Shown here piece by piece: positions 1-64,000 of a stretch of DNA of 64,000 nt. Numbering within the stretch: the stretch's first letter is position 1; each line of letters starts with the position of its first letter. The notes under the pieces were generated by a model, which made no database searches, was not told the origin of the DNA, and saw only the letters and a program-made list of their open reading frames with translations. The position numbers were made by a program, and so were the translations under genes. The DNA is from Nitrosospira sp. 56-18 (GTDB taxonomy: Bacteria > Pseudomonadota > Gammaproteobacteria > Burkholderiales > Nitrosomonadaceae): NCBI GenBank assembly GCA_001899235.1, contig MKVR01000007.1, positions 1 to 64,000 of the forward strand, written 5' to 3'.

Positions 1-149
1 CCGAAAATGGCATAAAGCCCCACCACCGGCGATACCACCGAAAATCCCAAAGTGAAACAGTTCCATACGCTCAACGTCCGCTTGAGCGTATGGGCCTCTG
101 CCGCAGCGGCATGGCAAGCAGGACCATCCAGGCTTTGTTTCACTGGCAT
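1..149 (-). CDS. APC-superfamily amino acid permease, N-terminal fragment (runs off left edge)
   Basis: This is the first 49 codons of a minus-strand gene cut by the window edge. The translation starts MPVKQSLDGPACHAA and continues with a membrane segment reading FTLGFSVVSPVVGLYAIFG. That segment is the typical first helix of APC-family amino acid/polyamine permeases, where a Gly/Ser/Pro-rich unwound helix binds substrate. The ATG at 147-149 follows a good ribosome site (GGGAG about 7 nt upstream). The leader carries a guanidine-I riboswitch, so the likely substrate is guanidine or a guanidinylated/urea-type compound; this is inferred from context only. Family assignment is fairly sure despite the short piece. 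Confidence 0.7.
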   Translation of the reverse strand, partial: MPVKQSLDGPACHAAAAEAHTLKRTLSVWNCFTLGFSVVSPVVGLYAIF

Positions 150-387
150 GATGTTTCTCCCGGCGAGAAGATCGCAACAAGGTCCTGCCAGCCGCTCGTG
201 GCCCTTTTTATAGCAGAAACTGCACGGGAGGAGCTACGCGAGACAAGCGAGCCTCGCGGCTGCCTGCAATCGATTACGATTACGACAGGAAAGGGACGTA
301 CAGGTACGGAACGTACAGAAAGGAAATGCATAACGAAGTCTCCTTTAATCGTCGGGTAAAACCCCAAGAGCAATGTATTACTACATT

Positions 388-484
388 ATCTCCCGGGCTT
401 TTATCCCTCCGTGGAGCCTCGTCATGACGAGACCGGAAACTCTCGGACCAGGCGTTTCCTATCGAGGAAACCGGAACCCTAGTT
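388..484 (-). promoter_or_regulatory. Guanidine-I riboswitch (ykkC RNA, subtype 1)
   Basis: Read on the minus strand, this segment contains the conserved ykkC blocks in order: CTAGGGTTCCG, then CTGGTCCGAGAG, then ACGGAGGGATAAAAGCCCGGGAGA-type sequence (given here in parts: CACGGAGGGATAAAA and GCCCGGGAGA). The hairpin between the first two blocks pairs GGTTTCC with GGAAAC-type arms. The GGGATAAAAGCCC block is the form I associate with the guanidine-binding subtype rather than the ppGpp/PRPP subtypes. It lies about 240 nt upstream of the permease start in the same direction. I did not find a convincing terminator hairpin between aptamer and gene, so control could be at translation or through a structure I missed. 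Confidence 0.88.
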
Positions 485-489
485 TCTCT

Positions 490-963
490 TTACATCAATT
501 GCACTGTCTTGATCGACCGGAAGCAAGACCCGGCCTGATCCAGGTACAGCATATTACAAATTGTTATGCCACTGCTGCTGAAGCAACCCAAATAATGACG
601 AATCCTTAAACCACAATAAAATCACTGTTACTGGAAATAATTGTACATACTTAATAACAAAAAGCAACATTAAATTTCCATCTTCAGGCATCAGCATAAA
701 TTGGGAAGTTAGGGATTCGTCATGCATTTTCATGCTGCACGGCCGGATTCTATTCCAGAATATGCTAAAAAATTAGTGTTCTAAAAAATATTATTCCCCA
801 TACAGTTATATGCGTTCAATCTGGAAACAACCACCATGAAATAACTGTCGCCTATATCTAAAATTCCGTATCTGGAAACACAAAATATGTTTTTGTCCTA
901 TTTGATCGTCATTTGCACCGGCCCGGCGACGAGAGTGTTCGCTACCCAACCTGCCCTCGGTGA
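490..963. other. Intergenic region, no gene seen
   Basis: AT-rich stretch between the 5' side of the riboswitch transcript and the 3' end of the porin gene. It should hold the promoter of the riboswitch transcript (minus strand). I see no convincing ORF, RNA gene or strong hairpin. Confidence 0.5.
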
Positions 964-2355
964 TCAAAACGATACCATGAAATCAAGCGAAAATAGCCAC
1001 TGGTCCTTTTTGTTGTCGAAAGGCCGATATGGCTGTTCAAGCCCCACCACTCTATCGTAGCGGATATTGGGTCGCACATTGAAACTGCGCGCCGCTTTCC
1101 AATTATCGAGTTTCAATCTTTTCGCCGGTTTCCAGTTCAGTCCTATGGTGGTTTGATAGTAATCCGCGGGTGCGGAAGTAATGGGAAAGTTGCCGGCAAA
1201 ACTCACCCCTTGATTATTAGTGGCAAAAGCCACCCGGAGAGGAGAAAGAACCCGAAAGCCGTCCCTGTCGCGGAACCATTCGCCACGAATTCCTATGGAA
1301 AGATCCTCCAGAAGATCGTAATACAAATGAGTATTGACTCCCTGCCACTCTACGTCCTTCTTTACCCCGTTCATTAATGCTCCGCCTACGAAACCGTGAA
1401 CGTAATGCGCAACAAAGTGAGTTTTATCGGTAATGCGATACTGCAAAACCGAACTGATCAGGGTCCAGGGTTCATGGGTTGTTGCCGAAACGTCGCCAAA
1501 CGTATTCAATATATTAAATGAGTTTCTCTTGTCCTCGCCAACCCATGCAATGCCTCCTATGCCGTTCCAGTTGGTTAATGCAGTTCTGGTTAAATTGGCG
1601 TCCCAGCCCCCCGTGCCGCTGCCGGTGAGCGGCCCGCCAATCAGAGACCAATTCTTGGTGAGCTTATATTCGAGCAATAATCCCATATGTGTAAAGGGAT
1701 GGCCGTTATCCAAGGAATATGCGTGCGAATAGAAGAAAACATCGGGCGCCGGGCCAATCTCATAGCCGGTTGGCGAGAAAAAATGGCCCGCCTTGACATT
1801 GAGGCCATTTCCGACGGGCACATAGAATTCGAGATAGGCCTGAGGAAATGCTATGCCGTAGGTGCGGGTCGACTTGCAGCAAATATTCAGGTCCCAACTG
1901 CCTCTATTATTTGGCTCGCCACTGTTTACATCGAAAGGAGGAATCCCGGCTGCCTGGTAATAAATGGCATCCGTGCCGAACATGAAGTCGATACGGCCGC
2001 CAAAATCCCATGCATCGCCTTCAGCCACCACCGGTCGTTCAACAAATATATTGAATTGGTTTAGTTGCATTCTATTTGACCGATCAGCAAAGGAAACAGG
2101 GCCGTTATATCCGTTGCCCGGATTACCCGGGTTATAGGTAGCCCCGAGTTGCATCCATCCACCTATTTGGATACCGCTATTCTTAATGAGGGATAATAAA
2201 TTATCTGAGGTGGAACTGTTGGCGTTCAAGGTATTACTAGAAGTAGCCCCGTTTAGGTCAAAAGTATTCGAGTTAAAAGTATTGTTGGCCTGGACGCTGT
2301 TCGAATAAAGCAAACTGAAGACCATCAGGGATAACAAGCTCCGCGCCAATTTCAT
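964..2355 (-). CDS. Outer-membrane beta-barrel protein, BBP2/OmpL-like porin
   Basis: The predicted mature protein is a beta-barrel. It has alternating aromatic/polar strands, many Gly/Asn/Asp turns, and ends in a C-terminal Phe (LFSLDFMVSF), the usual signal for outer-membrane assembly. Phrases such as GGWMQLGATYNPGNP, GRIDFMFGTDAIYYQAAG, VKAGHFFSPTGYE and KNWSLIGGPLTG match the putative beta-barrel porin-2 family. The start chosen gives a clean Sec signal peptide (MKLARSLLSLMVFSLLYSNSVQA). An in-frame ATG at 2478 with GGGG upstream would add 41 residues in front of it and cannot be excluded. Role: probably a general or substrate-selective outer-membrane channel. It is co-oriented with the paralog array behind it but about 230 bp separate it from the nearest gene. 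Confidence 0.8.
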   Translation of the reverse strand: MKLARSLLSLMVFSLLYSNSVQANNTFNSNTFDLNGATSSNTLNANSSTSDNLLSLIKNSGIQIGGWMQLGATYNPGNPGNGYNGPVSFADRSNRMQLNQFNIFVERPVVAEGDAWDFGGRIDFMFGTDAIYYQAAGIPPFDVNSGEPNNRGSWDLNICCKSTRTYGIAFPQAYLEFYVPVGNGLNVKAGHFFSPTGYEIGPAPDVFFYSHAYSLDNGHPFTHMGLLLEYKLTKNWSLIGGPLTGSGTGGWDANLTRTALTNWNGIGGIAWVGEDKRNSFNILNTFGDVSATTHEPWTLISSVLQYRITDKTHFVAHYVHGFVGGALMNGVKKDVEWQGVNTHLYYDLLEDLSIGIRGEWFRDRDGFRVLSPLRVAFATNNQGVSFAGNFPITSAPADYYQTTIGLNWKPAKRLKLDNWKAARSFNVRPNIRYDRVVGLEQPYRPFDNKKDQWLFSLDFMVSF

Positions 2356-2588
2356 GATTACGTGCATCTGCCTGGTGGCCTGATCTGCATGCACGCGGCT
2401 GTCATTGATGGGCTGAGCACCCAGATCACCTTTCAAAAATGCAAAACCTAACTTCTCGTAATCCCCAAGGGTTTTCATGATCGCCCCTTTTTATGATGAC
2501 ATATTCTTACATCCCGGCCTGGGCTCCAACCTGCAGGAACCTCGTTGCTTCAACTGTTACTCTTATAATTACGGTATCCATTTCCCGC

Positions 2589-3026
2589 TCAATTCGATAT
2601 CAGTTCATCCTCTTGTTGGCGAGATGAAAAATAATTATTTTTTTCGAGGTCAGAGCCAATCCGTCGATGATCAGCGGCTTTAGTCAGGTTTTCCATGCTG
2701 GCTCGCCGGTACTTTCGCATGAGTGCCCACGTATGGGCTTGCAAATCCTGGGCACGCTTACCATAGAGATAGCTTTTTTCCTCGTAATGCTCGAGAAGCT
2801 GCTCTTGCTCCCTCGCCTTTATGCTTAGGTTCATAGCCGTTTCTTCGTAGTACTTTGCCCTGGCAATATGATATTCACTGGAGTTGGATTGATTGGTATC
2901 TTCTCCGTATGCATTCGGCGTGCCTGAAGCAATTAACCCAGGCAGGAACAAGGCCATAAAAAACTCTTTTGCCGACGGTATTTTTTTATTTACCCGATCC
3001 TCGGCTTTGGCTAGTAAGGTTGCCAT
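2589..3026 (-). CDS. Helical periplasmic protein, paralog 1 of 5 (no lipobox)
   Basis: Product of 145 residues and the first of five related genes. The mature part is almost wholly alpha-helical and matches the others in the order HIARAKYYEETAMNLSIKA, then QLLEHYEEKSYLYGKRAQDL, then ALMRKYRRASMENLTKAADH. Unlike the other four it has no Cys in its signal region; the N-terminus (hydrophobic EFFMALFLPGLIASG, then NAYG) looks like an ordinary signal peptide or a degraded lipoprotein signal. The start has a good ribosome site (TAGGAG, 8 nt upstream). Its leader is closely similar to that of the paralog at 4453-4950, and both have a direct-repeat array just upstream. Function unknown; I recognise the family only as a recurrent small protein in this lineage. 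Confidence 0.75.
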   Translation of the reverse strand: MATLLAKAEDRVNKKIPSAKEFFMALFLPGLIASGTPNAYGEDTNQSNSSEYHIARAKYYEETAMNLSIKAREQEQLLEHYEEKSYLYGKRAQDLQAHTWALMRKYRRASMENLTKAADHRRIGSDLEKNNYFSSRQQEDELISN

Positions 3027-3057
3027 TTTGAATTCTCCTATCCATCAAACAAAAATA

Positions 3058-3340
3058 ACTGCTGCTACTGGACAGGTGTTCAGAGTCCACTGCTGCCTGC
3101 TGCTGGACGGATGGTCAGAGTCCCTTTAACTGCTAAATTGGACGGATGTTCAGAGTCCACTGCTGCCTTGCTGCTGGACGGATGGTCAGAGTCCTTTTAA
3201 CTGCTAAATTGGACGAATGTTCAGAGTCCACTGCTGCCTTGCTGCTGGACGGATGGTCAGAGTCCCTTTAACTGCTAAATTGGACGGATGTTCAGAGTCC
3301 ACTGCTGCCTTGTTGCTGGACGGATGGTCAGAGTCCTTCT
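3058..3340. repeat. Direct-repeat array 1: four ~70-bp units, each with two TGGAC...CAGAGTCC subrepeats
   Basis: A 20-bp element, TGGACGGATGGTCAGAGTCC and close variants (GATGTTCAG form), occurs eight times. Two elements alternate with short links (ACTGCTGCCTTGCTGC and CTTTAACTGCTAAAT), giving a 70-71 bp unit repeated about four times; unit starts are near 3069, 3139, 3210 and 3281. All copies are in the same orientation. The array ends 30 bp upstream of the start codon of the paralog-1 gene (minus strand). There are no unique spacers. Confidence 0.9.
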
Positions 3341-3522
3341 AATTGATGCACGTTCAGTTTATTTGATTCTACAACTCTTTCGACATTCTAAGACTTTAAA
3401 ACCAAAAATCAAAATTCCTTTTACTGCAAGCTCTCCCGCTGGCGAAACCTTAAGCCAAGGCCACATGAAGTTACTGTAGGTGAAGTCCTCGCGCTTCAAC
3501 TGCAAAAACATTACAGATAACA

Positions 3523-3792
3523 GTGGTATTAAGAGGAAGCATAACGGATATTCCTAAAATGTCAAGCAGAATCTTACAAATTTATTGCAACCCGGCGGCT
3601 CTCCCTTGGATCGTTTCAGGAAGAATCGAAAAGTTTGGTGAATCAGCGAATGAAGTAAAAAGATGGAGATGCCGGGTTCATGCATTGGATATGCGTGAAC
3701 CCATGGAAACGATTCGCTTCGATATTTCCGATGCGAACGCACTGACGGAAATGATGAGAGGAGAACCACCCTGGTTTGGGATTAAAAATTAA
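3523..3792 (+). CDS. Doubtful hypothetical ORF between paralogs 1 and 2
   Basis: Open frame of 89 codons from GTG, or 77 from the ATG at 3559. No family is recognised. The C-terminal half (METIRFDISDANALTEMMRG) has natural-looking amphipathic composition, which is the main reason to keep it. Neither start has a good ribosome site (AGAGGA lies about 20 nt before the ATG). It opposes the surrounding genes. It may be chance or the remains of a gene. Confidence 0.25.
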   Translation: MVLRGSITDIPKMSSRILQIYCNPAALPWIVSGRIEKFGESANEVKRWRCRVHALDMREPMETIRFDISDANALTEMMRGEPPWFGIKN

Positions 3793-3934
3793 CGGTTCCA
3801 TCCGGCTGCTATTGCTGCACCACGGAACCAGGTATCGGCACGGCGCGATCCGCAGCCGGACGATTTTTTTCAATCCCAACTCAAGCTGCCGAATATGATT
3901 TGGAAAAATAAGCAAATCGGGTAATGCCGGGTTG

Positions 3935-4336
3935 CTATTTCAGCTCGCCGGCTTCCGATGCCATTTTTCTATGAGAAGCTGCTACTGCCATACATGTTTT
4001 TGCAGCCTGCTCATATTTCAATATCAATGCCTGAGTATGTGCTTCGAGATCATGAGGCACGCGATCATAAAGATAATGTTTGCTCTTGTAGCGGAGCAGT
4101 AATTTTTTTTGTTCGTTTGCTTTCGATTGCAATTCTTTGGCTGACTCTTCAAAATGTTTTGCCAATGCGATGTGCTCCTCGGAAGTTCTCGTATCCCGCT
4201 CGGCTTGAATAACGGTTTCAGAGCGGTCGCCCTCACGGATGTCCGTATTGGCGCAAGCCGTCAATAACCCGGTAAAAAACAAGCTCAGAAGAAAACAGAA
4301 ACCGCATTTATAATTGGCTGTCATAGAATTCCACAT
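3935..4336 (-). CDS. Helical lipoprotein, paralog 2 of 5
   Basis: Product of 133 residues. The N-terminus has a lipoprotein signal with lipobox LTAC (FTGLLTAC, Cys at about residue 28), so it should be lipid-anchored. The rest is helical with a heptad-like pattern: HIALAKHFEESAKELQSKA, KKLLLRYKSKHYLYDRV, ALILKYEQAAKTCMAVAASH. A second in-frame ATG four codons in (4324) is an equally good start. Between paralogs 1 and 2 lie repeat array 1 and about 580 bp with only a doubtful ORF, so the genes may not form one operon. Function unknown; the helical hairpin suggests envelope binding or structural work. Confidence 0.78.
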   Translation of the reverse strand: MWNSMTANYKCGFCFLLSLFFTGLLTACANTDIREGDRSETVIQAERDTRTSEEHIALAKHFEESAKELQSKANEQKKLLLRYKSKHYLYDRVPHDLEAHTQALILKYEQAAKTCMAVAASHRKMASEAGELK

Positions 4337-4452
4337 ACTGGTAATAGAGTGAAATAAACAGGCGGCTGAAGAGGAGAAAAAAGGGAGGGAAGTGTAAGAC
4401 GTTGGGCAGTTCTACACCCCCTCCGGAGGGCACGCTTTCATCAGCCCCGTTA

Positions 4453-4950
4453 TCACTGAATAGTCTTGTTATCAATGCCTCGCTTTTCTAAAAAGGCCGA
4501 GCCGCGCCGTAGACTATTGTGTCCAACATAATTTTCTTCGAGCTTCTGGGCCATTTGCCGATGAGAAGCTGCTTCTCGCATTTTTGATTGCGCCGCTTGC
4601 TCATATTTCCGTATCAAAGCCAGGGCATTCGATTTCAAGCCATGAGATTGCCAGCCATACATGTTCCCGTTCTCATACTGCTGAAGCAACGCTTTCTGTT
4701 CCTCTGCCTTTTCGCGCATTTCCTTCGCGGCATCTTCAGAACGCTTCGCCAAAGCATAATGCCCGCCTGGCGTAGCAATATCCTGAATGGCCGCATGGCT
4801 GACGACATCTTCTTTAACTATGTTTTTACTCATGGGCGCGCATGCGCCTAATGACCCAACCAGGAACAGTAGTGCAAAAAAACCTCCTGGTATCTGTTTA
4901 CATTTCCCGCCAGATAACTGGTCCCCAGTTGCGCCGAATGACATTACCAT
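4453..4950 (-). CDS. Helical lipoprotein, paralog 3 of 5
   Basis: Product of 165 residues. The signal region is FFALLFLVGSLGAC, with lipobox LGAC. The helical body reads HYALAKRSEDAAKEMREKA, KALLQQYENGNMYGWQSHGL, ALIRKYEQAAQSKMREAASH. The tail is longer than in the others and charged. The start follows TAGGAG with the same leader (AATGGATAGGAGA) as paralog 1, and repeat array 2 lies 35 bp further upstream. The shared leader plus array shows that gene, leader and repeats were copied together. Confidence 0.78.
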   Translation of the reverse strand: MVMSFGATGDQLSGGKCKQIPGGFFALLFLVGSLGACAPMSKNIVKEDVVSHAAIQDIATPGGHYALAKRSEDAAKEMREKAEEQKALLQQYENGNMYGWQSHGLKSNALALIRKYEQAAQSKMREAASHRQMAQKLEENYVGHNSLRRGSAFLEKRGIDNKTIQ

Positions 4951-4983
4951 TTTGATCTCCTATCCATTGAATAATAATTACCG

Positions 4984-5215
4984 CTGCTGGACGGGTGGTC
5001 AGAGTCCTTAACTGCTACCTGGACGAGTGTTCAGAGTCCATTGCTATCTTGCTGCTGGACAGATGGGCAGAGTCCTTTACTGCTAACTGGACGGGTGGTC
5101 AGAAGTCCATTGCTACCTTGTTGCTGGACGAGGTGGGCAGAGTCCTTTACTACTAACTGGACAGGTGTTCAGAAGTCCATTGCTACCTTGTTGCTGGACG
5201 GGTGGGCAGAGTCCT
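4984..5215. repeat. Direct-repeat array 2: degenerate copies of the array-1 element
   Basis: Seven copies of the same 20-21 bp element in variants such as TGGACGGGTGGTCAGAGTCC, TGGACGAGTGTTCAGAGTCC and TGGACGAGGTGGGCAGAGTCC. The links are related to those of array 1 (ATTGCTACCTTGTTGC, TTTACTGCTAAC). It lies just upstream of paralog 3, exactly as array 1 lies upstream of paralog 1. The copies are more diverged than in array 1. Confidence 0.88.
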
Positions 5216-5391
5216 CTTGCTGGGGCAGACGATCGAGGCCCAGCGAAAAACACGATACACATTCAAGAATACTTTGTCAAGCTTTCTTCACATTTCCCTT
5301 ATGAAAAATTTACTCCAGTCCGGGTGGGGACAGGGCAATCCGGATGATCTGGCAAGCCAGTCCCAATCAGTCCATCCGGGAACGCAATCTT

Positions 5392-5799
5392 TCAAAAGGT
5401 TAAAGCCGCCTTGTATTCAGCATCATTACGCTTAAGTTTACGCGCCATCTGAAGATGTGAAGCGGCTTCCCTGCCATTTGATTGCGCAGCCTGCTCATAT
5501 TTGCGTATCAAAGCCATGGTGCGGGACTTCAGATTATGCGATTGCCAACCATACAGATGCATCTTCTCGTACTGCTCCAGCAGAGCCTTTTTTTCCTCTG
5601 CTTTTACCTGCATTTCTCTTGCAGCATCCTCGAAATGCTTCGCCAATGCGTAATGATCACTTGGGGTTACGGCATTTTGAATAGCCAATTGGGTAGCCGC
5701 ATCCTCTTCAGCAATATTCACGCCCATGGGCGCGCACCCAGCCAGTGCCCCGAAGAGCGCTAGAACCGTAAAAGTGCGTATTAATTTTTGTATGAACAT
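5392..5799 (-). CDS. Helical lipoprotein, paralog 4 of 5
   Basis: Product of 135 residues from the ATG at 5799 (a TTG four codons earlier is also open). Lipobox LAGC in ALFGALAGC. The helical body is close to paralog 5: HYALAKHFEDAAREMQVKA, KALLEQYEKMHLYGWQSHNL, ALIRKYEQAAQSNGREAASH. Its upstream region (around 5850-5895) contains TTTTGTCAAGTTTTCTTCAC, which recurs with small changes near 5270-5295 behind the gene, a further trace of segmental duplication. No repeat array precedes this copy. Confidence 0.78.
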   Translation of the reverse strand: MFIQKLIRTFTVLALFGALAGCAPMGVNIAEEDAATQLAIQNAVTPSDHYALAKHFEDAAREMQVKAEEKKALLEQYEKMHLYGWQSHNLKSRTMALIRKYEQAAQSNGREAASHLQMARKLKRNDAEYKAALTF

Positions 5800-6037
5800 C
5801 TTTTCTGTCAATCGAATCGACGGATTTAAACTTTAAACATATAATACTTACTTAAGGGTATTTTGTCAAGTTTTCTTCACATTTTATTGATGCAAAATTG
5901 ACATTTCAGGTGTTAGGGCGGCTGGGAGATACCTTCCCAGAACATCTTTGATCTTTGAAGAGTTGACGCCGAAAATACTCAGTGATGAGGCAGGGTATAA
6001 GCGGAGATGCGGGAACGGATCAAAAGGTCAAACCGCT

Positions 6038-6433
6038 TCATAAACTATCGTGCCTGAGGTATTGGCCTTCAAATTCGTGCGCCTTTTGACGTTGAGATGA
6101 GGCATGTCTCATATTCGATTGGGCAGCCTGCTCATATTTGCGTATCAAAACCGAGGTGCGCGACTTCAAATTATGGGATTGCCAGCCATACAGACGGATC
6201 TTCTCATACTGTTCCAGTAACGCCTTTTTTTCCTCTACCTTTACCAGCATTTTCCGGGCAGCATCTTCAAAATGCTCCGCCAGAACATAATGATCGCATT
6301 GGGTTACGGCATTTTCCACAGCCATGCGGATGGACGGATCCTGAATGGCTTCGTGGGAATCCATTTGTGCGCATGAAGCCGTTAGACCTGAAATGGAGAA
6401 AACAACCCACAATTTTCGTATTTTCGTTTTCAC
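6038..6433 (-). CDS. Helical lipoprotein-like protein, paralog 5 of 5
   Basis: Product of 131 residues from a GTG at 6433 (a TTG at 6448 is an alternative). The signal region is IRKLWVVFSISGLTASC. The Cys is present but the lipobox (TASC) is weaker than in paralogs 2-4. The body reads HYVLAEHFEDAARKMLVKV, KALLEQYEKIRLYGWQSHNL, VLIRKYEQAAQSNMRHASSQ. Close match to paralog 4 indicates a recent duplication. Neither start has a good ribosome site. Confidence 0.75.
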   Translation of the reverse strand: MKTKIRKLWVVFSISGLTASCAQMDSHEAIQDPSIRMAVENAVTQCDHYVLAEHFEDAARKMLVKVEEKKALLEQYEKIRLYGWQSHNLKSRTSVLIRKYEQAAQSNMRHASSQRQKAHEFEGQYLRHDSL

Positions 6434-6685
6434 GGCAGGACAGGCCAACCGGATAAGCTAATTTTATTCTAGCTTATTTGGGCCGTTACGTATGTAGGGG
6501 AAACCCTACACCAAGCAAGGGAATTTTTTGAAATAAGGAAAACTGCTACTGGCAAGTTACTCGATCTTGGCAGAGTTCACACTGGCAAGGATGAATGTTA
6601 CGACGGATAACCCCTGGCTGGATGCCTGCCCACAGGAATCGCACCCGCCATGATGCCCCGCAGCATTCCTGTAGAAGGAACGAGA

Positions 6686-7375
6686 TCACGTATTTTTCTT
6701 ACGTGCCACGACCACGCCGTCGCGAGTCGGGTTGATAAAGGCGTCGAACTCGGGATCTTTGAAAATCATCTGGTTGTGCTCCAGAATAGCCTCTGTCCAG
6801 CCGGGGACGATGTCGACATAGCGCTCGACAGCCACGCGGCCATGCCAAAGCACATTGTCGGCAATGTAAAAACCGCCCGGGCGGATACGCTTCCGGGCCA
6901 GCTTCCATATATCCGGATAATCTCCCTTGTCCGCGTCGTTGTAGCAGATATCGAACATGCCTTCGGTTTTTGCGAATGTGTCCTGTGCTATGCCCACATG
7001 GAAATCGACTCGCTCCCATAAATCGGCGGCTTTCAGATATTGCTCCGCCTTTTCCCTGTTGTGCGGATCTCCATCCGTGCAGATTACTCGTCCGCCCTTC
7101 CCCGTCGCTTTGGCAAACCAGTAGGCGGAATAACCATATCCACTGCCGAATTCAAAAATGCGGCGCGCATCGATTGATCTGGCCAGCGTCTCCAGAAAAA
7201 CTCCCACCAAGCGGCCGACTATTGGAAAATTATTCTGTTTTGCGACTTTTTCCATATCTGCCAGCACGGGATGGTCGGTCCGGCCAACCAGACTGAGCAT
7301 GTACCTTTCGATTTCCGGATTCACCGGAACCAGCACCGCAGGATTTGAAATAGTCGGCGATTGCATTGTAGTCAT
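6686..7375 (-). CDS. Class I SAM-dependent O-methyltransferase (COMT/caffeoyl-CoA type)
   Basis: Product of 229 residues, the usual length for the Methyltransf_3 family. The SAM-binding motif I is RRIFEFGSGYGYSAYWFAKA. The motif II acid and following loop are VICTDGDPHN. The metal-binding region is FDICYNDADKGDYPDIW, followed by RPGGFYIADNVLWHGRV, as in cation-dependent catechol/caffeoyl-CoA methyltransferases. The start was set at the ATG preceded by GGAGG 8 nt upstream; the open frame extends further but without support. It transfers a methyl group to a hydroxyl of an unknown small acceptor in the cytosol. Neighbours do not identify the substrate. Confidence 0.88.
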   Translation of the reverse strand: MTTMQSPTISNPAVLVPVNPEIERYMLSLVGRTDHPVLADMEKVAKQNNFPIVGRLVGVFLETLARSIDARRIFEFGSGYGYSAYWFAKATGKGGRVICTDGDPHNREKAEQYLKAADLWERVDFHVGIAQDTFAKTEGMFDICYNDADKGDYPDIWKLARKRIRPGGFYIADNVLWHGRVAVERYVDIVPGWTEAILEHNQMIFKDPEFDAFINPTRDGVVVARKKNT

Positions 7376-7677
7376 GTGTGCACCCTCCATGAGAATGAGA
7401 GTTCCCCGCCTGCAGGCGTCCTGTCCAGGCTGGTTCTGTATTTCGACTCTACGCCTAACATCGGGGCGGGTCAACGCGGTCCAACCGCTTTTGGCCACGA
7501 ACGATTTCCCTCCTCTTGCTTGAGGTGTACTCAACCGCAATGTCCAATGCCATCTCTATGAAGTTCAATAGAAGAGCGAGCACCGAACCTCGCTCATTTG
7601 CCGGAACATTGCGGTTCCCGACATAATCAGGACCCGCTGCAGATCGTCTGCGGCAAATCGCCCTGTGTGCCAGCAGC

Positions 7678-8022
7678 TCAGCGGGAGCTGAAACCCGCCA
7701 TCCGGCGGCAGCTCTCGGCACATTCACGGCAGACCCTGGCACAGTCATCCATGCCTATCTGTTCGCAACTTCTGGCACAGGCGTCACAGACTTCCGCGCA
7801 AACCCTGCAGAACTGGTCGCTGAAAGCCGAAGCGCTCAGCATGAGATTGGCCGAGGTCTGGCAAATCTCGGCGCAGCTCATCATCAGCCGGAAATGATCG
7901 GGCGCAACATGGCTGCCGCCCGACTCCAGGCAGTGGTTCATCGCCTCGTGGAGGCACGTTTGATGACATCGATTACACGCATCAACGCAAGATTGCATAT
8001 TGTGATCGGTAGTGTGAGACAT
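7678..8022 (-). CDS. csp3: Four-helix-bundle copper-storage protein (Csp3-like, DUF326)
   Basis: Product of 114 residues with 16 Cys arranged in CxxxC and CxxxxxxC spacings along predicted helices (CVDACNRCHQTC, CAEIC, CRVCAEVCDACARSC, CARVCRECAESC). Csp proteins fill the core of a four-helix bundle with Cys that bind many Cu(I) ions. The start ATG follows AAGGAG by 8 nt and gives no Tat/Sec signal, so this is the cytosolic Csp3 type rather than the exported Csp1. Ammonia oxidisers have a high copper demand (AMO, nitrite reductase), which would fit a cytosolic store; this last point is inference. Confidence 0.9.
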   Translation of the reverse strand: MSHTTDHNMQSCVDACNRCHQTCLHEAMNHCLESGGSHVAPDHFRLMMSCAEICQTSANLMLSASAFSDQFCRVCAEVCDACARSCEQIGMDDCARVCRECAESCRRMAGFSSR

Positions 8023-8599
8023 GGGTTGCTCCTTCAGGGTTGGGTTGACTTGGCGAATGCGGCTTTCAGCCACGAGAGCAAAAGCCAGCTTGCATCCTGG
8101 ACTGGATTTGAGGGGAAAGTCTGTGTGGTAGACTACAGAAAGAAAGCTATTTTCAGCAAAAAAACGATCAATTATGTATGGCGTGCATGCACATCGGACG
8201 CATACGGAATGACATCTGCGCCCCGTCGCGCCAGGTAGCGCTTCGCCGTTGCCCCCGCCCACGGCGAAAGCCCGACTGAGTGCGACAAAATCCGGTGTTT
8301 ATGCGAGCGACATTGGGCCGTGTCCCGTGCCTCTTTGGCTCCGTTGATGTAAAATAGCGTCTCCTCCTTAGCGCCTGCGGGTGCAGCTATCCCACACCGG
8401 CTACGTTCGGCGGTTCTGGACGATATTGTCCAGCCGAGAGAAAACCCATTTCAGCGGATTAGAAGCTAGAAGCGGAACGCCCCCTGGGTAGTCCGAACCC
8501 CCTTCTTTCGCCTGGTTCCAGGCAAAAGAAGGCAAAAGAGACGGAAATGCGAGCGGACCATTGGAATTCTCGATCGATTCACATTAAACGGAGCAGACG
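8023..8599. other. Long intergenic region upstream of rnk, with two inverted repeats
   Basis: About 580 bp between divergent genes (csp on minus, rnk on plus). No credible gene. It contains an 18-bp inverted repeat CTGGAC-gatatt-GTCCAG (8416-8433) and a stronger hairpin at 8501-8532, listed separately. It must contain the promoters of both flanking genes, but I cannot place them firmly. Confidence 0.5.
8501..8532. repeat. Strong hairpin upstream of rnk
   Basis: Inverted repeat CCTTCTTTCGCCT / AGGCAAAAGAAGG with a 6-nt loop (GGTTCC); 12 of 13 positions pair. No T-run follows on the plus strand, so it is not an obvious terminator of a plus transcript. It lies 68 bp before the rnk start and may be a leader structure or a dispersed repeat. 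Confidence 0.6.
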
Positions 8600-9013
8600 A
8601 TGAACAACAGACCAAAAATCATATTGACTTCCCAGGATCTCGAGCGGCTCGAAACGCTTCTGGAAGCATTGCCCGCGAACGCTTTTCCCGGCCGGCAAGC
8701 GCTGCTTGCAGAACTGGAACGGGCAGAAATTGTGGAACCGGACCAGATACCGCCTTCGGTGGTCACCATGAATTCAACCGTCCGCTTTCGCATCGACTCT
8801 TCAGGAGAGGACTATTGCCTGACCCTGGTTTATCCCAGAGATGTCGATGATACGGGGGGGAAAATTTCCATTCTTGCACCAGTGGGCAGCGCCCTGCTCG
8901 GCCTTTCCACCGGTGATGAAATCGAATGGCCGAGCCCGGGGGGCGGCACCATCAAGGTGCGAATAGTGGAAATAATTTATCAACCGGAAAGAGAGGGGAA
9001 GTTTTACCGCTGA
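8600..9013 (+). CDS. rnk: Regulator of nucleoside diphosphate kinase, Rnk (GreA-like fold)
   Basis: Product of 137 residues, matching the 136 of the E. coli protein. An N-terminal short helical segment (LTSQDLERLETLLEAL) is followed by a C-terminal GreA/GreB-type FKBP-like domain: VTMNSTVRFRIDSSGEDYCL, then LVYPRDVDDTGGKISILAPV, then GSALLGLSTGDEIEWPSPGG. Rnk binds RNA polymerase near the secondary channel and affects nucleoside diphosphate kinase levels. The ATG has GGAGCAG upstream. It stands alone behind a long leader. Confidence 0.9.
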   Translation: MNNRPKIILTSQDLERLETLLEALPANAFPGRQALLAELERAEIVEPDQIPPSVVTMNSTVRFRIDSSGEDYCLTLVYPRDVDDTGGKISILAPVGSALLGLSTGDEIEWPSPGGGTIKVRIVEIIYQPEREGKFYR

Positions 9014-9074
9014 GGGTGTATGGCACGTATCGAAGCCAGCCGGGGGGCTTCCGCGTGACACGGGAATTCGGGCA

Positions 9075-9094
9075 ATATCATTGATTATCATCAT
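9075..9094 (+). promoter_or_regulatory. Weak Fur-box-like site before the alginate-export gene
   Basis: The segment ATATCATTGATTATCATCAT includes TGATTATCA, half of the classical Fur consensus, with a poorer left half. It lies about 70-90 bp upstream of the start at 9166. The AT-rich context makes a chance match possible. Confidence 0.25.
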
Positions 9095-9165
9095 TTAAAA
9101 ATAACCCTGATTCTGTTATAGTTGCCCGCATTTTTTTACGGAAACCACAGGAAGGAGCTTCAACC

Positions 9166-10887
9166 ATGAACCCGCAGGATCGGGATTACCGCCAACTCTC
9201 CAGCAATAGCGGCCCAACAACAATAACCTTTCCGTCGGCGAAATGGGCGAAATCGATGAAATCGGTTTTCAGTTTCTGCCTGGGCGCGGGAACACTGGTT
9301 GTCCTCGCGTTCGATGGCTTCGCTGCGGAAGCTCCTCCCGCGGGAAATACCGCTGCGGCTCCCACCGCCCAGCCGAAGGCAGTCGGAACGACGGAAACGG
9401 CAAGCAAGCAGCCGGCTTCGGGCGCTTTCGATTGGTCGAAACAGCCGCCCGTAACAGCGCCGCCGCGCCCGGGACTGTTCACCATCGCACCCTCCGGGCC
9501 CGGCTATTACACGCTCATGGATCAGCTCACCGGAAAAAAACGGGAAGCGCCGCCTGTTTCGCCCTACGCGCCGTACGCCCTCATGACCACCCCGGCTTAC
9601 GACATGGATTTCCGCTACATGGAAAAACCGGGGTATGAGCCGGACCTGTTCGATCCCATCAAGCGCATCCGCCTGGGCGATGATTTCCTCCTGTCTCTCG
9701 GCGGCAGCTTCTGGTACCGGTACATGCGCGAAACCGACCTGCGGCTGACCCGCGCAGACGACAGTTACCATATGATACGCAGCCGTTTTCACGCGGATTT
9801 ATGGTACCGGGATCGGGTCCGTCTATTCGCGGAATTCCTGGATGCGCGAACCTTCGGCCAAGCCTTGGCGCCTTTGCCCACGGATGTGAATCACACCGAC
9901 ATGCTGAACCTGTTCGCGGACGTCAAGATCGCGAATATCAAGAACGGCCCCGCTTATGTCCGCTTCGGACGCCAGGAATTGCTCTATGGCTCGCAGCGGC
10001 TCATTTCCACCCTGGACTGGGTAAACACCCGCCGCACCTTCCAGGGCGCCAAAGCCTTCTGGCGCACGCCAGAGCTCGACCTCGATGCATTCTGGGTTCG
10101 GCCGATGACCACGGAGGCCAATCAATTCGACAACTGGGACACGAAACGGGAGTTCTTCGGCTTGTGGGGAACCTACCGGCCCATGAAAGGGCAGCTGGTC
10201 GACCTCTATTTCCTGAGCCTGCTGGACGATAACCAGGAACTCGCCTTCCGCAGAACCGGAATGCGCGGTGTCTCCAATACCCAGACGCTGGGAGGCCGGC
10301 TGGCGGGCGACTACAACCAGTTCCTGTACGAACTGGAAGGCATGTACCAATTCGGCCAATTTTCCAATATGGATGTCTCCGCTTTCGCAGTGGCATCGGG
10401 CGCCGGCTACCACTTCAAAGGCGCGCCCATGAATCCCCAGTTCTGGCTCCGCTATGACTTTGCCTCCGGCGACAAGAACCCGGGCGACGGCAGGTACAAC
10501 ACTTTCAACCAGCTCTTTCCTTTTGGCAACTATTACCTGGGCTGGGCCGACCGGGTAGGCCGCCAGAACATCCACGACTTCAACGCGCAACTCAACCTGC
10601 ATCCATTACCGTGGGCGACGTTCACCACCCAGTATCACCGGTTCTACCTGGCCAACAACCGCGACTTCCTGTACAACGCCGCGGGCAACGCCACGCTGCG
10701 CGATGCGACCGGCCAGTCGGGAAGCTATGTCGGTGACGAAATCGATGTCCGGCTGAACATCAACATCAACCGGCAGAACAATATCCTGGTCGGATATTCG
10801 AAACTGTTTGCGGGTGATTTTCTGAAGGCAAGGGCGCCCGGCGTCGCGCCGGACCTGTTCTACGTCCAGTACAACCTTCGTTTCTAG
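9166..10887 (+). CDS. Alginate-export-family outer-membrane beta-barrel protein (AlgE-like)
   Basis: Product of 573 residues. A signal sequence (KSVFSFCLGAGTLVVLAF, cleavage near DGFAAEA) is preceded by an unusually long charged N-terminus of about 30 residues. An Ala/Pro-rich linker (APPAGNTAAAPTAQPKA) follows. From about residue 160 the alginate-export domain runs to the end: IRLGDDFLLSLGGSFWYRYM, YVRFGRQELLYGSQRLI, STLDWVNTRRTFQGAKAFW, and the terminal strand LFYVQYNLRF with C-terminal Phe. The family forms 18-stranded barrels that pass anionic polysaccharide or other solutes. No alginate synthesis genes are in the window, so the substrate is open. The ATG follows AAGGAG. Confidence 0.85.
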   Translation: MNPQDRDYRQLSSNSGPTTITFPSAKWAKSMKSVFSFCLGAGTLVVLAFDGFAAEAPPAGNTAAAPTAQPKAVGTTETASKQPASGAFDWSKQPPVTAPPRPGLFTIAPSGPGYYTLMDQLTGKKREAPPVSPYAPYALMTTPAYDMDFRYMEKPGYEPDLFDPIKRIRLGDDFLLSLGGSFWYRYMRETDLRLTRADDSYHMIRSRFHADLWYRDRVRLFAEFLDARTFGQALAPLPTDVNHTDMLNLFADVKIANIKNGPAYVRFGRQELLYGSQRLISTLDWVNTRRTFQGAKAFWRTPELDLDAFWVRPMTTEANQFDNWDTKREFFGLWGTYRPMKGQLVDLYFLSLLDDNQELAFRRTGMRGVSNTQTLGGRLAGDYNQFLYELEGMYQFGQFSNMDVSAFAVASGAGYHFKGAPMNPQFWLRYDFASGDKNPGDGRYNTFNQLFPFGNYYLGWADRVGRQNIHDFNAQLNLHPLPWATFTTQYHRFYLANNRDFLYNAAGNATLRDATGQSGSYVGDEIDVRLNININRQNNILVGYSKLFAGDFLKARAPGVAPDLFYVQYNLRF

Positions 10888-10990
10888 AATAGGCAATAAC
10901 ATGGAGGGTGATGCGGCATGCTGATCCACGGCCCTTCTACGTGTTGCCAGATATTACATTAATCCTGGTGTCAGCCAAACGTAGTTAAAC

Positions 10991-11027
10991 GTAGGGTGCA
11001 ATAAGCGCAGCGCATTGCACCGCCCTA
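10991..11027. repeat. Imperfect palindrome GTAGGGTGCAAT...ATTGCACCGCCCTAC between convergent genes
   Basis: Inverted repeat with arms GTAGGGTGCAAT and ATTGCACCGCCCTAC around AAGCGCAGCGC, between the ends of the alginate-export gene (plus) and apt (minus). This form (GTAGGGTGC... GCACC..CCTAC) is like widespread REP-type dispersed repeats in proteobacteria and may also act as a bidirectional terminator. Just to its right is a short run of CCCTTTTAC-type repeats (11029-11061). Confidence 0.65.
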
Positions 11028-11075
11028 CACCCTTTTACCCTTGTATCCTTTTACCCTTTTACATGCTCCGCGAAT

Positions 11076-11603
11076 TCAATCGCCCTCGAATTCGCATAGC
11101 GCGAATACCTTGAAGCCCCGGCTTTCCAGCCGCGACTTGCCACCAATATCCGGCAGGTCGATCACGAAACAGCACTCCACCACCTCGGCACCCATATCGC
11201 GTATCAGCGCCCCTGCCGCCTCCGCCGTGCCTCCGGTGGCGATGAGATCATCCACTAGCAGTATCCGGTCGCCTTCCTGGATCGCGTCCACGTGAATTTC
11301 GATGCGATCGGTGCCATATTCCAATTGGTAATCGCGCCCCAGCGTCTTGGCGGGCAATTTGCCTTTTTTCCGTATGGGCACGAATCCGATCCCCAGCTCA
11401 TAAGCTACTGGCGCACCGATGATGAAACCGCGTGACTCGATCCCGGCCACCTTATCGATGCGCCCGCCTTTATGGCGATGGGCAATCTCCTGCACCGTGG
11501 CGCGCAATCCGACGGCATCCTTCAGCAAGGTGGTGATATCGCGGAACATAATGCCCTCGTGCGGGTAATGCGCTATGGTGCGTATGCGGGATTTGATCTG
11601 CAT
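11076..11603 (-). CDS. apt: Adenine phosphoribosyltransferase
   Basis: Product of 175 residues (family about 170-185). It converts adenine and PRPP to AMP plus pyrophosphate in purine salvage. The N-terminus (IRTIAHYPHEGIMFRDITTLL) and the PRPP loop (RILLVDDLIATGGTAEAA) are both diagnostic. VAGIESRGFIIGAPVAYELG is also typical. It is a cytosolic homodimer in characterised members. The ATG at 11603 has AAAAGGAAA upstream. Convergent with the barrel gene on its 3' side. Confidence 0.95.
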   Translation of the reverse strand: MQIKSRIRTIAHYPHEGIMFRDITTLLKDAVGLRATVQEIAHRHKGGRIDKVAGIESRGFIIGAPVAYELGIGFVPIRKKGKLPAKTLGRDYQLEYGTDRIEIHVDAIQEGDRILLVDDLIATGGTAEAAGALIRDMGAEVVECCFVIDLPDIGGKSRLESRGFKVFALCEFEGD

Positions 11604-11760
11604 AAAACGGATTTCCTTTTACTGGTTTTACGATGTCGCGGTAATCCGCGAAGCAAAAACACCGGGAGAAGACGTCCTATTATACTGACGGAAAAGTTGC
11701 CGGAAACCTTGTTCTGGTTTATCCTTGCGCCCCTGCTGCCCCACCGCGCAAAACCCCATC

Positions 11761-11852
11761 GGAGAGATGGCCGAGTGGTTTAAGGTACACGCCTGGAAAG
11801 CGTGCGTACGGCTTCAACCGTACCGAGGGTTCGAATCCCTCTCTCTCCGCCA
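11761..11852 (+). tRNA. tRNA-Ser (anticodon GGA)
   Basis: Acceptor arms GGAGAGA and TCTCTCC pair across the ends. The D-arm region is TGGCCGAGTGGTTTAAGG. The anticodon arm is CACGC-CTGGAAA-GCGTG, giving anticodon GGA. A long variable arm (GTACGGCTTCAACCGTAC) is typical of class II tRNA. The T arm is GAGGG-TTCGAAT-CCCTC. The discriminator G and an encoded CCA (11850-11852) complete it. A decayed mobile island begins directly behind the 3' end. Confidence 0.97.
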
Positions 11853-11876
11853 CCTGAATTCCCTTACCCGGAAGTG

Positions 11877-12325
11877 CGCTTAACATCCTGAACGGTAACG
11901 GGGTTTCAGCGGTTCTAAGTCCCGTATTTCGGTGATATTGAAATCCACCCGGAAATGCGAGTTTAAGCACGGCACGGCGGTCGCACAATCGCCCGGAACT
12001 CCGGAGTTTATGCGGGTTTGAGATGAAGTCCAGAGCGGTTCTAAGTGCCGCGTCGAACGAGCGCATGGGGCGCAAGAGTTGCCCGGATTTTTCGACCAGA
12101 ACAGCCCTGTCGGTTTCGAATTTCTTGATCCGGGTTTCATACGCCTTGACCATCGAATCGCTGTCCGTCTCGACCAGCCTGTCCATCAACTGTTCGATCT
12201 TATCGCCCAGCTTGCGTACTTCATTCTCAAGCACTTTTCCGCGCTGCGCGATCTGCGCCTGCCGGTAATTCCACCATATCTCGAACATTCTGGTCGCGGT
12301 TTTGAATAAAGGCGCAGACGGTTCA
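11877..12325 (-). pseudogene. C-terminal remnant of a large serine recombinase
   Basis: The translation reads KTATRMFEIWWNYRQAQIAQ, a coiled-coil segment (VRKLGDKIEQLMDRLVETDS), YETRIKKFETDRAVLVEK, LRTALDFISNPHKLRSSGRL, DRRAVLKLAFPGG and TPLPFRML. These are the C-terminal coiled-coil and tail motifs of phage/ICE-type serine site-specific recombinases. The catalytic N-terminal domain is missing: the fragment stops against an IS5-like piece at about 12342. No stop codon closes the frame at the usual place; it runs on antisense through tRNA-Ser, so the native C-terminus is also lost. Non-functional relic of an integrated element. Confidence 0.8.
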
Positions 12326-12341
12326 AGTGTGTGCAGCAGGG

Positions 12342-12425
12342 CTGCTTTCCCGTATTGAACCTTATTATCCGAGGAGCGGACGGCGTGGGCGTCAACCCAT
12401 GGTGCTGGGAAGCATGTTGCGCCTC
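12342..12425 (+). pseudogene. IS5-family transposase fragment
   Basis: About 28 codons read LLSRIEPYYPRSGRRGRQPM followed by VLGSMLRL. This matches the N-terminal DUF772 region of IS5-family transposases (LLALIEPYYP..GRGRRPMPLATMLRI). Nothing before or after continues the match. It abuts the recombinase remnant on the opposite strand, so it probably marks an old deletion or insertion junction. Confidence 0.65.
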
Positions 12426-12429
12426 GGCT

Positions 12430-12869
12430 GCCGTGTCCGTCTGCTCCAGATTTTTTCGGTAAAAACTCGCAAAGGCGTTCGAAAGGCGATTGCTCCTGCT
12501 TCCTTCGTCATCATTGACATTACGTTGTGCGTCTACAAAATCGACCCGGACGAGATTTTGAAGGAGAGACTTACCTTCTCGCTGATCAAGACCGATAGCT
12601 ACAATCTCGTCATTCTTTTTTTCTAGGGATGCATATGTTGTTTCGAAGTGCCGCCCTAAGTTATTGTCTTGAGATAGGAACTCCGAAAGACGTTTGGCAG
12701 ATTTTCCGCCGTCACCTTGAGAATATGCCGAGAGATAGCCTAAAGGTGATTTCCAAGCCAGTTGGTTTGGTTTTACTTCCACTGGGTATTGTCGGTCAGG
12801 AAAATCGATTAGAACTGGCCCATGGATCTTGGATGTTGCCGTGATAAGCTTAGCCAGTGGGAGAATTTC
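12430..12869. other. Stretch between island relics, no assignable gene
   Basis: A minus-strand open frame covers much of it (starting near 12782, with segments such as LSEFLSQDNNLGRHFETTYA and VRVDFVDAQRNVNDDEG). It may be the remains of a gene, but I recognise no family, and its 3' half runs antisense to the IS5 fragment. I see no other feature. Confidence 0.4.
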
Positions 12870-13323
12870 ATGGGGGATGACTACAATTTTGAGGAATTGA
12901 AGCGCGAGATATTGGCTCGCAGCAGAGCTACCGATTGGGAGCTCGCCAAGAAAGAGTGGCGGCTAGTCGCAATCTCGGAGGCGGACGAGCCCGAAAGGTG
13001 TCTCTGTTCTCACTTTCCCATTATTGAACTTTGCAGCATCCGGCGTAACCGTTGATGTCGGGAGCGTCTGCGTGAAGCGTTTTCTTGGCTTCAGATCAGA
13101 CCTGATATTCGCATCCCTTAAACGCATCCGAAAAGACATCCAAGCGAGCGTCGGAGCCGACGCGACAGCCTTTTTTTACGATCAAGACATCATCAACGAC
13201 TGAGAGTACTGCTTTCAGCAAAGCACCATGCGGAAGCGGAATCTCAGCGAGGCTCAGATGGCAACCAGAATGAGAATCAATCAGAAGATCATTTCGTCGA
13301 TAGGCCGCAGGGGCATTGGTTAG
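12870..13323 (+). pseudogene. Broken hypothetical gene (frameshift plus in-frame stop)
   Basis: The ATG follows GGGAG. Frame one encodes MGDDYNFEELKREILARSRA, then DWELAKKEWRLVAISEADEP, then CLCSHFPIIELCSIR and stops at 13054. A second frame continues with VDVGSVCVKRFLGFRSDLIF, KRIRKDIQASVGADATAFFY, DQDIIND, then TGA where the family would have Trp, then EYCFQQSTMRKRNLSEAQMA and TRMRINQKIISSIGRRGIG to the stop at 13321-13323. The two parts join into one protein of about 150 residues of a conserved hypothetical family often seen on mobile elements (CLCGHFPI and VGNVCVKRF motifs recalled). It carries one frameshift near 13040 and one nonsense change near 13201, so it is inactive. Confidence 0.7.
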
Positions 13324-13447
13324 CAATCAGCACGTTCGGAGGTCAGGGTTGCGAATCGAACGACCGTGAACTCGGACGTTTTGCGCCCAGCCGTCTTAAC
13401 ACTACTTCCGGAGGAGACTTACTAACGGCATTCTTACTATGTTGACG

Positions 13448-13466
13448 ATTGACGTATAACGTCAAT
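13448..13466 (+). promoter_or_regulatory. Palindromic operator over the higBA promoter
   Basis: Perfect inverted repeat ATTGACG-tataa-CGTCAAT, overlapping a likely promoter (TTGACG at 13442 as -35, TATATG/TATGAT near 13466-13473 as -10). It ends 18 bp before the toxin start. HigA-type antitoxins bind such palindromes to repress their own operon. Confidence 0.7.
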
Positions 13467-13483
13467 ATATGATAAGGTTAAGA

Positions 13484-13759
13484 ATGATAAAGAGCTTTAA
13501 ATGCCGGAAAACTGGGCATCTCTTTGAAGGCGAGCATGTTGCCGCATTTTCCGGCTTTAAACGTCAAGCGGAAAAGCGCCTTAGAATACTGGATGCTGCC
13601 GAGACGCTTGAAGCGCTCGCTGCCTTACCCAGCAATCGCCTTGAGCGTTTGTCGAGTGACAGGGCAGGACAATACAGCGTCCGTGTCAATCAGCAATGGC
13701 GCGTATGTTTTACGTGGAACGAAGGTGCCAACGATGTGGAAATCGTGGATTATCACTGA
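13484..13759 (+). CDS. higB: HigB toxin (RelE superfamily mRNA interferase)
   Basis: Product of 91 residues starting MIKSFKCRKTGHLFEGE. It contains FSGFKRQAEKRLRILDAAET, LEALAALPSNRLERLSSDRA, GQYSVRVNQQWRVCFTWNEG and a C-terminal VEIVDYH. These are the conserved features of HigB/RelE ribosome-dependent nucleases, including the basic residues and the final YH. The ATG has AAGG 8 nt upstream (GATAAGGTTAAGA). It precedes its antitoxin gene by 26 bp, in the toxin-first order typical of higBA. Intact in an otherwise decayed island, as expected for an addiction module. Confidence 0.92.
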   Translation: MIKSFKCRKTGHLFEGEHVAAFSGFKRQAEKRLRILDAAETLEALAALPSNRLERLSSDRAGQYSVRVNQQWRVCFTWNEGANDVEIVDYH

Positions 13760-13785
13760 ATAGATATAGAGAAAGGTAACGGAAC

Positions 13786-14088
13786 ATGACGAGAGAAGCT
13801 ATTCACCCCGGCGAATTTCTTGCTGATGAACTGGAAGAAATCGGTATGACGCGCACAGAGCTTGCGCGGCAGATCGATGTGCCTGCAAATCGTATCTCCC
13901 AGCTTATTCGTGGCAAACGCGACTTGACAGCGGATACTGCGTTACGGCTGGGACGGTTCTTCGGCACCGGCCCGGAGCTGTGGTTGAACCTGCAAAAGAC
14001 CTATGAGCTTGATAGGGCAAGAACCGAGCTGGGTAAAACAATCCAGAAAATCAACCCATGGAAGCCACAGGAAGAAGTGCATATTTGA
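13786..14088 (+). CDS. higA: HigA antitoxin (XRE-family HTH)
   Basis: Product of 100 residues. An N-terminal REAIHPGEFLADELEEIGM leads into a helix-turn-helix (TRTELARQIDVPANRISQLI), then RGKRDLTADTALRLGRFFG and TGPELWLNLQKTYELDRART. This is the standard VapI/HigA family layout. It should neutralise HigB by complex formation and repress the operon through the palindrome upstream of higB. Ribosome site AAAGG about 10 nt upstream. Confidence 0.93.
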   Translation: MTREAIHPGEFLADELEEIGMTRTELARQIDVPANRISQLIRGKRDLTADTALRLGRFFGTGPELWLNLQKTYELDRARTELGKTIQKINPWKPQEEVHI

Positions 14089-14146
14089 TATCGGTGTTTA
14101 TTCTTAACCGGCCACTATTTTCTTTCTGCAATTCTCGTGTTTTTAA

Positions 14147-14357
14147 AGGGGGAAAACCTTCCCCCTGCTACAACCGCAGCCTAGCTGCGTTTTCCGGCAC
14201 CCCCATTAACGGGGATACCCCGTAACGCCCCTCATGTCGTGAACCGGTTTCCGGTTCACCCTTAATTTTACTTTCCCCGCTGGGAATAAATTAATTTAAC
14301 ACAGGACCTGCTTCCACCAAGTCATCCCCCGATCTTCCGCACGCCGTGTTACGGCGT
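14147..14357 (+). promoter_or_regulatory. Run of hairpins upstream of truncated ardA: plasmid leading-region / ssDNA promoter remnant
   Basis: Within 210 bp there are at least five inverted repeats. They are AGGGGGAA-aacc-TTCCCCCT (14147-14166), CGCAGC-cta-GCTGCG (14175-14189), CCCC-attaac-GGGG (14201-14214), GTGAACCGG-ttt-CCGGTTCAC (14239-14259) and ACGCCGT-gtt-ACGGCGT (14341-14357). They lie just before an ardA start. In conjugative plasmids, hairpin-rich leading regions (Frpo/ssi type) let entering single-stranded DNA fold into promoters for anti-restriction genes. The structural match is seen; the function is inferred. Confidence 0.55.
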
Positions 14358-14486
14358 TTGTGCAGACCGGGTGGTTCCCCCTGACTTGTCTCCACCAGAA
14401 CTTTCGCTCGTTCCACTCGCTTTTCTCCGGGGTTTTCAACCTCAGCGGGGGTTGTTTTCTTTAACCCTTTAAAGCGAGACAAAACC

Positions 14487-14807
14487 ATGAGTGATGAAAT
14501 CAGAATCTATGTTGCAGATTTGGCTGCATGCAATAACGGGAGGCTGCACAGCATATGGATCAATGCCTGTGACGATATCAATAATATCCGGGAGCAGATC
14601 AAAGCCATGCTGACCGCCAGCCCAGAGGGCTTTGCGGAAGAATATGCCATTCATGATTATGAGGGCTTCGGCAGTTATGCGCTAAGCGAGTATGCAGGCA
14701 TTGAAACTGCCCATGAGGTACAGGATCAGCGCCTTAAACAGTTTGAAGCACAGCGCCAAGAGCAAAACCGGGGTTGCCCGCAGCCTCACCAGCGCGGCCC
14801 GGAATGA
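14487..14807 (+). pseudogene. ardA: ArdA antirestriction protein, truncated and fused to foreign tail
   Basis: The first ~76 residues match ArdA: MSDEIRIYVADLAACNNGRL, HSIWINACDDINNIREQIKA, EEYAIHDYEGFGSYALSEYA, GIETAHEV. ArdA proteins are about 165 residues of DNA-mimicking fold that block type I restriction enzymes. Here the C-terminal half is gone; after about residue 76 an unrelated Gln/Arg-rich tail (QDQRLKQFEAQRQEQNRG) runs to a stop. This marks a deletion junction, after which an IS3 fragment follows within 10 bp. Unlikely to be active, though residues 1-76 hold the whole first domain. Confidence 0.8.
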
Positions 14808-14812
14808 ACGCG

Positions 14813-15091
14813 CTAGCGATTTAGTATTAACGGTTCCAGAATATATGCACTGATTGAAAGCCGGTTTCGACGGTGAAAATGTCGCCGCTCGTCCACCTGC
14901 TCCGGCGTGACCACCTTGGCTCCAACACCATTGAGCTTACCCGCCGCCGCAGCCTTGACCCGGTTCCGCAGAGTCTGGTCGCTGACCCCCAGTTCCTTGC
15001 TTGCCGCACCCGCGATCAGCCCTTCCTTGATACGCTTAATCGCTAATTCCTTGAACTCGGCTGTATATTCCTGCTTCGGTATCTTCTTCAT
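14813..15091 (-). pseudogene. IS3-family transposase OrfA, 3'-truncated
   Basis: Starts MKKIPKQEYTAEFKELAIKR, continues with an HTH (GAASKELGVSDQTLRNRVKA) and AAAGKLNGVGAKVVTPEQ. This is a typical InsE/OrfA N-terminal region. After VVTPEQ the leucine-zipper part and all of OrfB are missing and the frame runs into unrelated codons. The start has GAGAGGAAAG upstream, so the 5' end of the element is preserved near 15125. Not mobile by itself. Confidence 0.78.
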
Positions 15092-15199
15092 CTTTCCTCT
15101 CCAATGTGACCTTCGATTCTACATCACCCTTGGAAGACGATTTTTCGGGGGAACCTCATTTCGTAAATCGGTTACTTTTCGCTTCGGTCATCTCGCATA

Positions 15200-15610
15200 G
15201 TTCTCCATTTTGAGGCCGCCCTTCCCACCGAGGTTGGCGCAAGGCACATATTCCGCCTGAATCCCGTCTCCGGGAAATCAATAGGGTCAGATTCTATTAA
15301 TTCTCATCTATTGCTGAAAACCGATGATCTTTCGCCATTCACGTTTCCGCTCCATGGAAAAAGGACAGGACTTCACTTGCTGTCTGTGCGGTCGTTACGC
15401 TGCAGGTTCGATGTTATTCCCAACACTTCCGCTACTCACTTATCACAGGAGAGCCAGGATATTCCTGCCGACCACTATTTCAGAACGAAGGCAGGTCAGA
15501 TTTACCGAACCCCGGTAAATAAATACACAAACCCGGATTTCTTTACATAAATTTACGCTTTCATCATCCAACTTGACATGGCATGAATTTATCCTTGTTT
15601 CAGGCCATAC
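15200..15610. other. Intergenic region behind the island, small inverted repeats only
   Basis: No credible gene. It holds TCCCG-tctc-CGGGA (15262-15275) and AATAG-ggtcagatt-CTATT (15280-15298). The latter resembles a phrase (AATAGAATCTGACCCTATT on the other strand) that I recall near REP-associated transposases. This could be the scar of such an element. Confidence 0.4.
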
Positions 15611-15763
15611 ATGTGCTTGTGTTTCGATACCTCGACTGACGATATCGGGCAAACCCACTATTCAGAGGTCGAGCAGCTAGCTAATAAAGATTATTGGTCA
15701 CAGGGAATAGCCATAAGTTCTCATCTTAAAAATATTCGATTTCACACTATAAGGGAATCAACC

Positions 15764-16780
15764 GTGGGAAATATTCCTGTAGGAATCAAACGTTTCGCCC
15801 CCGAAGTTGATAGTGCGGCTGAGAGAAGGAAAGGGAAATCCATCGTTGTTGTCCTCGGTATGCACAGAAGCGGGACTAGCGTTATTACTCGGGGGTTAAC
15901 GGTTATTGGCGTTGAATTGGGAGACCGCCTGATGCCCCCCGCGAAGGGTAACGAAAGGGGGTTTTTTGAGGATATTGATTTACATGTTATCAATCGTGAG
16001 TTATGTAACTCTCTTCGACGCCCTCTTCACTGGCACACACCTGGCTTTGCCCGCCTAAGCGAGCTTCTCGATAAAAAAAATGCTCCTTTCCGCCGGAGGG
16101 CAATGGAAGTGCTCCAGCATCGATTGGAAACGTCAGAGTATTTCGGCATAAAGGACCCAGCCTTTTGTAGGACATTGCCATTCTGGCAGAGTATTTTTGA
16201 AGAATTGCAGCTCAATATCTCTTATGTCATTGCAGCAAGAAATCCACTCAGTGTGGTCCAATCGCTAGGAAAAAGGGATAACCTCCCTCCAGGAAAATGC
16301 TATCGCCTATGGCTTGACCATGTTCTTCTTTCCATTCTAGGAACGCAGGGAGCATGCCGGATACTCGTCGACTATGATCTTCTTTTAACGAATCCTTCCA
16401 AGCAAATCAGTAGAATTGCTTTTCGCCTGGGTTTGGTCGAGAGACTGGATCCTATGCGTCTGGAGGACTTTAGCCAGAATTTTTTGGATAAAAGGCTCCG
16501 GCATACGAACTTCGAAGTGGAGGATATTTATCGTGACCAGAATGTTCCTGCTCTGGTCAGAACAGTGTCAACATTGCTTTCAGATCTCGCCGCGGACAAC
16601 TTAAACCTAGACTCGGAATATGTTACCGAAGTCTTTGCGGATCTCTCGAAGCAGGCACACAGGGAAGCTGAGCTGTTGCATAAACTTTTTGTTGTGTTTA
16701 GGCATTGGAACCCTTTGAAGCAAGGAAACATACAAGACCAACCCGCCTATATTGAGCAGGATGGGGTACGGTTGCGCTAG
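15764..16780 (+). CDS. Sulfotransferase-family protein (P-loop, PAPS-type)
   Basis: Product of 338 residues from GTG at 15764 (AAGGGA 7 nt upstream). The frame is open to an ATG at 15611, which would add 51 residues lacking family resemblance. The 5'-phosphosulfate loop is VVVLGMHRSGTSVITRGLTV. GFFEDIDLHVINRELC and YFGIKDPAFCRTLPFW follow, then NISYVIAARNPLSVVQSLGK as the 3'-phosphate-binding region. It probably sulfates a glycan or small molecule, or acts on a surface polymer. GC content is clearly lower (one 60-base line I counted is 42%) than in the NRPS or che genes, suggesting horizontal origin. It is a monocistron beside the mobile island. Confidence 0.75.
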   Translation: MGNIPVGIKRFAPEVDSAAERRKGKSIVVVLGMHRSGTSVITRGLTVIGVELGDRLMPPAKGNERGFFEDIDLHVINRELCNSLRRPLHWHTPGFARLSELLDKKNAPFRRRAMEVLQHRLETSEYFGIKDPAFCRTLPFWQSIFEELQLNISYVIAARNPLSVVQSLGKRDNLPPGKCYRLWLDHVLLSILGTQGACRILVDYDLLLTNPSKQISRIAFRLGLVERLDPMRLEDFSQNFLDKRLRHTNFEVEDIYRDQNVPALVRTVSTLLSDLAADNLNLDSEYVTEVFADLSKQAHREAELLHKLFVVFRHWNPLKQGNIQDQPAYIEQDGVRLR

Positions 16781-16972
16781 TGGCCAGGGCCTGTTATTAA
16801 GGAGGCCTTTAATACCCTTGTTCTAGCATTATAGAAATCAGTTACTTATAGCTAAATTGGCCGTCGCTATTTTTGGACAGGATTAATAATATTTGTTTCG
16901 CACTCGCGTTTTTTGTGTGCTACCCGTAGGGGCGGGCCGAAATTTTACCCGACTCATCGTTACCCGCTGCTT

Positions 16973-16988
16973 GCAGAGCATGCTCTGC
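16973..16988. repeat. Perfect 16-bp palindrome GCAGAGCATGCTCTGC
   Basis: Uninterrupted palindrome about 65 bp upstream of the small lipoprotein gene, in the only GC-rich part of an AT-rich spacer. It could be a binding site for a dimeric regulator or part of a longer imperfect hairpin (CTTGCAGAGCA-TGCTCTGCCG). No further evidence. Confidence 0.5.
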
Positions 16989-17051
16989 CGCGCGGCTCGC
17001 GCATGCCGGCAAAAATCACTATAAAGCAAATATTCGAACGCGAAAAATGGG

Positions 17052-17396
17052 ATGAAAGTAGAGAGAATTTTCAAGTATCGCATTGTGGCCCTGCTCTGTG
17101 CCCTAAGTCTTGTATCGTGCGCGACAAAGACGGCCGCCCTACGTGAGGGACTGACACGAGCGGAAGTTATAAACACCATTGGTAATCCCGATGGCTTCCA
17201 ACGAGCTGGCAACTATGAAGCGCTGCATTATATTGATCGTCAGATCAACGGTTGGCTTTTTACCAGCGGGTTTAATGTGGAGAAAGTTGATTACGGAGTA
17301 ATTCTCAAAAATGACCAGGTCGTTCAATACGGGCAGGGACGTGTGATCGAACGGGGTGGGAGCGAGCCCCCATTCACCTTGATTTATCAAAGATGA
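17052..17396 (+). CDS. Small lipoprotein with SmpA/OmlA (BamE)-like fold
   Basis: Product of 114 residues. Signal peptide FKYRIVALLCALSLVSC with lipobox LVSC (Cys at about residue 23). The body has ALREGLTRAEVINTIGNPDG, the G-x-T-x-x-E-V-x-x-x-x-G-x-P pattern seen in the SmpA/OmlA domain, followed by FQRAGNYEALHYIDRQINGW and YGVILKNDQVVQYGQGRV. BamE of the outer-membrane assembly complex has this fold, but many stand-alone lipoproteins share it and this is not the canonical bamE context. Likely outer-membrane anchored; role unknown. Confidence 0.7.
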   Translation: MKVERIFKYRIVALLCALSLVSCATKTAALREGLTRAEVINTIGNPDGFQRAGNYEALHYIDRQINGWLFTSGFNVEKVDYGVILKNDQVVQYGQGRVIERGGSEPPFTLIYQR

Positions 17397-17421
17397 TGTT
17401 GTGTCCCCGGGATAGTGTCTC

Positions 17422-17448
17422 ATCGGGTCTATCGGGTCTATCGGGTCT
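17422..17448. repeat. Three perfect tandem copies of ATCGGGTCT
   Basis: A 9-bp unit repeated three times head to tail in the 200-bp spacer before the peroxiredoxin. Its length (27 bp) and perfection suggest slippage; copy number may vary between strains. Confidence 0.85.
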
Positions 17449-17596
17449 ATCTGTTCATTGCTGGTCGATACTTGCAATAATCCTAAATCCGGCAGATTTG
17501 CCGTAAACCGTCCAGTGGATCAGAATTGGCAACGATCGAACCAATATCGGGGGATGAAATTGTGAAAGTGTTCGCCATACTTGCACACTGGTTATC

Positions 17597-18088
17597 ATGA
17601 TTATGCTCTTCGGAAATCGTGGCGCAACTGCCGAGCCACTCAAGGTAGGTCAGGCGGCGCCGGACTTCAATCTTCCCGATCAAAACGGTAAAAGCCACAA
17701 GCTCTCGGATTATTACGGTAAATGGCTGGTATTGTATTTTTATGTCAAGGACAACACGCCTGGATGCACCAAGCAAGCGTGCAAGTTCCGCGATGACTTT
17801 CACGAATTGAGGAATCTGGGCGCGGAAATTGTGGGTATAAGCGTGGACGGCAGCGCCAGTCATGCCAACTTTGCCAAAAAATATAGCCTTCCATTTCCGC
17901 TTCTGGCGGACAGCAAGGGCAAAACCGCGAGGCGTTACGACTCGATATGGAGCATCATCGGCATGGCGAAGCGCAATACCTACCTCATCGATCCGGAAGG
18001 CAGGATCGCCAGAATTTATCTGTCAGCCAGCGCTTCGCGCAATTCTATTGAAATAATAGAGGATTTGAAAAAAATGAAGAATTCCTGA
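17597..18088 (+). CDS. bcp: Peroxiredoxin, BCP/PrxQ family (signal peptide probably frameshifted)
   Basis: Product of 163 residues. It contains KVGQAAPDFNLPDQNGKSHK, the active-site DNTPGCTKQACKFRDDF with peroxidatic Cys and a second Cys five residues on, as in PrxQ enzymes, and FPLLADSKGKTARRYD. It reduces peroxides using thioredoxin-type donors. The N-terminus MIMLFGNRGATAEP looks like the end of a signal peptide. A GTG at 17562 with an excellent ribosome site (GGGGGA, 7 nt) opens MKVFAILA in another frame and stops at 17600. Joining the two frames would give a complete signal peptide. As it stands, translation needs the weak ATG at 17597. Confidence 0.85.
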   Translation: MIMLFGNRGATAEPLKVGQAAPDFNLPDQNGKSHKLSDYYGKWLVLYFYVKDNTPGCTKQACKFRDDFHELRNLGAEIVGISVDGSASHANFAKKYSLPFPLLADSKGKTARRYDSIWSIIGMAKRNTYLIDPEGRIARIYLSASASRNSIEIIEDLKKMKNS

Positions 18089-18110
18089 TTCGAATCCAAA
18101 ATCGAATCAG
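18085..18110 (+). terminator. Hairpin at the end of the peroxiredoxin gene
   Basis: Perfect 9-bp stem CTGATTCGA / TCGAATCAG with loop ATCCAAAA, overlapping the stop codon and followed by TTTG. The short T tract makes it a moderate intrinsic terminator candidate; it could also act for transcripts arriving from the opposite side. Confidence 0.5.
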
Positions 18111-18273
18111 TTTGATCACCATAGATGGGACAAATAGGCATGCGAAACTCTGCCTTGACGGAGGAGAAGATTTGCCGTGAGTATTCGGATTTATTATTGC
18201 AATGAAGAGCCGCTGCCGTTCACCATTCGGAGCCATTGCAGTATCTTGTTCTTGTAAATTCTTCCATCAACCA

Positions 18274-19038
18274 CTACCAGACCCACTGGATCCGCCGAAC
18301 GGACGAAACCGATCCGCAAACGGCAAGCGCCCCGACAAAGCGCTCGAATTCGAAGCAGCGAAGTGTAAAAGTCCCTTTGCACTCCGCATCGTCCGGCAAC
18401 TCAGGTACATGGACGACACTCGCCTGATCCAGGTCATCCGCTACGGTGCAAAAGCATGAAAGGTCATCCTGCAACCCCGTACCGATGGCCTTGAGCAATG
18501 CCTCCTTGCGCGTCCAGAAACGCAAAAACATCGCGTTTGCTTCACCCGAGGGCACTTGCTCGATAGCGGCTATTTCGGCGTCGCTAAAAAACTGGCGTGC
18601 CATCTGCAGCCAGTCCGGCATTTCCCGCACCTGCTCCACATCGACCCCCAGGATGGGCCCGAAGGAAACGGCGACGACCGCGAGATCTTCGGAATGCGAC
18701 AGGTTGAATTCGATTTTCGCTCTGTTGCCGCGGCTGCTATTGACGAGCGATGGCTTGCCGTGCGGGGAAATGATGAAATCGATACTGGAAGCCGGGCATC
18801 CCGAATAAATACCGAGGATGTGCCGCAATGCGGCATGAGCCAGTACGAAACGGTTCCGGTGCAGGGAAAACCGGAACCGGCCTGCGCGCCGCGTTTCTTC
18901 GGCGGACAGGATTGATGCTGCGGCCTCGATAGTGGGGGTGGATTCCTGGAGGCTCACGAACCATAGCGCAACCTCGCCCCGGCCGGGAACCCCCGTAGCC
19001 AACTTCGCATTCACCTCCCCGATATCCGGTTTGTTCAA
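18274..19038 (-). CDS. 4'-phosphopantetheinyl transferase, Sfp type
   Basis: Product of 254 residues (Sfp-type about 220-250). It moves 4'-phosphopantetheine from CoA to the Ser of carrier domains. The signatures are ISPHGKPSL, IEFNLSHSEDLAVVAVS, ILGVDVEQVREMPDWLQMAR (metal-binding Asp/Glu) and FLRFWTRKEALLKAIGTGL. It lies divergent from and adjacent to the synthetase genes, so its job is almost certainly to activate their four T domains. Ribosome site GGGGAGGTGAAT lies upstream of the codon for MNKPD if the start is slightly internal; the exact start is uncertain by a few codons. Confidence 0.92.
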   Translation of the reverse strand: MNKPDIGEVNAKLATGVPGRGEVALWFVSLQESTPTIEAAASILSAEETRRAGRFRFSLHRNRFVLAHAALRHILGIYSGCPASSIDFIISPHGKPSLVNSSRGNRAKIEFNLSHSEDLAVVAVSFGPILGVDVEQVREMPDWLQMARQFFSDAEIAAIEQVPSGEANAMFLRFWTRKEALLKAIGTGLQDDLSCFCTVADDLDQASVVHVPELPDDAECKGTFTLRCFEFERFVGALAVCGSVSSVRRIQWVW

Positions 19039-19130
19039 GTCGGGCTATTCGAATGGTGTGAGGAGGCGGGATCGCGCTGGGCTTTTACACGCCAATGGCT
19101 TCCCAAGCCCGGCATCCGTGAAATTCCCAC

Positions 19131-19248
19131 CTATAATGGATTCATGAAGTGCTTCCATATTCTCTCGATTGCAAGCAGGACAACGAGGACGACAGCCGCA
19201 GCCAGGACGAGATGGATGATAATCCAGGATCTGGAGGGTATCGGCAAT
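19131..19248 (-). CDS. Possible 38-residue single-span membrane protein
   Basis: From a TTG the frame reads LPIPSRSWIIIHLVLAAA then VVLVVLLAIERIWKHFMNPL, a convincing membrane helix with a positively charged C-terminal end. It lies between the PPTase and the first synthetase gene. The start codon is poor and no clear ribosome site is visible; an upstream extension of the frame to about 19319 is possible. Kept as a candidate only. Confidence 0.25.
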
Positions 19249-19301
19249 CGCCAGCCCGCGAATAGCTTGCCAGCCGTCTTTGATCCCTGTGAGGGTGCGG
19301 C

Positions 19302-22300
19302 ATGAGCAAGGCGGAACAATCCTTCGTCTTTCCCGTTTCATTTGCCCAGCAGCGGCTATGGTTCTTGCACCAGCTTGCTCCGGACACGCCTTCCTATAAC
19401 TGCGGCGGCGCGCTCCGCCTGCACGCAGCGATCGATGCCGATCTCCTGAGACGATCCGTCAATGAAATCATCCGCCGGCACGAGGTGTTGAGGACCACTT
19501 TCCAGGTGATCGAAGGACGCCCCGTGCAAATAGTGAGCGGCGCGCTCGAGATCGTGCTGCCGGTGATCGATCTCGGCAGTTCGCCGCTACCGCAGGCGCA
19601 GATCGCATCCCTGGTTGCGGAAGAGGTACGCCGGCCGTTCGATCTGGCGAAAGGCCCCTTGCTGCGCATTACGCTTCTGGTGCCGAATGCAGCGGATGCA
19701 GCTACCGCAGATTCGATCACCGCGGACTCAGTCGTCATACTGGCAATGCATCATATCATCTCGGATGCCTGGTCGATGCAGGTGTTCGTGCGGGAGATGA
19801 CAATGCTATACCGCGCCTTTGCGCGGGGAGAAGGCTCGCCACTGCCGGAGCTACCCATCCAGTACGCGGATTATGCGGCCTGGCAGCGGCGCTGGCTTCA
19901 AGGCATCGAGGAACGGCAACTGGCCTACTGGCGCGGGCAACTGGCGGAGCTCCCCGCCCTCGAACTGGAAAAGGATTACCCGCGGCCCCTTGTTCCCAGC
20001 TATCGCGGAGCGCGGCATGGGTTCGATATCGGGGATGATGCCGCTCGCAGGCTTTATGGCCTTTGCATAACGGAAGGAGTGACGGCATTCATGGGCCTGC
20101 TGGCCGTATTCGCCACATTGCTCCATCGCTATACCGGGCAGGACGAAGTGGTGATCGGCGCCCCGGTGGCAGGACGAAACCGCCCCGAACTGATCAACCT
20201 GATCGGCTTCTTCGTGAACCTGCTCGTGCTCCGCCTGGATTTCAGCGGCGACCCCTCTTTTGGAACCATTCTGCGGCGCGTCCGGCAAACCGCACTAGAT
20301 GCCTTCGATCACCAGGATGTGCCATTCGAGCGCGTGGTCGAGGACATCAAGCCGGTACGCGATACCGCCCGGCATCCGCTGTGCCAGGTTACGTTCCAGA
20401 TGCTGCATTCCGCGCCGGACGATGGCAGCTCTCCGGTTGCCACCATCGATATCGATCTTGGCACGGCGGCCTTCGATCTCTCGCTGGACATGTGGGAAAC
20501 CGGCGGCAACCTGCAGGGGCGCATCGAGTACAGCACCGACTTGTTCGACCATGCCACGGTGCATCGCTTCGTCACTCATTTTCGCATTCTACTCGATCGG
20601 TTATGCGATCGGCCGGAACGTCCGCTCTCGGAAACGAATCTCCTGGATGAATGGGAGCTCCATCGCGTGCTTCACGAATGGAATCACGCCGATATCACGG
20701 TTCCGGCTGGCGCGCCGGTCGAGCGACTCGTTGCCTGCCAGGCTGCCCGCACCCCCGCCGCCGTAGCCCTGGTCGAGGGTGCGAACACCTATACCTATGC
20801 GGAACTGAATGCCCAGGCGGATGAACTGGCAGGCCGGCTGACCGCAGCAAGTGTTTCGCCGGGAGTGCCGGAAGCGCCATTGGGGCCAATGGGCCTGTAT
20901 GCCGGCCGCAGCCGGGAAATGGTGGTGGCCATGCTGGCTGTGCTCCGGGCTGGCGGCGCCTATGTTCCGCTGGATACGTCCGCCCCTGCGGCGCGCCTTC
21001 GCCATATCCTCGATGACTCGGGTGCTGCGCTGGTCTTGACGACACAGCGACAGGCTGATGCGGCGATGGAAGGGCTCGGCGGCGGCTGGCCAATGGTATT
21101 CATCGATGAGCCAGCCGCCATGCCGCCGGCCGCCCGGCATCCCGATGACCCAGGCTATCCGGACGATTCCAGCCATTCCAGACCGGACGAACATGGCGAA
21201 TACAGCCAGCGATTGGCCTACATCATCTACACATCCGGTTCCACCGGGAAGCCGAAGGGTTGTCTCATCACCGCAAAATCGCTCGCACAGCACACCATGG
21301 CTGCCATGCGCTATTTTGGGCTGGGACCAAACGACCGGGTATTGCAGTTCACCGCTGCCAACTTCGACGTGGCTGCCGAGGAGATTTTCCCGACGCTTGC
21401 CAGCGGCGCGGCGCTCTATATTCCGCCTCGGGAAACGCTGGCCTCGATGAGCGACTTCAGCGATTACCTAGAGCGTAACCAGATTACCATGATCAATCTC
21501 CCCGCGCCGTTCTGGCACAACTGGGTGTCCTACCTGGACACGAGCGCCCGTAGCCCATCCGGGTCATTGCGTCTCGTGATAGCAGGAAGCGATACCCTGG
21601 CGATGGACCAGGTAGAGCGCTGGCAAGCGCTTGCCCCCGCATCGACCCGGTTGTGCAATGCTTACGGGGTAACGGAGGCCACCATTACCGCCACTTTGTA
21701 TCCTGTTCCAGCGCAATGGAAAGCTCTCCGGCCACGCTCGGTGCCTATCGGATGGCCATTTGGAAATACCAAGGTATACCTTCTGGATCGCTACCGGCAG
21801 CCCGTGCCCATGGGCGTGCCGGGAGAGCTTTATATCGGCGGCGGGGGCCTTGCCCGCGGTTACGCGAAGCGCCCGGACCTGACTGCGGAACGCTTTGTTT
21901 TTCACGCCTTCGAGAACAATGGCGGTGACGAACCGGTGCGGCTCTATCGCACCGGGGACCGCTGCCGCTACCTTGTGGATGGATCTCTCGAATACCTGGG
22001 GCGGAATGACCGGCAGATCAGCATCCGCGGGCACCGCATCGAACTTGGCGAGGTGGAATACGCACTGGCCGAACATCCCGCGATTTCCCAAGCTGCGGTG
22101 GAATTGCGAGCCGGGCCTTCGGGCGGCCCGCAACTGGTGGCCTGGATCGCCGGCTCGGCTTCAGCGGCAGAAGCACGGACCTTCCTGCAACGGCTTTTGC
22201 CGGCATACATGGTGCCTGCATCATTCGTGATGCTCGATGCGCTGCCGCTTACCGCCAGCGGCAAGATAGACCGCCAGGCGCTGCCCCCGCCCACCCGGCC

Positions 22301-24074
22301 AGAGGATCCGGAAGCATCCGGGAATGCATCCGGCCAGTTTGTCGCGCCTTCCACGGCAGAGGAACAAGCACTGGCGGCGATCTGGTCGCAGGTGCTCGGT
22401 CTCAAACGTATAGGCATCCATGAAAACTTCTTCGAGCTGGGAGGCGACTCGATCCTGAGCATCCAGATTACCGCGCGCGCCAACCAGGCCGGCTTGCACC
22501 TGACTCCCCTGCAGATATTCCAGCACCAAACCATCGCGGAATTGGCATCCGAGGCACGCCTCGCCGCCGCACCCGCTTCCGCCGCTGCCGAACATGATTC
22601 CTATCATGCCGAGAATGCGGATGATGGCAAGCTTATTCCACCGACACCCATCCAGCACTGGTTTTTCGAGCAGGCGCTATGCCACCCTCATCACTACAAC
22701 CAGGCGGTCATGCTGCCCATTGAGGGAGCCGTGGACAGCGGGGCGATCGAAGCCGCCATAACAGCACTTGTTGCCCGGCACCAGGCATTGCGGCTGCGAT
22801 TCAGGCGCGACGATAGCGGCTGGATTCAGGAGTGCGTAGCGCCGGACAAAACCGTTCCATCCTCGCTCCTGGTTGAAAATCTCCTGGGATTATCGGAATC
22901 CATGCAACACGCCCGCCTTGCGGCAAGAGCGGCCGAGTTGCAGGAAAGCCTCGATCTGGCGAATGGACCCCTCATCCGTACAGCTCTCTTCAATCTGAGC
23001 CCTGGCAGCAACCAGCTTCTCATCGCCATCCATCACCTGGCGGTCGACGGCGTGTCCTGGCGCATTCTGCTGGAGGAACTCACGGCGGCCTATCGCCAGG
23101 CAAAGGCCGGCATTTCCATCGATCTGCCCGCCAGAACAACAGAATTTTCCCGCTGGGCGCGGCGACTGGAAAAAGCCGGCGAAACCGGCCGCTTCCAGAC
23201 GACGTGGAATTACTATCGCTCGCTGCCGCTTCGCCGCCTCGGCCGCCTGCCAATCGATCACCACCAGGGACCGAATACGGTCGCATCCGCCGACAGGATA
23301 ATCGTGGCGCTGGCGCCGCCGGAAACCGAGGCGCTGCTGCGTGAGGTTCCCAAGGCATTTGGCACCCAGATCAACGATGTTCTGCTGACCGCCGTTTCAC
23401 TGGCATTGTCCGGTTGGTCGGGATGCGCCGCGCAGTGGATCGAGGTCGAAGGACATGGGCGGGAACCGCTTTTCCCCGATTTGGATCTCTCGCGCACGGT
23501 AGGCTGGTTCACCTCCATCTGGCCGGTCCTGCTGGAACCGGGCCAATCACGTGAACCGGACCAAACCCAAACGCCAGCCCGGCTATCGGCGGCCGAACTG
23601 GCCCAGGCACTGAGCCGTGTCAGGGACCAGTTGAGCAAGGTGCCGAATAACGGCATCGGCTATGGACTGTTGCGCTACGGATCGCACGACCCCGAAGCCT
23701 CGCGTTTCCTGGCCGCGCTTCCTCCCGCCGAAGTAAGCTTCAATTACATGGGCCAGTTTGCGGCGGGCGCAGGTAGCGGACCATGGTACTGCGGCCCTAC
23801 CCGCGACCTGTCCCAGGCACGCAGCCATCTCATCGAAATCGATGGCCACATCGCTGCCGGCTGCCTGGAGATGGCCTGGACCTATAGCCGCCACTACCAT
23901 CGGCGCGCAACCATCGAGCTCGTGGCCGGGGATTTCCGCGAATGCCTTGAGCGCATTGCGGCGGCGGCGGCCCATCGCAGGTTGACGCCAAAAGACTTCC
24001 CGCTTGCCAATCTCAGCCAGAAAGGCCTCGATGCCATCGTCCGCCGCATGGCGCGAACCGCCGAAAAGAATTGA
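19302..24074 (+). CDS. Nonribosomal peptide synthetase, module 1 (C-A-T-E)
   Basis: Product of 1590 residues. C domain ~8-440, beginning VSFAQQRLWFLHQL (LCL-like) with active site MHHIISDAWS near residue 150. A domain ~465-1000: A3 YTSGSTGKPKG near 642, FTAANFDVAAEEIFPTLASG, NAYGVTEATITATLY, A10 GKIDRQALP. T domain with FFELGGDSILSIQI (attachment Ser near 1050; the DS pair is the form that precedes epimerases). E domain ~1110-1570 with HHLAVDGVSW near 1242, EGHGRE and RTVGWFTS. My alignment to the PheA pocket gives code D-V-E-N-V-A-A-I-T-K, which I cannot match to a known substrate; the acidic third position hints at a basic side chain. Start ATG follows GAGGG. First gene of a five-gene plus-strand operon. 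Confidence 0.93.
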   Translation: MSKAEQSFVFPVSFAQQRLWFLHQLAPDTPSYNCGGALRLHAAIDADLLRRSVNEIIRRHEVLRTTFQVIEGRPVQIVSGALEIVLPVIDLGSSPLPQAQIASLVAEEVRRPFDLAKGPLLRITLLVPNAADAATADSITADSVVILAMHHIISDAWSMQVFVREMTMLYRAFARGEGSPLPELPIQYADYAAWQRRWLQGIEERQLAYWRGQLAELPALELEKDYPRPLVPSYRGARHGFDIGDDAARRLYGLCITEGVTAFMGLLAVFATLLHRYTGQDEVVIGAPVAGRNRPELINLIGFFVNLLVLRLDFSGDPSFGTILRRVRQTALDAFDHQDVPFERVVEDIKPVRDTARHPLCQVTFQMLHSAPDDGSSPVATIDIDLGTAAFDLSLDMWETGGNLQGRIEYSTDLFDHATVHRFVTHFRILLDRLCDRPERPLSETNLLDEWELHRVLHEWNHADITVPAGAPVERLVACQAARTPAAVALVEGANTYTYAELNAQADELAGRLTAASVSPGVPEAPLGPMGLYAGRSREMVVAMLAVLRAGGAYVPLDTSAPAARLRHILDDSGAALVLTTQRQADAAMEGLGGGWPMVFIDEPAAMPPAARHPDDPGYPDDSSHSRPDEHGEYSQRLAYIIYTSGSTGKPKGCLITAKSLAQHTMAAMRYFGLGPNDRVLQFTAANFDVAAEEIFPTLASGAALYIPPRETLASMSDFSDYLERNQITMINLPAPFWHNWVSYLDTSARSPSGSLRLVIAGSDTLAMDQVERWQALAPASTRLCNAYGVTEATITATLYPVPAQWKALRPRSVPIGWPFGNTKVYLLDRYRQPVPMGVPGELYIGGGGLARGYAKRPDLTAERFVFHAFENNGGDEPVRLYRTGDRCRYLVDGSLEYLGRNDRQISIRGHRIELGEVEYALAEHPAISQAAVELRAGPSGGPQLVAWIAGSASAAEARTFLQRLLPAYMVPASFVMLDALPLTASGKIDRQALPPPTRPEDPEASGNASGQFVAPSTAEEQALAAIWSQVLGLKRIGIHENFFELGGDSILSIQITARANQAGLHLTPLQIFQHQTIAELASEARLAAAPASAAAEHDSYHAENADDGKLIPPTPIQHWFFEQALCHPHHYNQAVMLPIEGAVDSGAIEAAITALVARHQALRLRFRRDDSGWIQECVAPDKTVPSSLLVENLLGLSESMQHARLAARAAELQESLDLANGPLIRTALFNLSPGSNQLLIAIHHLAVDGVSWRILLEELTAAYRQAKAGISIDLPARTTEFSRWARRLEKAGETGRFQTTWNYYRSLPLRRLGRLPIDHHQGPNTVASADRIIVALAPPETEALLREVPKAFGTQINDVLLTAVSLALSGWSGCAAQWIEVEGHGREPLFPDLDLSRTVGWFTSIWPVLLEPGQSREPDQTQTPARLSAAELAQALSRVRDQLSKVPNNGIGYGLLRYGSHDPEASRFLAALPPAEVSFNYMGQFAAGAGSGPWYCGPTRDLSQARSHLIEIDGHIAAGCLEMAWTYSRHYHRRATIELVAGDFRECLERIAAAAAHRRLTPKDFPLANLSQKGLDAIVRRMARTAEKN

Positions 24075-24096
24075 TCATGGATAGTCATGGGTAATC

Positions 24097-27000
24097 GTGG
24101 ATAACGCAGCCAATATCGAAGACATCTACCCGCTGTCGCCGCTTCAGCAGGGGCTTCTGTTTCACAGCCTTTACGAGCCTGGCTCCGGCATCTACGTCGA
24201 GCAGTTGGGCTGGGCGCTGGAGGGAACATTCCATGCCGACGCATTTGAACAGGCCTGGCAGTTCGTCGTTTCCCGTCACCCCGCGCTGCGAACGGTGTTT
24301 GCCTGGGAGGGGCTGGAAGAACCAGTGCAGGTGGTCTACTGCAGTGCTGCGCCGGTCCTCGACCGGCTGGATTGGACGCATCTTCCCATTGACGACCATG
24401 AGAGGCGGCTGGACGAATTTCTCGAACTGGACCGGCAACACGGGTTCGATCTTTCGGTTGCGCCCCTGATGCGCCTCACGCTCGTGGAACGCGCGCCTCA
24501 CCGGCGCTTCTTTATCTGGAGCCACCACCATTTGCTGCTGGACGGCTGGAGCGTGCCGCTCGTACTGCGGGAGGTGTTCGGCCATTATGTCGCTTCATGC
24601 CAGGGCCATACGCTGGATTTGGCGCCTGTGCCGCCCTTTCGCAGCTATATACAGTGGCTGAGCGAACAGGACTCGGCCAACGCCGAGAATTACTGGCGCA
24701 ATCTTCTTCGGGGCTTCAACGCCTCCACTCCGCTTGGAAGCACTGCAAATCACGCTGTATCGGCAAACCCGCATTACGGCGCGCGCAGCCACTTCCTTCC
24801 GGAAACGCTGGCGGAGTCTCTAAGGACTTTCGGGCGCACTCACCGCCTAACACTTAATACCCTGGTTCAGGGAGCCTGGGCCTTGCTACTCAGCCGCTAC
24901 AGCGGCCAGGCCGATGTGGTATGGGGCTATACCGTTTCCGGCCGCCCGCCGGAACTGCCGGGCGTGGAGGAGATGGTCGGACTATTCATCAACACCTTGC
25001 CGGCGCGAGTGGCCGTGGATCGCGATATGCCGGTGGTCGAATGGCTGCGCGCGCTGCAGGATGCTCAGATGACCGGCCGGCAGTTTCAGCATATTCCTCT
25101 GGCTAAAATCCGTGGCTGGTCGGAGATCTCCTCCGGCCAGCCCTTGTTCGAAAGCATCCTGGGCTTCGAGAATTATCCCCTTCCCGAGATGGGTGCCGCC
25201 AGGGAAGCGGCTGCCGATCCCGGCCAGGCAGACTTTCGCCTGTATCCTCTGCGTTCTCATTCCCGGACGAATTTTCCCTTGAGCCTCATCGTCATGCCCG
25301 GTTCGCCGATAGAGATCCGGTTGCTTTACCAGGGAGATCGCTTTGGTGAGGCGGCGATCGACAGGCTCGCCGGGCACTTCCGCACCTTGCTGGAAAATCT
25401 GTGCACGAGCCCGGCCAGTCTGGCGATCGGGAAGCTGTCGCTGCTCTCTTCCGAAGAACGCCGCCAGCTCGTCACTGTCTTTGCTCATGGCGAGCGCCGT
25501 CCTCCATGGGACTCTCCGGTTTACCGTCGCATCGAGGACTATGCCGGGAAACAGCCGAACGCACTCGCCATCACCGCTGCCGGGCAGATGCTGACCTATG
25601 GCGAGATCAACCGGCGCGCCAACCGATTGGCCCATTATCTCCGCAAGCGGGATATCGGCCCGGACACCCTGGTCGCCCTCTTTACCACCCGCACACCGGA
25701 GATGGTGATCGCACAACTGGCGATATCCAAGGCGGGCGGGGCTTTCCTCTCCATCGATCCCGCCTATCCTGCGGCCCGTGTCGCGTTCTGCATCGAGGAC
25801 GCTGGGGTCCATGCGCTGCTGGCCGAGCGCGCATTGAGCTCCAGGCTGCAGGCCATGCCGGTCAGCGCGGAAAAAATCATCTTGATCGATGCCCTCCCGG
25901 CCGAGGTGGATGCCCAGCCCGACCATAATCCATCATGCAGGGTTACGGCGGAAAACCTCGCTTATGTCGTTTATACCTCGGGATCGACAGGCGTGCCCAA
26001 GGGGGTCGAGATTACTCACGGCGGTCTGGCCAATCTTGCCGATTGGCATATTTCCAACTATGCGATGATGCCGGAGGACCGCATGTCGCAGATCGCCAGC
26101 CAGGCGTTCGACGCTTCGGTGTGGGAAATCTGGCCCTGCCTTGCCGCCGGCGCCAGCCTGCATATCATGGACGATGCAACGCGCGCCTCGCCCACCGCCC
26201 TGATAGGCTGGCTGGCCGAACAGAAAATCACGCTCAGCTTCGTCCCCACGCCCCTGGCGGAACTGATGTTCAACGAAACATGGCCGGAGCAGCTTCCGCT
26301 TCGCGCCCTCCTCACTGGGGGGGATCGGCTGAGGCGCGCGCCGCCGCCCACGCTTCCCTGCCCGCTCATCAACCATTATGGACCGACCGAAAGCACGGTG
26401 GTCGCGACCTTCGGCGCCGTCTCGCCGTCCATTGGCCAGACAGGACAGGCAGGCCTGCCGGACATCGGACGCCCGATAACCAATACCCGGATATATATCC
26501 TGGATCAGAACCTCGAACCCGTGCCCATAGGCATCGCAGGTGAACTCCATATCGGCGGCGACAGCCTGGCGCGCGGCTATCGCCACCGTCCGGAATGGAC
26601 ACGCGAGAGATTTATCGCAGATCCATTTTGCAGCACGCCGCCGGCACGGCTTTACTGCACGGGTGATCTCGCCTGCTTTCGCGAGGATGGAACCATCGCT
26701 TTCCTGGGACGACTTGATAACCAGGTCAAAATAAACGGGCACAGGATCGAGCTCGGTGAAATCGAAGCCGTTTTGGCGGATCATCCTCTGGTGGAGAGCA
26801 CAGCCGTCATGGCGCGCGAAGGCACCACCGGAAGATCGAGGCTGGTCGCCTATGTCGTCCCTGATTCCCGGCTCCTGAAATCGGTTCCCGCTGCCAGCGA
26901 AAACAGGCAGGTCGGCTATTGGCAAACTCTATATGACCAAGTCTATCAGGAATCGGATACCCGTAGCAGCCATGCGGCATTCAACATAGCCGGATGGAAC

Positions 27001-29967
27001 AGCAGCTACACTGGCCTGCCGTTTTCCGAAGAGGAAATGAAGGAATGGGTCGAAGGTACGGTGAAACGCATCGCCGCGCTCAAGCCGCGCCGCATTCTCG
27101 AAATCGGTTGCGGCTCGGGCATGCTTCTCTATCGCCTCGCTCCGCTTTGCCAGCAATATTTCGCGACAGATTTTTCTGCGGCGGCACTGGCCTTGATCGA
27201 ACGCGGCCTTGGCCGCGTGGATATGGCAAACGTCACGCTTTCGCAACGGACGGCGGACGATTTCGAAGGCTTGCCCCCAGGGTTTTTCGATGTGGTGATA
27301 CTCAATTCGGTGATCCAGTATTTCCCGGGCATGGCCTACCTGCTGCGGGTGATCGAGGGAGCGCTTGGTGTAACGACAGCCGGCGGAACGGTTTTTATTG
27401 GCGATATCCGCTCCCTGCCCCTGCTGGACGCTTTCCACGCCTCGGTGGAGTTTGCCAATACCGCGCCCTCCGTGTCATTGCAGCGCTTGCAGCAAAAGAT
27501 CCGGAGCCGCGTTGCCCAGGAACAGGAACTGGTGATCGATCCCGAATTGTTCCAAGTCCTCGCCCAACGGCTCCCACGCATTGGCCATGCCGAAACGCCG
27601 CTGCGGCGTGGGCGATTTCATAACGAAATGATCGCATTTCGCTATGATGCGCTTCTCCAACTGGACCGGCCGCCCGGTAATTCGGGCTCGCCGGGGCGGC
27701 CAGCACGAAGCATGGATTGGCGCGACCAGCCGTTATTGCCCGGAACGCTCGAGCGCATACTTGCAGAGGAAGCGCCGGAGTCCATCGAAATAAGCGGCAT
27801 GGCCAATGCGCGCACCGCAGAGGCTGCCCGCCTGCATTACGCCCTTTTCAGGGATAACGCTTCAGGCAAGGTAGGAGACCTTCGTAACATCCTCCGCGAC
27901 CAGGTTGCGGAATCGGTGGATCCCGAGTCCTGCTGGACACTGGCCGAAGCGGCCGGCTACGATTGCCGCATCCGCTGGACTCCCGGCGCGGCGGATGGCC
28001 GATTTGACATGTTGCTGACGCGACCGGGGATCGAGGCCGATTTCAACCAGTGGCCCCGGTCTGCCCCATCCGGCACGGCGGAGTTGACGCGGTATTGCAA
28101 CAACCCGCTGGGACTGGCCGTAACACAGGAACTGGTGCGGCAGTTGAAAACGCACCTGCTCGAACGCCTACCGGATTACATGGCGCCTACCGCCATCGTC
28201 GTCCTCCCGGGCTGGCCACTCACGCCGAATGGCAAAATCGACCATTCGGCACTGCCTGCAGCCGAACATGCCGAGCGGGACCGGGAACAGGGCTACCGCG
28301 CGCCGCTTTCCTTCCGCGAAAAGCTTCTGGCTGCAATCTGGAGGGAAGTACTGGGCATTGATCGCGTCGGTATCGACGATAATTTTTTCGAACTGGGCGG
28401 GGATTCGATTCTCAGCATCCAGATCGTTGCCAGAGCAAGCGAGCAGGGACTGAAGATTACGCCAAAGCAGATTTTTGAAGAAAAAACCCTGGAACGCGTG
28501 GCGGTGGTTGCCGGCGTGGCCGCCGGAAAAACCGAAGACCGGCTGGAAGAAAAGAACGTTCCCGCGGGCGAGATCCCGCTCACGCCGATCCAGTCCTGGT
28601 TTTTCGAGCGCGATCTCCCGGATGCAGGGCACTTCAACCAGGCTCTGCTGCTGGAGCTCGATGTGCTCCTGGCGCCAGGCCTGCTGGGGCAGGCAATAAA
28701 AATAATGGCGGAACGCCATGATGCGCTGCGTATGCGATTCCGCAGGCGGGATAGCGGCTGGAGCCCCGTATTGGCAGCTTCCGGTGAAACCATCGCATTC
28801 TCGGTGGAACCAGCCAGCAATCTGGAAAAGCGCTGCGCGGCGGCCCAGGAGAGCCTTGATCTGGAAAATGGCCCCCTGGTTCGCCTGGTGCTGTTCCAGA
28901 ACTCGGGAGAACCATCGCGACTCCTGCTGGTAATGCATCATCTCATCGTCGATGCGGTTTCCTGGCGCATCATTCTCGGAGAACTGGGAACCGCCTGCCT
29001 CCAGCTCCAGTCAGGACGGCCTGTTTGCCTCCCCATGCCAACGACGTCCTATGCACGTTGGGCCGCCAGTCTTTCAGCACTGGCCCATTCTCCCCAGATC
29101 CGGATGCACCTCGCGGCATTTCGCTCCATCAGTTCCACCAAGGTGGCTCCGCTGCCGCGCGATTTCGAAGGCAGCCGTAATCTCGAAGGCTCGGCCGTCC
29201 GCATAACGGTATCGCTCGCCCCGGAGAAAACGCGCATATTGACTACCGACCTGCCGCGCACCTGGCACGTCCCCATTCATGATGCGTTGATTGCGGCGCT
29301 TGCCCAGGCGCTGGGCGGATGGACAGGCAACAGCCTTCAGCTTATGGATATCGAAGGACATGGCCGCGAAGATCTCGATAGTGAAGTCGACCTTACGCGC
29401 ACGGTCGGCTGGTTCACCACCATATGCCCTGTCTTGATCGATATCGGCGCGCCGTGCAAGCCGATCGACCGTCTCGTCCGGATACATGAGCAGCTATCCG
29501 GGCTGCCCGGGTGGCCTCGGCGCACGCTCGCCTTTGGCTTGTTGCGCTATCTGGCCGACACCGATTGCCAGCAGGTTATGGCTGCCCTGCCACGGCCCGA
29601 AGTGATCTTCAATTTCATGGGTCAATCCCGGCAAGGCCCCTCGGCCGGATCGCTCTGGCATCCTGCCACGCAATCGAGCGGGCCGAGCCGCAGCCCGCGC
29701 CAGCCGCGCAGTCACCTGATCGAGCTGAACGCCGAGATCATCGATGGCGCCCTGTCCGCCGAGTTCACTTACGCCGCCGATTGCCATATGCCGGCAACGA
29801 TCGCTTCGCTGGCGGCCCGGTTCCACGCCGTGCTGGAGGCTTTGGCTGTGGAATGCCGCCATGCTCCTCGGGCTTACCACCCCTCGGATTTTCCGGAGAC
29901 TGGCCTCAGCCAGGCCGAACTGGACCAGGCCCTTGCTGAGCTAGGGATAGCACAGGAGAGGGAATGA
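24097..29967 (+). CDS. Nonribosomal peptide synthetase, module 2 (C-A with N-methyltransferase-T-E), Leu-like code
   Basis: Product of 1956 residues from a GTG, the only open start. C domain begins IYPLSPLQQGLLFHSLYEPG (DCL type, as expected after an epimerase) with HHHLLLDGWS near 143. The A domain has YTSGSTGVPKG near 626, QAFDASVWEIWPCLAAGA, FVPTPLAE, LLTGGDRL and NHYGPTESTVV. The pocket code reads D-A-W-F-L-G-H-V-V-K, one change from the known Leu code DAWFLGNVVK. An N-methyltransferase of ~340 residues is inserted between A8 and A10 (FNIAGWNSSYTGLPF; SAM motif ILEIGCGSGMLLYRLAP near 1000). T domain GGDSILSIQI near 1437. E domain with HHLIVDAVSW near 1613. Predicted product: an N-methyl-D-Leu unit (inference). 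Confidence 0.93.
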   Translation: MDNAANIEDIYPLSPLQQGLLFHSLYEPGSGIYVEQLGWALEGTFHADAFEQAWQFVVSRHPALRTVFAWEGLEEPVQVVYCSAAPVLDRLDWTHLPIDDHERRLDEFLELDRQHGFDLSVAPLMRLTLVERAPHRRFFIWSHHHLLLDGWSVPLVLREVFGHYVASCQGHTLDLAPVPPFRSYIQWLSEQDSANAENYWRNLLRGFNASTPLGSTANHAVSANPHYGARSHFLPETLAESLRTFGRTHRLTLNTLVQGAWALLLSRYSGQADVVWGYTVSGRPPELPGVEEMVGLFINTLPARVAVDRDMPVVEWLRALQDAQMTGRQFQHIPLAKIRGWSEISSGQPLFESILGFENYPLPEMGAAREAAADPGQADFRLYPLRSHSRTNFPLSLIVMPGSPIEIRLLYQGDRFGEAAIDRLAGHFRTLLENLCTSPASLAIGKLSLLSSEERRQLVTVFAHGERRPPWDSPVYRRIEDYAGKQPNALAITAAGQMLTYGEINRRANRLAHYLRKRDIGPDTLVALFTTRTPEMVIAQLAISKAGGAFLSIDPAYPAARVAFCIEDAGVHALLAERALSSRLQAMPVSAEKIILIDALPAEVDAQPDHNPSCRVTAENLAYVVYTSGSTGVPKGVEITHGGLANLADWHISNYAMMPEDRMSQIASQAFDASVWEIWPCLAAGASLHIMDDATRASPTALIGWLAEQKITLSFVPTPLAELMFNETWPEQLPLRALLTGGDRLRRAPPPTLPCPLINHYGPTESTVVATFGAVSPSIGQTGQAGLPDIGRPITNTRIYILDQNLEPVPIGIAGELHIGGDSLARGYRHRPEWTRERFIADPFCSTPPARLYCTGDLACFREDGTIAFLGRLDNQVKINGHRIELGEIEAVLADHPLVESTAVMAREGTTGRSRLVAYVVPDSRLLKSVPAASENRQVGYWQTLYDQVYQESDTRSSHAAFNIAGWNSSYTGLPFSEEEMKEWVEGTVKRIAALKPRRILEIGCGSGMLLYRLAPLCQQYFATDFSAAALALIERGLGRVDMANVTLSQRTADDFEGLPPGFFDVVILNSVIQYFPGMAYLLRVIEGALGVTTAGGTVFIGDIRSLPLLDAFHASVEFANTAPSVSLQRLQQKIRSRVAQEQELVIDPELFQVLAQRLPRIGHAETPLRRGRFHNEMIAFRYDALLQLDRPPGNSGSPGRPARSMDWRDQPLLPGTLERILAEEAPESIEISGMANARTAEAARLHYALFRDNASGKVGDLRNILRDQVAESVDPESCWTLAEAAGYDCRIRWTPGAADGRFDMLLTRPGIEADFNQWPRSAPSGTAELTRYCNNPLGLAVTQELVRQLKTHLLERLPDYMAPTAIVVLPGWPLTPNGKIDHSALPAAEHAERDREQGYRAPLSFREKLLAAIWREVLGIDRVGIDDNFFELGGDSILSIQIVARASEQGLKITPKQIFEEKTLERVAVVAGVAAGKTEDRLEEKNVPAGEIPLTPIQSWFFERDLPDAGHFNQALLLELDVLLAPGLLGQAIKIMAERHDALRMRFRRRDSGWSPVLAASGETIAFSVEPASNLEKRCAAAQESLDLENGPLVRLVLFQNSGEPSRLLLVMHHLIVDAVSWRIILGELGTACLQLQSGRPVCLPMPTTSYARWAASLSALAHSPQIRMHLAAFRSISSTKVAPLPRDFEGSRNLEGSAVRITVSLAPEKTRILTTDLPRTWHVPIHDALIAALAQALGGWTGNSLQLMDIEGHGREDLDSEVDLTRTVGWFTTICPVLIDIGAPCKPIDRLVRIHEQLSGLPGWPRRTLAFGLLRYLADTDCQQVMAALPRPEVIFNFMGQSRQGPSAGSLWHPATQSSGPSRSPRQPRSHLIELNAEIIDGALSAEFTYAADCHMPATIASLAARFHAVLEALAVECRHAPRAYHPSDFPETGLSQAELDQALAELGIAQERE

Positions 29968-31703
29968 TGAGCAGGAAGGGCATCGAGGCCATCCATGCGT
30001 TATCGCCGCAACAGCTCGGCATGTTGTTCGAGAGCCTTTACACGGCTGGCATGGCTGGCTCGCCTGGTTCGCCTGGCTCGGGCATGCATATCGAGCAGAA
30101 AACCTTCGTGTTCGACGACAGCTGGAACATGGCAGCTTGGCTGGAAAGCTGGCAACGCGTGGTGGATTGGCACCCCGCATTGCGCACCGCTTTTGTCTGG
30201 CGCAACCAGAAAGAACCGCTGCAAGCCGTCATGTCGCATGCCGATATACCGTTTGAGCAGCATGATCTAGGCGAACTGGATGAATCCGCCAGGCAGAAGC
30301 GCCTCGCCGCGATCCTGCGCGAGGACCGCAAGCGTGGCTTCGTCCTCACTCAGGCTCCGCTCATGCGCCTGGCAGCGATCCGGATGAGCGATAAATCCTC
30401 GGTCGCGGTATGGACCCACCACCATATTCTGCTGGACGGCTGGAGCCTTTCGATCATCAGCCGCGACGTGTCCCACTTTTATAATGCACGCTGCCGCCAC
30501 CTAGAGTGGAGTCCGAAGCCAAGCCGCCCGTATCGCGATTACATCAACTGGCTCGCCCGCCAGGATCTCCGGGAGGCCGAGGCATTCTGGCGCGGCAGGT
30601 TGAGCGGCTTCTCCCGCCCGACGCCGCTGGGACAGCCGGAAAGCGGGAACGACCGGGTTGGCGAAATTGCTCCGGCTGCTTTGACGGCCCAGGACGGGAG
30701 CGAGGAGCGCTATGGCTATCGCGAATTCCACCTTCCCCGCAGCCTGCTGGTGGCGCTCCAGTCAACCGGATTCGCCCACGGCCTGACCTTGAATACGCTG
30801 CTGCAAGGTGCTTGGGCCGTCCTGCTCAGCCGCTACAGCGGGCAGCGCGATATCGTCTATGGAACCACTGTCTCTGGCCGGCCGCCGGAGCTGGCCGGCG
30901 TCGAACGGATGGTTGGGCTTTTCATCACCACACTGCCGCTGCGGCTGAAGATCGAGCCAGGCAAGCCCCTGACGATCTGGCTCGACCAGGTCCAGGCGGA
31001 GCATCTGGCAATGCGCCAATATGAATACTGCTCCGCAGGCCAGATACACCAGTGGTCCGAAGTGCCCGGTACGCTGCCTTTGTATGAGAGCGTGCTGGTT
31101 TTCGAGAACTATCCCATGGACGACGCGGCGCACCCGGCGACAAACCGGGAGAACGAGTACGTCGGCGCGCAGACACGCCACGCCCTCGCGGTGCTGGTCA
31201 GTGCGGAAGAGGAATTGGTGGTGCGCATTATTTATGACACGCACCGGTTTCATGGCGAAGCAACCGCCCATATGATCGAGCATTTGTGGTCGGTGCTGGC
31301 GAGCATGGCCGAGGACATCCAGCAACCGGCAGATGCGCTGGCCGGCCTTATTCCGCGTGAGCAGATACCGGCAGTGCGCCTACCCGCCCGAAGTGCACCC
31401 CGAATTGCTCCGCAAACACCGACAGAGCAGATTCTCGCGCAGATCTGGCGCGAATTGCTGGGTCTGGAGGAAGTAGGCGTCACCGACAATTTTTTTGAGT
31501 ACGGTGGCCATTCCTTGCTTGCGATCCAGCTTGTTTCGCGGGTCCGCTCGACATTCCAGCTGGACCTGCCGCTGCACAGCTTCTTCGATGCGCCAACGGT
31601 GCGCGACCTTGCTGCCCTGATCGAGGCGCTGCTGCTGGATGAGCTGGCCCGGCTAAGCGAAGAAGAGGTACAGCGCGTGATGAGCGGAACAGGGAGGGAC
31701 TGA
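29964..31703 (+). CDS. Nonribosomal peptide synthetase, module 3 lacking an adenylation domain (C-T)
   Basis: Product of 579 residues, overlapping the previous stop by 4 bp (ATGA), so translationally coupled. The C domain begins IHALSPQQLGMLFESLYTAG (DCL type, matching the E domain upstream), active site THHHILLDGWS near 151, and VSGRPPELAGVERMVGLFIT. A T domain follows directly: VTDNFFEYGGHSLLAIQLVS, attachment Ser near 516. No A-domain core is present between or after them; the gene is complete, not broken. The carrier must be loaded in trans, or the unit passes the chain on without adding a residue. Confidence 0.92.
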   Translation: MMSRKGIEAIHALSPQQLGMLFESLYTAGMAGSPGSPGSGMHIEQKTFVFDDSWNMAAWLESWQRVVDWHPALRTAFVWRNQKEPLQAVMSHADIPFEQHDLGELDESARQKRLAAILREDRKRGFVLTQAPLMRLAAIRMSDKSSVAVWTHHHILLDGWSLSIISRDVSHFYNARCRHLEWSPKPSRPYRDYINWLARQDLREAEAFWRGRLSGFSRPTPLGQPESGNDRVGEIAPAALTAQDGSEERYGYREFHLPRSLLVALQSTGFAHGLTLNTLLQGAWAVLLSRYSGQRDIVYGTTVSGRPPELAGVERMVGLFITTLPLRLKIEPGKPLTIWLDQVQAEHLAMRQYEYCSAGQIHQWSEVPGTLPLYESVLVFENYPMDDAAHPATNRENEYVGAQTRHALAVLVSAEEELVVRIIYDTHRFHGEATAHMIEHLWSVLASMAEDIQQPADALAGLIPREQIPAVRLPARSAPRIAPQTPTEQILAQIWRELLGLEEVGVTDNFFEYGGHSLLAIQLVSRVRSTFQLDLPLHSFFDAPTVRDLAALIEALLLDELARLSEEEVQRVMSGTGRD

Positions 31704-31734
31704 AGCCAAATGACTTCAATTTAGCCGGCAATAT

Positions 31735-34700
31735 ATGGCAGCCAGCTCGCGCATGGACAACAGGACCGGATTGAGCGACGCCAAGCGGGCGCTGCTCGAC
31801 CAGTGGCTAGCCGGCAGGCAGCGGATGCCTGTTGCCTGCGAGCCCACGCCCCGCCCTCCCGGCATGTCCGAGATTCCGCTCTCGTTCGCCCAGGAGCGCA
31901 TGTGGTTTCTCCATCGGCTCGACCCCGGGTCGCCGCTGTACAACGTCCCCATGCCCATCTGGCTGCGGGGGGCAATAAACGAACAGGCATTAGAGCAAAG
32001 CATTAACGGAATAGTGAGCCGGCATGAGGTATTGCGCACGCGTTTCGCATTGCATGGCGACCGGCCTGTCCAGATAATCGAGCCAACCATGCATATTCCA
32101 CTGCTGGTTTGCGATCTTCGGGAGATATTTGAACCGGAGCGGGCGGCAGAACTGGAACATCTGATCTGGAAGGAGACACGGCGGCCGTTCGATCTGGCGA
32201 GCGGCTCCCTGCTGCGCGCCACGTGGGTGCGCCTGGGCAGCATGGGCTGTACAGGCAATGGGGACAGCCTGGATGGCAACATCGGTGTTCTCCTGCTCGT
32301 CACCCATCACATCGTCGCAGACGGATGGTCAATGGCGGTTTTTTACCGCGAGCTCTCCCGGCTTTACCTGTGGTATGCCGAAGGAATACCGGGCCAATTG
32401 CCGGAACTCCCCATCCAGTATGCGGACTATGCTATCTGGCAGCGTTCCAGACTGACCTCAGAGATGCTCGACCGCCAGTTAGCCTACTGGAGGCAGCACC
32501 TGGATGGCGCACCGCCCTTGCTGGCCCTTCCTGCGGACTTTCATCGTCCGCCCATTCAGGGTGCGGAAGGCGCAAGCCAGGCACTAATGATCGAACCGGA
32601 TATTGCGAGGGGAATAGCGGAACTCGGCCATTTTGCAAAGGCGACACCCTTCATGACGCTTCTTGCCGCCCTGGCGGTCCTGCTATACCGCTTGAGCGGG
32701 CAGGACGATATCGTTATCGGAACGCCCATCGCCGGCCGCTCGAACCGGAATACCGAGCAACTGATCGGCTGCTTCCTCAATACCATGGCATTGAGGACGC
32801 GAGTGCGGGCCGGCATGAGTTTTTTTGAGGTCCTGCATGACGCGCGCGAAGCGGCGCTTGGTGGATTTGCCCATGCCGACCTGCCATTCGAGCGCCTTCT
32901 CGAAGCGCTGCAGCCTCAACGCAGCGCCGCGTGGACGCCGGTCTTTCAAGTATTCTTCAACATGCTCAACTATGCGGAAGCACGCGTCGACCTGCCCGGA
33001 GCAGAATTGCCGAAGGAAACGCTTGGCGGCCCGGCTGAAGCGCTGGCGCGCTTCGATCTGACCTTTTACGCGGAAGAAACGGCTGAGGGCCTGCATCTCA
33101 AGGCGGTCTACCGGACTGAATTATTCACGCATGCCCGAATCAGCGAGATGCTGGCGCAGTATCGGCTCCTGCTGCAAAAAGTGGCTGCTGCGCCGTCGGC
33201 ATCGATCGAAAGCCACGAACTGATATCCGCCACCGCGCGAACGCTTCTCCCGGATCCTCGCCAGCCCCTGCCCCCACGGTTATGGCAGGCAATTCACTGC
33301 TTCGTCACCCGGCACGCCACCAATATCTCCGATCGCATCGCGCTCTCGGACGGAGCCCGGTCATGGACCTATGGCGAACTGAAAACGGAGGCCAGTGCCG
33401 TGGCGAACCGCCTGCGCCAGCGTGGCATTGGCCCGGGAGAGGTGATCGCGATCTTTGGCAATAGAAGCGCGGCGCACGCTATCGCCATCCTGGGCGTGCT
33501 CGAGGCCGGTGCTGCATTCATGATCCTGGAACCCGCCTATCCCGCGGCGCGCCTGATTGCATGCCTGCGCCTTGCCAGACCCAGCGGTTGGATCAACCTT
33601 GCAGCCAGCGGCGCAAGCAAGACAGACGCCCAGCTACCGGAAGAACTCGCTTCATTTCTCGGCCAGCAGGCCTTGAAGGCTCGCCTCTCCCTTTCCCTGT
33701 CGCGCAAGTCGCCTAAGTCGTGCAAGGGTGGAACAGGCGCAAGCGAACAACCAAAGACTCTGGGGATGCCGGAAACCCATCTTTCTCCGGATAGTCTTGC
33801 CTACCTCGCTTTCACCTCCGGCACCACGGGCGTTCCACGCGCGATCGAGGGATTGCATACTCCCCTGTCTCATTTCGTGGACTGGCACATAACGACGTTC
33901 GGGCTGAACGCGGCGGATCGCTTCAGTTGCGTATCCGGGCTATCGCACGATCCGTTCCTGCGCGACGTGCTGACGCCCCTCGCGCTCGGCGCGACCCTGT
34001 GCATCCCGGCCGCGGAAGATCTCGCCTCGGCGGCGCGCCTAGCGGGATGGGTCAACCACGAACGGATCAGTGTCATGCACCTGACTCCCGCGATGGGAAC
34101 CATGCTGCTGGATGGAGCGCGGGCAATCGCACAAGCCTGCGGAAAGGCCTCGCTGCCGTCATTGCGCTACCTTTTCTTTGGCGGCGACGTGCTCGATGGC
34201 GCCTTCATCTCGGCCCTGCGGCCATACGCCCCGAATGTGGAGATAGTAAACTTCTACGGCACGACGGAAACGCCTCAGGCGATGGCATGGTGCCCGGCCC
34301 CTCCAGACACGGCCATGCCGCTCATACCATTCATGCCATTGGGCCGCGGCATAGACGGCGCGCAACTCATCATCCAGTCCGCACCCGGAGTGCAGGCAGG
34401 CATTGGCGAGCTGGGCCAGATTCATATCCGCAGCCCTTATCTCTCTCGCGGTTACAGGGATGATCCCGGCCTGACAGCACGCTTGTACATCGCCAACCCC
34501 TTCCGGACCGTTCGCGACGCGGCAGGCGACCGGATGTTCCAGACCGGCGATCTCGGCCGGTACCTTCCCGATGGCAATGTCGTTTTTGTGGGGAGAGCGG
34601 ACGAGCAGATCAAGATACGCGGCTTTCGCGTCGAGCTTGGCGAGGTAATCACCGCCCTGGAGCAGCATCCTGCGGTAACACAGGCCCGCATCCTGCAGGA

Positions 34701-35295
34701 GCAGACCCATGCCGGAGGCCGCCTGATCGCCTACGCGGTAAGACGGAAGGGGCAGGAAAGCGCGATGATCACTGAAGCGGATGTGCTGCGCTTCCTGCGC
34801 TCGCGCCTGCCCGACTACATGATTCCGGCCCGCGTCGTATGGCTGGAACGCCTTCCGTTGACCAGCAATGGCAAGATCGACAGGCACGCGCTGCCCGCGC
34901 CAAATCGGGAGCAGCAGCGGATGACGCACGCCACGGCGCCTCGCACCGAAATGGAACGAATTCTGTGCGGCATCTGGTCGGATGTGCTCGGCGTGGAGCA
35001 GATCGGCGTCGACGACAATTTTTTCGATCTGGGTGGCCACTCGCTGGCGGCGATTCGTGTACTCGCCGCTGTCATGGCTCGGCTAAAACTGGACCTTCCA
35101 CTGCGGCGGATCTTCGACGCTCCCACAGTGGCGCAGCTGGCTTGCGCCATCGGCGCGGCGCAGGAACGCAATGCGCAGCCGCCACTCGCGATCGAGCGGC
35201 TATCCCGCGAGCAGCATCGCCTCCAAACCTCTTCCCTGCGTACAGATTTCGAACAGGAGGAAACAAATGCACCAGCGCCAACCAGACGATCCTGA
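31735..35295 (+). CDS. Nonribosomal peptide synthetase, module 4 (C-A-T) with Lys2-like adenylation domain, no thioesterase
   Basis: Product of 1186 residues. C domain with LSFAQERMWFLHRLDPGSPL (LCL type) and THHIVADGWS near 190. The A domain (~510-1060) differs from modules 1 and 2: FTSGTTGVPRAIEG (Arg for the usual Lys), SGLSHDPFLRDVLTPLALGA, VMHLTPAMGTMLLDG, YLFFGGDVLDG, APNVEIVNFYGTTETPQAM. These phrases match the adenylation domain of alpha-aminoadipate reductase (Lys2) and related bacterial synthetases. Pocket residues by my alignment are D-P-R-H-F-G-F-Q-A. T domain with FFDLGGHSLAAIR, Ser near 1103. The C-terminal ~45 residues are a polar tail; there is no TE, reductase or terminal C domain, so release is unexplained. 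31 bp after module 3. Confidence 0.92.
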   Translation: MAASSRMDNRTGLSDAKRALLDQWLAGRQRMPVACEPTPRPPGMSEIPLSFAQERMWFLHRLDPGSPLYNVPMPIWLRGAINEQALEQSINGIVSRHEVLRTRFALHGDRPVQIIEPTMHIPLLVCDLREIFEPERAAELEHLIWKETRRPFDLASGSLLRATWVRLGSMGCTGNGDSLDGNIGVLLLVTHHIVADGWSMAVFYRELSRLYLWYAEGIPGQLPELPIQYADYAIWQRSRLTSEMLDRQLAYWRQHLDGAPPLLALPADFHRPPIQGAEGASQALMIEPDIARGIAELGHFAKATPFMTLLAALAVLLYRLSGQDDIVIGTPIAGRSNRNTEQLIGCFLNTMALRTRVRAGMSFFEVLHDAREAALGGFAHADLPFERLLEALQPQRSAAWTPVFQVFFNMLNYAEARVDLPGAELPKETLGGPAEALARFDLTFYAEETAEGLHLKAVYRTELFTHARISEMLAQYRLLLQKVAAAPSASIESHELISATARTLLPDPRQPLPPRLWQAIHCFVTRHATNISDRIALSDGARSWTYGELKTEASAVANRLRQRGIGPGEVIAIFGNRSAAHAIAILGVLEAGAAFMILEPAYPAARLIACLRLARPSGWINLAASGASKTDAQLPEELASFLGQQALKARLSLSLSRKSPKSCKGGTGASEQPKTLGMPETHLSPDSLAYLAFTSGTTGVPRAIEGLHTPLSHFVDWHITTFGLNAADRFSCVSGLSHDPFLRDVLTPLALGATLCIPAAEDLASAARLAGWVNHERISVMHLTPAMGTMLLDGARAIAQACGKASLPSLRYLFFGGDVLDGAFISALRPYAPNVEIVNFYGTTETPQAMAWCPAPPDTAMPLIPFMPLGRGIDGAQLIIQSAPGVQAGIGELGQIHIRSPYLSRGYRDDPGLTARLYIANPFRTVRDAAGDRMFQTGDLGRYLPDGNVVFVGRADEQIKIRGFRVELGEVITALEQHPAVTQARILQEQTHAGGRLIAYAVRRKGQESAMITEADVLRFLRSRLPDYMIPARVVWLERLPLTSNGKIDRHALPAPNREQQRMTHATAPRTEMERILCGIWSDVLGVEQIGVDDNFFDLGGHSLAAIRVLAAVMARLKLDLPLRRIFDAPTVAQLACAIGAAQERNAQPPLAIERLSREQHRLQTSSLRTDFEQEETNAPAPTRRS

Positions 35296-35893
35296 GATCG
35301 CGCTTCTCGAACGCGAAGGCGAGGTCACGCTGATGATCGACGGGGACCAGGCCATGCAGGCATGGGAACGCGAGTTGATGTGCCTGTCATCCGACCTGCT
35401 GTGCCAGTTTGGATCCACGTTCCTGGAGGTCGGGCTGGGGTTGGGAATATCCGCGCTGCGCATCGCCGGCAACCCGCACACTCACCGCCATGTCGTGATC
35501 GAAAAATACCGGAAAGTGATCGATCTTTTCCAGGAATGCAATCCCTCGCCCCCCTCCGCGCTCGAAATAGTCCATGCCGACTTCTTCGATTACCTCCATG
35601 AACTGGAGACAGAAAGCTTCGATGGCATTTTCTTCGATCCGCACCTGCCGAAGGAACTGCGTGAAGATGAAGTTCTGTGGCAGGAAATCGTCCCGCAACT
35701 GGTCCGGACATTAAAAAAGGGCGGTGCGCTGATCCCCTGCTTTTCCAGCTATCCGATCTTGCGCTGGCAGTTCATACCCTTCTTCGATCGCGTGGTGGTC
35801 GATAAAGTGGCATTCAATGCCTACCGGACCACCAATTACATGGCCTATAACACCGGCGACGCCTTCATTCAGCAGTTCATCAAGATGCGCTGA
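35267..35893 (+). CDS. SAM-dependent methyltransferase (guanidinoacetate-methyltransferase-like), NRPS tailoring
   Basis: Product of 208 residues. The start (MHQRQPDDPE) has a strong ribosome site (AGGAGG, 6 nt) and lies inside the end of the module-4 gene, so the two are coupled. The motif I region is STFLEVGLGLGISALRIAGN, the acidic strand end is VVIEKYRKVID, and ESFDGIFFDPHLPKELRED and RTLKKGGALIPCF follow. The pattern resembles the guanidinoacetate N-methyltransferase / RMT2 group, including the acidic residue before motif I (MIDGDQAMQAWERELM). The likely role is methylation of the peptide or a precursor. Substrate is unknown. Confidence 0.8.
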   Translation: MHQRQPDDPEIALLEREGEVTLMIDGDQAMQAWERELMCLSSDLLCQFGSTFLEVGLGLGISALRIAGNPHTHRHVVIEKYRKVIDLFQECNPSPPSALEIVHADFFDYLHELETESFDGIFFDPHLPKELREDEVLWQEIVPQLVRTLKKGGALIPCFSSYPILRWQFIPFFDRVVVDKVAFNAYRTTNYMAYNTGDAFIQQFIKMR

Positions 35894-36254
35894 ATCCGGC
35901 CCCCGAAGCGCAGGGCACAGCTTTCCCCCAAGGAAACAAATATCTTCGCCATCCCCTCCGCCAGGAGCGCACACGTGAGGTAGGGTCCTCCTGGGATACC
36001 CATTCCGCAATGTTTTCCGGATAAAGCCATGTGTCCACAACTGTAAGATTCTACAGCTATTCAAAACACTCGTTCTGATGTTTCATACCATCATGGGACG
36101 AGCTGAGCCAATCTCCGCTGGCATGACCATTGTTGCGGGCCTTGCGATCACCTCAAGTTTTGCCAGTAACGTTCCGCCAGATTTATTCAGAAGCTCCGGT
36201 ATCGAGTTGGATTTCTCAAGCCAATCATGTTTGTTGCTTTATATCCATCGCACC
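35894..36254. other. Spacer between NRPS operon and chemosensory operon
   Basis: About 360 bp. The CheW reading frame is open back to 36078 but without family resemblance. It should contain the chemosensory operon promoter. I see no clear promoter consensus, terminator or other gene. Confidence 0.4.
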
Positions 36255-36707
36255 ATGGCCTGCCAATATCTTGTTTTCACCCTGGATGACCAGAGCTACG
36301 CGCTGCCTCTGCCCTCGGTAGATCGGGTGGCGCGAGTGGCCCAGATCACGCCGCTGCCGAACGCGCCGGGTATCGTATTGGGCGTAATCAATATTCACGG
36401 CAGGATTATTCCAGTCATCGACTTTCGGCGGCGCTTCAACCTGCCGAAACGCGAAATTGTTCTGGATGACCAGCTGATTCTTGCCCACGCCGGGCTGCGC
36501 CGGCTCGCCCTGATAGCGGATGCGGTAACGGAAGTAATCGAATGCCCGGATCATGGCCTGGCCTTGACGGAGCACATCGTTCCGGGCACCAAGTACCTGG
36601 AAGGCATCTTGAAGTTCAAGGATGGATTGGTCCTCATCCATGATCTGGACAAATTTCTTTCGCTGGAAGAAGAAAAAGCCTTGGATATCGCGCTGGAAAC
36701 CGCCTGA
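36255..36707 (+). CDS. cheW: CheW-like coupling protein 1 (WspB position)
   Basis: Product of 150 residues starting MACQYLVFTLDDQSYALPLP. It contains VDRVARVAQITPLPNAPGIV, LGVINIHGRIIPVIDFRRRF and a C-terminal EGILKFKDGLVLIHDLDKFL, the CheW-domain strands that contact receptor and kinase. No clear ribosome site precedes the ATG. The frame extends upstream, but that part is not CheW-like. First gene of a seven-gene operon whose order resembles wsp/ACF-type systems. Confidence 0.88.
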   Translation: MACQYLVFTLDDQSYALPLPSVDRVARVAQITPLPNAPGIVLGVINIHGRIIPVIDFRRRFNLPKREIVLDDQLILAHAGLRRLALIADAVTEVIECPDHGLALTEHIVPGTKYLEGILKFKDGLVLIHDLDKFLSLEEEKALDIALETA

Positions 36708-36723
36708 AACAGATGCGCATGAT

Positions 36724-38250
36724 ATGCGAATGACACTCCCACACCCTCTCCTTCTACAGTTGAGCGAACAGCTGGCCAATCGGATGGGCTTGTATTACCC
36801 GGTCAACCGCTGGGGCGATCTTGAGCGGGGACTTAGTGCCGCCGTACCCGCGCTGGGAATGAAAAACCTCGAAACCTGTGTTCGGCATATCCTGTCCGCC
36901 TCGCTTGCACGCCCCCAGATCGAAATTCTGGCTCGCCATCTCACTGTGGGCGAAACCTATTTTTTTCGGGAAAAAAGGGTTCTTCAAGTACTGGAAGAGC
37001 GCATTCTTCCGGATTTGATACGCACCTGCGTCCGCGACCATCGCATGCTGCGCATCTGGAGCGCAGGCTGCTGCACCGGCGAGGAAGCCTATTCAATAGC
37101 CATGATACTGGATCGGCTCATCCATCCATCCACGGAATGGAACGCGGTCATTCTTGCCACGGATATCAATCCCGTATTCCTGCAAAAAGCAACTGACGGA
37201 ATCTATAGCGACTGGTCTTTTCGCGACACGCCAGGCTGGATGAAAGAGCGGTACTTCAAGAAGAAAAAGAACAGGCAGTTCGAGATATTGCCGCATATTC
37301 GCAGGCGCGTAAGCTTTTCCTACCTCAACCTTGCAGGAGACACCTATCCATCCGCCGTCAATGGTACGGATGCGATGGATATGATCTTCTGCCGCAATGT
37401 AATGATGTACTTCAGTGCGGAAGCGAAAAGGAAAATCGTTCGAAACTTCCACCACTCGCTTGTAGACGGCGGCTGGCTCATTGTCAGCGCTGTGGAAGTA
37501 CAAGGCAGTGCCTTTCCTCAATTTTACGCCAGAAGTTTCCCGGGCGTGATTCTCTATCAGAAAAGCGAAATTCCCATACCGCGAATCGACATGCCTGCTT
37601 GCGGGATTCCCGCCCCTGCCCCGCCATCCCCGCGACCAGACACTTGCGGACTTCCGGAAGTGCATCCGGTGCATCCACACGGGGAAACCGCAAGGAAAGA
37701 ATCGGTGGCGCCGGAAGCAGATTCGCCTCAATGGAAAAAAAAGATGCCGGGCACCCAAGCCCATATGAATAGAACCAGCCAGGAGAAAAGTGAGTCGTAC
37801 CACCATACCGCCCGCGCCCACGCGAACCTGGGCCAGCTCGGCGAAGCCGTCAAATGGTGTGAAAAGGCCATCGCGGCGGACAAGCTCAATGGCGCCAGCC
37901 ATTACCTTATGGCTACCCTCCAGCTGGAGTCCGGCCAGGACGAAAACGCGGTCCAGTCCCTGTTGCGCACACTGTATCTCGATCCGGATTTCGTGCTCGC
38001 CTATTTCGCATTGGCCAGTCTCCACTTGTCACAGGGGCGAAAACGTGAAGCTGGACGCCACTTCGCCAATACGCTGTCACTGCTGCGCACGCTGCCTCCC
38101 GGCACGTCTCTGCCGGAATCGGATGGCCTGACAGCCGGGCAGCTTATCGAGATCATCCGCTCGCTTGGTTACCCAGCCACGCCCCATGGAAGCAGCGCCA
38201 ACGACTCCCTTGACAATAGGGGGCACAGGAGGAAAAAACTGAATGAATAG
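36724..38250 (+). CDS. cheR: CheR methyltransferase with C-terminal TPR (WspC-like)
   Basis: Product of 508 residues, longer than plain CheR (about 280). Residues ~1-270 are CheR: LTVGETYFFREKRVLQVLEE, RIWSAGCCTGEEAYSIAMIL (SAM site), LATDINPVFLQKA, MDMIFCRNVMMYFS. A Pro-rich linker follows (PAPAPPSPRPD). The last ~140 residues carry tetratricopeptide-like helices (YHHTARAHANLGQLGEAVKW, ASHYLMATLQLESGQDENAV, LAYFALASLHLSQGRKREAG). CheR-TPR proteins methylate receptor Glu residues in Wsp-type clusters. ATG at 36724 or 36730. It overlaps the next gene by 8 bp. Confidence 0.92.
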   Translation: MRMTLPHPLLLQLSEQLANRMGLYYPVNRWGDLERGLSAAVPALGMKNLETCVRHILSASLARPQIEILARHLTVGETYFFREKRVLQVLEERILPDLIRTCVRDHRMLRIWSAGCCTGEEAYSIAMILDRLIHPSTEWNAVILATDINPVFLQKATDGIYSDWSFRDTPGWMKERYFKKKKNRQFEILPHIRRRVSFSYLNLAGDTYPSAVNGTDAMDMIFCRNVMMYFSAEAKRKIVRNFHHSLVDGGWLIVSAVEVQGSAFPQFYARSFPGVILYQKSEIPIPRIDMPACGIPAPAPPSPRPDTCGLPEVHPVHPHGETARKESVAPEADSPQWKKKMPGTQAHMNRTSQEKSESYHHTARAHANLGQLGEAVKWCEKAIAADKLNGASHYLMATLQLESGQDENAVQSLLRTLYLDPDFVLAYFALASLHLSQGRKREAGRHFANTLSLLRTLPPGTSLPESDGLTAGQLIEIIRSLGYPATPHGSSANDSLDNRGHRRKKLNE

Positions 38251-38875
38251 CAAAATGACGCCTCCGCCGCTGGCTCGATCTTTGCTGTCCGGTACCGCCG
38301 GACAGCGGGTAGCCGCAGCACATGACTTCCTCGCGGATATCTGGAAACCATCCAGCCAGGAGATACAAAGGATACTGAAAGCAAGGGCATCGGCATTGGC
38401 GCAGGAACCGGTGGCCGAACAAAGCGTTGCCGGAAGCCTGGAAGTTGTGGAATTTATTCTTGCCCACGAAAGATATGCGATTGAATCACGTTTCATTCGT
38501 GAAGTCGCCGTGCTGGAAAGCTTGACACCGCTCCCCTGCGTCCCAGCCTTTGTACTGGGCATCGCCAATCTGCGGGGAGAAATGCTTCCCATCATCGATC
38601 TCAAGAAATTCTTCGAACTACCCGACAAGGGACTGGGCGATCTCAACAAGATCATTGTGCTGAGATCCGGAGCAGCGCTATTCAGTGTCCTGGCCGATGC
38701 GATCGCCGGCGTGCGCCGTGTGCTGCTGGCCGACGTCCATCCTTCGCCACCCACGCTCACGGGTATCCGCAGAGATTATTTGAAGGGAATAACCGCGGAG
38801 CGGCTGGTCGTCCTGGATGCCGAAAAACTCCTCTCGGACAAAAGCATTGTCGTGCAGGAAGAGGTGGGTGAATAG
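38243..38875 (+). CDS. cheW: CheW-like coupling protein 2 (WspD position)
   Basis: Product of 210 residues. An N-terminal extension of ~65 residues (FLADIWKPSSQEIQRILKAR) precedes a CheW domain: VVEFILAHERYAIESRFIRE, LPCVPAFVLGIANLRGEMLP, LVVLDAEKLLSDKSI. The extension and the position after CheR-TPR match WspD. Strong AGGAGG ribosome site inside the end of cheR indicates coupling. Confidence 0.9.
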   Translation: MNSKMTPPPLARSLLSGTAGQRVAAAHDFLADIWKPSSQEIQRILKARASALAQEPVAEQSVAGSLEVVEFILAHERYAIESRFIREVAVLESLTPLPCVPAFVLGIANLRGEMLPIIDLKKFFELPDKGLGDLNKIIVLRSGAALFSVLADAIAGVRRVLLADVHPSPPTLTGIRRDYLKGITAERLVVLDAEKLLSDKSIVVQEEVGE

Positions 38876-38986
38876 CTCTCATGACTGAAGAGACATGCAA
38901 ATAATCACGAATCCCGCGTTCTTCGATTCCGGTCTTGAGATTTTGTAAAAGGAATAAGAGAAAGCCGAAGCTTTCAAGGGGGAAAC

Positions 38987-40450
38987 ATGACCATCAGCCA
39001 CAAGATCATCGGCGGTTACGTCGTCATATTGGCGCTGTTGGCGCTGGTGACCGGCGTTGCCTTTCACGCTCTTCACCAGACACAGACGACTTACGACGAT
39101 TTCCTGAACGTGGACGAGCGGCTGCTGGAAAGTGGCAACGACCTCATGACTGTCACCTATGCTCAACAGAGCTACGTGAGGGGCATCTTGCTCTATCCCG
39201 ATATTCGCCAGTTGAACCAGACCCAGCTGGAGGCAAACGATCGCCAGTACAAGGAAATTTTCGCAAAAATGCATCGCTTGATGCGCATACCGGAGAGAAT
39301 CGCCGTCATCAGCGAAATGGAATCCATCCAGCAGCAATTGCTGCAAGCCCAGCAAGAGGTGCTCCGGCTCGCAGCGGAGCAAAAAAACGAAGAAGCGATC
39401 GCCTACACCATAAAGGATTTCCGGCCCCGCAGCCTTGCGCTCATCGAGAAGGCTAAAAATTTTTATGAAGAGCAAACAAAATTGCTCGATAGAGGAAGAA
39501 TTAACCTTGCAGAAGAAGTGAGGCTTTTCACTCTTACCCTGGTCATTGTTTCGCTATTTGCGATTTTTGCAGGGATGAGCATCGGCCTCAACCTGGGCCG
39601 TACCATAACCGGTCAGCTGCGGGAAAGCATTGCGCAACTGTCATCCTCCTCTGCCGAGATTCTTGCCACCACCACGCAGGTTGCCTCGGGCGCCGCCGAA
39701 ACCTCCGCTGCCGTAAGCGAAACCACCGCCACCGTGGAGGAAGTCAAGCAGACTGCGCAACTCGCGAGCCAGAAAGCGAAGTATGTTTCCGATACAGCGC
39801 AGAAAGCCTCTACCGTCTCACGGGCCGGACGCGAATCGGTTGAAGAGGCCATCCAGGGCATGCACCGCATCCAGGAACAGATGGAATCCATTGCCAGCAG
39901 CATCGTGCAGTTGTCCGAACAGAGCCAAGCCATCGGCGAAATCATCGCGACGGTAAACGATCTTGCCGAGCAATCCAATCTTCTGGCGGTAAACGCAGCA
40001 ATCGAAGCGACTCGCGCCGGCGAACATGGCAAAAGCTTCGGCGTGGTGGCGCAGGAGATCAAGAGCCTCGCCGAGCAATCCAGGCAGGCAACCAGCCAGG
40101 TGCGAAGGATCCTGGGCGATATCCAGAAAGCCACGAATACCGCGGTGCTGGCTACCGAGCAGGGAAACAAGGCAGTGGAAGCTGGCGTGAAACAATCCAG
40201 CGAAACCGGCGAATCGATTCGCCTGCTATCCGTGAGCATCAATGACGCGGCACAGGCAGCTACCCAGATCGCCGCTTCCAGCCAGCAGCAGATGATAGGA
40301 ATGGATCAGATCGTGCTGGCGATGGGCAATATCAAGGAAGCTAGTCAGCAGAATGTGGCGGGTACGAAGCAGGCGGAGCTGGCGGCGCAGGGCTTGCATG
40401 AGATGGGCAGCAAGCTGAGCATCATGATCAACGGCAAGACCACCAGATAG
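38987..40450 (+). CDS. Methyl-accepting chemotaxis protein (WspA position), 4HB sensor, apparently no HAMP
   Basis: Product of 487 residues. TM1 at ~7-28 (IIGGYVVILALLALVTGVAF), a helical periplasmic sensor ~30-180 of four-helix-bundle type, and TM2 at ~183-205 (TLTLVIVSLFAIFAGMSIGL). After a short GRTITGQLRESIAQL the signalling domain begins at once, with no recognisable full HAMP domain. The hairpin tip includes LAEQSNLLAVNAAIEATRAG and SFGVVAQEIKSLAEQSRQAT. Glu/Gln pairs for methylation lie in the AAETSAAVSETTATVEEVKQ region and its partner helix. The ATG follows AAGGGGG. It sits in mid-operon rather than first as in wsp. Confidence 0.92.
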   Translation: MTISHKIIGGYVVILALLALVTGVAFHALHQTQTTYDDFLNVDERLLESGNDLMTVTYAQQSYVRGILLYPDIRQLNQTQLEANDRQYKEIFAKMHRLMRIPERIAVISEMESIQQQLLQAQQEVLRLAAEQKNEEAIAYTIKDFRPRSLALIEKAKNFYEEQTKLLDRGRINLAEEVRLFTLTLVIVSLFAIFAGMSIGLNLGRTITGQLRESIAQLSSSSAEILATTTQVASGAAETSAAVSETTATVEEVKQTAQLASQKAKYVSDTAQKASTVSRAGRESVEEAIQGMHRIQEQMESIASSIVQLSEQSQAIGEIIATVNDLAEQSNLLAVNAAIEATRAGEHGKSFGVVAQEIKSLAEQSRQATSQVRRILGDIQKATNTAVLATEQGNKAVEAGVKQSSETGESIRLLSVSINDAAQAATQIAASSQQQMIGMDQIVLAMGNIKEASQQNVAGTKQAELAAQGLHEMGSKLSIMINGKTTR

Positions 40451-40465
40451 CAGGAACATAATCCC

Positions 40466-42826
40466 ATGCCGACCAACGATGAGCTCCTGAAGAGACTCCT
40501 GGCAACTTTTCGTCCCGAAGCCGAGGCGCATCTGCAGGTAATGTCTTCGGAATTGTGCTCCCTGGAGAAAACACCGCCGGGCAAGCAGCATGCAGACATT
40601 ATTGAAACCGTATTTCGCGAAGTGCACAGCCTGAAAGGCGCGGCGCGAGCAGTGAATCTGACGCAGATGGAATCCGTTTGCCAGGCAATGGAAGCAGTTT
40701 TTGCCGCTTTGAAAAATAAACGTCTCCCGGCTTCCTCTCACTTGATCGATCTGTTGCTTCAGGGTGTCGATATGCTCACGAGCCTTCTGGCCGCGAATGA
40801 CGATGCCGTGCGGCAGAAGGCCCTGGCAGCACCTCTGATACGCCAGTTCGAGGATGTGTTGAAAGGGTTATCGACCGGCCCTGCCACCATGCCACCCATC
40901 ACCGCGGTTGTGCCGCCCCCCCCTGCTCTTTCTGTTTCTTCCGCGGTTTCCGCCAGCAGGCTGGCCGAATCCGGCACGCGCAATGAAATGCCGGCACCGC
41001 GGCCAGCCCGCGGTCTTGGCGCCACTACCGTCAGGGTTTCCACCGCCAAACTGGATTCTGTCATGCGGCAAATCGAGGAGCTGCTGCTGCCGCGGCTCAA
41101 GATCGACCAGCACGTCAATGAATTGAACCAGATTTTTTTTGAGTTCGTGGAATGGAAAAAACAGCGGCAGCAGATCCAGCCCGCACTGCGACTCATTGAA
41201 CAGAAATTGGCTGGCAACACCGATGCCACGACTTCCAGATACAAACATGAACTATCCCGGATACTCGGCTATCTGGATGCGGAGCAACTGCGCATGAAAA
41301 TGCTGGAGGACCGCCTGGGGCAATTGCAGCATGCCACCGTACAGGATCAACGTATGCTGGCCAGCATGAATGAGAGCTTGCGGCGGGACGTGAAAGAAAT
41401 GCAGCTGCTGCCATTCTCCTCGCTGCTCGACGTCTTTCCCCGGTTCTGCCGCGAACTCGCGCGCAAGCAGGGCAAAAGTATTGAACTCGTCATCAGGGGG
41501 GATGGAATCGAAATCGATCGGCACATACTGGAGGAGATCAGAGACCCGCTCATCCACCTTGTGCGCAATTGCATCGACCACGGAATCGAGCAGCCGCAAG
41601 TCCGCCTTGCCAAGGGGAAACCAGCGCACGGAACAATCACATTGTCATGTTCGCAGAGGGATAGCGGTACAGCGGAAGTGTTGGTATCGGATGATGGCGC
41701 AGGCATTGATATCGCCCAGGTGAAAGCCGCTGCCTGCAGGCTCGGCTTCATGTCGGTCGAAGAGGCGGAACGGCTGGACGAACTGGAGTCGACGCTGCTC
41801 ATTTTTCATTCCGGTCTTTCGACCAGCGCTACTGTCACGGATATCTCGGGACGTGGGCTGGGGCTGGCCATCGTGCGTGAAAAAATCGAGCGGCTTGGCG
41901 GCGGCATCGTAGTAAAAACCAAACCGGGCCGCGAAACCGTTTTCCATATCTCTCTTCCCCTCGTGCTGGCAAATTTTCGCGGGGTTCTCGTTCGTGCCGG
42001 AGGACAACTATTCGTCATCCCTTCCACCGGGGTGGAACGCGTACTGCGATTTTCCGGCGAGGACATCCGGACGGTCAAAAATCGCGAAACGATTCTGGTG
42101 GATGGAAAACCGGTTTCCCTCGTCGGACTGAGCAATGCGCTCGAATTGGCGCCCGTCCGGCCCCAGATGGAAGCAAAGCCATTCTCTCAAGCTCTGATTC
42201 TCGGGTCGGAGGCTTTCCAGATAGCGTTCCTTGTGGAGGAAATTCTGGGTGAGCAGGAGGTATTGGTCAAGACCCTCATCCGGCCGCTGGCTCGTATCCG
42301 CAATGTCACCGGCGCAAGCGTGCTGGGCAACGGACAGGTCGTACCTGTCCTCAATGTACAGGACTTGCTGAAATCGGCGATAAAGCATCGGGGCATGGAA
42401 TCTCCATCGCCATCCAGTATACCTCGGCCGCCAGATGAAGAGCATGGGAGCGTGCCAGAACATGCAATCCTGGTGGTAGAGGATTCCATCACCTCCCGGA
42501 CCTTGCTCAAAGCCATTCTGGAGTCGGCAGGCTATCGCGTCGGTACGGCCGTGGACGGCGTGGATGGATACACCGCGCTGAAAACCGCGAAATTCGATCT
42601 TGTCGTCTCCGATGTGGAAATGCCGCGCATGGACGGTTTCGATCTCACTGCGAAGATACGCGCGGACAAGCAGCTTGCCGGCCTTCCAGTCGTACTGGTC
42701 ACAGCGCTGGAGTCGCGCGAACACCGCGAACGCGGAGTGGACGCGGGTGCGAATGCATATGTAGTAAAGAGCGGCTTCGACCAAAGCAACTTACTGGAGA
42801 TCATCCGGCGTCTCCTCCGTTTCTAA
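40466..42826 (+). CDS. cheA: CheA-type hybrid histidine kinase with C-terminal receiver (WspE-like)
   Basis: Product of 786 residues. Hpt domain ~1-105 with phospho-His in VFREVHSLKGAARAV (His54). Linker and dimerisation region ~180-330. ATPase ~340-500: LIHLVRNCIDHGIEQPQVRL (N box), VLVSDDGAGIDIAQVK and DISGRGLGLAIVREKIERLG. CheW-like domain ~505-640. Receiver ~666-786 with ILVVEDSITSRTLLKAILES, the phospho-Asp in LVVSDVEMPRMDG (about 716) and VTALESREHRERG. Fusion of kinase and receiver is the WspE/FrzE/PilL arrangement used in alternative-function systems, not in CheA for flagella. Confidence 0.94.
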   Translation: MPTNDELLKRLLATFRPEAEAHLQVMSSELCSLEKTPPGKQHADIIETVFREVHSLKGAARAVNLTQMESVCQAMEAVFAALKNKRLPASSHLIDLLLQGVDMLTSLLAANDDAVRQKALAAPLIRQFEDVLKGLSTGPATMPPITAVVPPPPALSVSSAVSASRLAESGTRNEMPAPRPARGLGATTVRVSTAKLDSVMRQIEELLLPRLKIDQHVNELNQIFFEFVEWKKQRQQIQPALRLIEQKLAGNTDATTSRYKHELSRILGYLDAEQLRMKMLEDRLGQLQHATVQDQRMLASMNESLRRDVKEMQLLPFSSLLDVFPRFCRELARKQGKSIELVIRGDGIEIDRHILEEIRDPLIHLVRNCIDHGIEQPQVRLAKGKPAHGTITLSCSQRDSGTAEVLVSDDGAGIDIAQVKAAACRLGFMSVEEAERLDELESTLLIFHSGLSTSATVTDISGRGLGLAIVREKIERLGGGIVVKTKPGRETVFHISLPLVLANFRGVLVRAGGQLFVIPSTGVERVLRFSGEDIRTVKNRETILVDGKPVSLVGLSNALELAPVRPQMEAKPFSQALILGSEAFQIAFLVEEILGEQEVLVKTLIRPLARIRNVTGASVLGNGQVVPVLNVQDLLKSAIKHRGMESPSPSSIPRPPDEEHGSVPEHAILVVEDSITSRTLLKAILESAGYRVGTAVDGVDGYTALKTAKFDLVVSDVEMPRMDGFDLTAKIRADKQLAGLPVVLVTALESREHRERGVDAGANAYVVKSGFDQSNLLEIIRRLLRF

Positions 42827-42841
42827 TCATCCCTCCTTTTT

Positions 42842-43921
42842 ATGATCAATGTCCTGGTAGTGGAAGACTCGGCCGTGATACGCGAATTCCTTGTTCATAT
42901 TCTCGAATCCGACCCCGACATCGCGGTTATCGCAACAGCCCGCAACGGTGAGGAAGCCGTGGGCATGGCGCAGCAGCGGCATCCCGACGTCATCACCATG
43001 GACATACATATGCCAAAGATGAACGGTCTGGAAGCGACCCGCCGCATCATGGAAACGAACCCGATCCCTATCGTGATCGTGAGCGGCAGCCAGGATATGG
43101 GAGAGATGGGAACGACATTCGATGCCATGAATGCGGGCGCGCTCGCGATATTGCCGCGCCCCGCCGGCGTCGGGCACCCGGACTACCAGGCCATGGTCCG
43201 GCATATGATTCAGACGGTAAAACTGATGTCAGAGGTAAAAATGGTCCGGCGCTGGGCGCGAATGCGAAATTCCGCTTCGGCTTCCTTGCCTCCGCGCCCT
43301 GCCACCCCAACCCTTGCTCCGGAAAAGACTCGCCTCAGCGTTGTCGGCATTGGCGCTTCGACTGGAGGCCCCTCCGCCATCGAGATGATTCTCGCGGCGC
43401 TTCCAAAAAGCTTCCCGGTACCGATCCTGATCGTCCAGCATATATCCCCGGGATTCGTGGGCGGGCTGACCCAGTGGCTATCGAAATCATCCGGTCCGCC
43501 AGTGCATGTCGCCACCCATGGCGAGCTTCCGCTGGCAGGGCATGCTTATATTGCGCCCGACGAATTCCATATGAAGATCGTGCGGGAAGGAAGAATCATT
43601 CTGACAAAAGATCCACCGGAGCATGGGTTGCGGCCTTCCGTTTCCAGTCTTTTTCGATCGATTTGCGAAGTCTATGGGCGTGAGGCGGTTGCCGGATTAT
43701 TGACGGGAATGGGGCGCGACGGCGCGGAAGAACTGAGAAGGCTGAAGGAAAAAGGCGCTGTCACCTTTGCCCAGGATAAGGACAGTTCCGTCGTGCATGG
43801 CATGCCGGGCGAGGCGGCTAGGCTGGGCGCGGCAACATTCGTTCTGCCATTGGAAAAAATCGCGCCGATGTTGATAAGCCTGGCAGATCCTCATGACATA
43901 CAGGGAATACGGCTAGCATGA
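42842..43921 (+). CDS. cheB: CheB methylesterase response regulator (WspF-like)
   Basis: Product of 359 residues. Receiver ~1-120 with VLVVEDSAVIREFLVHILES and phospho-Asp54 in DVITMDIHMPKMNG. Catalytic domain ~165-350: IGASTGGPSAIEMILAALP (active Ser), ILIVQHISPGFV (His), LLTGMGRDGAEELRRLKEKG (Asp). It removes methyl groups from receptor glutamates, opposing CheR. No Shine-Dalgarno is visible before the ATG, so it depends on coupling from cheA 16 bp upstream. It overlaps the next start by 4 bp. Confidence 0.94.
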   Translation: MINVLVVEDSAVIREFLVHILESDPDIAVIATARNGEEAVGMAQQRHPDVITMDIHMPKMNGLEATRRIMETNPIPIVIVSGSQDMGEMGTTFDAMNAGALAILPRPAGVGHPDYQAMVRHMIQTVKLMSEVKMVRRWARMRNSASASLPPRPATPTLAPEKTRLSVVGIGASTGGPSAIEMILAALPKSFPVPILIVQHISPGFVGGLTQWLSKSSGPPVHVATHGELPLAGHAYIAPDEFHMKIVREGRIILTKDPPEHGLRPSVSSLFRSICEVYGREAVAGLLTGMGRDGAEELRRLKEKGAVTFAQDKDSSVVHGMPGEAARLGAATFVLPLEKIAPMLISLADPHDIQGIRLA

Positions 43922-46875
43922 CTCAAATGCACGATAGCAGCGGTATCGAAATACTCCTCGCGGAAGACAGTCCGACCCAGGCAGAAAAATTGCGGTATCT
44001 GCTCGAATCAAAGGGCTATACGACAAGGGTGGCGGTGGATGGCAAGCAGGCTCTTGCCTTGGCCCGGCAGCGCAAGCCAGCCCTGATAATCAGCGATGTC
44101 ATGATGCCGGTAATGGATGGCTTTACATTCTGCAGAGAAATAAAACATGACGGGGGCCTCAACGATGTTCCCATAATCCTGCTCACTTCGCTCGCCGACA
44201 TCCGCGACATCATGAAAGGGCTGGAATGCGGCGCAGACAATTTCATCCGCAAGCCGTATGAGGACCGGTATCTGTTCGCTCGCATCGATTACCTGTTGAT
44301 GAACCAAGAATTGCGCAAGAGCCAGAAGCTGCAGATAGGAATGGAAATCTACCTTGGCGGACAGAAACACTTCATTACCGCCGAACGGCAGCAGATCGTG
44401 GATCTTTTGATTTCGATCTATGAAGATGCAATCCATATCAACAAGGAACTTCATGCGCGGCAGCTTGAGCTGGCACATTCGAACCACTTGCTGAATGGAC
44501 TCTACCGCATTGCGGAAGGCCTGAACCGGGCGGTAACGGAACGCGAAGTCTGCGATAAAGCACTCGAATATGCGCTGGAACTGCCGGGAGTGGAAGCCGG
44601 ATGGCTCTACCTGTGGAACAACGGTGCTTTACAGCTTGCCGCTTCCTGTAATGAACCCCCGTTCTTTGCAACCGAAAAAACCGGAGACTCCTGCGAATGC
44701 TGGCATCTATTCCTTGCGGGCGAACTCGGCCGCACCGCCAGGATAATCCACTGCAGCCGTCTCATGCCAGATCCCGATAATTTCAGTCCACCCTGCCATG
44801 CCTGCATCCCTCTATGGGCGGGCAGCCAGAATCTCGGAATCCTGAATCTGATGGGCAAACAGCAGGATTCTTTCACGGATAGCGAACTGGAGACCTTGCA
44901 TGGAGCAGGCCATCAGATCGGTATTGCGCTGGAACGCGCCAGATTGCATGAACACATGGAAAAACTGGTGGAAGACCGCACCACTGCATTGACCGCGGAA
45001 ATAAGCCAGCGCAAGGAATATGAAGAGAGGATCGTCCGGCTCAACCGGATTCACGCAGTATTGAGCGGGATCAATACGACCATCGTGCGCGTTGGGGAAA
45101 TACAGGAGCTTTTCGGCGAGGCATGCCGGATTGCGGTCGATCATGGCCAGTTCGTGTTCGCATGGATCGGATTGTACGATCGGGAAACGCAAAACATCAC
45201 GCCCATGGCCAAGGCGGGTCACGAGCATGGCTATCTGGCCCAGTTGAACTTCACTGCTGTGCTTGATGCTCCTGGAAATTCATGGTTGATAGCTGAGGCG
45301 ATCAACACTCTCAGGCCGGCCGTCTGCAATGATCTTGCCAGCGACGAGCGGGCACGGGCGTGGGCTAAGGATGCGGCGAACCACCGCTACAATTCCATGG
45401 TAGTCCTGCCGCTGACCCTCGAAGGCCGGCTCGCCGGGATCTTCAAGCTGTATGCCGCGGAAACCGGTTTCTTCGACGAAGAAGAAATGACTCTGCTGAT
45501 CGAGATGGCTGGTGATATTTCCTTTGCAATGGACCACCTGAAAAAAGAGGAGCGCCTCCACTATCTGGCTTTTTTCGATGCTGTGACCGGTCTTCCCAAT
45601 CGCTCGCTATTTCTGGATCGGGTCGATCAGCGCATCGGCACATTTCAGAACAGTTCCAGAGCGCTCTCGGTAGTGATTCTCGACCTCGAGCGGTTCAGCA
45701 GCATCAATGAATCCCTTGGGCACCAAGCTGGAGATAGCGTGCTTCGTCAGCTTGCGGAGCGGCTAAAACATATGCTGGCCGAAACAGACATTCTGGCCCA
45801 TCTCTCTTCCGATCATTTTGCGCTCGCCATAAGCCATGAGGAGGAAAGTACCGACATCGCCCATACCCTGGAGAAGATTCTGGTTGGCATACAGGGCCGC
45901 CCTTTCCTGATCGCTGGGCAGGAATTGCGGATATCCGCCAGGGCGGGCGCCTCTTCGTATCCCATGGATGGCCGCGATACCGACAGCCTTTTGCGTAATG
46001 CCGAAATCGCACTGAAAAAGGCCAAGCTTTCCTGGGACAAGCATCTCTACTATGCGCCCGAATTCAATGCCCGTGTTACGGAAAAACTGAAGCTCGAGAC
46101 CAAGCTGCGCCGGGCGCTGGAGGAGGAGCAACTGATACTGTATTACCAGCCGAAAATTGATCTCGAAAGCGGCCATATCAGCGGACTCGAGGCCCTGATG
46201 CGCTGGCGGGATCCGGAAAACGGGCTGGTACCACCGCTGAGCTTCATTCCACTTCTCGAAGAAACCAGGATGATTCTCGATGCGGGACGCTGGGCCTTGG
46301 GCAAAGCTATATCGGATTTCAAGAAGTGGCAGTCTCTCGGGCTCAACCCGCCGAAAATTGCTGTCAACGTATCCCCTATCCAGCTTCGGCAGAAGGATTT
46401 CGTCAGTATGGTTGCAAGCGCCTTGCATCACGCCGGAAACGTGTCGATCGGGCTGGAACTGGAGATCACGGAAAGCGTGATCATGCAGGACATCGAGCAG
46501 AACATCGAAAAGCTCAGGATCATCCGCGATATGAATGTCGAGGTCGCGATAGATGATTTCGGCACCGGATATTCTTCCCTCAGCTATATCGCCAAATTGC
46601 CTGTGAGCGTCCTGAAGGTGGATCGTGCATTCATAATCAATATGACCACCAATCCGGACGATCTCAATATCGTGTCCGCGATCATATCGCTGGCACATTC
46701 ACTCCATCTGCGGGTGATTGCGGAAGGTGTGGAAACAGAGGAACAGGCAGACCTGCTGCGTATGCTCAAATGTGACGAGATGCAGGGATATCTGTTCAGC
46801 CCCGGGGTAACCCCAGACCGGATCGAGCAATTCCTGCGCGAAAGGAAATCGCTTCCCGCCGCCGGCAACCGATGA
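43918..46875 (+). CDS. Response regulator REC-GAF-GAF-GGDEF(degenerate)-EAL (output of the chemosensory operon)
   Basis: Product of 985 residues. REC ~9-125 (ILLAEDSPTQAEKLRYLLES, phospho-Asp60 in LIISDVMMPVMDG). Two GAF-like domains (~185-350 with CHACIPLWAGSQNLGILNLM; ~375-540 with SMVVLPLTLEGRLAGIFKLY) separated by a coiled coil. GGDEF ~550-700: DAVTGLPNRSLFLDRVDQRI is normal, but the signature is SSDHF, so cyclase activity is unlikely. EAL ~725-975 keeps key motifs: ISGLEALMRWRDPENGLVPP, IGLELEITESVI, VAIDDFGTGYSSLSY, LKVDRAF, VIAEGVETEEQA, MQGYLFSPG. Predicted c-di-GMP phosphodiesterase controlled by CheA phosphorylation. Start overlaps cheB (ATGA). It takes the place of the cyclase WspR. 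Confidence 0.93.
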   Translation: MTQMHDSSGIEILLAEDSPTQAEKLRYLLESKGYTTRVAVDGKQALALARQRKPALIISDVMMPVMDGFTFCREIKHDGGLNDVPIILLTSLADIRDIMKGLECGADNFIRKPYEDRYLFARIDYLLMNQELRKSQKLQIGMEIYLGGQKHFITAERQQIVDLLISIYEDAIHINKELHARQLELAHSNHLLNGLYRIAEGLNRAVTEREVCDKALEYALELPGVEAGWLYLWNNGALQLAASCNEPPFFATEKTGDSCECWHLFLAGELGRTARIIHCSRLMPDPDNFSPPCHACIPLWAGSQNLGILNLMGKQQDSFTDSELETLHGAGHQIGIALERARLHEHMEKLVEDRTTALTAEISQRKEYEERIVRLNRIHAVLSGINTTIVRVGEIQELFGEACRIAVDHGQFVFAWIGLYDRETQNITPMAKAGHEHGYLAQLNFTAVLDAPGNSWLIAEAINTLRPAVCNDLASDERARAWAKDAANHRYNSMVVLPLTLEGRLAGIFKLYAAETGFFDEEEMTLLIEMAGDISFAMDHLKKEERLHYLAFFDAVTGLPNRSLFLDRVDQRIGTFQNSSRALSVVILDLERFSSINESLGHQAGDSVLRQLAERLKHMLAETDILAHLSSDHFALAISHEEESTDIAHTLEKILVGIQGRPFLIAGQELRISARAGASSYPMDGRDTDSLLRNAEIALKKAKLSWDKHLYYAPEFNARVTEKLKLETKLRRALEEEQLILYYQPKIDLESGHISGLEALMRWRDPENGLVPPLSFIPLLEETRMILDAGRWALGKAISDFKKWQSLGLNPPKIAVNVSPIQLRQKDFVSMVASALHHAGNVSIGLELEITESVIMQDIEQNIEKLRIIRDMNVEVAIDDFGTGYSSLSYIAKLPVSVLKVDRAFIINMTTNPDDLNIVSAIISLAHSLHLRVIAEGVETEEQADLLRMLKCDEMQGYLFSPGVTPDRIEQFLRERKSLPAAGNR

Positions 46876-47029
46876 GGACATCCAGCGGATATGGATCGAT
46901 TCCCGCTGACTGCAGCCGTACTTCCCTCTGACCTTCCGCGAGAAGCCACGCAGATGGGGTAGAAGCCGATAATTGCGGCGGAGCACATCCGCCCGTTGTT
47001 GCAATCCGCCTTCATACATACTAGAATGG

Positions 47030-47052
47030 TAATAATTCTCATTCTCGTTATC
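47030..47052 (+). promoter_or_regulatory. Fur-box-like site
   Basis: TAATAATTCTCATTCTCGTTATC shares the AATAATTCTCATT core and the GTTATC end with classical Fur operators (complement GATAATGAGAATTATT-type). It lies just upstream of the DUF2325 gene, overlapping its first possible codons, which argues that the real start is further on. Predicts iron repression. Confidence 0.5.
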
Positions 47053-47064
47053 ATGAGTGGCGCG

Positions 47065-47805
47065 ATGTCCGACTATCTTCTTCAGGGCCGACACCTGAAC
47101 CAGCCCCAGCGTCAAGGAAATTCTCTCGCAATGCGCATAAGAATGGCGCTGGAGAGAAAATTTGATGCTGTTTTTAGAATACTTTTCATGGATCGGGAAA
47201 TGGAACCTCCGGACCGCACGCAGCGTCGGCGAAAGCATGCGGGTGGCGGCACGCCGCCTGTTCCAGGATACCAGTCCACCGACGGCACCCGGTTATTTCA
47301 GCATGACATCGTCTTTGTGAAAACACGCTGTGCCGGGACCCAAACCGATGGGGAGCCGGAATGGTCCGCCACACCGCTGATCAAGGCGCCGCAGGCCTCC
47401 GTATCTGCTTCCTTCGGCAAGGCGAATAAGCCGGGTGGCAATCAGGCGGGTCCGTGCCTCGCCGGGCTTTGCATCCTGTGCGTCGGCGGGCGCGCCGCCC
47501 TGTATCCGGCATACCGCCACTTTGTTGAAGCAACAGGGGGGCATTTTCTGATCTATCGCGGCGACCGGCACGGTGGGCCAGATCCGCTTGGCGCGCTGCT
47601 TCTCCGGGCCGACGCAGTAATTTGTCCGGTCGATTGCGTCAATCATGCCGCTTTTTTCCATGTAAAACGGTACTGCGCGTGCCTTGGCAAACCCTGCGTC
47701 CTGCTGGAACGCTCCGGCTTGCCGACTTTCCGCAGGGGAATAGAGATACTGGCCATGGCAAGCTTCCAGAATATGCCGGCAGTCCGCGCCACAACGCAAT
47801 GTTGA
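47065..47805 (+). CDS. DUF2325 domain protein
   Basis: The C-terminal ~95 residues are a DUF2325 domain: LAGLCILCVGGRAALYPAYR, HFVEATGGHFLIYRGDRHGG, LLLRADAVICPVDCVNHAAF, VKRYCACLGKPCVLLERSGL. The N-terminal half (basic, MALERKFDAVFRILFMDREM then RTQRRRKHAGGGTPP) is poorly conserved-looking and its start is uncertain: 47053, 47065 and 47143 are all possible. Function of DUF2325 is unknown; the conserved Cys residues could bind metal. The Fur-box-like site upstream suggests a link to iron supply (inference). Confidence 0.7.
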   Translation: MSDYLLQGRHLNQPQRQGNSLAMRIRMALERKFDAVFRILFMDREMEPPDRTQRRRKHAGGGTPPVPGYQSTDGTRLFQHDIVFVKTRCAGTQTDGEPEWSATPLIKAPQASVSASFGKANKPGGNQAGPCLAGLCILCVGGRAALYPAYRHFVEATGGHFLIYRGDRHGGPDPLGALLLRADAVICPVDCVNHAAFFHVKRYCACLGKPCVLLERSGLPTFRRGIEILAMASFQNMPAVRATTQC

Positions 47806-47909
47806 CATTTTCGCGGCGGATTCTAGACTGATAATGTGTCGCTCGTGCTGCCCGCAGATATTCATGCGTAATCTGCAGCGCCGCTCCACTTTCCATAGAG
47901 GATCAGCAG

Positions 47910-48413
47910 ATGATTCGCAATCCCGTCGATATCGCCACGCGCGTCAGCCCTAACCTGGCCGCGCTGATCGCAAGCCAAGCCAACGATCCCGATGCCGAGG
48001 AACCTGTAACGCTTGCCGCGGTACGCGCCTTTCTCGCAGACATGCTGCCCCAGTCGCTAACGGAGGCGGAGCGGCTGCATCATTTCGATCTGGACGAGTC
48101 ATTACTGGATGAAATGGATGCGTTGATCGAGGAATTTGGAGAGGACGCGCTTGCCATCGACTTCACGCAAAGCGTTGCCACGGAACCGCTCTCGCGCGTG
48201 ATCGAAGCCATGGTGAACGACGAGAACCGGGAAAATCCACCCACCCTGGCGGCAGTGAAAGAATCCATCGCTTCGGGCGGCCTGACCGCAAGGCTTGTCG
48301 GAGAAGGTATTCTGGAGGAGGACGAAGACGATGCCTTGCTTGCGGAGATTGAGGCCCTCATCAGGCGCTACGGAGACGATTCGCTGGCGGAGGAATTTTT
48401 GCGCTATGAATAA
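47910..48413 (+). CDS. Acidic hypothetical protein built from two repeats
   Basis: Product of 167 residues, strongly acidic. Residues ~14-85 and ~93-165 are copies of one another. First copy: LAALIASQANDPDAEEPVTL, AAVRAFLADMLPQSL, LLDEMDALIEEFGEDALAID. Second copy: LSRVIEAMVNDENRENPPTL, AAVKESIASGGLTARL, LLAEIEALIRRYGDDSLAEE. I do not recognise the family. The ATG has GAGGA 8 nt upstream. It is convergent with the glycohydrolase gene. Likely soluble, cytosolic, helical. Confidence 0.75.
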   Translation: MIRNPVDIATRVSPNLAALIASQANDPDAEEPVTLAAVRAFLADMLPQSLTEAERLHHFDLDESLLDEMDALIEEFGEDALAIDFTQSVATEPLSRVIEAMVNDENRENPPTLAAVKESIASGGLTARLVGEGILEEDEDDALLAEIEALIRRYGDDSLAEEFLRYE

Positions 48414-48535
48414 AAAATCAGGCACATCCGCCGAACACGCTGCCACGATCCCGAGGCCAACATCTCCAGCCCGGGAACCAGGGGAATCCTTGACCCCAAA
48501 TCCGGCAGCTGACCGCTCATTTGCAATTTGGAGTC

Positions 48536-48685
48536 ATGATCCACAAAGACTTTTTACGGTACCCGACACTCACCTATATGGTGAGTTCGCTACAGGGCCG
48601 TTACATGGCTTCGAGGGAAAAGGATGGAACAGGAGCTCACGAAGCCGTCTCCGCGTCAGCGAGAATTTGTGCAGCGCTTCCTTAA
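48536..48685 (+). CDS. Possible 49-residue small protein
   Basis: Frame MIHKDFLRYPTLTYMVSS followed by LQGRYMASREKDGTGAHEAV, ending SARICAALP. GGAG lies 5 nt before the ATG. It fills the space between two convergent genes and its stop overlaps the end of the glycohydrolase. No family recognised; may be chance. Confidence 0.3.
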   Translation: MIHKDFLRYPTLTYMVSSLQGRYMASREKDGTGAHEAVSASARICAALP

Positions 48686-49956
48686 ATCGCTCCTTCCAGA
48701 ATGACTTCGGCAAACGCATCGATCTCCGTTTGTAATTCGTGGCGTGAAACCAGCCCTTCCACCAGATGAAGCGGCAGCCTGTTGCCGCAGGCACCGACCA
48801 GCAAACCCATGATCATGCCGCGATGCACGTTATCCCCACCCGCATTGGCATTGGCCAGCAGTGACTCTTCGATTCCGGCGCCATGCCTGATGATGAGATA
48901 CAGCATCAATGGAAGACCATGCTCGGGATAGCAGGCGGTCGCGAGGAGGTGCCGGACCACCTCCGCTTCGCCACGCTGCCGCGCAAATCCGGCTATCTCA
49001 AAAGGACCCTCGTCGAGCCTCACATGCAATTGCCACATCTCGTCGCTGGGAATGCTGCCCGGCCCGCCATGGTTGCGGTAGGTGGCAAAGAGATCCTCAC
49101 CCGTGATTCTCGGCAGCCTTATCGCCCTGGCATAGGAGAATATGGCCTCGACCGGATCCCCGCCTTTCAGCAATGCATTCAGCAGCGGAACCAGGACACC
49201 CAGCGCGCTCGCGACATTTTCCGACCGGTGGGTAAGAGACTGATGTTCCATCGCGAATCCCAGTCCCTGATATGCGCTTTCAGCAAGCATAGACAAAACC
49301 AGGGGGCGTATGACGCCGCCATGCGACCCGATAGACCAGATATTGCGCTGGAATTCGGCGGATCCTTCGATGGGAAAACCTCGGGAATAATTCTCGAACC
49401 AGCGCCGCAGATAGATTTCCGTATAGGGATCCTGGTTTTCGCCAGGTGTGGCGAGATGCTGTACGAAGCTCTCGAGAAAATCCCGCGGATCATAACGCCT
49501 GCGGCGAATTACCGAACGCATGAGCACGCGTACCAGGTGGGCGCCAAGGGTGTTCTCCCCGGCTTTTAGTCCATGATGATAATGAAAGCGGTCCGCAAGC
49601 CGCGGAACCCGGTTTCCATGCTCCCCCTCCCGCTCCGTGGAACGAATTGCGAGGCTGCCATAGGTGGTATCATAGAAGCGCGCGTGCTCATGAAGGATGT
49701 CATACGGACGCCCCAGCCGGTTCGCGGACTCCACGTCCGGCCGATAGGCCATGCCTACCATGAAACTTTCCGGATGGGGATGGGGCGGTGCTTCATAGCC
49801 CCGGATACCCCCGTTGAAGGAGGTCCGGATGTTTTTCAGGTTATAAAACCAATGTGCCGGCATTGCCAGCGCATCCCCGATAAAAAGTCCCCATAGCGCG
49901 TTTCGAATTCTTGCGGCCCGGAACGCGGCCATATCTGGATCTGGATGATGGTGCAT
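48682..49956 (-). CDS. ADP-ribosylglycohydrolase family protein
   Basis: Product of 424 residues from the ATG preceded by AGGAA (the frame is open further, without support). N-terminal AARIRNALWGLFIGDALAMP is the family's first motif, with the acidic residue used for Mg binding. The second motif is ANAGGDNVHRGMIMGLLVGA, corresponding to GGDTD..AAI.GA in classical members; here the second metal-binding Asp positions read D-N-V-H-R, so the metal site is not canonical. It hydrolyses ADP-ribose links on proteins, nucleic acids or small molecules in known cases. Divergent from the APH-like/kinase fusion, sharing a 190-bp promoter region. Confidence 0.85.
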   Translation of the reverse strand: MHHHPDPDMAAFRAARIRNALWGLFIGDALAMPAHWFYNLKNIRTSFNGGIRGYEAPPHPHPESFMVGMAYRPDVESANRLGRPYDILHEHARFYDTTYGSLAIRSTEREGEHGNRVPRLADRFHYHHGLKAGENTLGAHLVRVLMRSVIRRRRYDPRDFLESFVQHLATPGENQDPYTEIYLRRWFENYSRGFPIEGSAEFQRNIWSIGSHGGVIRPLVLSMLAESAYQGLGFAMEHQSLTHRSENVASALGVLVPLLNALLKGGDPVEAIFSYARAIRLPRITGEDLFATYRNHGGPGSIPSDEMWQLHVRLDEGPFEIAGFARQRGEAEVVRHLLATACYPEHGLPLMLYLIIRHGAGIEESLLANANAGGDNVHRGMIMGLLVGACGNRLPLHLVEGLVSRHELQTEIDAFAEVILEGAI

Positions 49957-50144
49957 GAGATCGATTTCCTGGTTTTCCCTGGACAGTTTCTCATAATTCA
50001 CCGCGGTGGGCATCCGGGAAAAGAGGAAAAGATACTGATCTTGAGTCTGCCCTTGAGTCGGCCGGCCCATCGCCTGCCAGCCCATCAATTGTCGAAGCCG
50101 TGCATGCAGCGCGGCACGGCTTTCTTGCTGCACCAAGGGATCAA

Positions 50145-51776
50145 ATGAACAACCAGCCGGGGCAGGAAAACCCGCGTCGCCATGAACCCCAGGCAGGGCA
50201 AGACTTCCAGCGCAAACTAGTCGAGGGCTTGTTGAATCCGCGCTGCTATCCGCATCCCCCCAAAAAAGTCCGATTGATCGAGACGCACATTTCCTGGGTC
50301 CTGCTTGCCGGCCGCTACGCATACAAAATTAAAAAATCGCTCGATCTGGGATTTCTGGATTACCGCAGCCTGGCATCGCGCCGCCATTACTGCGAAGAGG
50401 AGGTTCGGCTCAATCGCCGCCTGGCACCGCAGATATATCTGGATACCGTTCCCATTGGCGGCGGCAGTTCGCAAACGCCAGCGCCGGGACTGTTGCCGGC
50501 CCTGGAATATGCAGTGCTCATGCGCCGTTTTCCTTTCTCCAGGCAGCTTGACAAGCTGGCAGCGCAGAACAGGCTGGCGCCGCAACAAATCGATAACCTA
50601 GCCATGGTCCTGGCGCGCTTTCATGCCAGCCTGCCAGCGGACACATCCGCTTCCGGTTTCGGATCGGCGGGCTTGGTGCAATCGGCGATGTCACAAGCGC
50701 TGGATCGTCTGGAAACATTGCTTGCAGACAGCGCAGAAGAAGCTGGCATTGCCCGGTTGCGCCACGCCAGCGATACCGAATACGCCCATTGCAAGGACCA
50801 TATCGAGCGCCGGCGGGCGCAAGGTTTTGTACGGGAATGCCACGGCGACCTGCATCTGGGCAATATCGTGCTGCTCGATGGCCAACCCGTTCCTTTCGAT
50901 GGAATCGAGTTCGACCCCGCCCTGCGCTGGATCGACGTGGCGAGCGAAATCGCCTTCCCGGCCATGGACCTGATGCATTATCAGCGTCCCGATCTCGCCT
51001 TTCGCTTCTTGAACGCCTATCTGGAAGAAACCGGAGATTACGGAGGCGCATCGCTGCTGCCTTTTTATACAGCCTATCGCGCCACGGTTCGCGCCATGGT
51101 TAGCGCAACACGTGGAACACAGCCCGGCCTGGCCCGGCGCACGAGAAAAAAAATGTGCATGGACTGCCTCAACCTCATCGCGCTTGCGGAAAGATGCCTG
51201 AACCGGCGCCAGCCCGCTCTGATCATTACTCATGGTTTGCCGGGTTCAGGCAAAACCACCTTCTCCCAGGCCGCGCTGGAGCGGTTGCAAGCGATACGCA
51301 TACGCTCCGATGTGGAGCGCAAGCGCCTCCATGGACTGTCACCGATGGCACGCAGCAATCCCCTGGCGGACAATCTATACAGCGCGGATGTCACGCAACG
51401 AACCTTCGCTCATCTCCATGGTCTTGCCCGCGGCCTGCTGGATGGAGGCATCCCGGTGATCGTGGATGCAGCCTTCCTCCGCCGGGACGAGCGCGAGCTA
51501 TTCCAGCGGCTTGCGGATGAGCGAAGGATACCTTTCGTCATCGCCTCCATGAAAACCAGCATCGGCACGATGCGGGAACGTATCGCGCAGCGGCAGGCCA
51601 GATCGGATGATGCCTCCGAAGCCGACCTTACCGTTCTGGAATTATTGCGAAACAAGCAGGAGAAACTGTCGTCGCAGGAGCGTGCCTGCACAATAGAATT
51701 CGATAATGAAGACGACGTGCGAGCGGGCAGCATACAGGCCTGGGAATCGCTGAATCGCCGCCTGGCTGCATCATAA
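50145..51776 (+). CDS. Fusion of aminoglycoside-phosphotransferase-like and P-loop kinase domains
   Basis: Product of 543 residues. The first ~340 residues are an APH/choline-kinase-like fold: ETHISWVLLAGRYAYKIKKS (ATP-binding Lys), EVRLNRRLAPQIYLDTVPIG, and Brenner's motif FVRECHGDLHLGNIVLLDG followed by PVPFDGIEFDPALRWIDVAS. The C-terminal ~170 residues are a zeta-toxin/gluconate-kinase-like P-loop domain: LIITHGLPGSGKTTFSQAAL, IRSDVERKRLHGLSPMA and VIVDAAFLRRDERELFQRLA. Such two-domain proteins are widespread and of unknown substrate. Start ATG follows AAGGGA. Not evidence of aminoglycoside resistance. Confidence 0.88.
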   Translation: MNNQPGQENPRRHEPQAGQDFQRKLVEGLLNPRCYPHPPKKVRLIETHISWVLLAGRYAYKIKKSLDLGFLDYRSLASRRHYCEEEVRLNRRLAPQIYLDTVPIGGGSSQTPAPGLLPALEYAVLMRRFPFSRQLDKLAAQNRLAPQQIDNLAMVLARFHASLPADTSASGFGSAGLVQSAMSQALDRLETLLADSAEEAGIARLRHASDTEYAHCKDHIERRRAQGFVRECHGDLHLGNIVLLDGQPVPFDGIEFDPALRWIDVASEIAFPAMDLMHYQRPDLAFRFLNAYLEETGDYGGASLLPFYTAYRATVRAMVSATRGTQPGLARRTRKKMCMDCLNLIALAERCLNRRQPALIITHGLPGSGKTTFSQAALERLQAIRIRSDVERKRLHGLSPMARSNPLADNLYSADVTQRTFAHLHGLARGLLDGGIPVIVDAAFLRRDERELFQRLADERRIPFVIASMKTSIGTMRERIAQRQARSDDASEADLTVLELLRNKQEKLSSQERACTIEFDNEDDVRAGSIQAWESLNRRLAAS

Positions 51777-51914
51777 TGGCCATCATGGCGGAAAACAAAA
51801 AACAGGGGGCAAAAAAGACCCGGCTTTCACCCACGATTATGGGCCGTCTGAACTAATCGATGATGCTATACTCTCAATTTCGACTGTCTATTCGTATATC
51901 TTTGGGAGATTCTC

Positions 51915-52787
51915 ATGAAGAAGATATTTACCTTATTAACCTTCGCGATACTCAGTTTTGGGCTGGCCGCCCATGACGCCGAAGCCCGCCGTTTCGGCGG
52001 TGGCCAAAGCATCGGCAAGCAACGCGAAGCAATGAGCCAGCAAGCTGCTCCCAAACCCGGTCAACCGCCTGCCGCGGCTCCCGGACAGGCTGCCGCCGGC
52101 GGCAGTAAATGGATGGGACCGTTGGCAGGCCTGGCCGCCGGCGGACTCCTGGCTGCCCTTTTCATGGGCGGAGCGTTCGAAGGCATCAACATGATGGATG
52201 TACTGATGCTGGCCGCACTGATGGCCGCCATATTCTTTGTGGTGAGGATGCTGCGCAGGCCACGCCAGGAGCAGCCGGCGCGGCCCATGCAGTTCTCAGG
52301 TGCAGGGCCTGCCGGGAACCATGGTATCCCGCCGGTACCCGCGGCGGCTGCGGCACCGCAGAACACGGAAAATGCAAAGACTGTTTCTTCGCCGGACAGC
52401 AAGGCAAATATTCCGGCGGATTTCAAGGTCGAACCGTTCCTGCGCAATGCGAAAACGTCCTTCATCCGCCTGCAGGCCGCTAACGACGCGAAGGATACCA
52501 GTGATATCCGGGAATACACTACTCCCGAAATGTTCGCGGAAATCAGCATGCAGATCAGCGAACGAGGCAGCGAGCCGCAGAAGACGGAAGTGATGGCGAT
52601 CAATGCCGATTTGCTGGAAGTCGTCACCGAGAATGACCTGGCCATTGCCAGCGTCCGCTTCAACGGACAGTTGCGCGAGGCTCCCAATGCACTGCCGGAA
52701 ACATTTGATGAAATCTGGCATGTGCAAAAAAACTTAAAGGATCCGGAGTCTGTCTGGCTGTTAGCGGGAATCCAGCAGGTCTCCTGA
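51915..52787 (+). CDS. Tim44-like domain protein, membrane-associated
   Basis: Product of 290 residues. Signal peptide MKKIFTLLTFAILSFGLA (cleavage near AHDAEA), then a low-complexity Gly/Ala/Pro/Gln stretch (FGGGQSIGKQREAMSQQAAP) and two close membrane segments (LAGLAAGGLLAALFMGG; MMDVLMLAALMAAIFFVV). The C-terminal ~120 residues form a Tim44-like/NTF2-type domain: FLRNAKTSFIRLQAANDAKD, REYTTPEMFAEISMQISERG, IWHVQKNLKDPESVWLLAGI. This architecture is common in beta- and gammaproteobacteria and its function is not settled. GGGAG ribosome site. Just upstream of ubiJ. Confidence 0.85.
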   Translation: MKKIFTLLTFAILSFGLAAHDAEARRFGGGQSIGKQREAMSQQAAPKPGQPPAAAPGQAAAGGSKWMGPLAGLAAGGLLAALFMGGAFEGINMMDVLMLAALMAAIFFVVRMLRRPRQEQPARPMQFSGAGPAGNHGIPPVPAAAAAPQNTENAKTVSSPDSKANIPADFKVEPFLRNAKTSFIRLQAANDAKDTSDIREYTTPEMFAEISMQISERGSEPQKTEVMAINADLLEVVTENDLAIASVRFNGQLREAPNALPETFDEIWHVQKNLKDPESVWLLAGIQQVS

Positions 52788-52797
52788 TCTGGCTGTG

Positions 52798-53388
52798 ATG
52801 CTGGCATCCGTCGCCATAGCGCCGCTCAACCATCTGCTCCAGAGTGAAAGTTGGGCCCGCAGGCGACTGCAGGCTTACGCGGGAAAAACTGCGCGTTTTC
52901 GCCTTCCCCCCCTTGTTGACCTCGCCCTGACTGTACAAGCCGGGGGCGAGGTATCCGCAGCGGCGAGCGATTCTCCTTGCGACGCGATATTCACCCTCCA
53001 TCCCGCCCTGTTTCCACGGCTGCTTGCCAATAATACCGATGCTTGCCCCGAAATCAGGATTTCGGGTGACAGCGCATTCGCCGACGAAATTCTCCAGATA
53101 GCGAAAAGCCTGCGTTGGGATGTGGAGGAAGATCTGAGCAGGATAATGGGTGATGTTCTCGCCCATCGCGTGGTACGAACCGGAGATAACCTGATCCAAT
53201 GGCAGAAAGGGGTCTTGCATAATCTTCTGCAGACGATGACGGAATACTGGACGGAAGAACAGCCGGTACTCGCCAAGCCCGTCGATATGCGTGAACTGAC
53301 CCGAGAGATAAGCCGGTTATCTGCGGATACCAGGCACCTGGAAGAAAGACTGGACACGCTAGACAGGAAAACAGTGCAAGCAACCTGA
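52798..53388 (+). CDS. ubiJ: Ubiquinone biosynthesis accessory factor UbiJ (SCP2 domain)
   Basis: Product of 196 residues (E. coli 201). The N-terminal SCP2-type lipid-binding domain includes APLNHLLQSESWARRRLQAY, GKTARFRLPPLVDLALTVQA and ISGDSAFADEILQIAKSLRW, then WDVEEDLSRIMGDVLAHRVV. A C-terminal coiled coil follows (LTREISRLSADTRHLEERLD). UbiJ with UbiK scaffolds the late O2-dependent ubiquinone enzymes and binds polyprenyl intermediates. Its place before ubiB is the conserved order. ATG at 52798; a GTG just before it is also open. 10 bp after the Tim44-like gene. Confidence 0.9.
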   Translation: MLASVAIAPLNHLLQSESWARRRLQAYAGKTARFRLPPLVDLALTVQAGGEVSAAASDSPCDAIFTLHPALFPRLLANNTDACPEIRISGDSAFADEILQIAKSLRWDVEEDLSRIMGDVLAHRVVRTGDNLIQWQKGVLHNLLQTMTEYWTEEQPVLAKPVDMRELTREISRLSADTRHLEERLDTLDRKTVQAT

Positions 53389-53521
53389 GAAGACTTTTTG
53401 AGGGGACTCCGGCAAATCCGGGGGGAACGCCGCCGTCAACCCTGGCATGTATACGGTGATGCGGCATCGCGATGACCCAGTGGCAAAATCCCTGGCTGCT
53501 GTTTCACAACAAATAGAATAA

Positions 53522-55033
53522 ATGCGTTTCCTTCGTCTTCTCAAGATACTTTCGGTAGCCTTCCGGTTTGGCCTGGATGAATTTTTTCTCGGCCATGAAC
53601 GACTACGCCTGGTACGGCCAGTGGTCAGGGCAGCCACGTTCTGGCGGCGGCTGGATCGTGCGCGGGGCGAGCGTCTTCGCCTTGCGCTCGAGGCGCTTGG
53701 TCCTATTTTCGTCAAGTTCGGGCAAATGCTTTCGACCCGTCGCGACCTCCTTCCCCCGGATATTGCCGACGAACTTGCCAAGCTGCAGGACCAGGTTCCG
53801 CCGTTTCCCTCCAGCATCGCTCTGGCCACGCTGGAGCAGATATACGGCAAGCCCGTCAATGAAATATTCCTGCTGTTCGACGCCGAGCCGGTAGCCAGCG
53901 CATCCATTGCACAGGTGCACCTGGCAGTCCTGCATGACGGCACCGAAGTTGCGGTGAAGGTGCTGCGCCCCGGCATCGCGCCGATTATCGCCCACGATGT
54001 GGCACTGATGGAAACCGGGGCCTGGCTGGTCGAGGCGCTATGGCCCGACGGTAAACGGCTCAAGCCGCGGGAAGTGGTAAACGAATTCTCCAGGCATCTC
54101 GAAGATGAGCTGGATCTCATGCGGGAGGCATCCAACTGCAGCCAGCTCCGGCGCAATTTTCTCGATTCCCCCCTGCTTCTGGTGCCCGAAGTCTACTGGG
54201 ACTACTGTTACTCGGGCGTCATGGTGATGCAGCGGGTGAAGGGCATACCCATCAGTCGCGTGGCCGATCTGCAGGAGCAGGGCATAGACATACCGAGGCT
54301 GGCCCGCGTGGGAGTGGAAATCTTCTTCACCCAGGTATTCCGCGATGGCTATTTCCATGCCGACATGCATCCGGGAAACATCTTCGTCGGCAATGATGGC
54401 CGCTACATCGCGGTTGATTTCGGCATAATGGGCACCCTCACGGATGAGGACAAGAACTATCTGGCACAAAACTTTCTTGCTTTTTTCCGGCGGGACTACA
54501 AGCGCGTGGCCGAAGCGCACGTGGAGGCCGGATGGGCGCCAAAAGATACTCGCGTGGCAGACTTCGAAACAGCGATCCGCGCGGTTTGCGAACCCATCTT
54601 CGACAAGCCTCTCAAGGAAATATCCTTCAGCCGCGTATTGTTGCGCCTGTTCCAGACATCGCGCCAATTCAATGTCGAGATCCAGCCTCAGCTAGTGCTA
54701 TTGCAAAAAACCCTCTTGAATATCGAAGGATTGGGGCGCGACCTCGACCCCGATCTCGACTTGTGGACCACCGCCAAGCCGTACCTCGAAAACTGGATGG
54801 CCGAGCAATTGGGATTGCGCGGTTTTACCCGCCGTCTGAGCAAGGAAGCCTCGAGCTGGGGAATGATGCTTCCCCAATTCCCACGCCTGATGCACCAGGC
54901 GCTGAGTGAAGTTCGCGTAAAGGGCCTGGAGCAAAAGATGGATGCGCTTCTAGTGGAAAAGAGGCGGCAGAACCGGCTGCTTGCCATTCTTGTCGTACTG
55001 CTGACGCTGGCGGCGCTATGGCAAATCTGGTGA
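53522..55033 (+). CDS. ubiB: UbiB, atypical kinase/ATPase of ubiquinone biosynthesis
   Basis: Product of 503 residues (family about 500-550). The ADCK/UbiB signature KxGQ is in [20 protein letters not shown] near 60-72. Then comes the Ala-rich loop [40 protein letters not shown], the ExD-type [18 protein letters not shown], the catalytic [20 protein letters not shown] and [10 protein letters not shown]. The C-terminus has a hydrophobic span ([19 protein letters not shown]), one where E. coli has two. Membrane-bound; needed for ubiquinone synthesis in a role not fully defined. No good ribosome site before the ATG. 133 bp after ubiJ. Confidence 0.95.
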
Positions 55034-55338
55034 TCGGCCGCGGCGAATATCGTTTCGGGTTCGCGATTCCGCCGGATGAAGCAACCGGCTATGGAAGCCG
55101 CCAATCATTGCCCGGTTTGAGCGATTTCGTCGACTCCTCATGATCGCGCCATTCTCAATGGTGCAATCCGTTTGCAAGGAGATGCCATGTGTGCAACCGA
55201 CCCCCTTCGCCCGGGTGACTTCCCCGAACCCGTCCTTGATCCACGTCCCTTTTATCAATATGTGGCGGTAGCCGCCGTATCCGCCGGCCACACTTGAGTG
55301 AATTTGGTAAAATCCCCGCTTTTTAATCCACGAATAGA
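55034..55338. other. Spacer before the polyamine operon
   Basis: About 300 bp with no gene I can support. The last 60 bp (GGTAAAAT, then CTTTTTAATCC) are AT-rich and likely hold the potA promoter, but no convincing -35/-10 pair is seen. Confidence 0.4.
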
Positions 55339-56424
55339 ATGGCGCTACTGGAAATTCGTGAGGTGACGAAGCGCTTCGGCAGCTACACTGCGGTGGATCA
55401 CGTCAATATCAGCGTTCAGGCGGGCGAATTCTTCACGCTGCTCGGCCCATCCGGTTGCGGCAAGACGACGCTTCTTAGAATGATAGCGGGATTCGATCTC
55501 CCGGATTCGGGACAAATACTGCTGGATGGCAAGGATATGGTGGGAACGCCGCCGGAAAAACGGCCCGTCCATACGGTATTTCAAACCTATGCGCTGTTCC
55601 CGCACATGACAGTGGCGGAAAATATTGCCTTCCCCCTGAAAATGGCGCGAAAGCCCTCTCATGAGATCAAGCTGCAGGTGGGCGAAGCCCTGGATAATGT
55701 TCGCCTGTCTGACTTCGGGCATCGCCTTCCCCATGAATTATCCGGCGGCCAGAAACAGAGGGTCGCGTTTGCCCGGGGACTGGTCAATCGCCCGCGGCTA
55801 TTGTTGCTGGACGAACCGCTGGGCGCGCTGGACGCCAAGCTGCGCGAGGAGATGCAGATCGAGCTTATCAACCTTCAAAAAAATGTCGGGGTGACTTTCG
55901 TGTTCGTTACGCATGCACAGAATGAAGCCTTGGCGTTATCCCATCGCATCGCCGTGATGAACAAGGGAAGCGTCGAGCAGATTGACGAGCCTTCCAAAAT
56001 CTACAGTTCCCCCAGAAACCGTTTTGTCGCGGATTTCATAGGCAAGATCAGCATCATGAATGCAACGGTGCTGGAAGCCGCCCCTTCCCATCTGAAACTC
56101 GATGTGGCGGGACTGGGGCACGTCACGGCAGCAGGCAACCAGGGAGTCAGGACGGGTGACCGGGGTGTCATGGCCATCCGCCCCGAGCAGGTAAGGATTT
56201 CCCACCCGTCCACTGACCTGGAGCTGAAAAATCACTTTCATGGAAAGGTTCATGACTTTCTCTATATGGGCGACGTGACCACGTATATCGTGGAGCTTTC
56301 CAATGGAATCCGTATCGAGGCGCTACTTCCCAATTCCGCGCCGGGACGCGCCAAATTCTTCGAGGCTGGAGACGAAGTGGCAGTGTCCTGGCGTCATGAC
56401 GCAGGCATTTTCCTGAATGAATAG
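55339..56424 (+). CDS. potA: Spermidine/putrescine ABC transporter, ATP-binding protein PotA
   Basis: Product of 361 residues. Walker A LLGPSGCGKTTLLRMIAG, Q-loop TVFQTYALFPHMTVAENIAF, signature ELSGGQKQRVAFARGL, Walker B RLLLLDEPLGALDAKLRE, switch His in FVFVTHAQNEALALSHRIAV. The C-terminal ~110 residues form a TOBE/regulatory domain (MAIRPEQVRISHP; FLYMGDVTTYIVELSNG). First gene of a tight potABCD operon. Specificity for polyamines rests on gene order and permease/binding-protein types. Confidence 0.93.
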   Translation: MALLEIREVTKRFGSYTAVDHVNISVQAGEFFTLLGPSGCGKTTLLRMIAGFDLPDSGQILLDGKDMVGTPPEKRPVHTVFQTYALFPHMTVAENIAFPLKMARKPSHEIKLQVGEALDNVRLSDFGHRLPHELSGGQKQRVAFARGLVNRPRLLLLDEPLGALDAKLREEMQIELINLQKNVGVTFVFVTHAQNEALALSHRIAVMNKGSVEQIDEPSKIYSSPRNRFVADFIGKISIMNATVLEAAPSHLKLDVAGLGHVTAAGNQGVRTGDRGVMAIRPEQVRISHPSTDLELKNHFHGKVHDFLYMGDVTTYIVELSNGIRIEALLPNSAPGRAKFFEAGDEVAVSWRHDAGIFLNE

Positions 56425-56439
56425 CGATCGTTAAAAAAA

Positions 56440-57333
56440 ATGAGAGCAATCGTGGCGAAAATGCTCGTCGGCGGACCGCCCCTGGTATTCCTGCTGGTTT
56501 TCTTTGCCGCTCCCAGCATGATCATGGTACTCAGCTCGTTTCGCTTTCCGGGCGAATTCGGGGGACTTGCGCCACTTGCCGCGCCGGAGGGGGGAACGGG
56601 GGGCGATTATGGATTGACGGCGGAGGCTTACCAATTTTTTTTCAGCGATGTGATTTATGTGGAAATTTTCCTCAAATCCTTTGGCATCGCCATGGCGACG
56701 ACGCTCATTTGCCTTGTCATGGCCTATCCGCTGGCGCTGCTGATTGCCCGCAGCGAAAAACGCTTCCGCAATTTGCTGGTATTGCTGGTGGTGCTCCCAT
56801 TCGCCAGTAATTTTCTCATCCGCATCTACGCATGGATGATCATTCTTGGTCCTGAGTCCGGGTTTAGCCATTTCGTGAATGCAATTCTGGGTGTTTTCGG
56901 CATCGCGCCGGTAACACTGCTATTCTCGCCCTTCGCTGTATTGGTAGGCATGGTATATGTCCACCTGCCGTTCATGGTCCTGCCTCTCTATACCAATCTC
57001 GAAAAACACGATCCGTCGCTCCTGGATGCGGCGCAGGATCTGGGCGCAACAACCTGGCAGCGCTTCTGGCGGGTTACCTGGCCGCTGTCGCTGCCTGGAA
57101 TTTTTTCGGGTTCCGCCCTGGTATTCATCCCCGTGCTGGGCATGTTTGCCGTGCCCGACATACTTGGCGGCACCGGCGATATCCTCATCGGCAATCTGAT
57201 CAAGGATCAATTCCTGGGCACCCGAGACTGGCCTTTCGGTTCCGCATTATCGATCATGCTCACGCTCGCGGTGCTGTCCGTGGCAGGACTATCCACGTGG
57301 GTCGCGCGCTCCGCCATGAGGCATGGCCAATAA
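56440..57333 (+). CDS. potB: Polyamine ABC transporter permease PotB
   Basis: Product of 297 residues with six membrane segments (for example GPPLVFLLVFFAAPSMIMVL, TLICLVMAYPLALLIA, LLVLLVVLPFASNFLIRIYA). The EAA loop contacting PotA reads SLLDAAQDLGATTWQRFWRV followed by TWPLSLPGIFSG. A loop between TM1 and TM2 contains EGGTGGDYGLTAEAYQFFFS, common in this permease class. 15 bp after potA. Confidence 0.93.
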   Translation: MRAIVAKMLVGGPPLVFLLVFFAAPSMIMVLSSFRFPGEFGGLAPLAAPEGGTGGDYGLTAEAYQFFFSDVIYVEIFLKSFGIAMATTLICLVMAYPLALLIARSEKRFRNLLVLLVVLPFASNFLIRIYAWMIILGPESGFSHFVNAILGVFGIAPVTLLFSPFAVLVGMVYVHLPFMVLPLYTNLEKHDPSLLDAAQDLGATTWQRFWRVTWPLSLPGIFSGSALVFIPVLGMFAVPDILGGTGDILIGNLIKDQFLGTRDWPFGSALSIMLTLAVLSVAGLSTWVARSAMRHGQ

Positions 57334-57335
57334 CC

Positions 57336-58133
57336 ATGAGCCGCGCGAATATCTGGCTATGGCTGGTTGCGGCGTCGATTTATGCCTTCCTGTATGTTCC
57401 GCTCGCAATCGTGGTGATGTATTCGTTCAACGATTCCCGTCTGAACGCCGAGTGGGTCGGCTTTACGCTGCACTGGTATAAAGCGCTGCTCAACAACCAG
57501 GAGATGCTGACCGCCGCGCGCAATTCACTCGTTATCGCCCTATGCGCAAGCCTGAGTTCCACCATACTAGGCACCATGGCAGGGCTGGCGATACACCGGT
57601 ATCGGTGGAAATTCCTGCCGGTGCTGGTATTTACCCCCGTGGCCATGCCCGAAATCCTGCTGGGCGTATCGCTGCTGTTATTTTTCCTGCAGGTATTGAA
57701 TGTCACCCTCGGCATGGTATCCATCATCATTGCCCACACCACGTTCTGCATCGGCTTCGTTGCCATCATCGTACGGGCGCGCCTCCAGGCCATGGACGAC
57801 AGTATCTTCGAAGCTGCCCGCGATCTCGGCGCTTCCCCGTGGCAGACCTTCCGCCTGGTTACCCTGCCTCTCATAGTCCCGGCGGTTGTCGCGGGTGCGC
57901 TGATGTCCTTTACGCTGTCCATCGACGACTTCATCATCACTTTCTTTACCAAGGGAGTAGGCGAACCGATTCTTCCCATCCAGATCTATACGATGATAAA
58001 AGTGGCGGTAACGCCGGAAGTCAACGCCATTTCGACATTATTGATGCTCCTTACTCTGACCATGATCATTATCGCCGCGAGACTGGAAGCGCGCGCTTCG
58101 TCGAATAGAAACAATTCGCGCCAGGCACGGTGA
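57336..58133 (+). CDS. potC: Polyamine ABC transporter permease PotC
   Basis: Product of 265 residues from the ATG just 3 bp after the potB stop (an earlier in-frame start would overlap potB). Six membrane segments (WLWLVAASIYAFLYVPLAIV at the N-terminus), ARNSLVIALCASLSSTILGT, and the EAA loop DDSIFEAARDLGASPWQTFR then LVTLPLIVPAVVAG. LSIDDFIITFFTKGVGEPIL is characteristic of PotC/PotI. It overlaps potD by 4 bp. Confidence 0.93.
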   Translation: MSRANIWLWLVAASIYAFLYVPLAIVVMYSFNDSRLNAEWVGFTLHWYKALLNNQEMLTAARNSLVIALCASLSSTILGTMAGLAIHRYRWKFLPVLVFTPVAMPEILLGVSLLLFFLQVLNVTLGMVSIIIAHTTFCIGFVAIIVRARLQAMDDSIFEAARDLGASPWQTFRLVTLPLIVPAVVAGALMSFTLSIDDFIITFFTKGVGEPILPIQIYTMIKVAVTPEVNAISTLLMLLTLTMIIIAARLEARASSNRNNSRQAR

Positions 58134-59254
58134 AACCCCTCTCGCTGCCCGGAAAAGCCTCAGTACTACTTCTGCTCATGCTGGCGCTGGCCGCCCTGTC
58201 TGCCGGCTGTACCGCGAAAGGGGGAAACCCTGCGGGTAGTGAAAAAGAAAAAGATGTCCTGTACCTGTTCAACTGGAACAATTATCTTGCGCCGGACTCG
58301 GTCAGGCGCTTTGAAACGGCTTGCAATTGCAGGCTGTCTCAGGATTATTATTCCGACAACGAGGAAATGCTGGCGAAGCTGGCAGCCGGGGCAAGCGGCT
58401 ACGATATCATCGTGCCTACCGGCAACGCACTGGATACGCTTTTGCGCCAGGGAGCGCTGAAGCCCCTGGATAAATCGCTCCTGCCCAATCTCAGGAATAT
58501 CAATCCCGCTTATCTCGACACTGCCTTCGACCCCGGCAATAACTATTCCGTACCCTACGCCTTCACGCTTTCCCTGATCGGCTTCAACCAGGAAAAACTG
58601 AAGGAGCTGGATCTGCCAACCGATACCTGGGCACTCATTTTCGAACCCAGGTACCTGGAAAAAATCAAAGGCCGCGTGACCGTGCTTGACAGCCAGCGCG
58701 AGCTGATGGCCGCGGCGCTCAAATATCTGGGGTATTCGGTCAACGATGCCAGCGAGGAGCACTGGAAACAGGCAGCCGCTCTTATCGTGCGCGCCAAACC
58801 CTACTGGGCGGCTTTCAGCAATGCCGGCTATATCAAGGAATTGGCGAAAGGAAATCTATGGGTCGCCCACGGGTACTCCAATGACATGTTCCAGGCTGCG
58901 CTCGATGCAAAAAAAACCGGCCGTCCTTTCACCGTAGGTTATACCGTACCAAAGGAGGGAGCGGTTCTGGCGCTCGACAGTATGGTTTTGCACCGGAGCG
59001 GAAGACGCCCCGACCTTGCCCATCAATTCATCAATTTCATGCTGGACGGCAGGAACTCCGCGGAGCTGACCAATCTCACGGGATCGGGAAATCCGAACGA
59101 GGATGCGATGCGCTTCATCGAGCCGGAAATAGCCGCCAATAAGGCCATATTTCCCGATGCCGAACTACTCGGCCGGCTGGAAATGCTGCGCGACCTCGAT
59201 CGCAGACAACGGCGATTACTCAGCCGTTTATGGACCGAAATAAAATTGAGATAG
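58130..59254 (+). CDS. potD: Polyamine ABC transporter substrate-binding lipoprotein PotD
   Basis: Product of 374 residues from a GTG overlapping the potC stop. Lipoprotein-type signal (LLLLMLALAALSAGC, Cys at about 27), unusual against the E. coli PotD, which is a free periplasmic protein. Fold signatures: DVLYLFNWNNYLAPDSVRRF, SQDYYSDNEEMLAKLAAGAS, YDIIVPTGNALDTLLRQGAL, YSVPYAFTLSLIGFNQEKLK. Anchoring by lipid may reflect inner- or outer-membrane attachment; residue +2 is Thr, so outer membrane by the simple rule. Confidence 0.92.
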   Translation: MKPLSLPGKASVLLLLMLALAALSAGCTAKGGNPAGSEKEKDVLYLFNWNNYLAPDSVRRFETACNCRLSQDYYSDNEEMLAKLAAGASGYDIIVPTGNALDTLLRQGALKPLDKSLLPNLRNINPAYLDTAFDPGNNYSVPYAFTLSLIGFNQEKLKELDLPTDTWALIFEPRYLEKIKGRVTVLDSQRELMAAALKYLGYSVNDASEEHWKQAAALIVRAKPYWAAFSNAGYIKELAKGNLWVAHGYSNDMFQAALDAKKTGRPFTVGYTVPKEGAVLALDSMVLHRSGRRPDLAHQFINFMLDGRNSAELTNLTGSGNPNEDAMRFIEPEIAANKAIFPDAELLGRLEMLRDLDRRQRRLLSRLWTEIKLR

Positions 59255-59403
59255 AAGGCGCAGCGGTAGAAGCGGCAGTCGCGCGGATTCCGACCGGATC
59301 GAGCCACATGGCTGTGATGTAGTTGGGGATGCGAGCCAGCATCCCGATACCGAATGCATCCTCAGCCATGGTCCGGCTCTCGCGAAATGATGGCCGGTTC
59401 CGG

Positions 59404-59409
59404 TATAAT
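59404..59409 (+). promoter_or_regulatory. Consensus -10 element (TATAAT) upstream of the ferredoxin gene
   Basis: A perfect TATAAT in CCGGTATAATC, 37 bp before the ATG at 59446. The -35 region at the right distance (CGCGAA) is poor, so an activator or extended contacts may be needed. Confidence 0.45.
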
Positions 59410-59445
59410 CTTCAGGGAAGCATCCACTCACTACCTGATATACCC

Positions 59446-59757
59446 ATGAGCTACTATCAGCGGCATGTTTTTTTCTGTGTCAATCAGCGCGAAGAAGGAG
59501 CAATCTGCTGTAACAACCATGGCGCGCAGGCCATGCGCGACTATGCAAAAAGCCGTATCAAAGCCCTCCGGCTCGACAGCAAGAGCAAGAGAATACGAAT
59601 CAACAATGCGGGCTGCCTCGACCGTTGCAACGAAGGCCCTGTCATTGTCGTTTATCCGGAAGATATCTGGTACACCTATGTGGATAAGGAAGACATCGAC
59701 GAAATCATTGAAGAACATCTCAAGAATGGACGCGTGGTCGAACGGCTAAGGATCTGA
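59446..59757 (+). CDS. Thioredoxin-like [2Fe-2S] ferredoxin
   Basis: Product of 103 residues starting MSYYQRHVFFCVNQREEGAI. Four cluster Cys candidates: FFCVN, the CC pair in AICCNNHG, and INNAGCLDRCNEGPVIVVYP. The spacing (C-x8-C then C-x3-C) is that of the thioredoxin-like 2Fe-2S ferredoxin family (NuoE-like fold). The C-terminus, DIWYTYVDKEDIDEIIEEHL, is typical. Electron carrier in the cytosol; partner unknown. Confidence 0.9.
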   Translation: MSYYQRHVFFCVNQREEGAICCNNHGAQAMRDYAKSRIKALRLDSKSKRIRINNAGCLDRCNEGPVIVVYPEDIWYTYVDKEDIDEIIEEHLKNGRVVERLRI

Positions 59758-59841
59758 AACGCATGCCCTCCTGAAACGCCGCGGCATGGTGATCAACACC
59801 CTGTCGGATTTCCAGTCCACCCCACTATTGCCAGCGCTTCG

Positions 59842-60540
59842 TTGAATTCATTTACTCCGCAAAACCTGTTCATTGACGGTCCGGCAGGACGGCTGGAAGC
59901 GGTGCTGGTCGAACCCGATCTCGTTCTCCCGCGCGGCATTGCTGTCATTGCCCATCCGCACCCGCAATATGGCGGGACCATGAATCACAAAGTGGTCCAT
60001 ACCCTCTTCAAGACGTTATGGGAGCTCGGATTCATTGCCGTCAAATTCAATTATCGCGGCGTGGAAAAAAGCGAGGGCCGGCGTCATGCGGCGGGCGATA
60101 GCGGCGAAGACGAAACAGCAGATGTGCTGGCGGTAGTGGAAACGGCAAGAAAAAAGTTCGCTTCCTCATTCCATGGCCCCGCCCCCCTGGTTCTGGCGGG
60201 CTTCTCCTTCGGAGGGGCAATCCAGGCCTGGATTGCCCCTCGACTTCAGCCGCAAATACTGATCATGGTGGCCCCGCCTGTGGAACGAATGCGCATTCCC
60301 TACTTGACCGCCGGCTCCGCGCGGCGGAATATCGAACCCATTCCCGAAATCCTCATCATCCAGGGGGATCACGACGATATCGTACCTCTCAGGACAGTCC
60401 TGGACTGGTCCGCTCCACAGGAACTCCCCGTCGTGGTGATACCCGGTGCGGAACACTTCTTTCACGGGCGGCTGCACATCCTCAAACGCATCATCCAGAA
60501 AGCATGCGGGCCCGCGATCCCGTCTCTGCAGCGCCCATGA
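59842..60540 (+). CDS. Alpha/beta hydrolase (dienelactone-hydrolase/KANL3-Tex30-like)
   Basis: Product of 232 residues, apparently from a TTG (no other open start and no clear ribosome site). The sequence AVIAHPHPQYGGTMNHKVVH, FIAVKFNYRGVEKSEGRRHA, nucleophile elbow LVLAGFSFGGAIQAW (Ser), ILIIQGDHDDIVPL (Asp) and PGAEHFFHGRL (His) completes a catalytic triad. Enzyme substrate unknown; such proteins commonly follow the 2Fe-2S ferredoxin gene in related genomes. 84 bp downstream of it. Confidence 0.87.
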   Translation: MNSFTPQNLFIDGPAGRLEAVLVEPDLVLPRGIAVIAHPHPQYGGTMNHKVVHTLFKTLWELGFIAVKFNYRGVEKSEGRRHAAGDSGEDETADVLAVVETARKKFASSFHGPAPLVLAGFSFGGAIQAWIAPRLQPQILIMVAPPVERMRIPYLTAGSARRNIEPIPEILIIQGDHDDIVPLRTVLDWSAPQELPVVVIPGAEHFFHGRLHILKRIIQKACGPAIPSLQRP

Positions 60541-60600
60541 TTCCGCTGTTTCGTCCGCGACATTCCATCTTTCGCCAGAATAAACGCTAACCGGAAACCA

Positions 60601-61122
60601 CTATATGCAGCCAAGCTGCATGGAGCGGAAGTTATCAAAAAAACCCATTTTCTTTGAGAGATCCGGAATTTTTTTGCCGGGATCGATGAATTTATCCTCA
60701 TCCCTAAAATTGCGGTTATCGTAAATGGTGAGATTGGCGTTGGGGCCGGTTTCGAGGCTCCGTACCTTGTTTTCCCAATTGAAACCGAATGGACCCATCA
60801 TCTCCGGGAGGTTGATCGGACCCACGAGCGTAAAACTGTCGCCCTGGAAATCCTTTTTGTCATACAACTTCACCCAGCAACCCTTATCCGTATTGATATC
60901 CTTGGAAACCTGAACCGGAACCATGACCAGAACAGGCACCTCCATGATTACCTGCTCATCCTTTTTCCCTGATCGTGCAGATTTACCGGTTGCTCCGCTT
61001 GCGGATTTATCCTTGGATTTGTCAGCCGGCTGTTCGGCGTAAAGGCCGCTGCCAAATCCCAGGCCGACCGCAACGGCAGTCGCGACCATAAAACCGTGAA
61101 GATTTTTCGGTAGAGTATCCAT
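60601..61122 (-). CDS. Secreted beta/gamma-crystallin domain protein
   Basis: Product of 173 residues. The start has AAAGGAG 8 nt upstream. Signal peptide ~1-30 (GFMVATAVAVGLGFGSGLYA, cleavage before EQP), then a Lys/Ser/Gly-rich linker (KSKDKSASGATGKSARSGKK). The C-terminal ~85 residues form a crystallin-type domain: CWVKLYDKKDFQGDSFTLVG, FNWENKVRSLETGPNANLTI, YDNRNFRDEDKFIDPGKKIP. Bacterial members bind Ca2+ at N/D-x-x-S/T-S sites; I see no perfect site, only NKVRSLETGP. Periplasmic or exported; role unknown. Confidence 0.8.
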   Translation of the reverse strand: MDTLPKNLHGFMVATAVAVGLGFGSGLYAEQPADKSKDKSASGATGKSARSGKKDEQVIMEVPVLVMVPVQVSKDINTDKGCWVKLYDKKDFQGDSFTLVGPINLPEMMGPFGFNWENKVRSLETGPNANLTIYDNRNFRDEDKFIDPGKKIPDLSKKMGFFDNFRSMQLGCI

Positions 61123-61470
61123 GCTTCTCTCCTTTGGAAAAATTTGTCGAAAGGATGGCAGGGACGGCAAGAGGAGCGCCCCGCCAAAATGTTCCTTGAA
61201 CATGGTTCCTTCGAACGCGTTGCCAGCAAAACGAATAATCGCGGATTGAACGAATGCAGGCACCGCAGGAAACTTGTCCACGGATTTCCTAGGCTAGGGA
61301 GCGCAACCTCATCTTTCCGTACGGTCGGCCACATAAAAGCCCGGACTATGGATTCGTGGGCTGTCGCCCCAGGCGGGCGAAAGGAAGCCACAAGCCAGGG
61401 CCTGAATTGATCTTTTTCAAGAAAACGGTTTACACTGCGCCATCCCGGCATGGACAACGAGGAGAATCCG
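61123..61470. other. Spacer between crystallin-type protein and DUF2905 gene
   Basis: About 350 bp, divergent promoter region for both neighbours. Plus- and minus-strand frames are open here but lack natural composition. TTTACACTG near 61428 could be part of a promoter for the DUF2905 gene. Confidence 0.4.
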
Positions 61471-61674
61471 ATGCATCGGCCGCTTATCCTGTTCGGAGTC
61501 CTGTTGATACTGGTGGGCGTGGCATGGCCGTGGTTATCGAAGCTGCCCTTCGGGCGCCTGCCAGGCGACATTATCGTTGAACGTGAGAATTTCCGGTTCT
61601 ACTTTCCTCTTACGACCGGTCTTCTGCTATCGGCAATCCTGTCGCTGCTGCTTTGGTGGTGGTACAGAAAATAA
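61471..61674 (+). CDS. DUF2905 small membrane protein
   Basis: Product of 67 residues, start MHRPLILFG preceded by GAGGAGA (strong). Two membrane helices (LILFGVLLILVGVAWPWL; LTTGLLLSAILSLLLWWW) flank a short loop with the family motif LPFGRLPGDIIVERENFRFY. DUF2905 proteins are widespread and uncharacterised. Inner-membrane protein by topology. Confidence 0.88.
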   Translation: MHRPLILFGVLLILVGVAWPWLSKLPFGRLPGDIIVERENFRFYFPLTTGLLLSAILSLLLWWWYRK

Positions 61675-61728
61675 CACGAGCTGCAGGATCAGAATACAGG
61701 GTGCAGGGATTTTGAATGGGAGAAAGAC

Positions 61729-61848
61729 GTGGATCTGTATGAATCGATGATTTACTGGTTTGTGAAGGAATTTGTAAAGGCTGTGGTGGCTCTCGGAGTA
61801 GTTTTAGGAATCATCGTGTTCCTGTGGTGGATCAATACCGGGGAATAA
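61729..61848 (+). CDS. 39-residue single-span membrane protein
   Basis: GTG start with GGGAG 7 nt upstream. The translation is VDLYESMIYWFVKEFVKA then VVALGVVLGIIVFLWWINTG and a final Glu. One clear membrane helix of ~22 residues behind an amphipathic segment, 54 bp after the DUF2905 gene in the same direction. Length and pattern resemble bacterial micro-membrane proteins. No family recognised. Confidence 0.6.
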   Translation: MDLYESMIYWFVKEFVKAVVALGVVLGIIVFLWWINTGE

Positions 61849-61940
61849 AAGTATCGAAAGGTATCGGATGAATCCATCAGCATGAATGCAATACAGTCAT
61901 TTTTCCACAACTGCAATATCTGTGCCGGGAAATTGACATT

Positions 61941-64000
61941 TCAGCTTGAGCCTTCAGCGGTTTTCCTGGGCTCTGCCGCCCGGTTGCGCCGGACGATGGG
62001 TTTCCTGGAAAGTTGCTCTGGCAAAGGTTGGGCCTTGTCGGTGAGTGGCTTGAGAATCGGCAGCACATGCTTCATCACCTGCGTGGACAGCGCGGAGGTA
62101 AATCGGTAATCCGCAGCATCCTGGCCGGGGACGAATGCAGTCATCGTCCCGAAAAAACGGTCTCCGATGAAGAATACAAAGGTAGCGGAGCGGTTTACGG
62201 CACGGGACTCCTTGACGACACCCGGTGCGGAAAACGTAATATAGCGATGGTCGCCGGTTCCGGTTTTCCCCCCGATGAAAATTTCGCTGCCATCCTCCTC
62301 TACCATTGCCCGCGCAAGACGCGATGCTGTACCGGTCTCCACGACATCGGTGAGGACGCCACGCACCGCCGCTGCCAGTTCAGGCGAAAACATTCTTTCT
62401 CCCTGGACCGGCGCTCGCTCGACCACCGTTTCGAATGGCGTGCCTGCGCCAAAGCGGAGGTGCTCGATAAGTACGGAAGGTACACGTACGCCATTGTTCA
62501 GGATGGTGCCCATCAATTCCGCCAATGCAGCTGGATGGTCAGCGGAACTGCCAATGGCGGTAGCAAGCGATGGAACCAGTGAATTAAAGGGATATCCCAG
62601 CCGCTTCCAGCTGCGATGTATCTCCAGGAACGCTTCCAGTTCCAGAAGGACACGAATCCGTATGTCCTGCGAGTTCTTGTGTATCGTCTTGAACAGCCAT
62701 TGATAGACCGCAATGCGCTCATTCCCGCTCGCCTCGATCACGTCCTTGTATTCGGCCTTGGGATGCGCGATCAGATAGCGTGCCAGCCATAGCTCCAGGG
62801 GATGGACGGTCACCAGATAACCCTGGTCCGCGAGCGAATATTTTCCCGGTCCGTAAATATCGTAAAGCTCCGCCAGGCTCGGCGTCTTCGGTCTTTTAAG
62901 GCCGCTTTTAGGTGTGCCTTTGGGAGGTTTAAGACTGGCAAGGTGCGGACTCATGAATTTCTCGAACTCCGCGAAACTCGCGCCGGGATAAAGATAGCGA
63001 TAGGCCGCGGCCAGGCGGCGTGGCGTATGCCTGAAGCTGGAGAAAAATACCGCACTCACATCCGCGGGAGTCTCCTTGTCTTTGTATTTAGCATAAAAGC
63101 GCTGGATAAACTGCCGGCCTTCCTTATCCGCAAATCGTTTGAGGTATATCTCACGTTCCGGATCTCCCGCGTTTCTCAGTATCCTCGCTGAAGATCCTTC
63201 GATGTCGAACATATAGTGGCGCACGATATCGCGCATCAGCCGGATGTAAACAAGATTGATCGAACTCAGGGTGGCCTGGCGCACGCTCGGCATTCTCTCA
63301 TTGTCCTGCGGATTGAAGTTGTGAAAAACATGCGCTCCGCCAGCGGTAAAAAAACTCTCGTAGGGACTCGCCGAATACTTTCGCCCAAGCGCCGCTTCCA
63401 GCATACCTGCCAGGCTCTTGTCCCTGCTTTGCAAAAGATGCGCGATCGCCCACCGGCTGAGATTGTCGCTGGGATCGACCTCTTGCTTGCGCAAAAGCTT
63501 GGGTTCCAGCATCGAATATTTTTTATGCAGCTCCTCGATGATTTCCAGATAAGTGACCAGCGTCCTCAGTTTTGCGGTTGAGCCCAGATCGAGCTTTGTC
63601 CCTCGATTGATATCCAGGGGCTGATCAAAATTGTCCGCCTGAATTCGAAACTTGGCGCCTCCGGGAGTCAACTCGGAAAGCGTGAAACTGTATATGATCT
63701 TACCCGGATCCTCCTTCTCAAGCATGCGATAACCATAGAGACCCATCGCCTTGGCATATTTCTCGTCCTTGAGCCCGCGCAGCATATCGGTGACCTTCCG
63801 CTGCAATTCTCCATCCAGGGTACTCTGCACCGACAGATCCAGCCGGTCCACGTCATACATTCGCTGCAATCCGAGCAGATAGGCGAGCCGCGCGCGGACG
63901 TTATTCACCGCTTTTTGCGCGACGAAATTCCTTGGTTCTTCGGTCATGACGGCATCGCGGAAGCGCAGCGGTATCGGCAGCGCGACATCCCTGAGAATGG
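61941..64000 (-). CDS. Penicillin-binding protein, transpeptidase part (runs off right edge)
   Basis: The frame continues past 63947 to the window edge (ILRDVALPIPLRFRDAV precedes the first internal Met), so this is the 3' part of a longer gene, probably a class A PBP with a glycosyltransferase domain outside the window. The transpeptidase motifs are seen: S-x-x-K in LDLGSTAKLRTLVTYLE, S-D-N in DPSDNLSRW, and K-T-G in IFIGGKTGTGDHRYITFSAP. A ~250-residue stretch between SDN and KTG is longer than in typical PBPs. The C-terminus is basic (PIVRRNRAAEPRKTAEG). Builds peptidoglycan cross-links in the periplasm. Confidence 0.82.
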   Translation of the reverse strand, partial: ILRDVALPIPLRFRDAVMTEEPRNFVAQKAVNNVRARLAYLLGLQRMYDVDRLDLSVQSTLDGELQRKVTDMLRGLKDEKYAKAMGLYGYRMLEKEDPGKIIYSFTLSELTPGGAKFRIQADNFDQPLDINRGTKLDLGSTAKLRTLVTYLEIIEELHKKYSMLEPKLLRKQEVDPSDNLSRWAIAHLLQSRDKSLAGMLEAALGRKYSASPYESFFTAGGAHVFHNFNPQDNERMPSVRQATLSSINLVYIRLMRDIVRHYMFDIEGSSARILRNAGDPEREIYLKRFADKEGRQFIQRFYAKYKDKETPADVSAVFFSSFRHTPRRLAAAYRYLYPGASFAEFEKFMSPHLASLKPPKGTPKSGLKRPKTPSLAELYDIYGPGKYSLADQGYLVTVHPLELWLARYLIAHPKAEYKDVIEASGNERIAVYQWLFKTIHKNSQDIRIRVLLELEAFLEIHRSWKRLGYPFNSLVPSLATAIGSSADHPAALAELMGTILNNGVRVPSVLIEHLRFGAGTPFETVVERAPVQGERMFSPELAAAVRGVLTDVVETGTASRLARAMVEEDGSEIFIGGKTGTGDHRYITFSAPGVVKESRAVNRSATFVFFIGDRFFGTMTAFVPGQDAADYRFTSALSTQVMKHVLPILKPLTDKAQPLPEQLSRKPIVRRNRAAEPRKTAEGSS

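Follow-up and report, generated by a model that had tools for sequence, protein, structure and literature searches.

A guanidine-I riboswitch before an APC-type permease in a Nitrosospira-group genome and the variant guanidine carboxylation operon that it probably serves

Guanidine degradation genes have been reported for 135 of 145 betaproteobacterial ammonia oxidizers, most of which carry an APC permease in the same region, and a type I guanidine riboswitch arrangement was shown for Nitrosospira multiformis in the legend to Fig. 1 of the same study (PMC11410670). The pairing of riboswitch and permease in ammonia oxidizers is already published there and is not new. Three of five strains with the carboxylase route turned over some guanidine, only with ammonium present, and for ammonia oxidizers with this route the use of guanidine is assumed to cost ATP (PMC11410670). 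The carboxylases concerned are those of TIGR02712, the guanidine/urea carboxylases, with K. lactis structures (3va7, 5i8i). A carboxyltransferase (CT) with a biotinyl domain and without a biotin carboxylase (BC) domain is how known biotin decarboxylases and transcarboxylases are built; the CT domains of oxaloacetate and methylmalonyl-CoA decarboxylases and of the Propionibacterium transcarboxylase belong to other families. Related CT domains without BC are also found in PxpB/PxpC (KipI/KipA), subunits of 5-oxoprolinase, which are not known to have a biotinyl domain.

The window analyzed here comprises positions 1–64,000 of contig C7 of a Nitrosospira-group genome. It contains a guanidine-I riboswitch (RS1) located before an APC permease. 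The aptamer occupies window 388–493 on the minus strand and matches RF00442 over the full model (positions 1–107 of 107) with 94.2 bits (E 8.6e-16), above the gathering score of 63; in the same cmscan of the 64-kb window against Rfam, a tRNA was the sole other match at gathering thresholds. The initial annotation, which had described the conserved ykkC blocks on the minus strand in correct order and proposed Infernal with the guanidine-I model as a check, is borne out by this match, and no family of the ppGpp/PRPP subtypes, its named alternative, was matched in the window at the Rfam gathering thresholds. The interval that it gave (1–484) holds both riboswitch and permease but leaves out the first nine bases of the aptamer. 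The permease start, placed about 240 nt past the riboswitch, is an ATG at window 149, which lies 239 nt from the aptamer 3′ end, and the start region of the gene, read as that of an APC-type permease, is typical: after a variable N-terminus, a stretch of 28 residues is identical at 28 of 28 positions to the permeases of genomes G018, G014 and G004. The gene (window 1–149, minus strand) breaks off after 49 codons, the window start being a contig end. The full-length permease of G004 matches PF00324 and PF13520, and the 49 codons are all that the genome under study has. Riboswitch and permease are ordinary for the group, and the new part of the system lies just outside the window. On the other side, just upstream of the riboswitch and on the same strand, there is a BBP2-type beta-barrel porin gene (window 964–2478, minus strand; PF07642, 276 bits), which is possibly an outer-membrane route.

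Among the genes that might follow the permease leftward of the contig, where the initial annotation had suggested looking for guanidinase, urea carboxylase or urease-related genes, is a guanidine-type carboxylase on contig C49, which we join to RS1 by inference; relatives show a similar order. This contig carries, all on the plus strand and in this order, CarbA, bioB, bioF, bioC, CarbB, bioA and a second guanidine-I riboswitch (RS2; C49:11326-11431, 95.3 bits), which likewise precedes a permease start and then the contig end. Each of the two permeases is interrupted by a repeat that the assembly lacks. C49 ends in 81 bases that recur without mismatch in C7, and the 87 bases that open C26, once reversed, match C49 perfectly from its position 9 onward. 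We infer that a repeat of about 2.7 kb was dropped by the assembly and that the contigs follow the order C7 - repeat - C49 - repeat - C26. A 6.5-kb query from G004 (riboswitch to carboxylase) found nothing in this genome between the early permease and the late UAAP2, of which only the end is present, on C49 and C26. Since the assembly lacks the central part of the permease and almost the whole of UAAP1/2, the operon order is drawn from contig ends and relatives; the contig ends suggest RS1-permease-UAAP1/2-CarbA-bioB-bioF-bioC-CarbB-bioA-RS2-permease. In G004, both TIGR03425 and TIGR03424 are matched above cut-off (UAAP1/UAAP2, carboxyguanidine deiminase). An extrachromosomal circle for C49 was considered and set aside, as the chain of three contigs, with 81 and 87 identical bases shared at the ends, needs fewer assumptions.

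In C26, the UAAP2 end is followed by a 155-codon ORF, which presumably encodes a universal stress protein. A tandem family of small proteins (approximately 130–165 residues) has five copies in window 2592–6424 (minus strand) and one copy at the end of C26 (L059:9883-10335; further loci L088, L089 and L090), which supports the view that C7 and C26 flank one locus. Members of this family are also located beside the guanidine locus in G011 (eight copies), G014 (five) and G004 (four), with one more in G021, and no Pfam match above cut-off was detected in the scanned copies.

Compared to the N. multiformis operon (PMC11410670), the locus has in common the riboswitch, the APC permease, the deiminase pair (here represented by the end of one gene) and a guanidine-type carboxylase, but differs from it in two riboswitch–permease copies, a second carboxyltransferase that lacks BC, the biotin genes in the locus and the lack of a detectable AtzF in the genome. 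The last three features define what appears to be a new form of the guanidine operon. The CarbA/biotin variant was not described in the literature searched on guanidine riboswitches, guanidine/urea carboxylases and nitrifiers, a search whose scope was articles without their supplements. CarbB, with 1941.8 bits on TIGR02712 (cut-off 1303.85) and with BC, CT and biotinyl domains by Pfam, has every domain of the TIGR02712 enzymes and is, judged by its sequence, a complete guanidine-type carboxylase. CarbA shares with these enzymes the CT_A_B, CT_C_D and biotinyl domains and two aspartates, whereas it has no BC domain by Pfam, matches TIGR02712 at positions 444–1201 only (1106.3 bits, under the cut-off) and departs from otherwise constant residues at 14 columns; CarbA of G087 likewise contains CT and biotinyl domains without BC. 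In combining a carboxyltransferase with a biotin carrier and no BC, CarbA is similar to the oxaloacetate and methylmalonyl-CoA decarboxylases and the Propionibacterium transcarboxylase, the substrates of which differ from those of its own pathway. The absence of BC next to related CT domains is also a feature of PxpB/PxpC, whose models CarbA matches below their cut-offs; in contrast to them, CarbA has a biotinyl domain.

Positions 1330 and 1584 are reported to tell guanidine carboxylases apart, with Asp at 1330 indicating guanidine over urea (PMC11410670). When aligned to K. lactis urea amidolyase, both CarbA and CarbB have Asp at K. lactis position 1330 (Asn1330 in the yeast enzyme), and both contain GLGDVY, the motif that includes Asp 1584; in CarbA this residue is also seen in the alignment. 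All 13 CarbA sequences keep the two aspartates (1330 and 1584), the CT motifs and the biotin motif MKM. Among the columns that are constant in full D-type rows (at least 97% the same in 125 rows, in which some genomes are duplicated, L134 and L161 are left out and loci below L107 are not added), CarbA has switched residues at 14 of 292. Of these 14, five are no more than 12 residues from the two aspartates, as do 38 of the 292 (p 0.024), and seven are among the 34 columns at which all three N-type (urea) rows also differ (hypergeometric p 3e-4, a test on three rows only and made after the columns were seen); at two of these seven, S594 and L600, the CarbA residue is the N-type residue. We read these switched columns as a probable change of acceptor in CarbA. 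The AlphaFold model of CarbA (13 rows) is poor (mean pLDDT 47.8, pTM 0.30), so the changed residues are not placed in a structure.

The distribution of this variant was analyzed at several levels. In a sample of relatives that also contains this genome, RF00442 is present in 34 of 61 genomes; within the own genus it was found in 22 of 23, the miss being G002, which is 80% complete. In 16 of these 23, the locus riboswitch - permease - UAAP1/2 - carboxylase continues with AtzF after the full carboxylase, with a PsiE-family gene between the two in G016. TIGR02712 is matched (E <= 1e-160) in 108 of 125 family genomes, and the form without BC was counted in 13: G000 (the genome under study), G004, G011, G014, G017 and G018 in the own genus, and G027, G070, G071, G072, G087, G088 and G104 in genus g3. 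Among the carriers are records with the titles Nitrosomonas europaea and N. eutropha. A full-length CarbB match (1–1201) accompanies CarbA in each of the 13, and the CarbA frame is open in every one. The count excludes rows cut by contig ends (G002, G094, G095, G147, G148 and others) and G106, a single-contig genome with a match only from position 322. An even, order-wide sample of 399 genomes contains 57 with a carboxylase match of E <= 1e-200, of which only G000 and G027 have the form without BC, G481 being split over two pieces and not counted. In a GTDB scan, 459 of 551 pattern matches encode relatives, and the best 80 of these correspond to 79 loci; 10 of these 79 best loci lack BC, all in records titled Nitrosospira, Nitrosovibrio or Nitrosomonas, and an eleventh candidate, L161, starts at the locus edge and is not judgeable.

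In a tree of 52 carboxyltransferase rows, in which one G002 row is a contig fragment of the full enzyme and not the form without BC, the 13 CarbA rows form one clade (100/100, stem 0.28), while the full enzymes of the own genus are grouped apart from those of the seven g3 carriers. A single clade was likewise obtained for the permeases (12 of the 13 carriers, that of G000 being too short; 100/100) and for the UAAP1 proteins of these carriers (0.98), but not for their UAAP2 proteins; thus, three of the four genes travel together. The CarbA pairs tested are under purifying selection, with dN/dS of 0.06–0.10 in the seven pairs computed (8 of the 13 sequences). Two other arrangements were observed. 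In four genomes of genus g2 (L047, L049, L070 and L074) a full carboxylase comes immediately after the permease, and neither UAAP1/2 nor AtzF was matched in the surrounding stretches, which leaves no obvious next enzyme nearby for the carboxylase product. In a record titled Nitrospiraceae bacterium WB-IL-04 (L109:5754-12277), the order is permease - UAAP1 - UAAP2 - full carboxylase, with no AtzF match in the surrounding stretch.

Based on these features, RS1 probably serves an operon for guanidine import and carboxylation in a variant form, a confidence that applies to the operon and the pathway and not to the reaction of CarbA. The initial annotation had left uptake and export of guanidine side by side; uptake with breakdown is favored over export because the genes past the window edge serve guanidine carboxylation. 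The guanidinase route, which it had cited from comammox, does not apply, as the pathway here is the carboxylase route. In the proposed scheme, the permease, UAAP1/UAAP2, CarbA, the biotin genes and CarbB would be made together when guanidine binds. CarbB would carboxylate guanidine, and the UAAP1/UAAP2 deiminase would then free one ammonia, leaving allophanate. CarbA may be a functional biotin-carrying carboxyltransferase of this pathway, one that no longer has a charging domain and whose acceptor specificity has changed, and the embedded biotin genes may supply the cofactor for the two biotin proteins. Our preferred reading of CarbA, held tentatively, is that it is charged in trans by another biotin carboxylase (the domain of CarbB or AccC) and acts on a changed acceptor. 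In 13 of 125 family genomes the pathway looks rebuilt: one carboxyltransferase lacks BC, AtzF was not detected, and the carriers of the Nitrosospira group have biotin genes at this locus. Should CarbA save ATP or lead to a different end product, the gain of ammonia from guanidine would be altered. The locus is also a case in which a riboswitch may control the supply of a cofactor to the enzyme under its regulation.

The biotin genes might instead be mere neighbors driven by their own promoters, which we consider possible, if on the unlikely side. On C49, bioB, bioF, bioC and bioA are above the cut-offs of TIGR00433, TIGR00858, TIGR02072 and TIGR00508, respectively, and extra or relocated biotin genes are present in the guanidine locus of all six Nitrosospira-group carriers. 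In the genome under study, the gaps of 188 nt between CarbA and bioB and of 121 nt between bioC and CarbB (from the ORFs as called; a CarbB start at MFEK would make this 235 nt) make internal promoters possible, and in G011 and G018 a bioB-F-H-C cluster between CarbA and CarbB runs on the opposite strand, which speaks for the same view. On the other hand, the called bioA ORF of G000 (TTG start, with CAGGAGG just before it) overlaps the end of CarbB by 4 nt and the bioB ORF of G017 begins directly after the CarbA stop codon with no gap, all on the same strand, which argues for co-transcription. Moreover, G000, G014 and G017 have two copies of bioB, and since they keep the usual bioB-F-H-C cluster elsewhere, the copies in the guanidine locus are additions, a point that also speaks against chance neighbors. 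The G004 locus is spread over two contigs, the second of which opens with the end of bioB, before bioC and CarbB. A single bioA match (E <= 1e-100) was found in 22 of 23 own-genus genomes and none in G004, and the gene lies in the guanidine locus of G000, G011, G014, G017 and G018; as it is single-copy, strict dependence on guanidine is unlikely. Within the stretches around the locus in the seven g3 carriers, bioA is located by the permease riboswitch only in G087, pointing the other way.

With regard to CarbA itself, one alternative is that it is a biotin-dependent allophanate decarboxylase or transcarboxylase that stands in for the missing allophanate hydrolase, taking the carboxyl group from allophanate to biotin and leaving urea, after which the carboxyl would be passed to the next guanidine or lost as CO2. 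The CT-plus-biotinyl make-up of CarbA fits such an activity, as do the N-type residues at S594 and L600. It also agrees with the distribution of AtzF, for which the best TIGR02713 match in the genome under study is 173.4 bits (cut-off 511.05). With TIGR02713 at E <= 1e-70, AtzF was detected in 53 of 125 family genomes and, among those with the carboxylase, in none of the 13 with CarbA versus 50 of 95 others (Fisher p 1.7e-4); the figures are 0 of 6 versus 16 of 17 in the own genus and 0 of 7 versus 33 of 71 in g3 (p 0.019), but because the genomes are related these counts are not independent and the p-values overstate the case. In G018, a 30-residue match to the AtzF C-terminus (27.3 bits, E 2.5e-6; C146:1931-2020) adjoins CarbB, so AtzF was probably once there and then lost. 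However, a further 45 genomes have the carboxylase but neither CarbA nor AtzF, so the absence of AtzF needs no replacement. Asp is kept at 1330, where urea enzymes have Asn, and no urease match was found in 8 of the 13 CarbA genomes, including all seven of g3, where urea would thus be waste. We consider an allophanate-directed reaction of CarbA unlikely. A further step, in which CarbA would complete a relay of the carboxyl group (allophanate + guanidine -> urea + carboxyguanidine) while the riboswitch also switches on biotin synthesis, appears quite improbable. If true, the net reaction with the deiminase would be guanidine + water -> urea + ammonia, and ATP would be spent only on starting the cycle via CarbB, a guanidinase-like outcome without guanidinase.

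An outlet for urea and a stand-in for AtzF were also considered. Urease was detected in 75 of the 125 genomes of the family, five of them CarbA carriers (0 of 7 carriers versus 49 of 71 others in g3), so that as an outlet for CarbA-derived urea it offers no general rule. An isochorismatase-family hydrolase gene (PF00857; L088:8437-9333, minus strand; L089:7440-8351, plus strand; L090:5384-6280, plus strand) lies directly behind CarbB in G011, G014 and G004, and hydrolases of biuret, triuret and guanylurea are called isochorismatase-like in the literature (PMC12625717). With these three proteins as tblastn queries (E <= 1e-3), no further copy was detected in 23 near-locus stretches, including those of G000, G017, G018 and the seven g3 carriers, and the gene is not a general stand-in for AtzF near the locus.

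Alternatively, CarbA may provide extra dosage only, with CarbB or AccC charging an enlarged pool of biotin carrier and carboxyltransferase for ordinary guanidine carboxylation. This is supported by the two aspartates and the biotin motif kept in 13 of 13, by the full-length CarbB match that accompanies every CarbA, by an AccC-like biotin carboxylase in the same genome (C13:6404-7729) and by a possible precedent for charging in trans, PDB entry 9yx5, whose entry record names an 'Allophanate hydrolase subunit 2' chain together with a biotin-dependent acyl-CoA carboxylase alpha3 subunit. Nevertheless, dosage does not predict that 14 near-constant columns should be switched, five of them close to the aspartates, and we consider dosage alone unlikely. 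A truncated remnant without function is very improbable, for although CarbA starts like the full enzyme in four Nitrosospira-group genomes (MFEK in G011, G004 and G014, MFER in G000), as expected from an internal deletion, and the G018 copy starts later than the others (model position 455 versus 432–444; an in-frame stop codon lies five codons upstream of it and the contig ends 107 bases before it), the low dN/dS, the open frames, the intact motifs and the presence in two genera all argue against it.

Returning to the preferred reading, in which RS1 controls the guanidine operon, the switch is most likely of the ON type, in line with the statement that guanidine-I riboswitches turn genes on (PMC11410670). 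A predicted alternative (anti-aptamer) hairpin at window 335–412 (minus strand), the putative expression platform, takes up the 3′ part of the aptamer, with an MFE of -33.7 kcal/mol (z -6.8; none of 200 shuffles was equally stable), and bound guanidine would keep the aptamer out of it. Among 43 riboswitch copies (strict-pattern matches in 39 stretches), 29 have a folding-energy z <= -2 for a stretch of 62 nt (energy only, with 60 shuffles per copy), and RNAalifold on 41 distinct copies recovered three aptamer pairs as the consensus and not the hairpin. A transcription terminator was considered and set aside, as no intrinsic terminator pattern was found after the aptamer in a pattern search of window 1–1200. 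The leader also contains a possible ORF of 63 codons (window 140–331, minus strand) that starts after AAAGGAG and whose translation is putative. At its stop, this ORF shares 10 nt with the permease start, and exactly the same overlap is found in 11 of the 43 copies, with leaders of 51 to 81 codons; in the remaining 32, six of which precede a carboxylase, it is absent or not judgeable. Translational control through the leader ORF would be our guess. The start region of this ORF is alike in many copies (MHFxS and similar).
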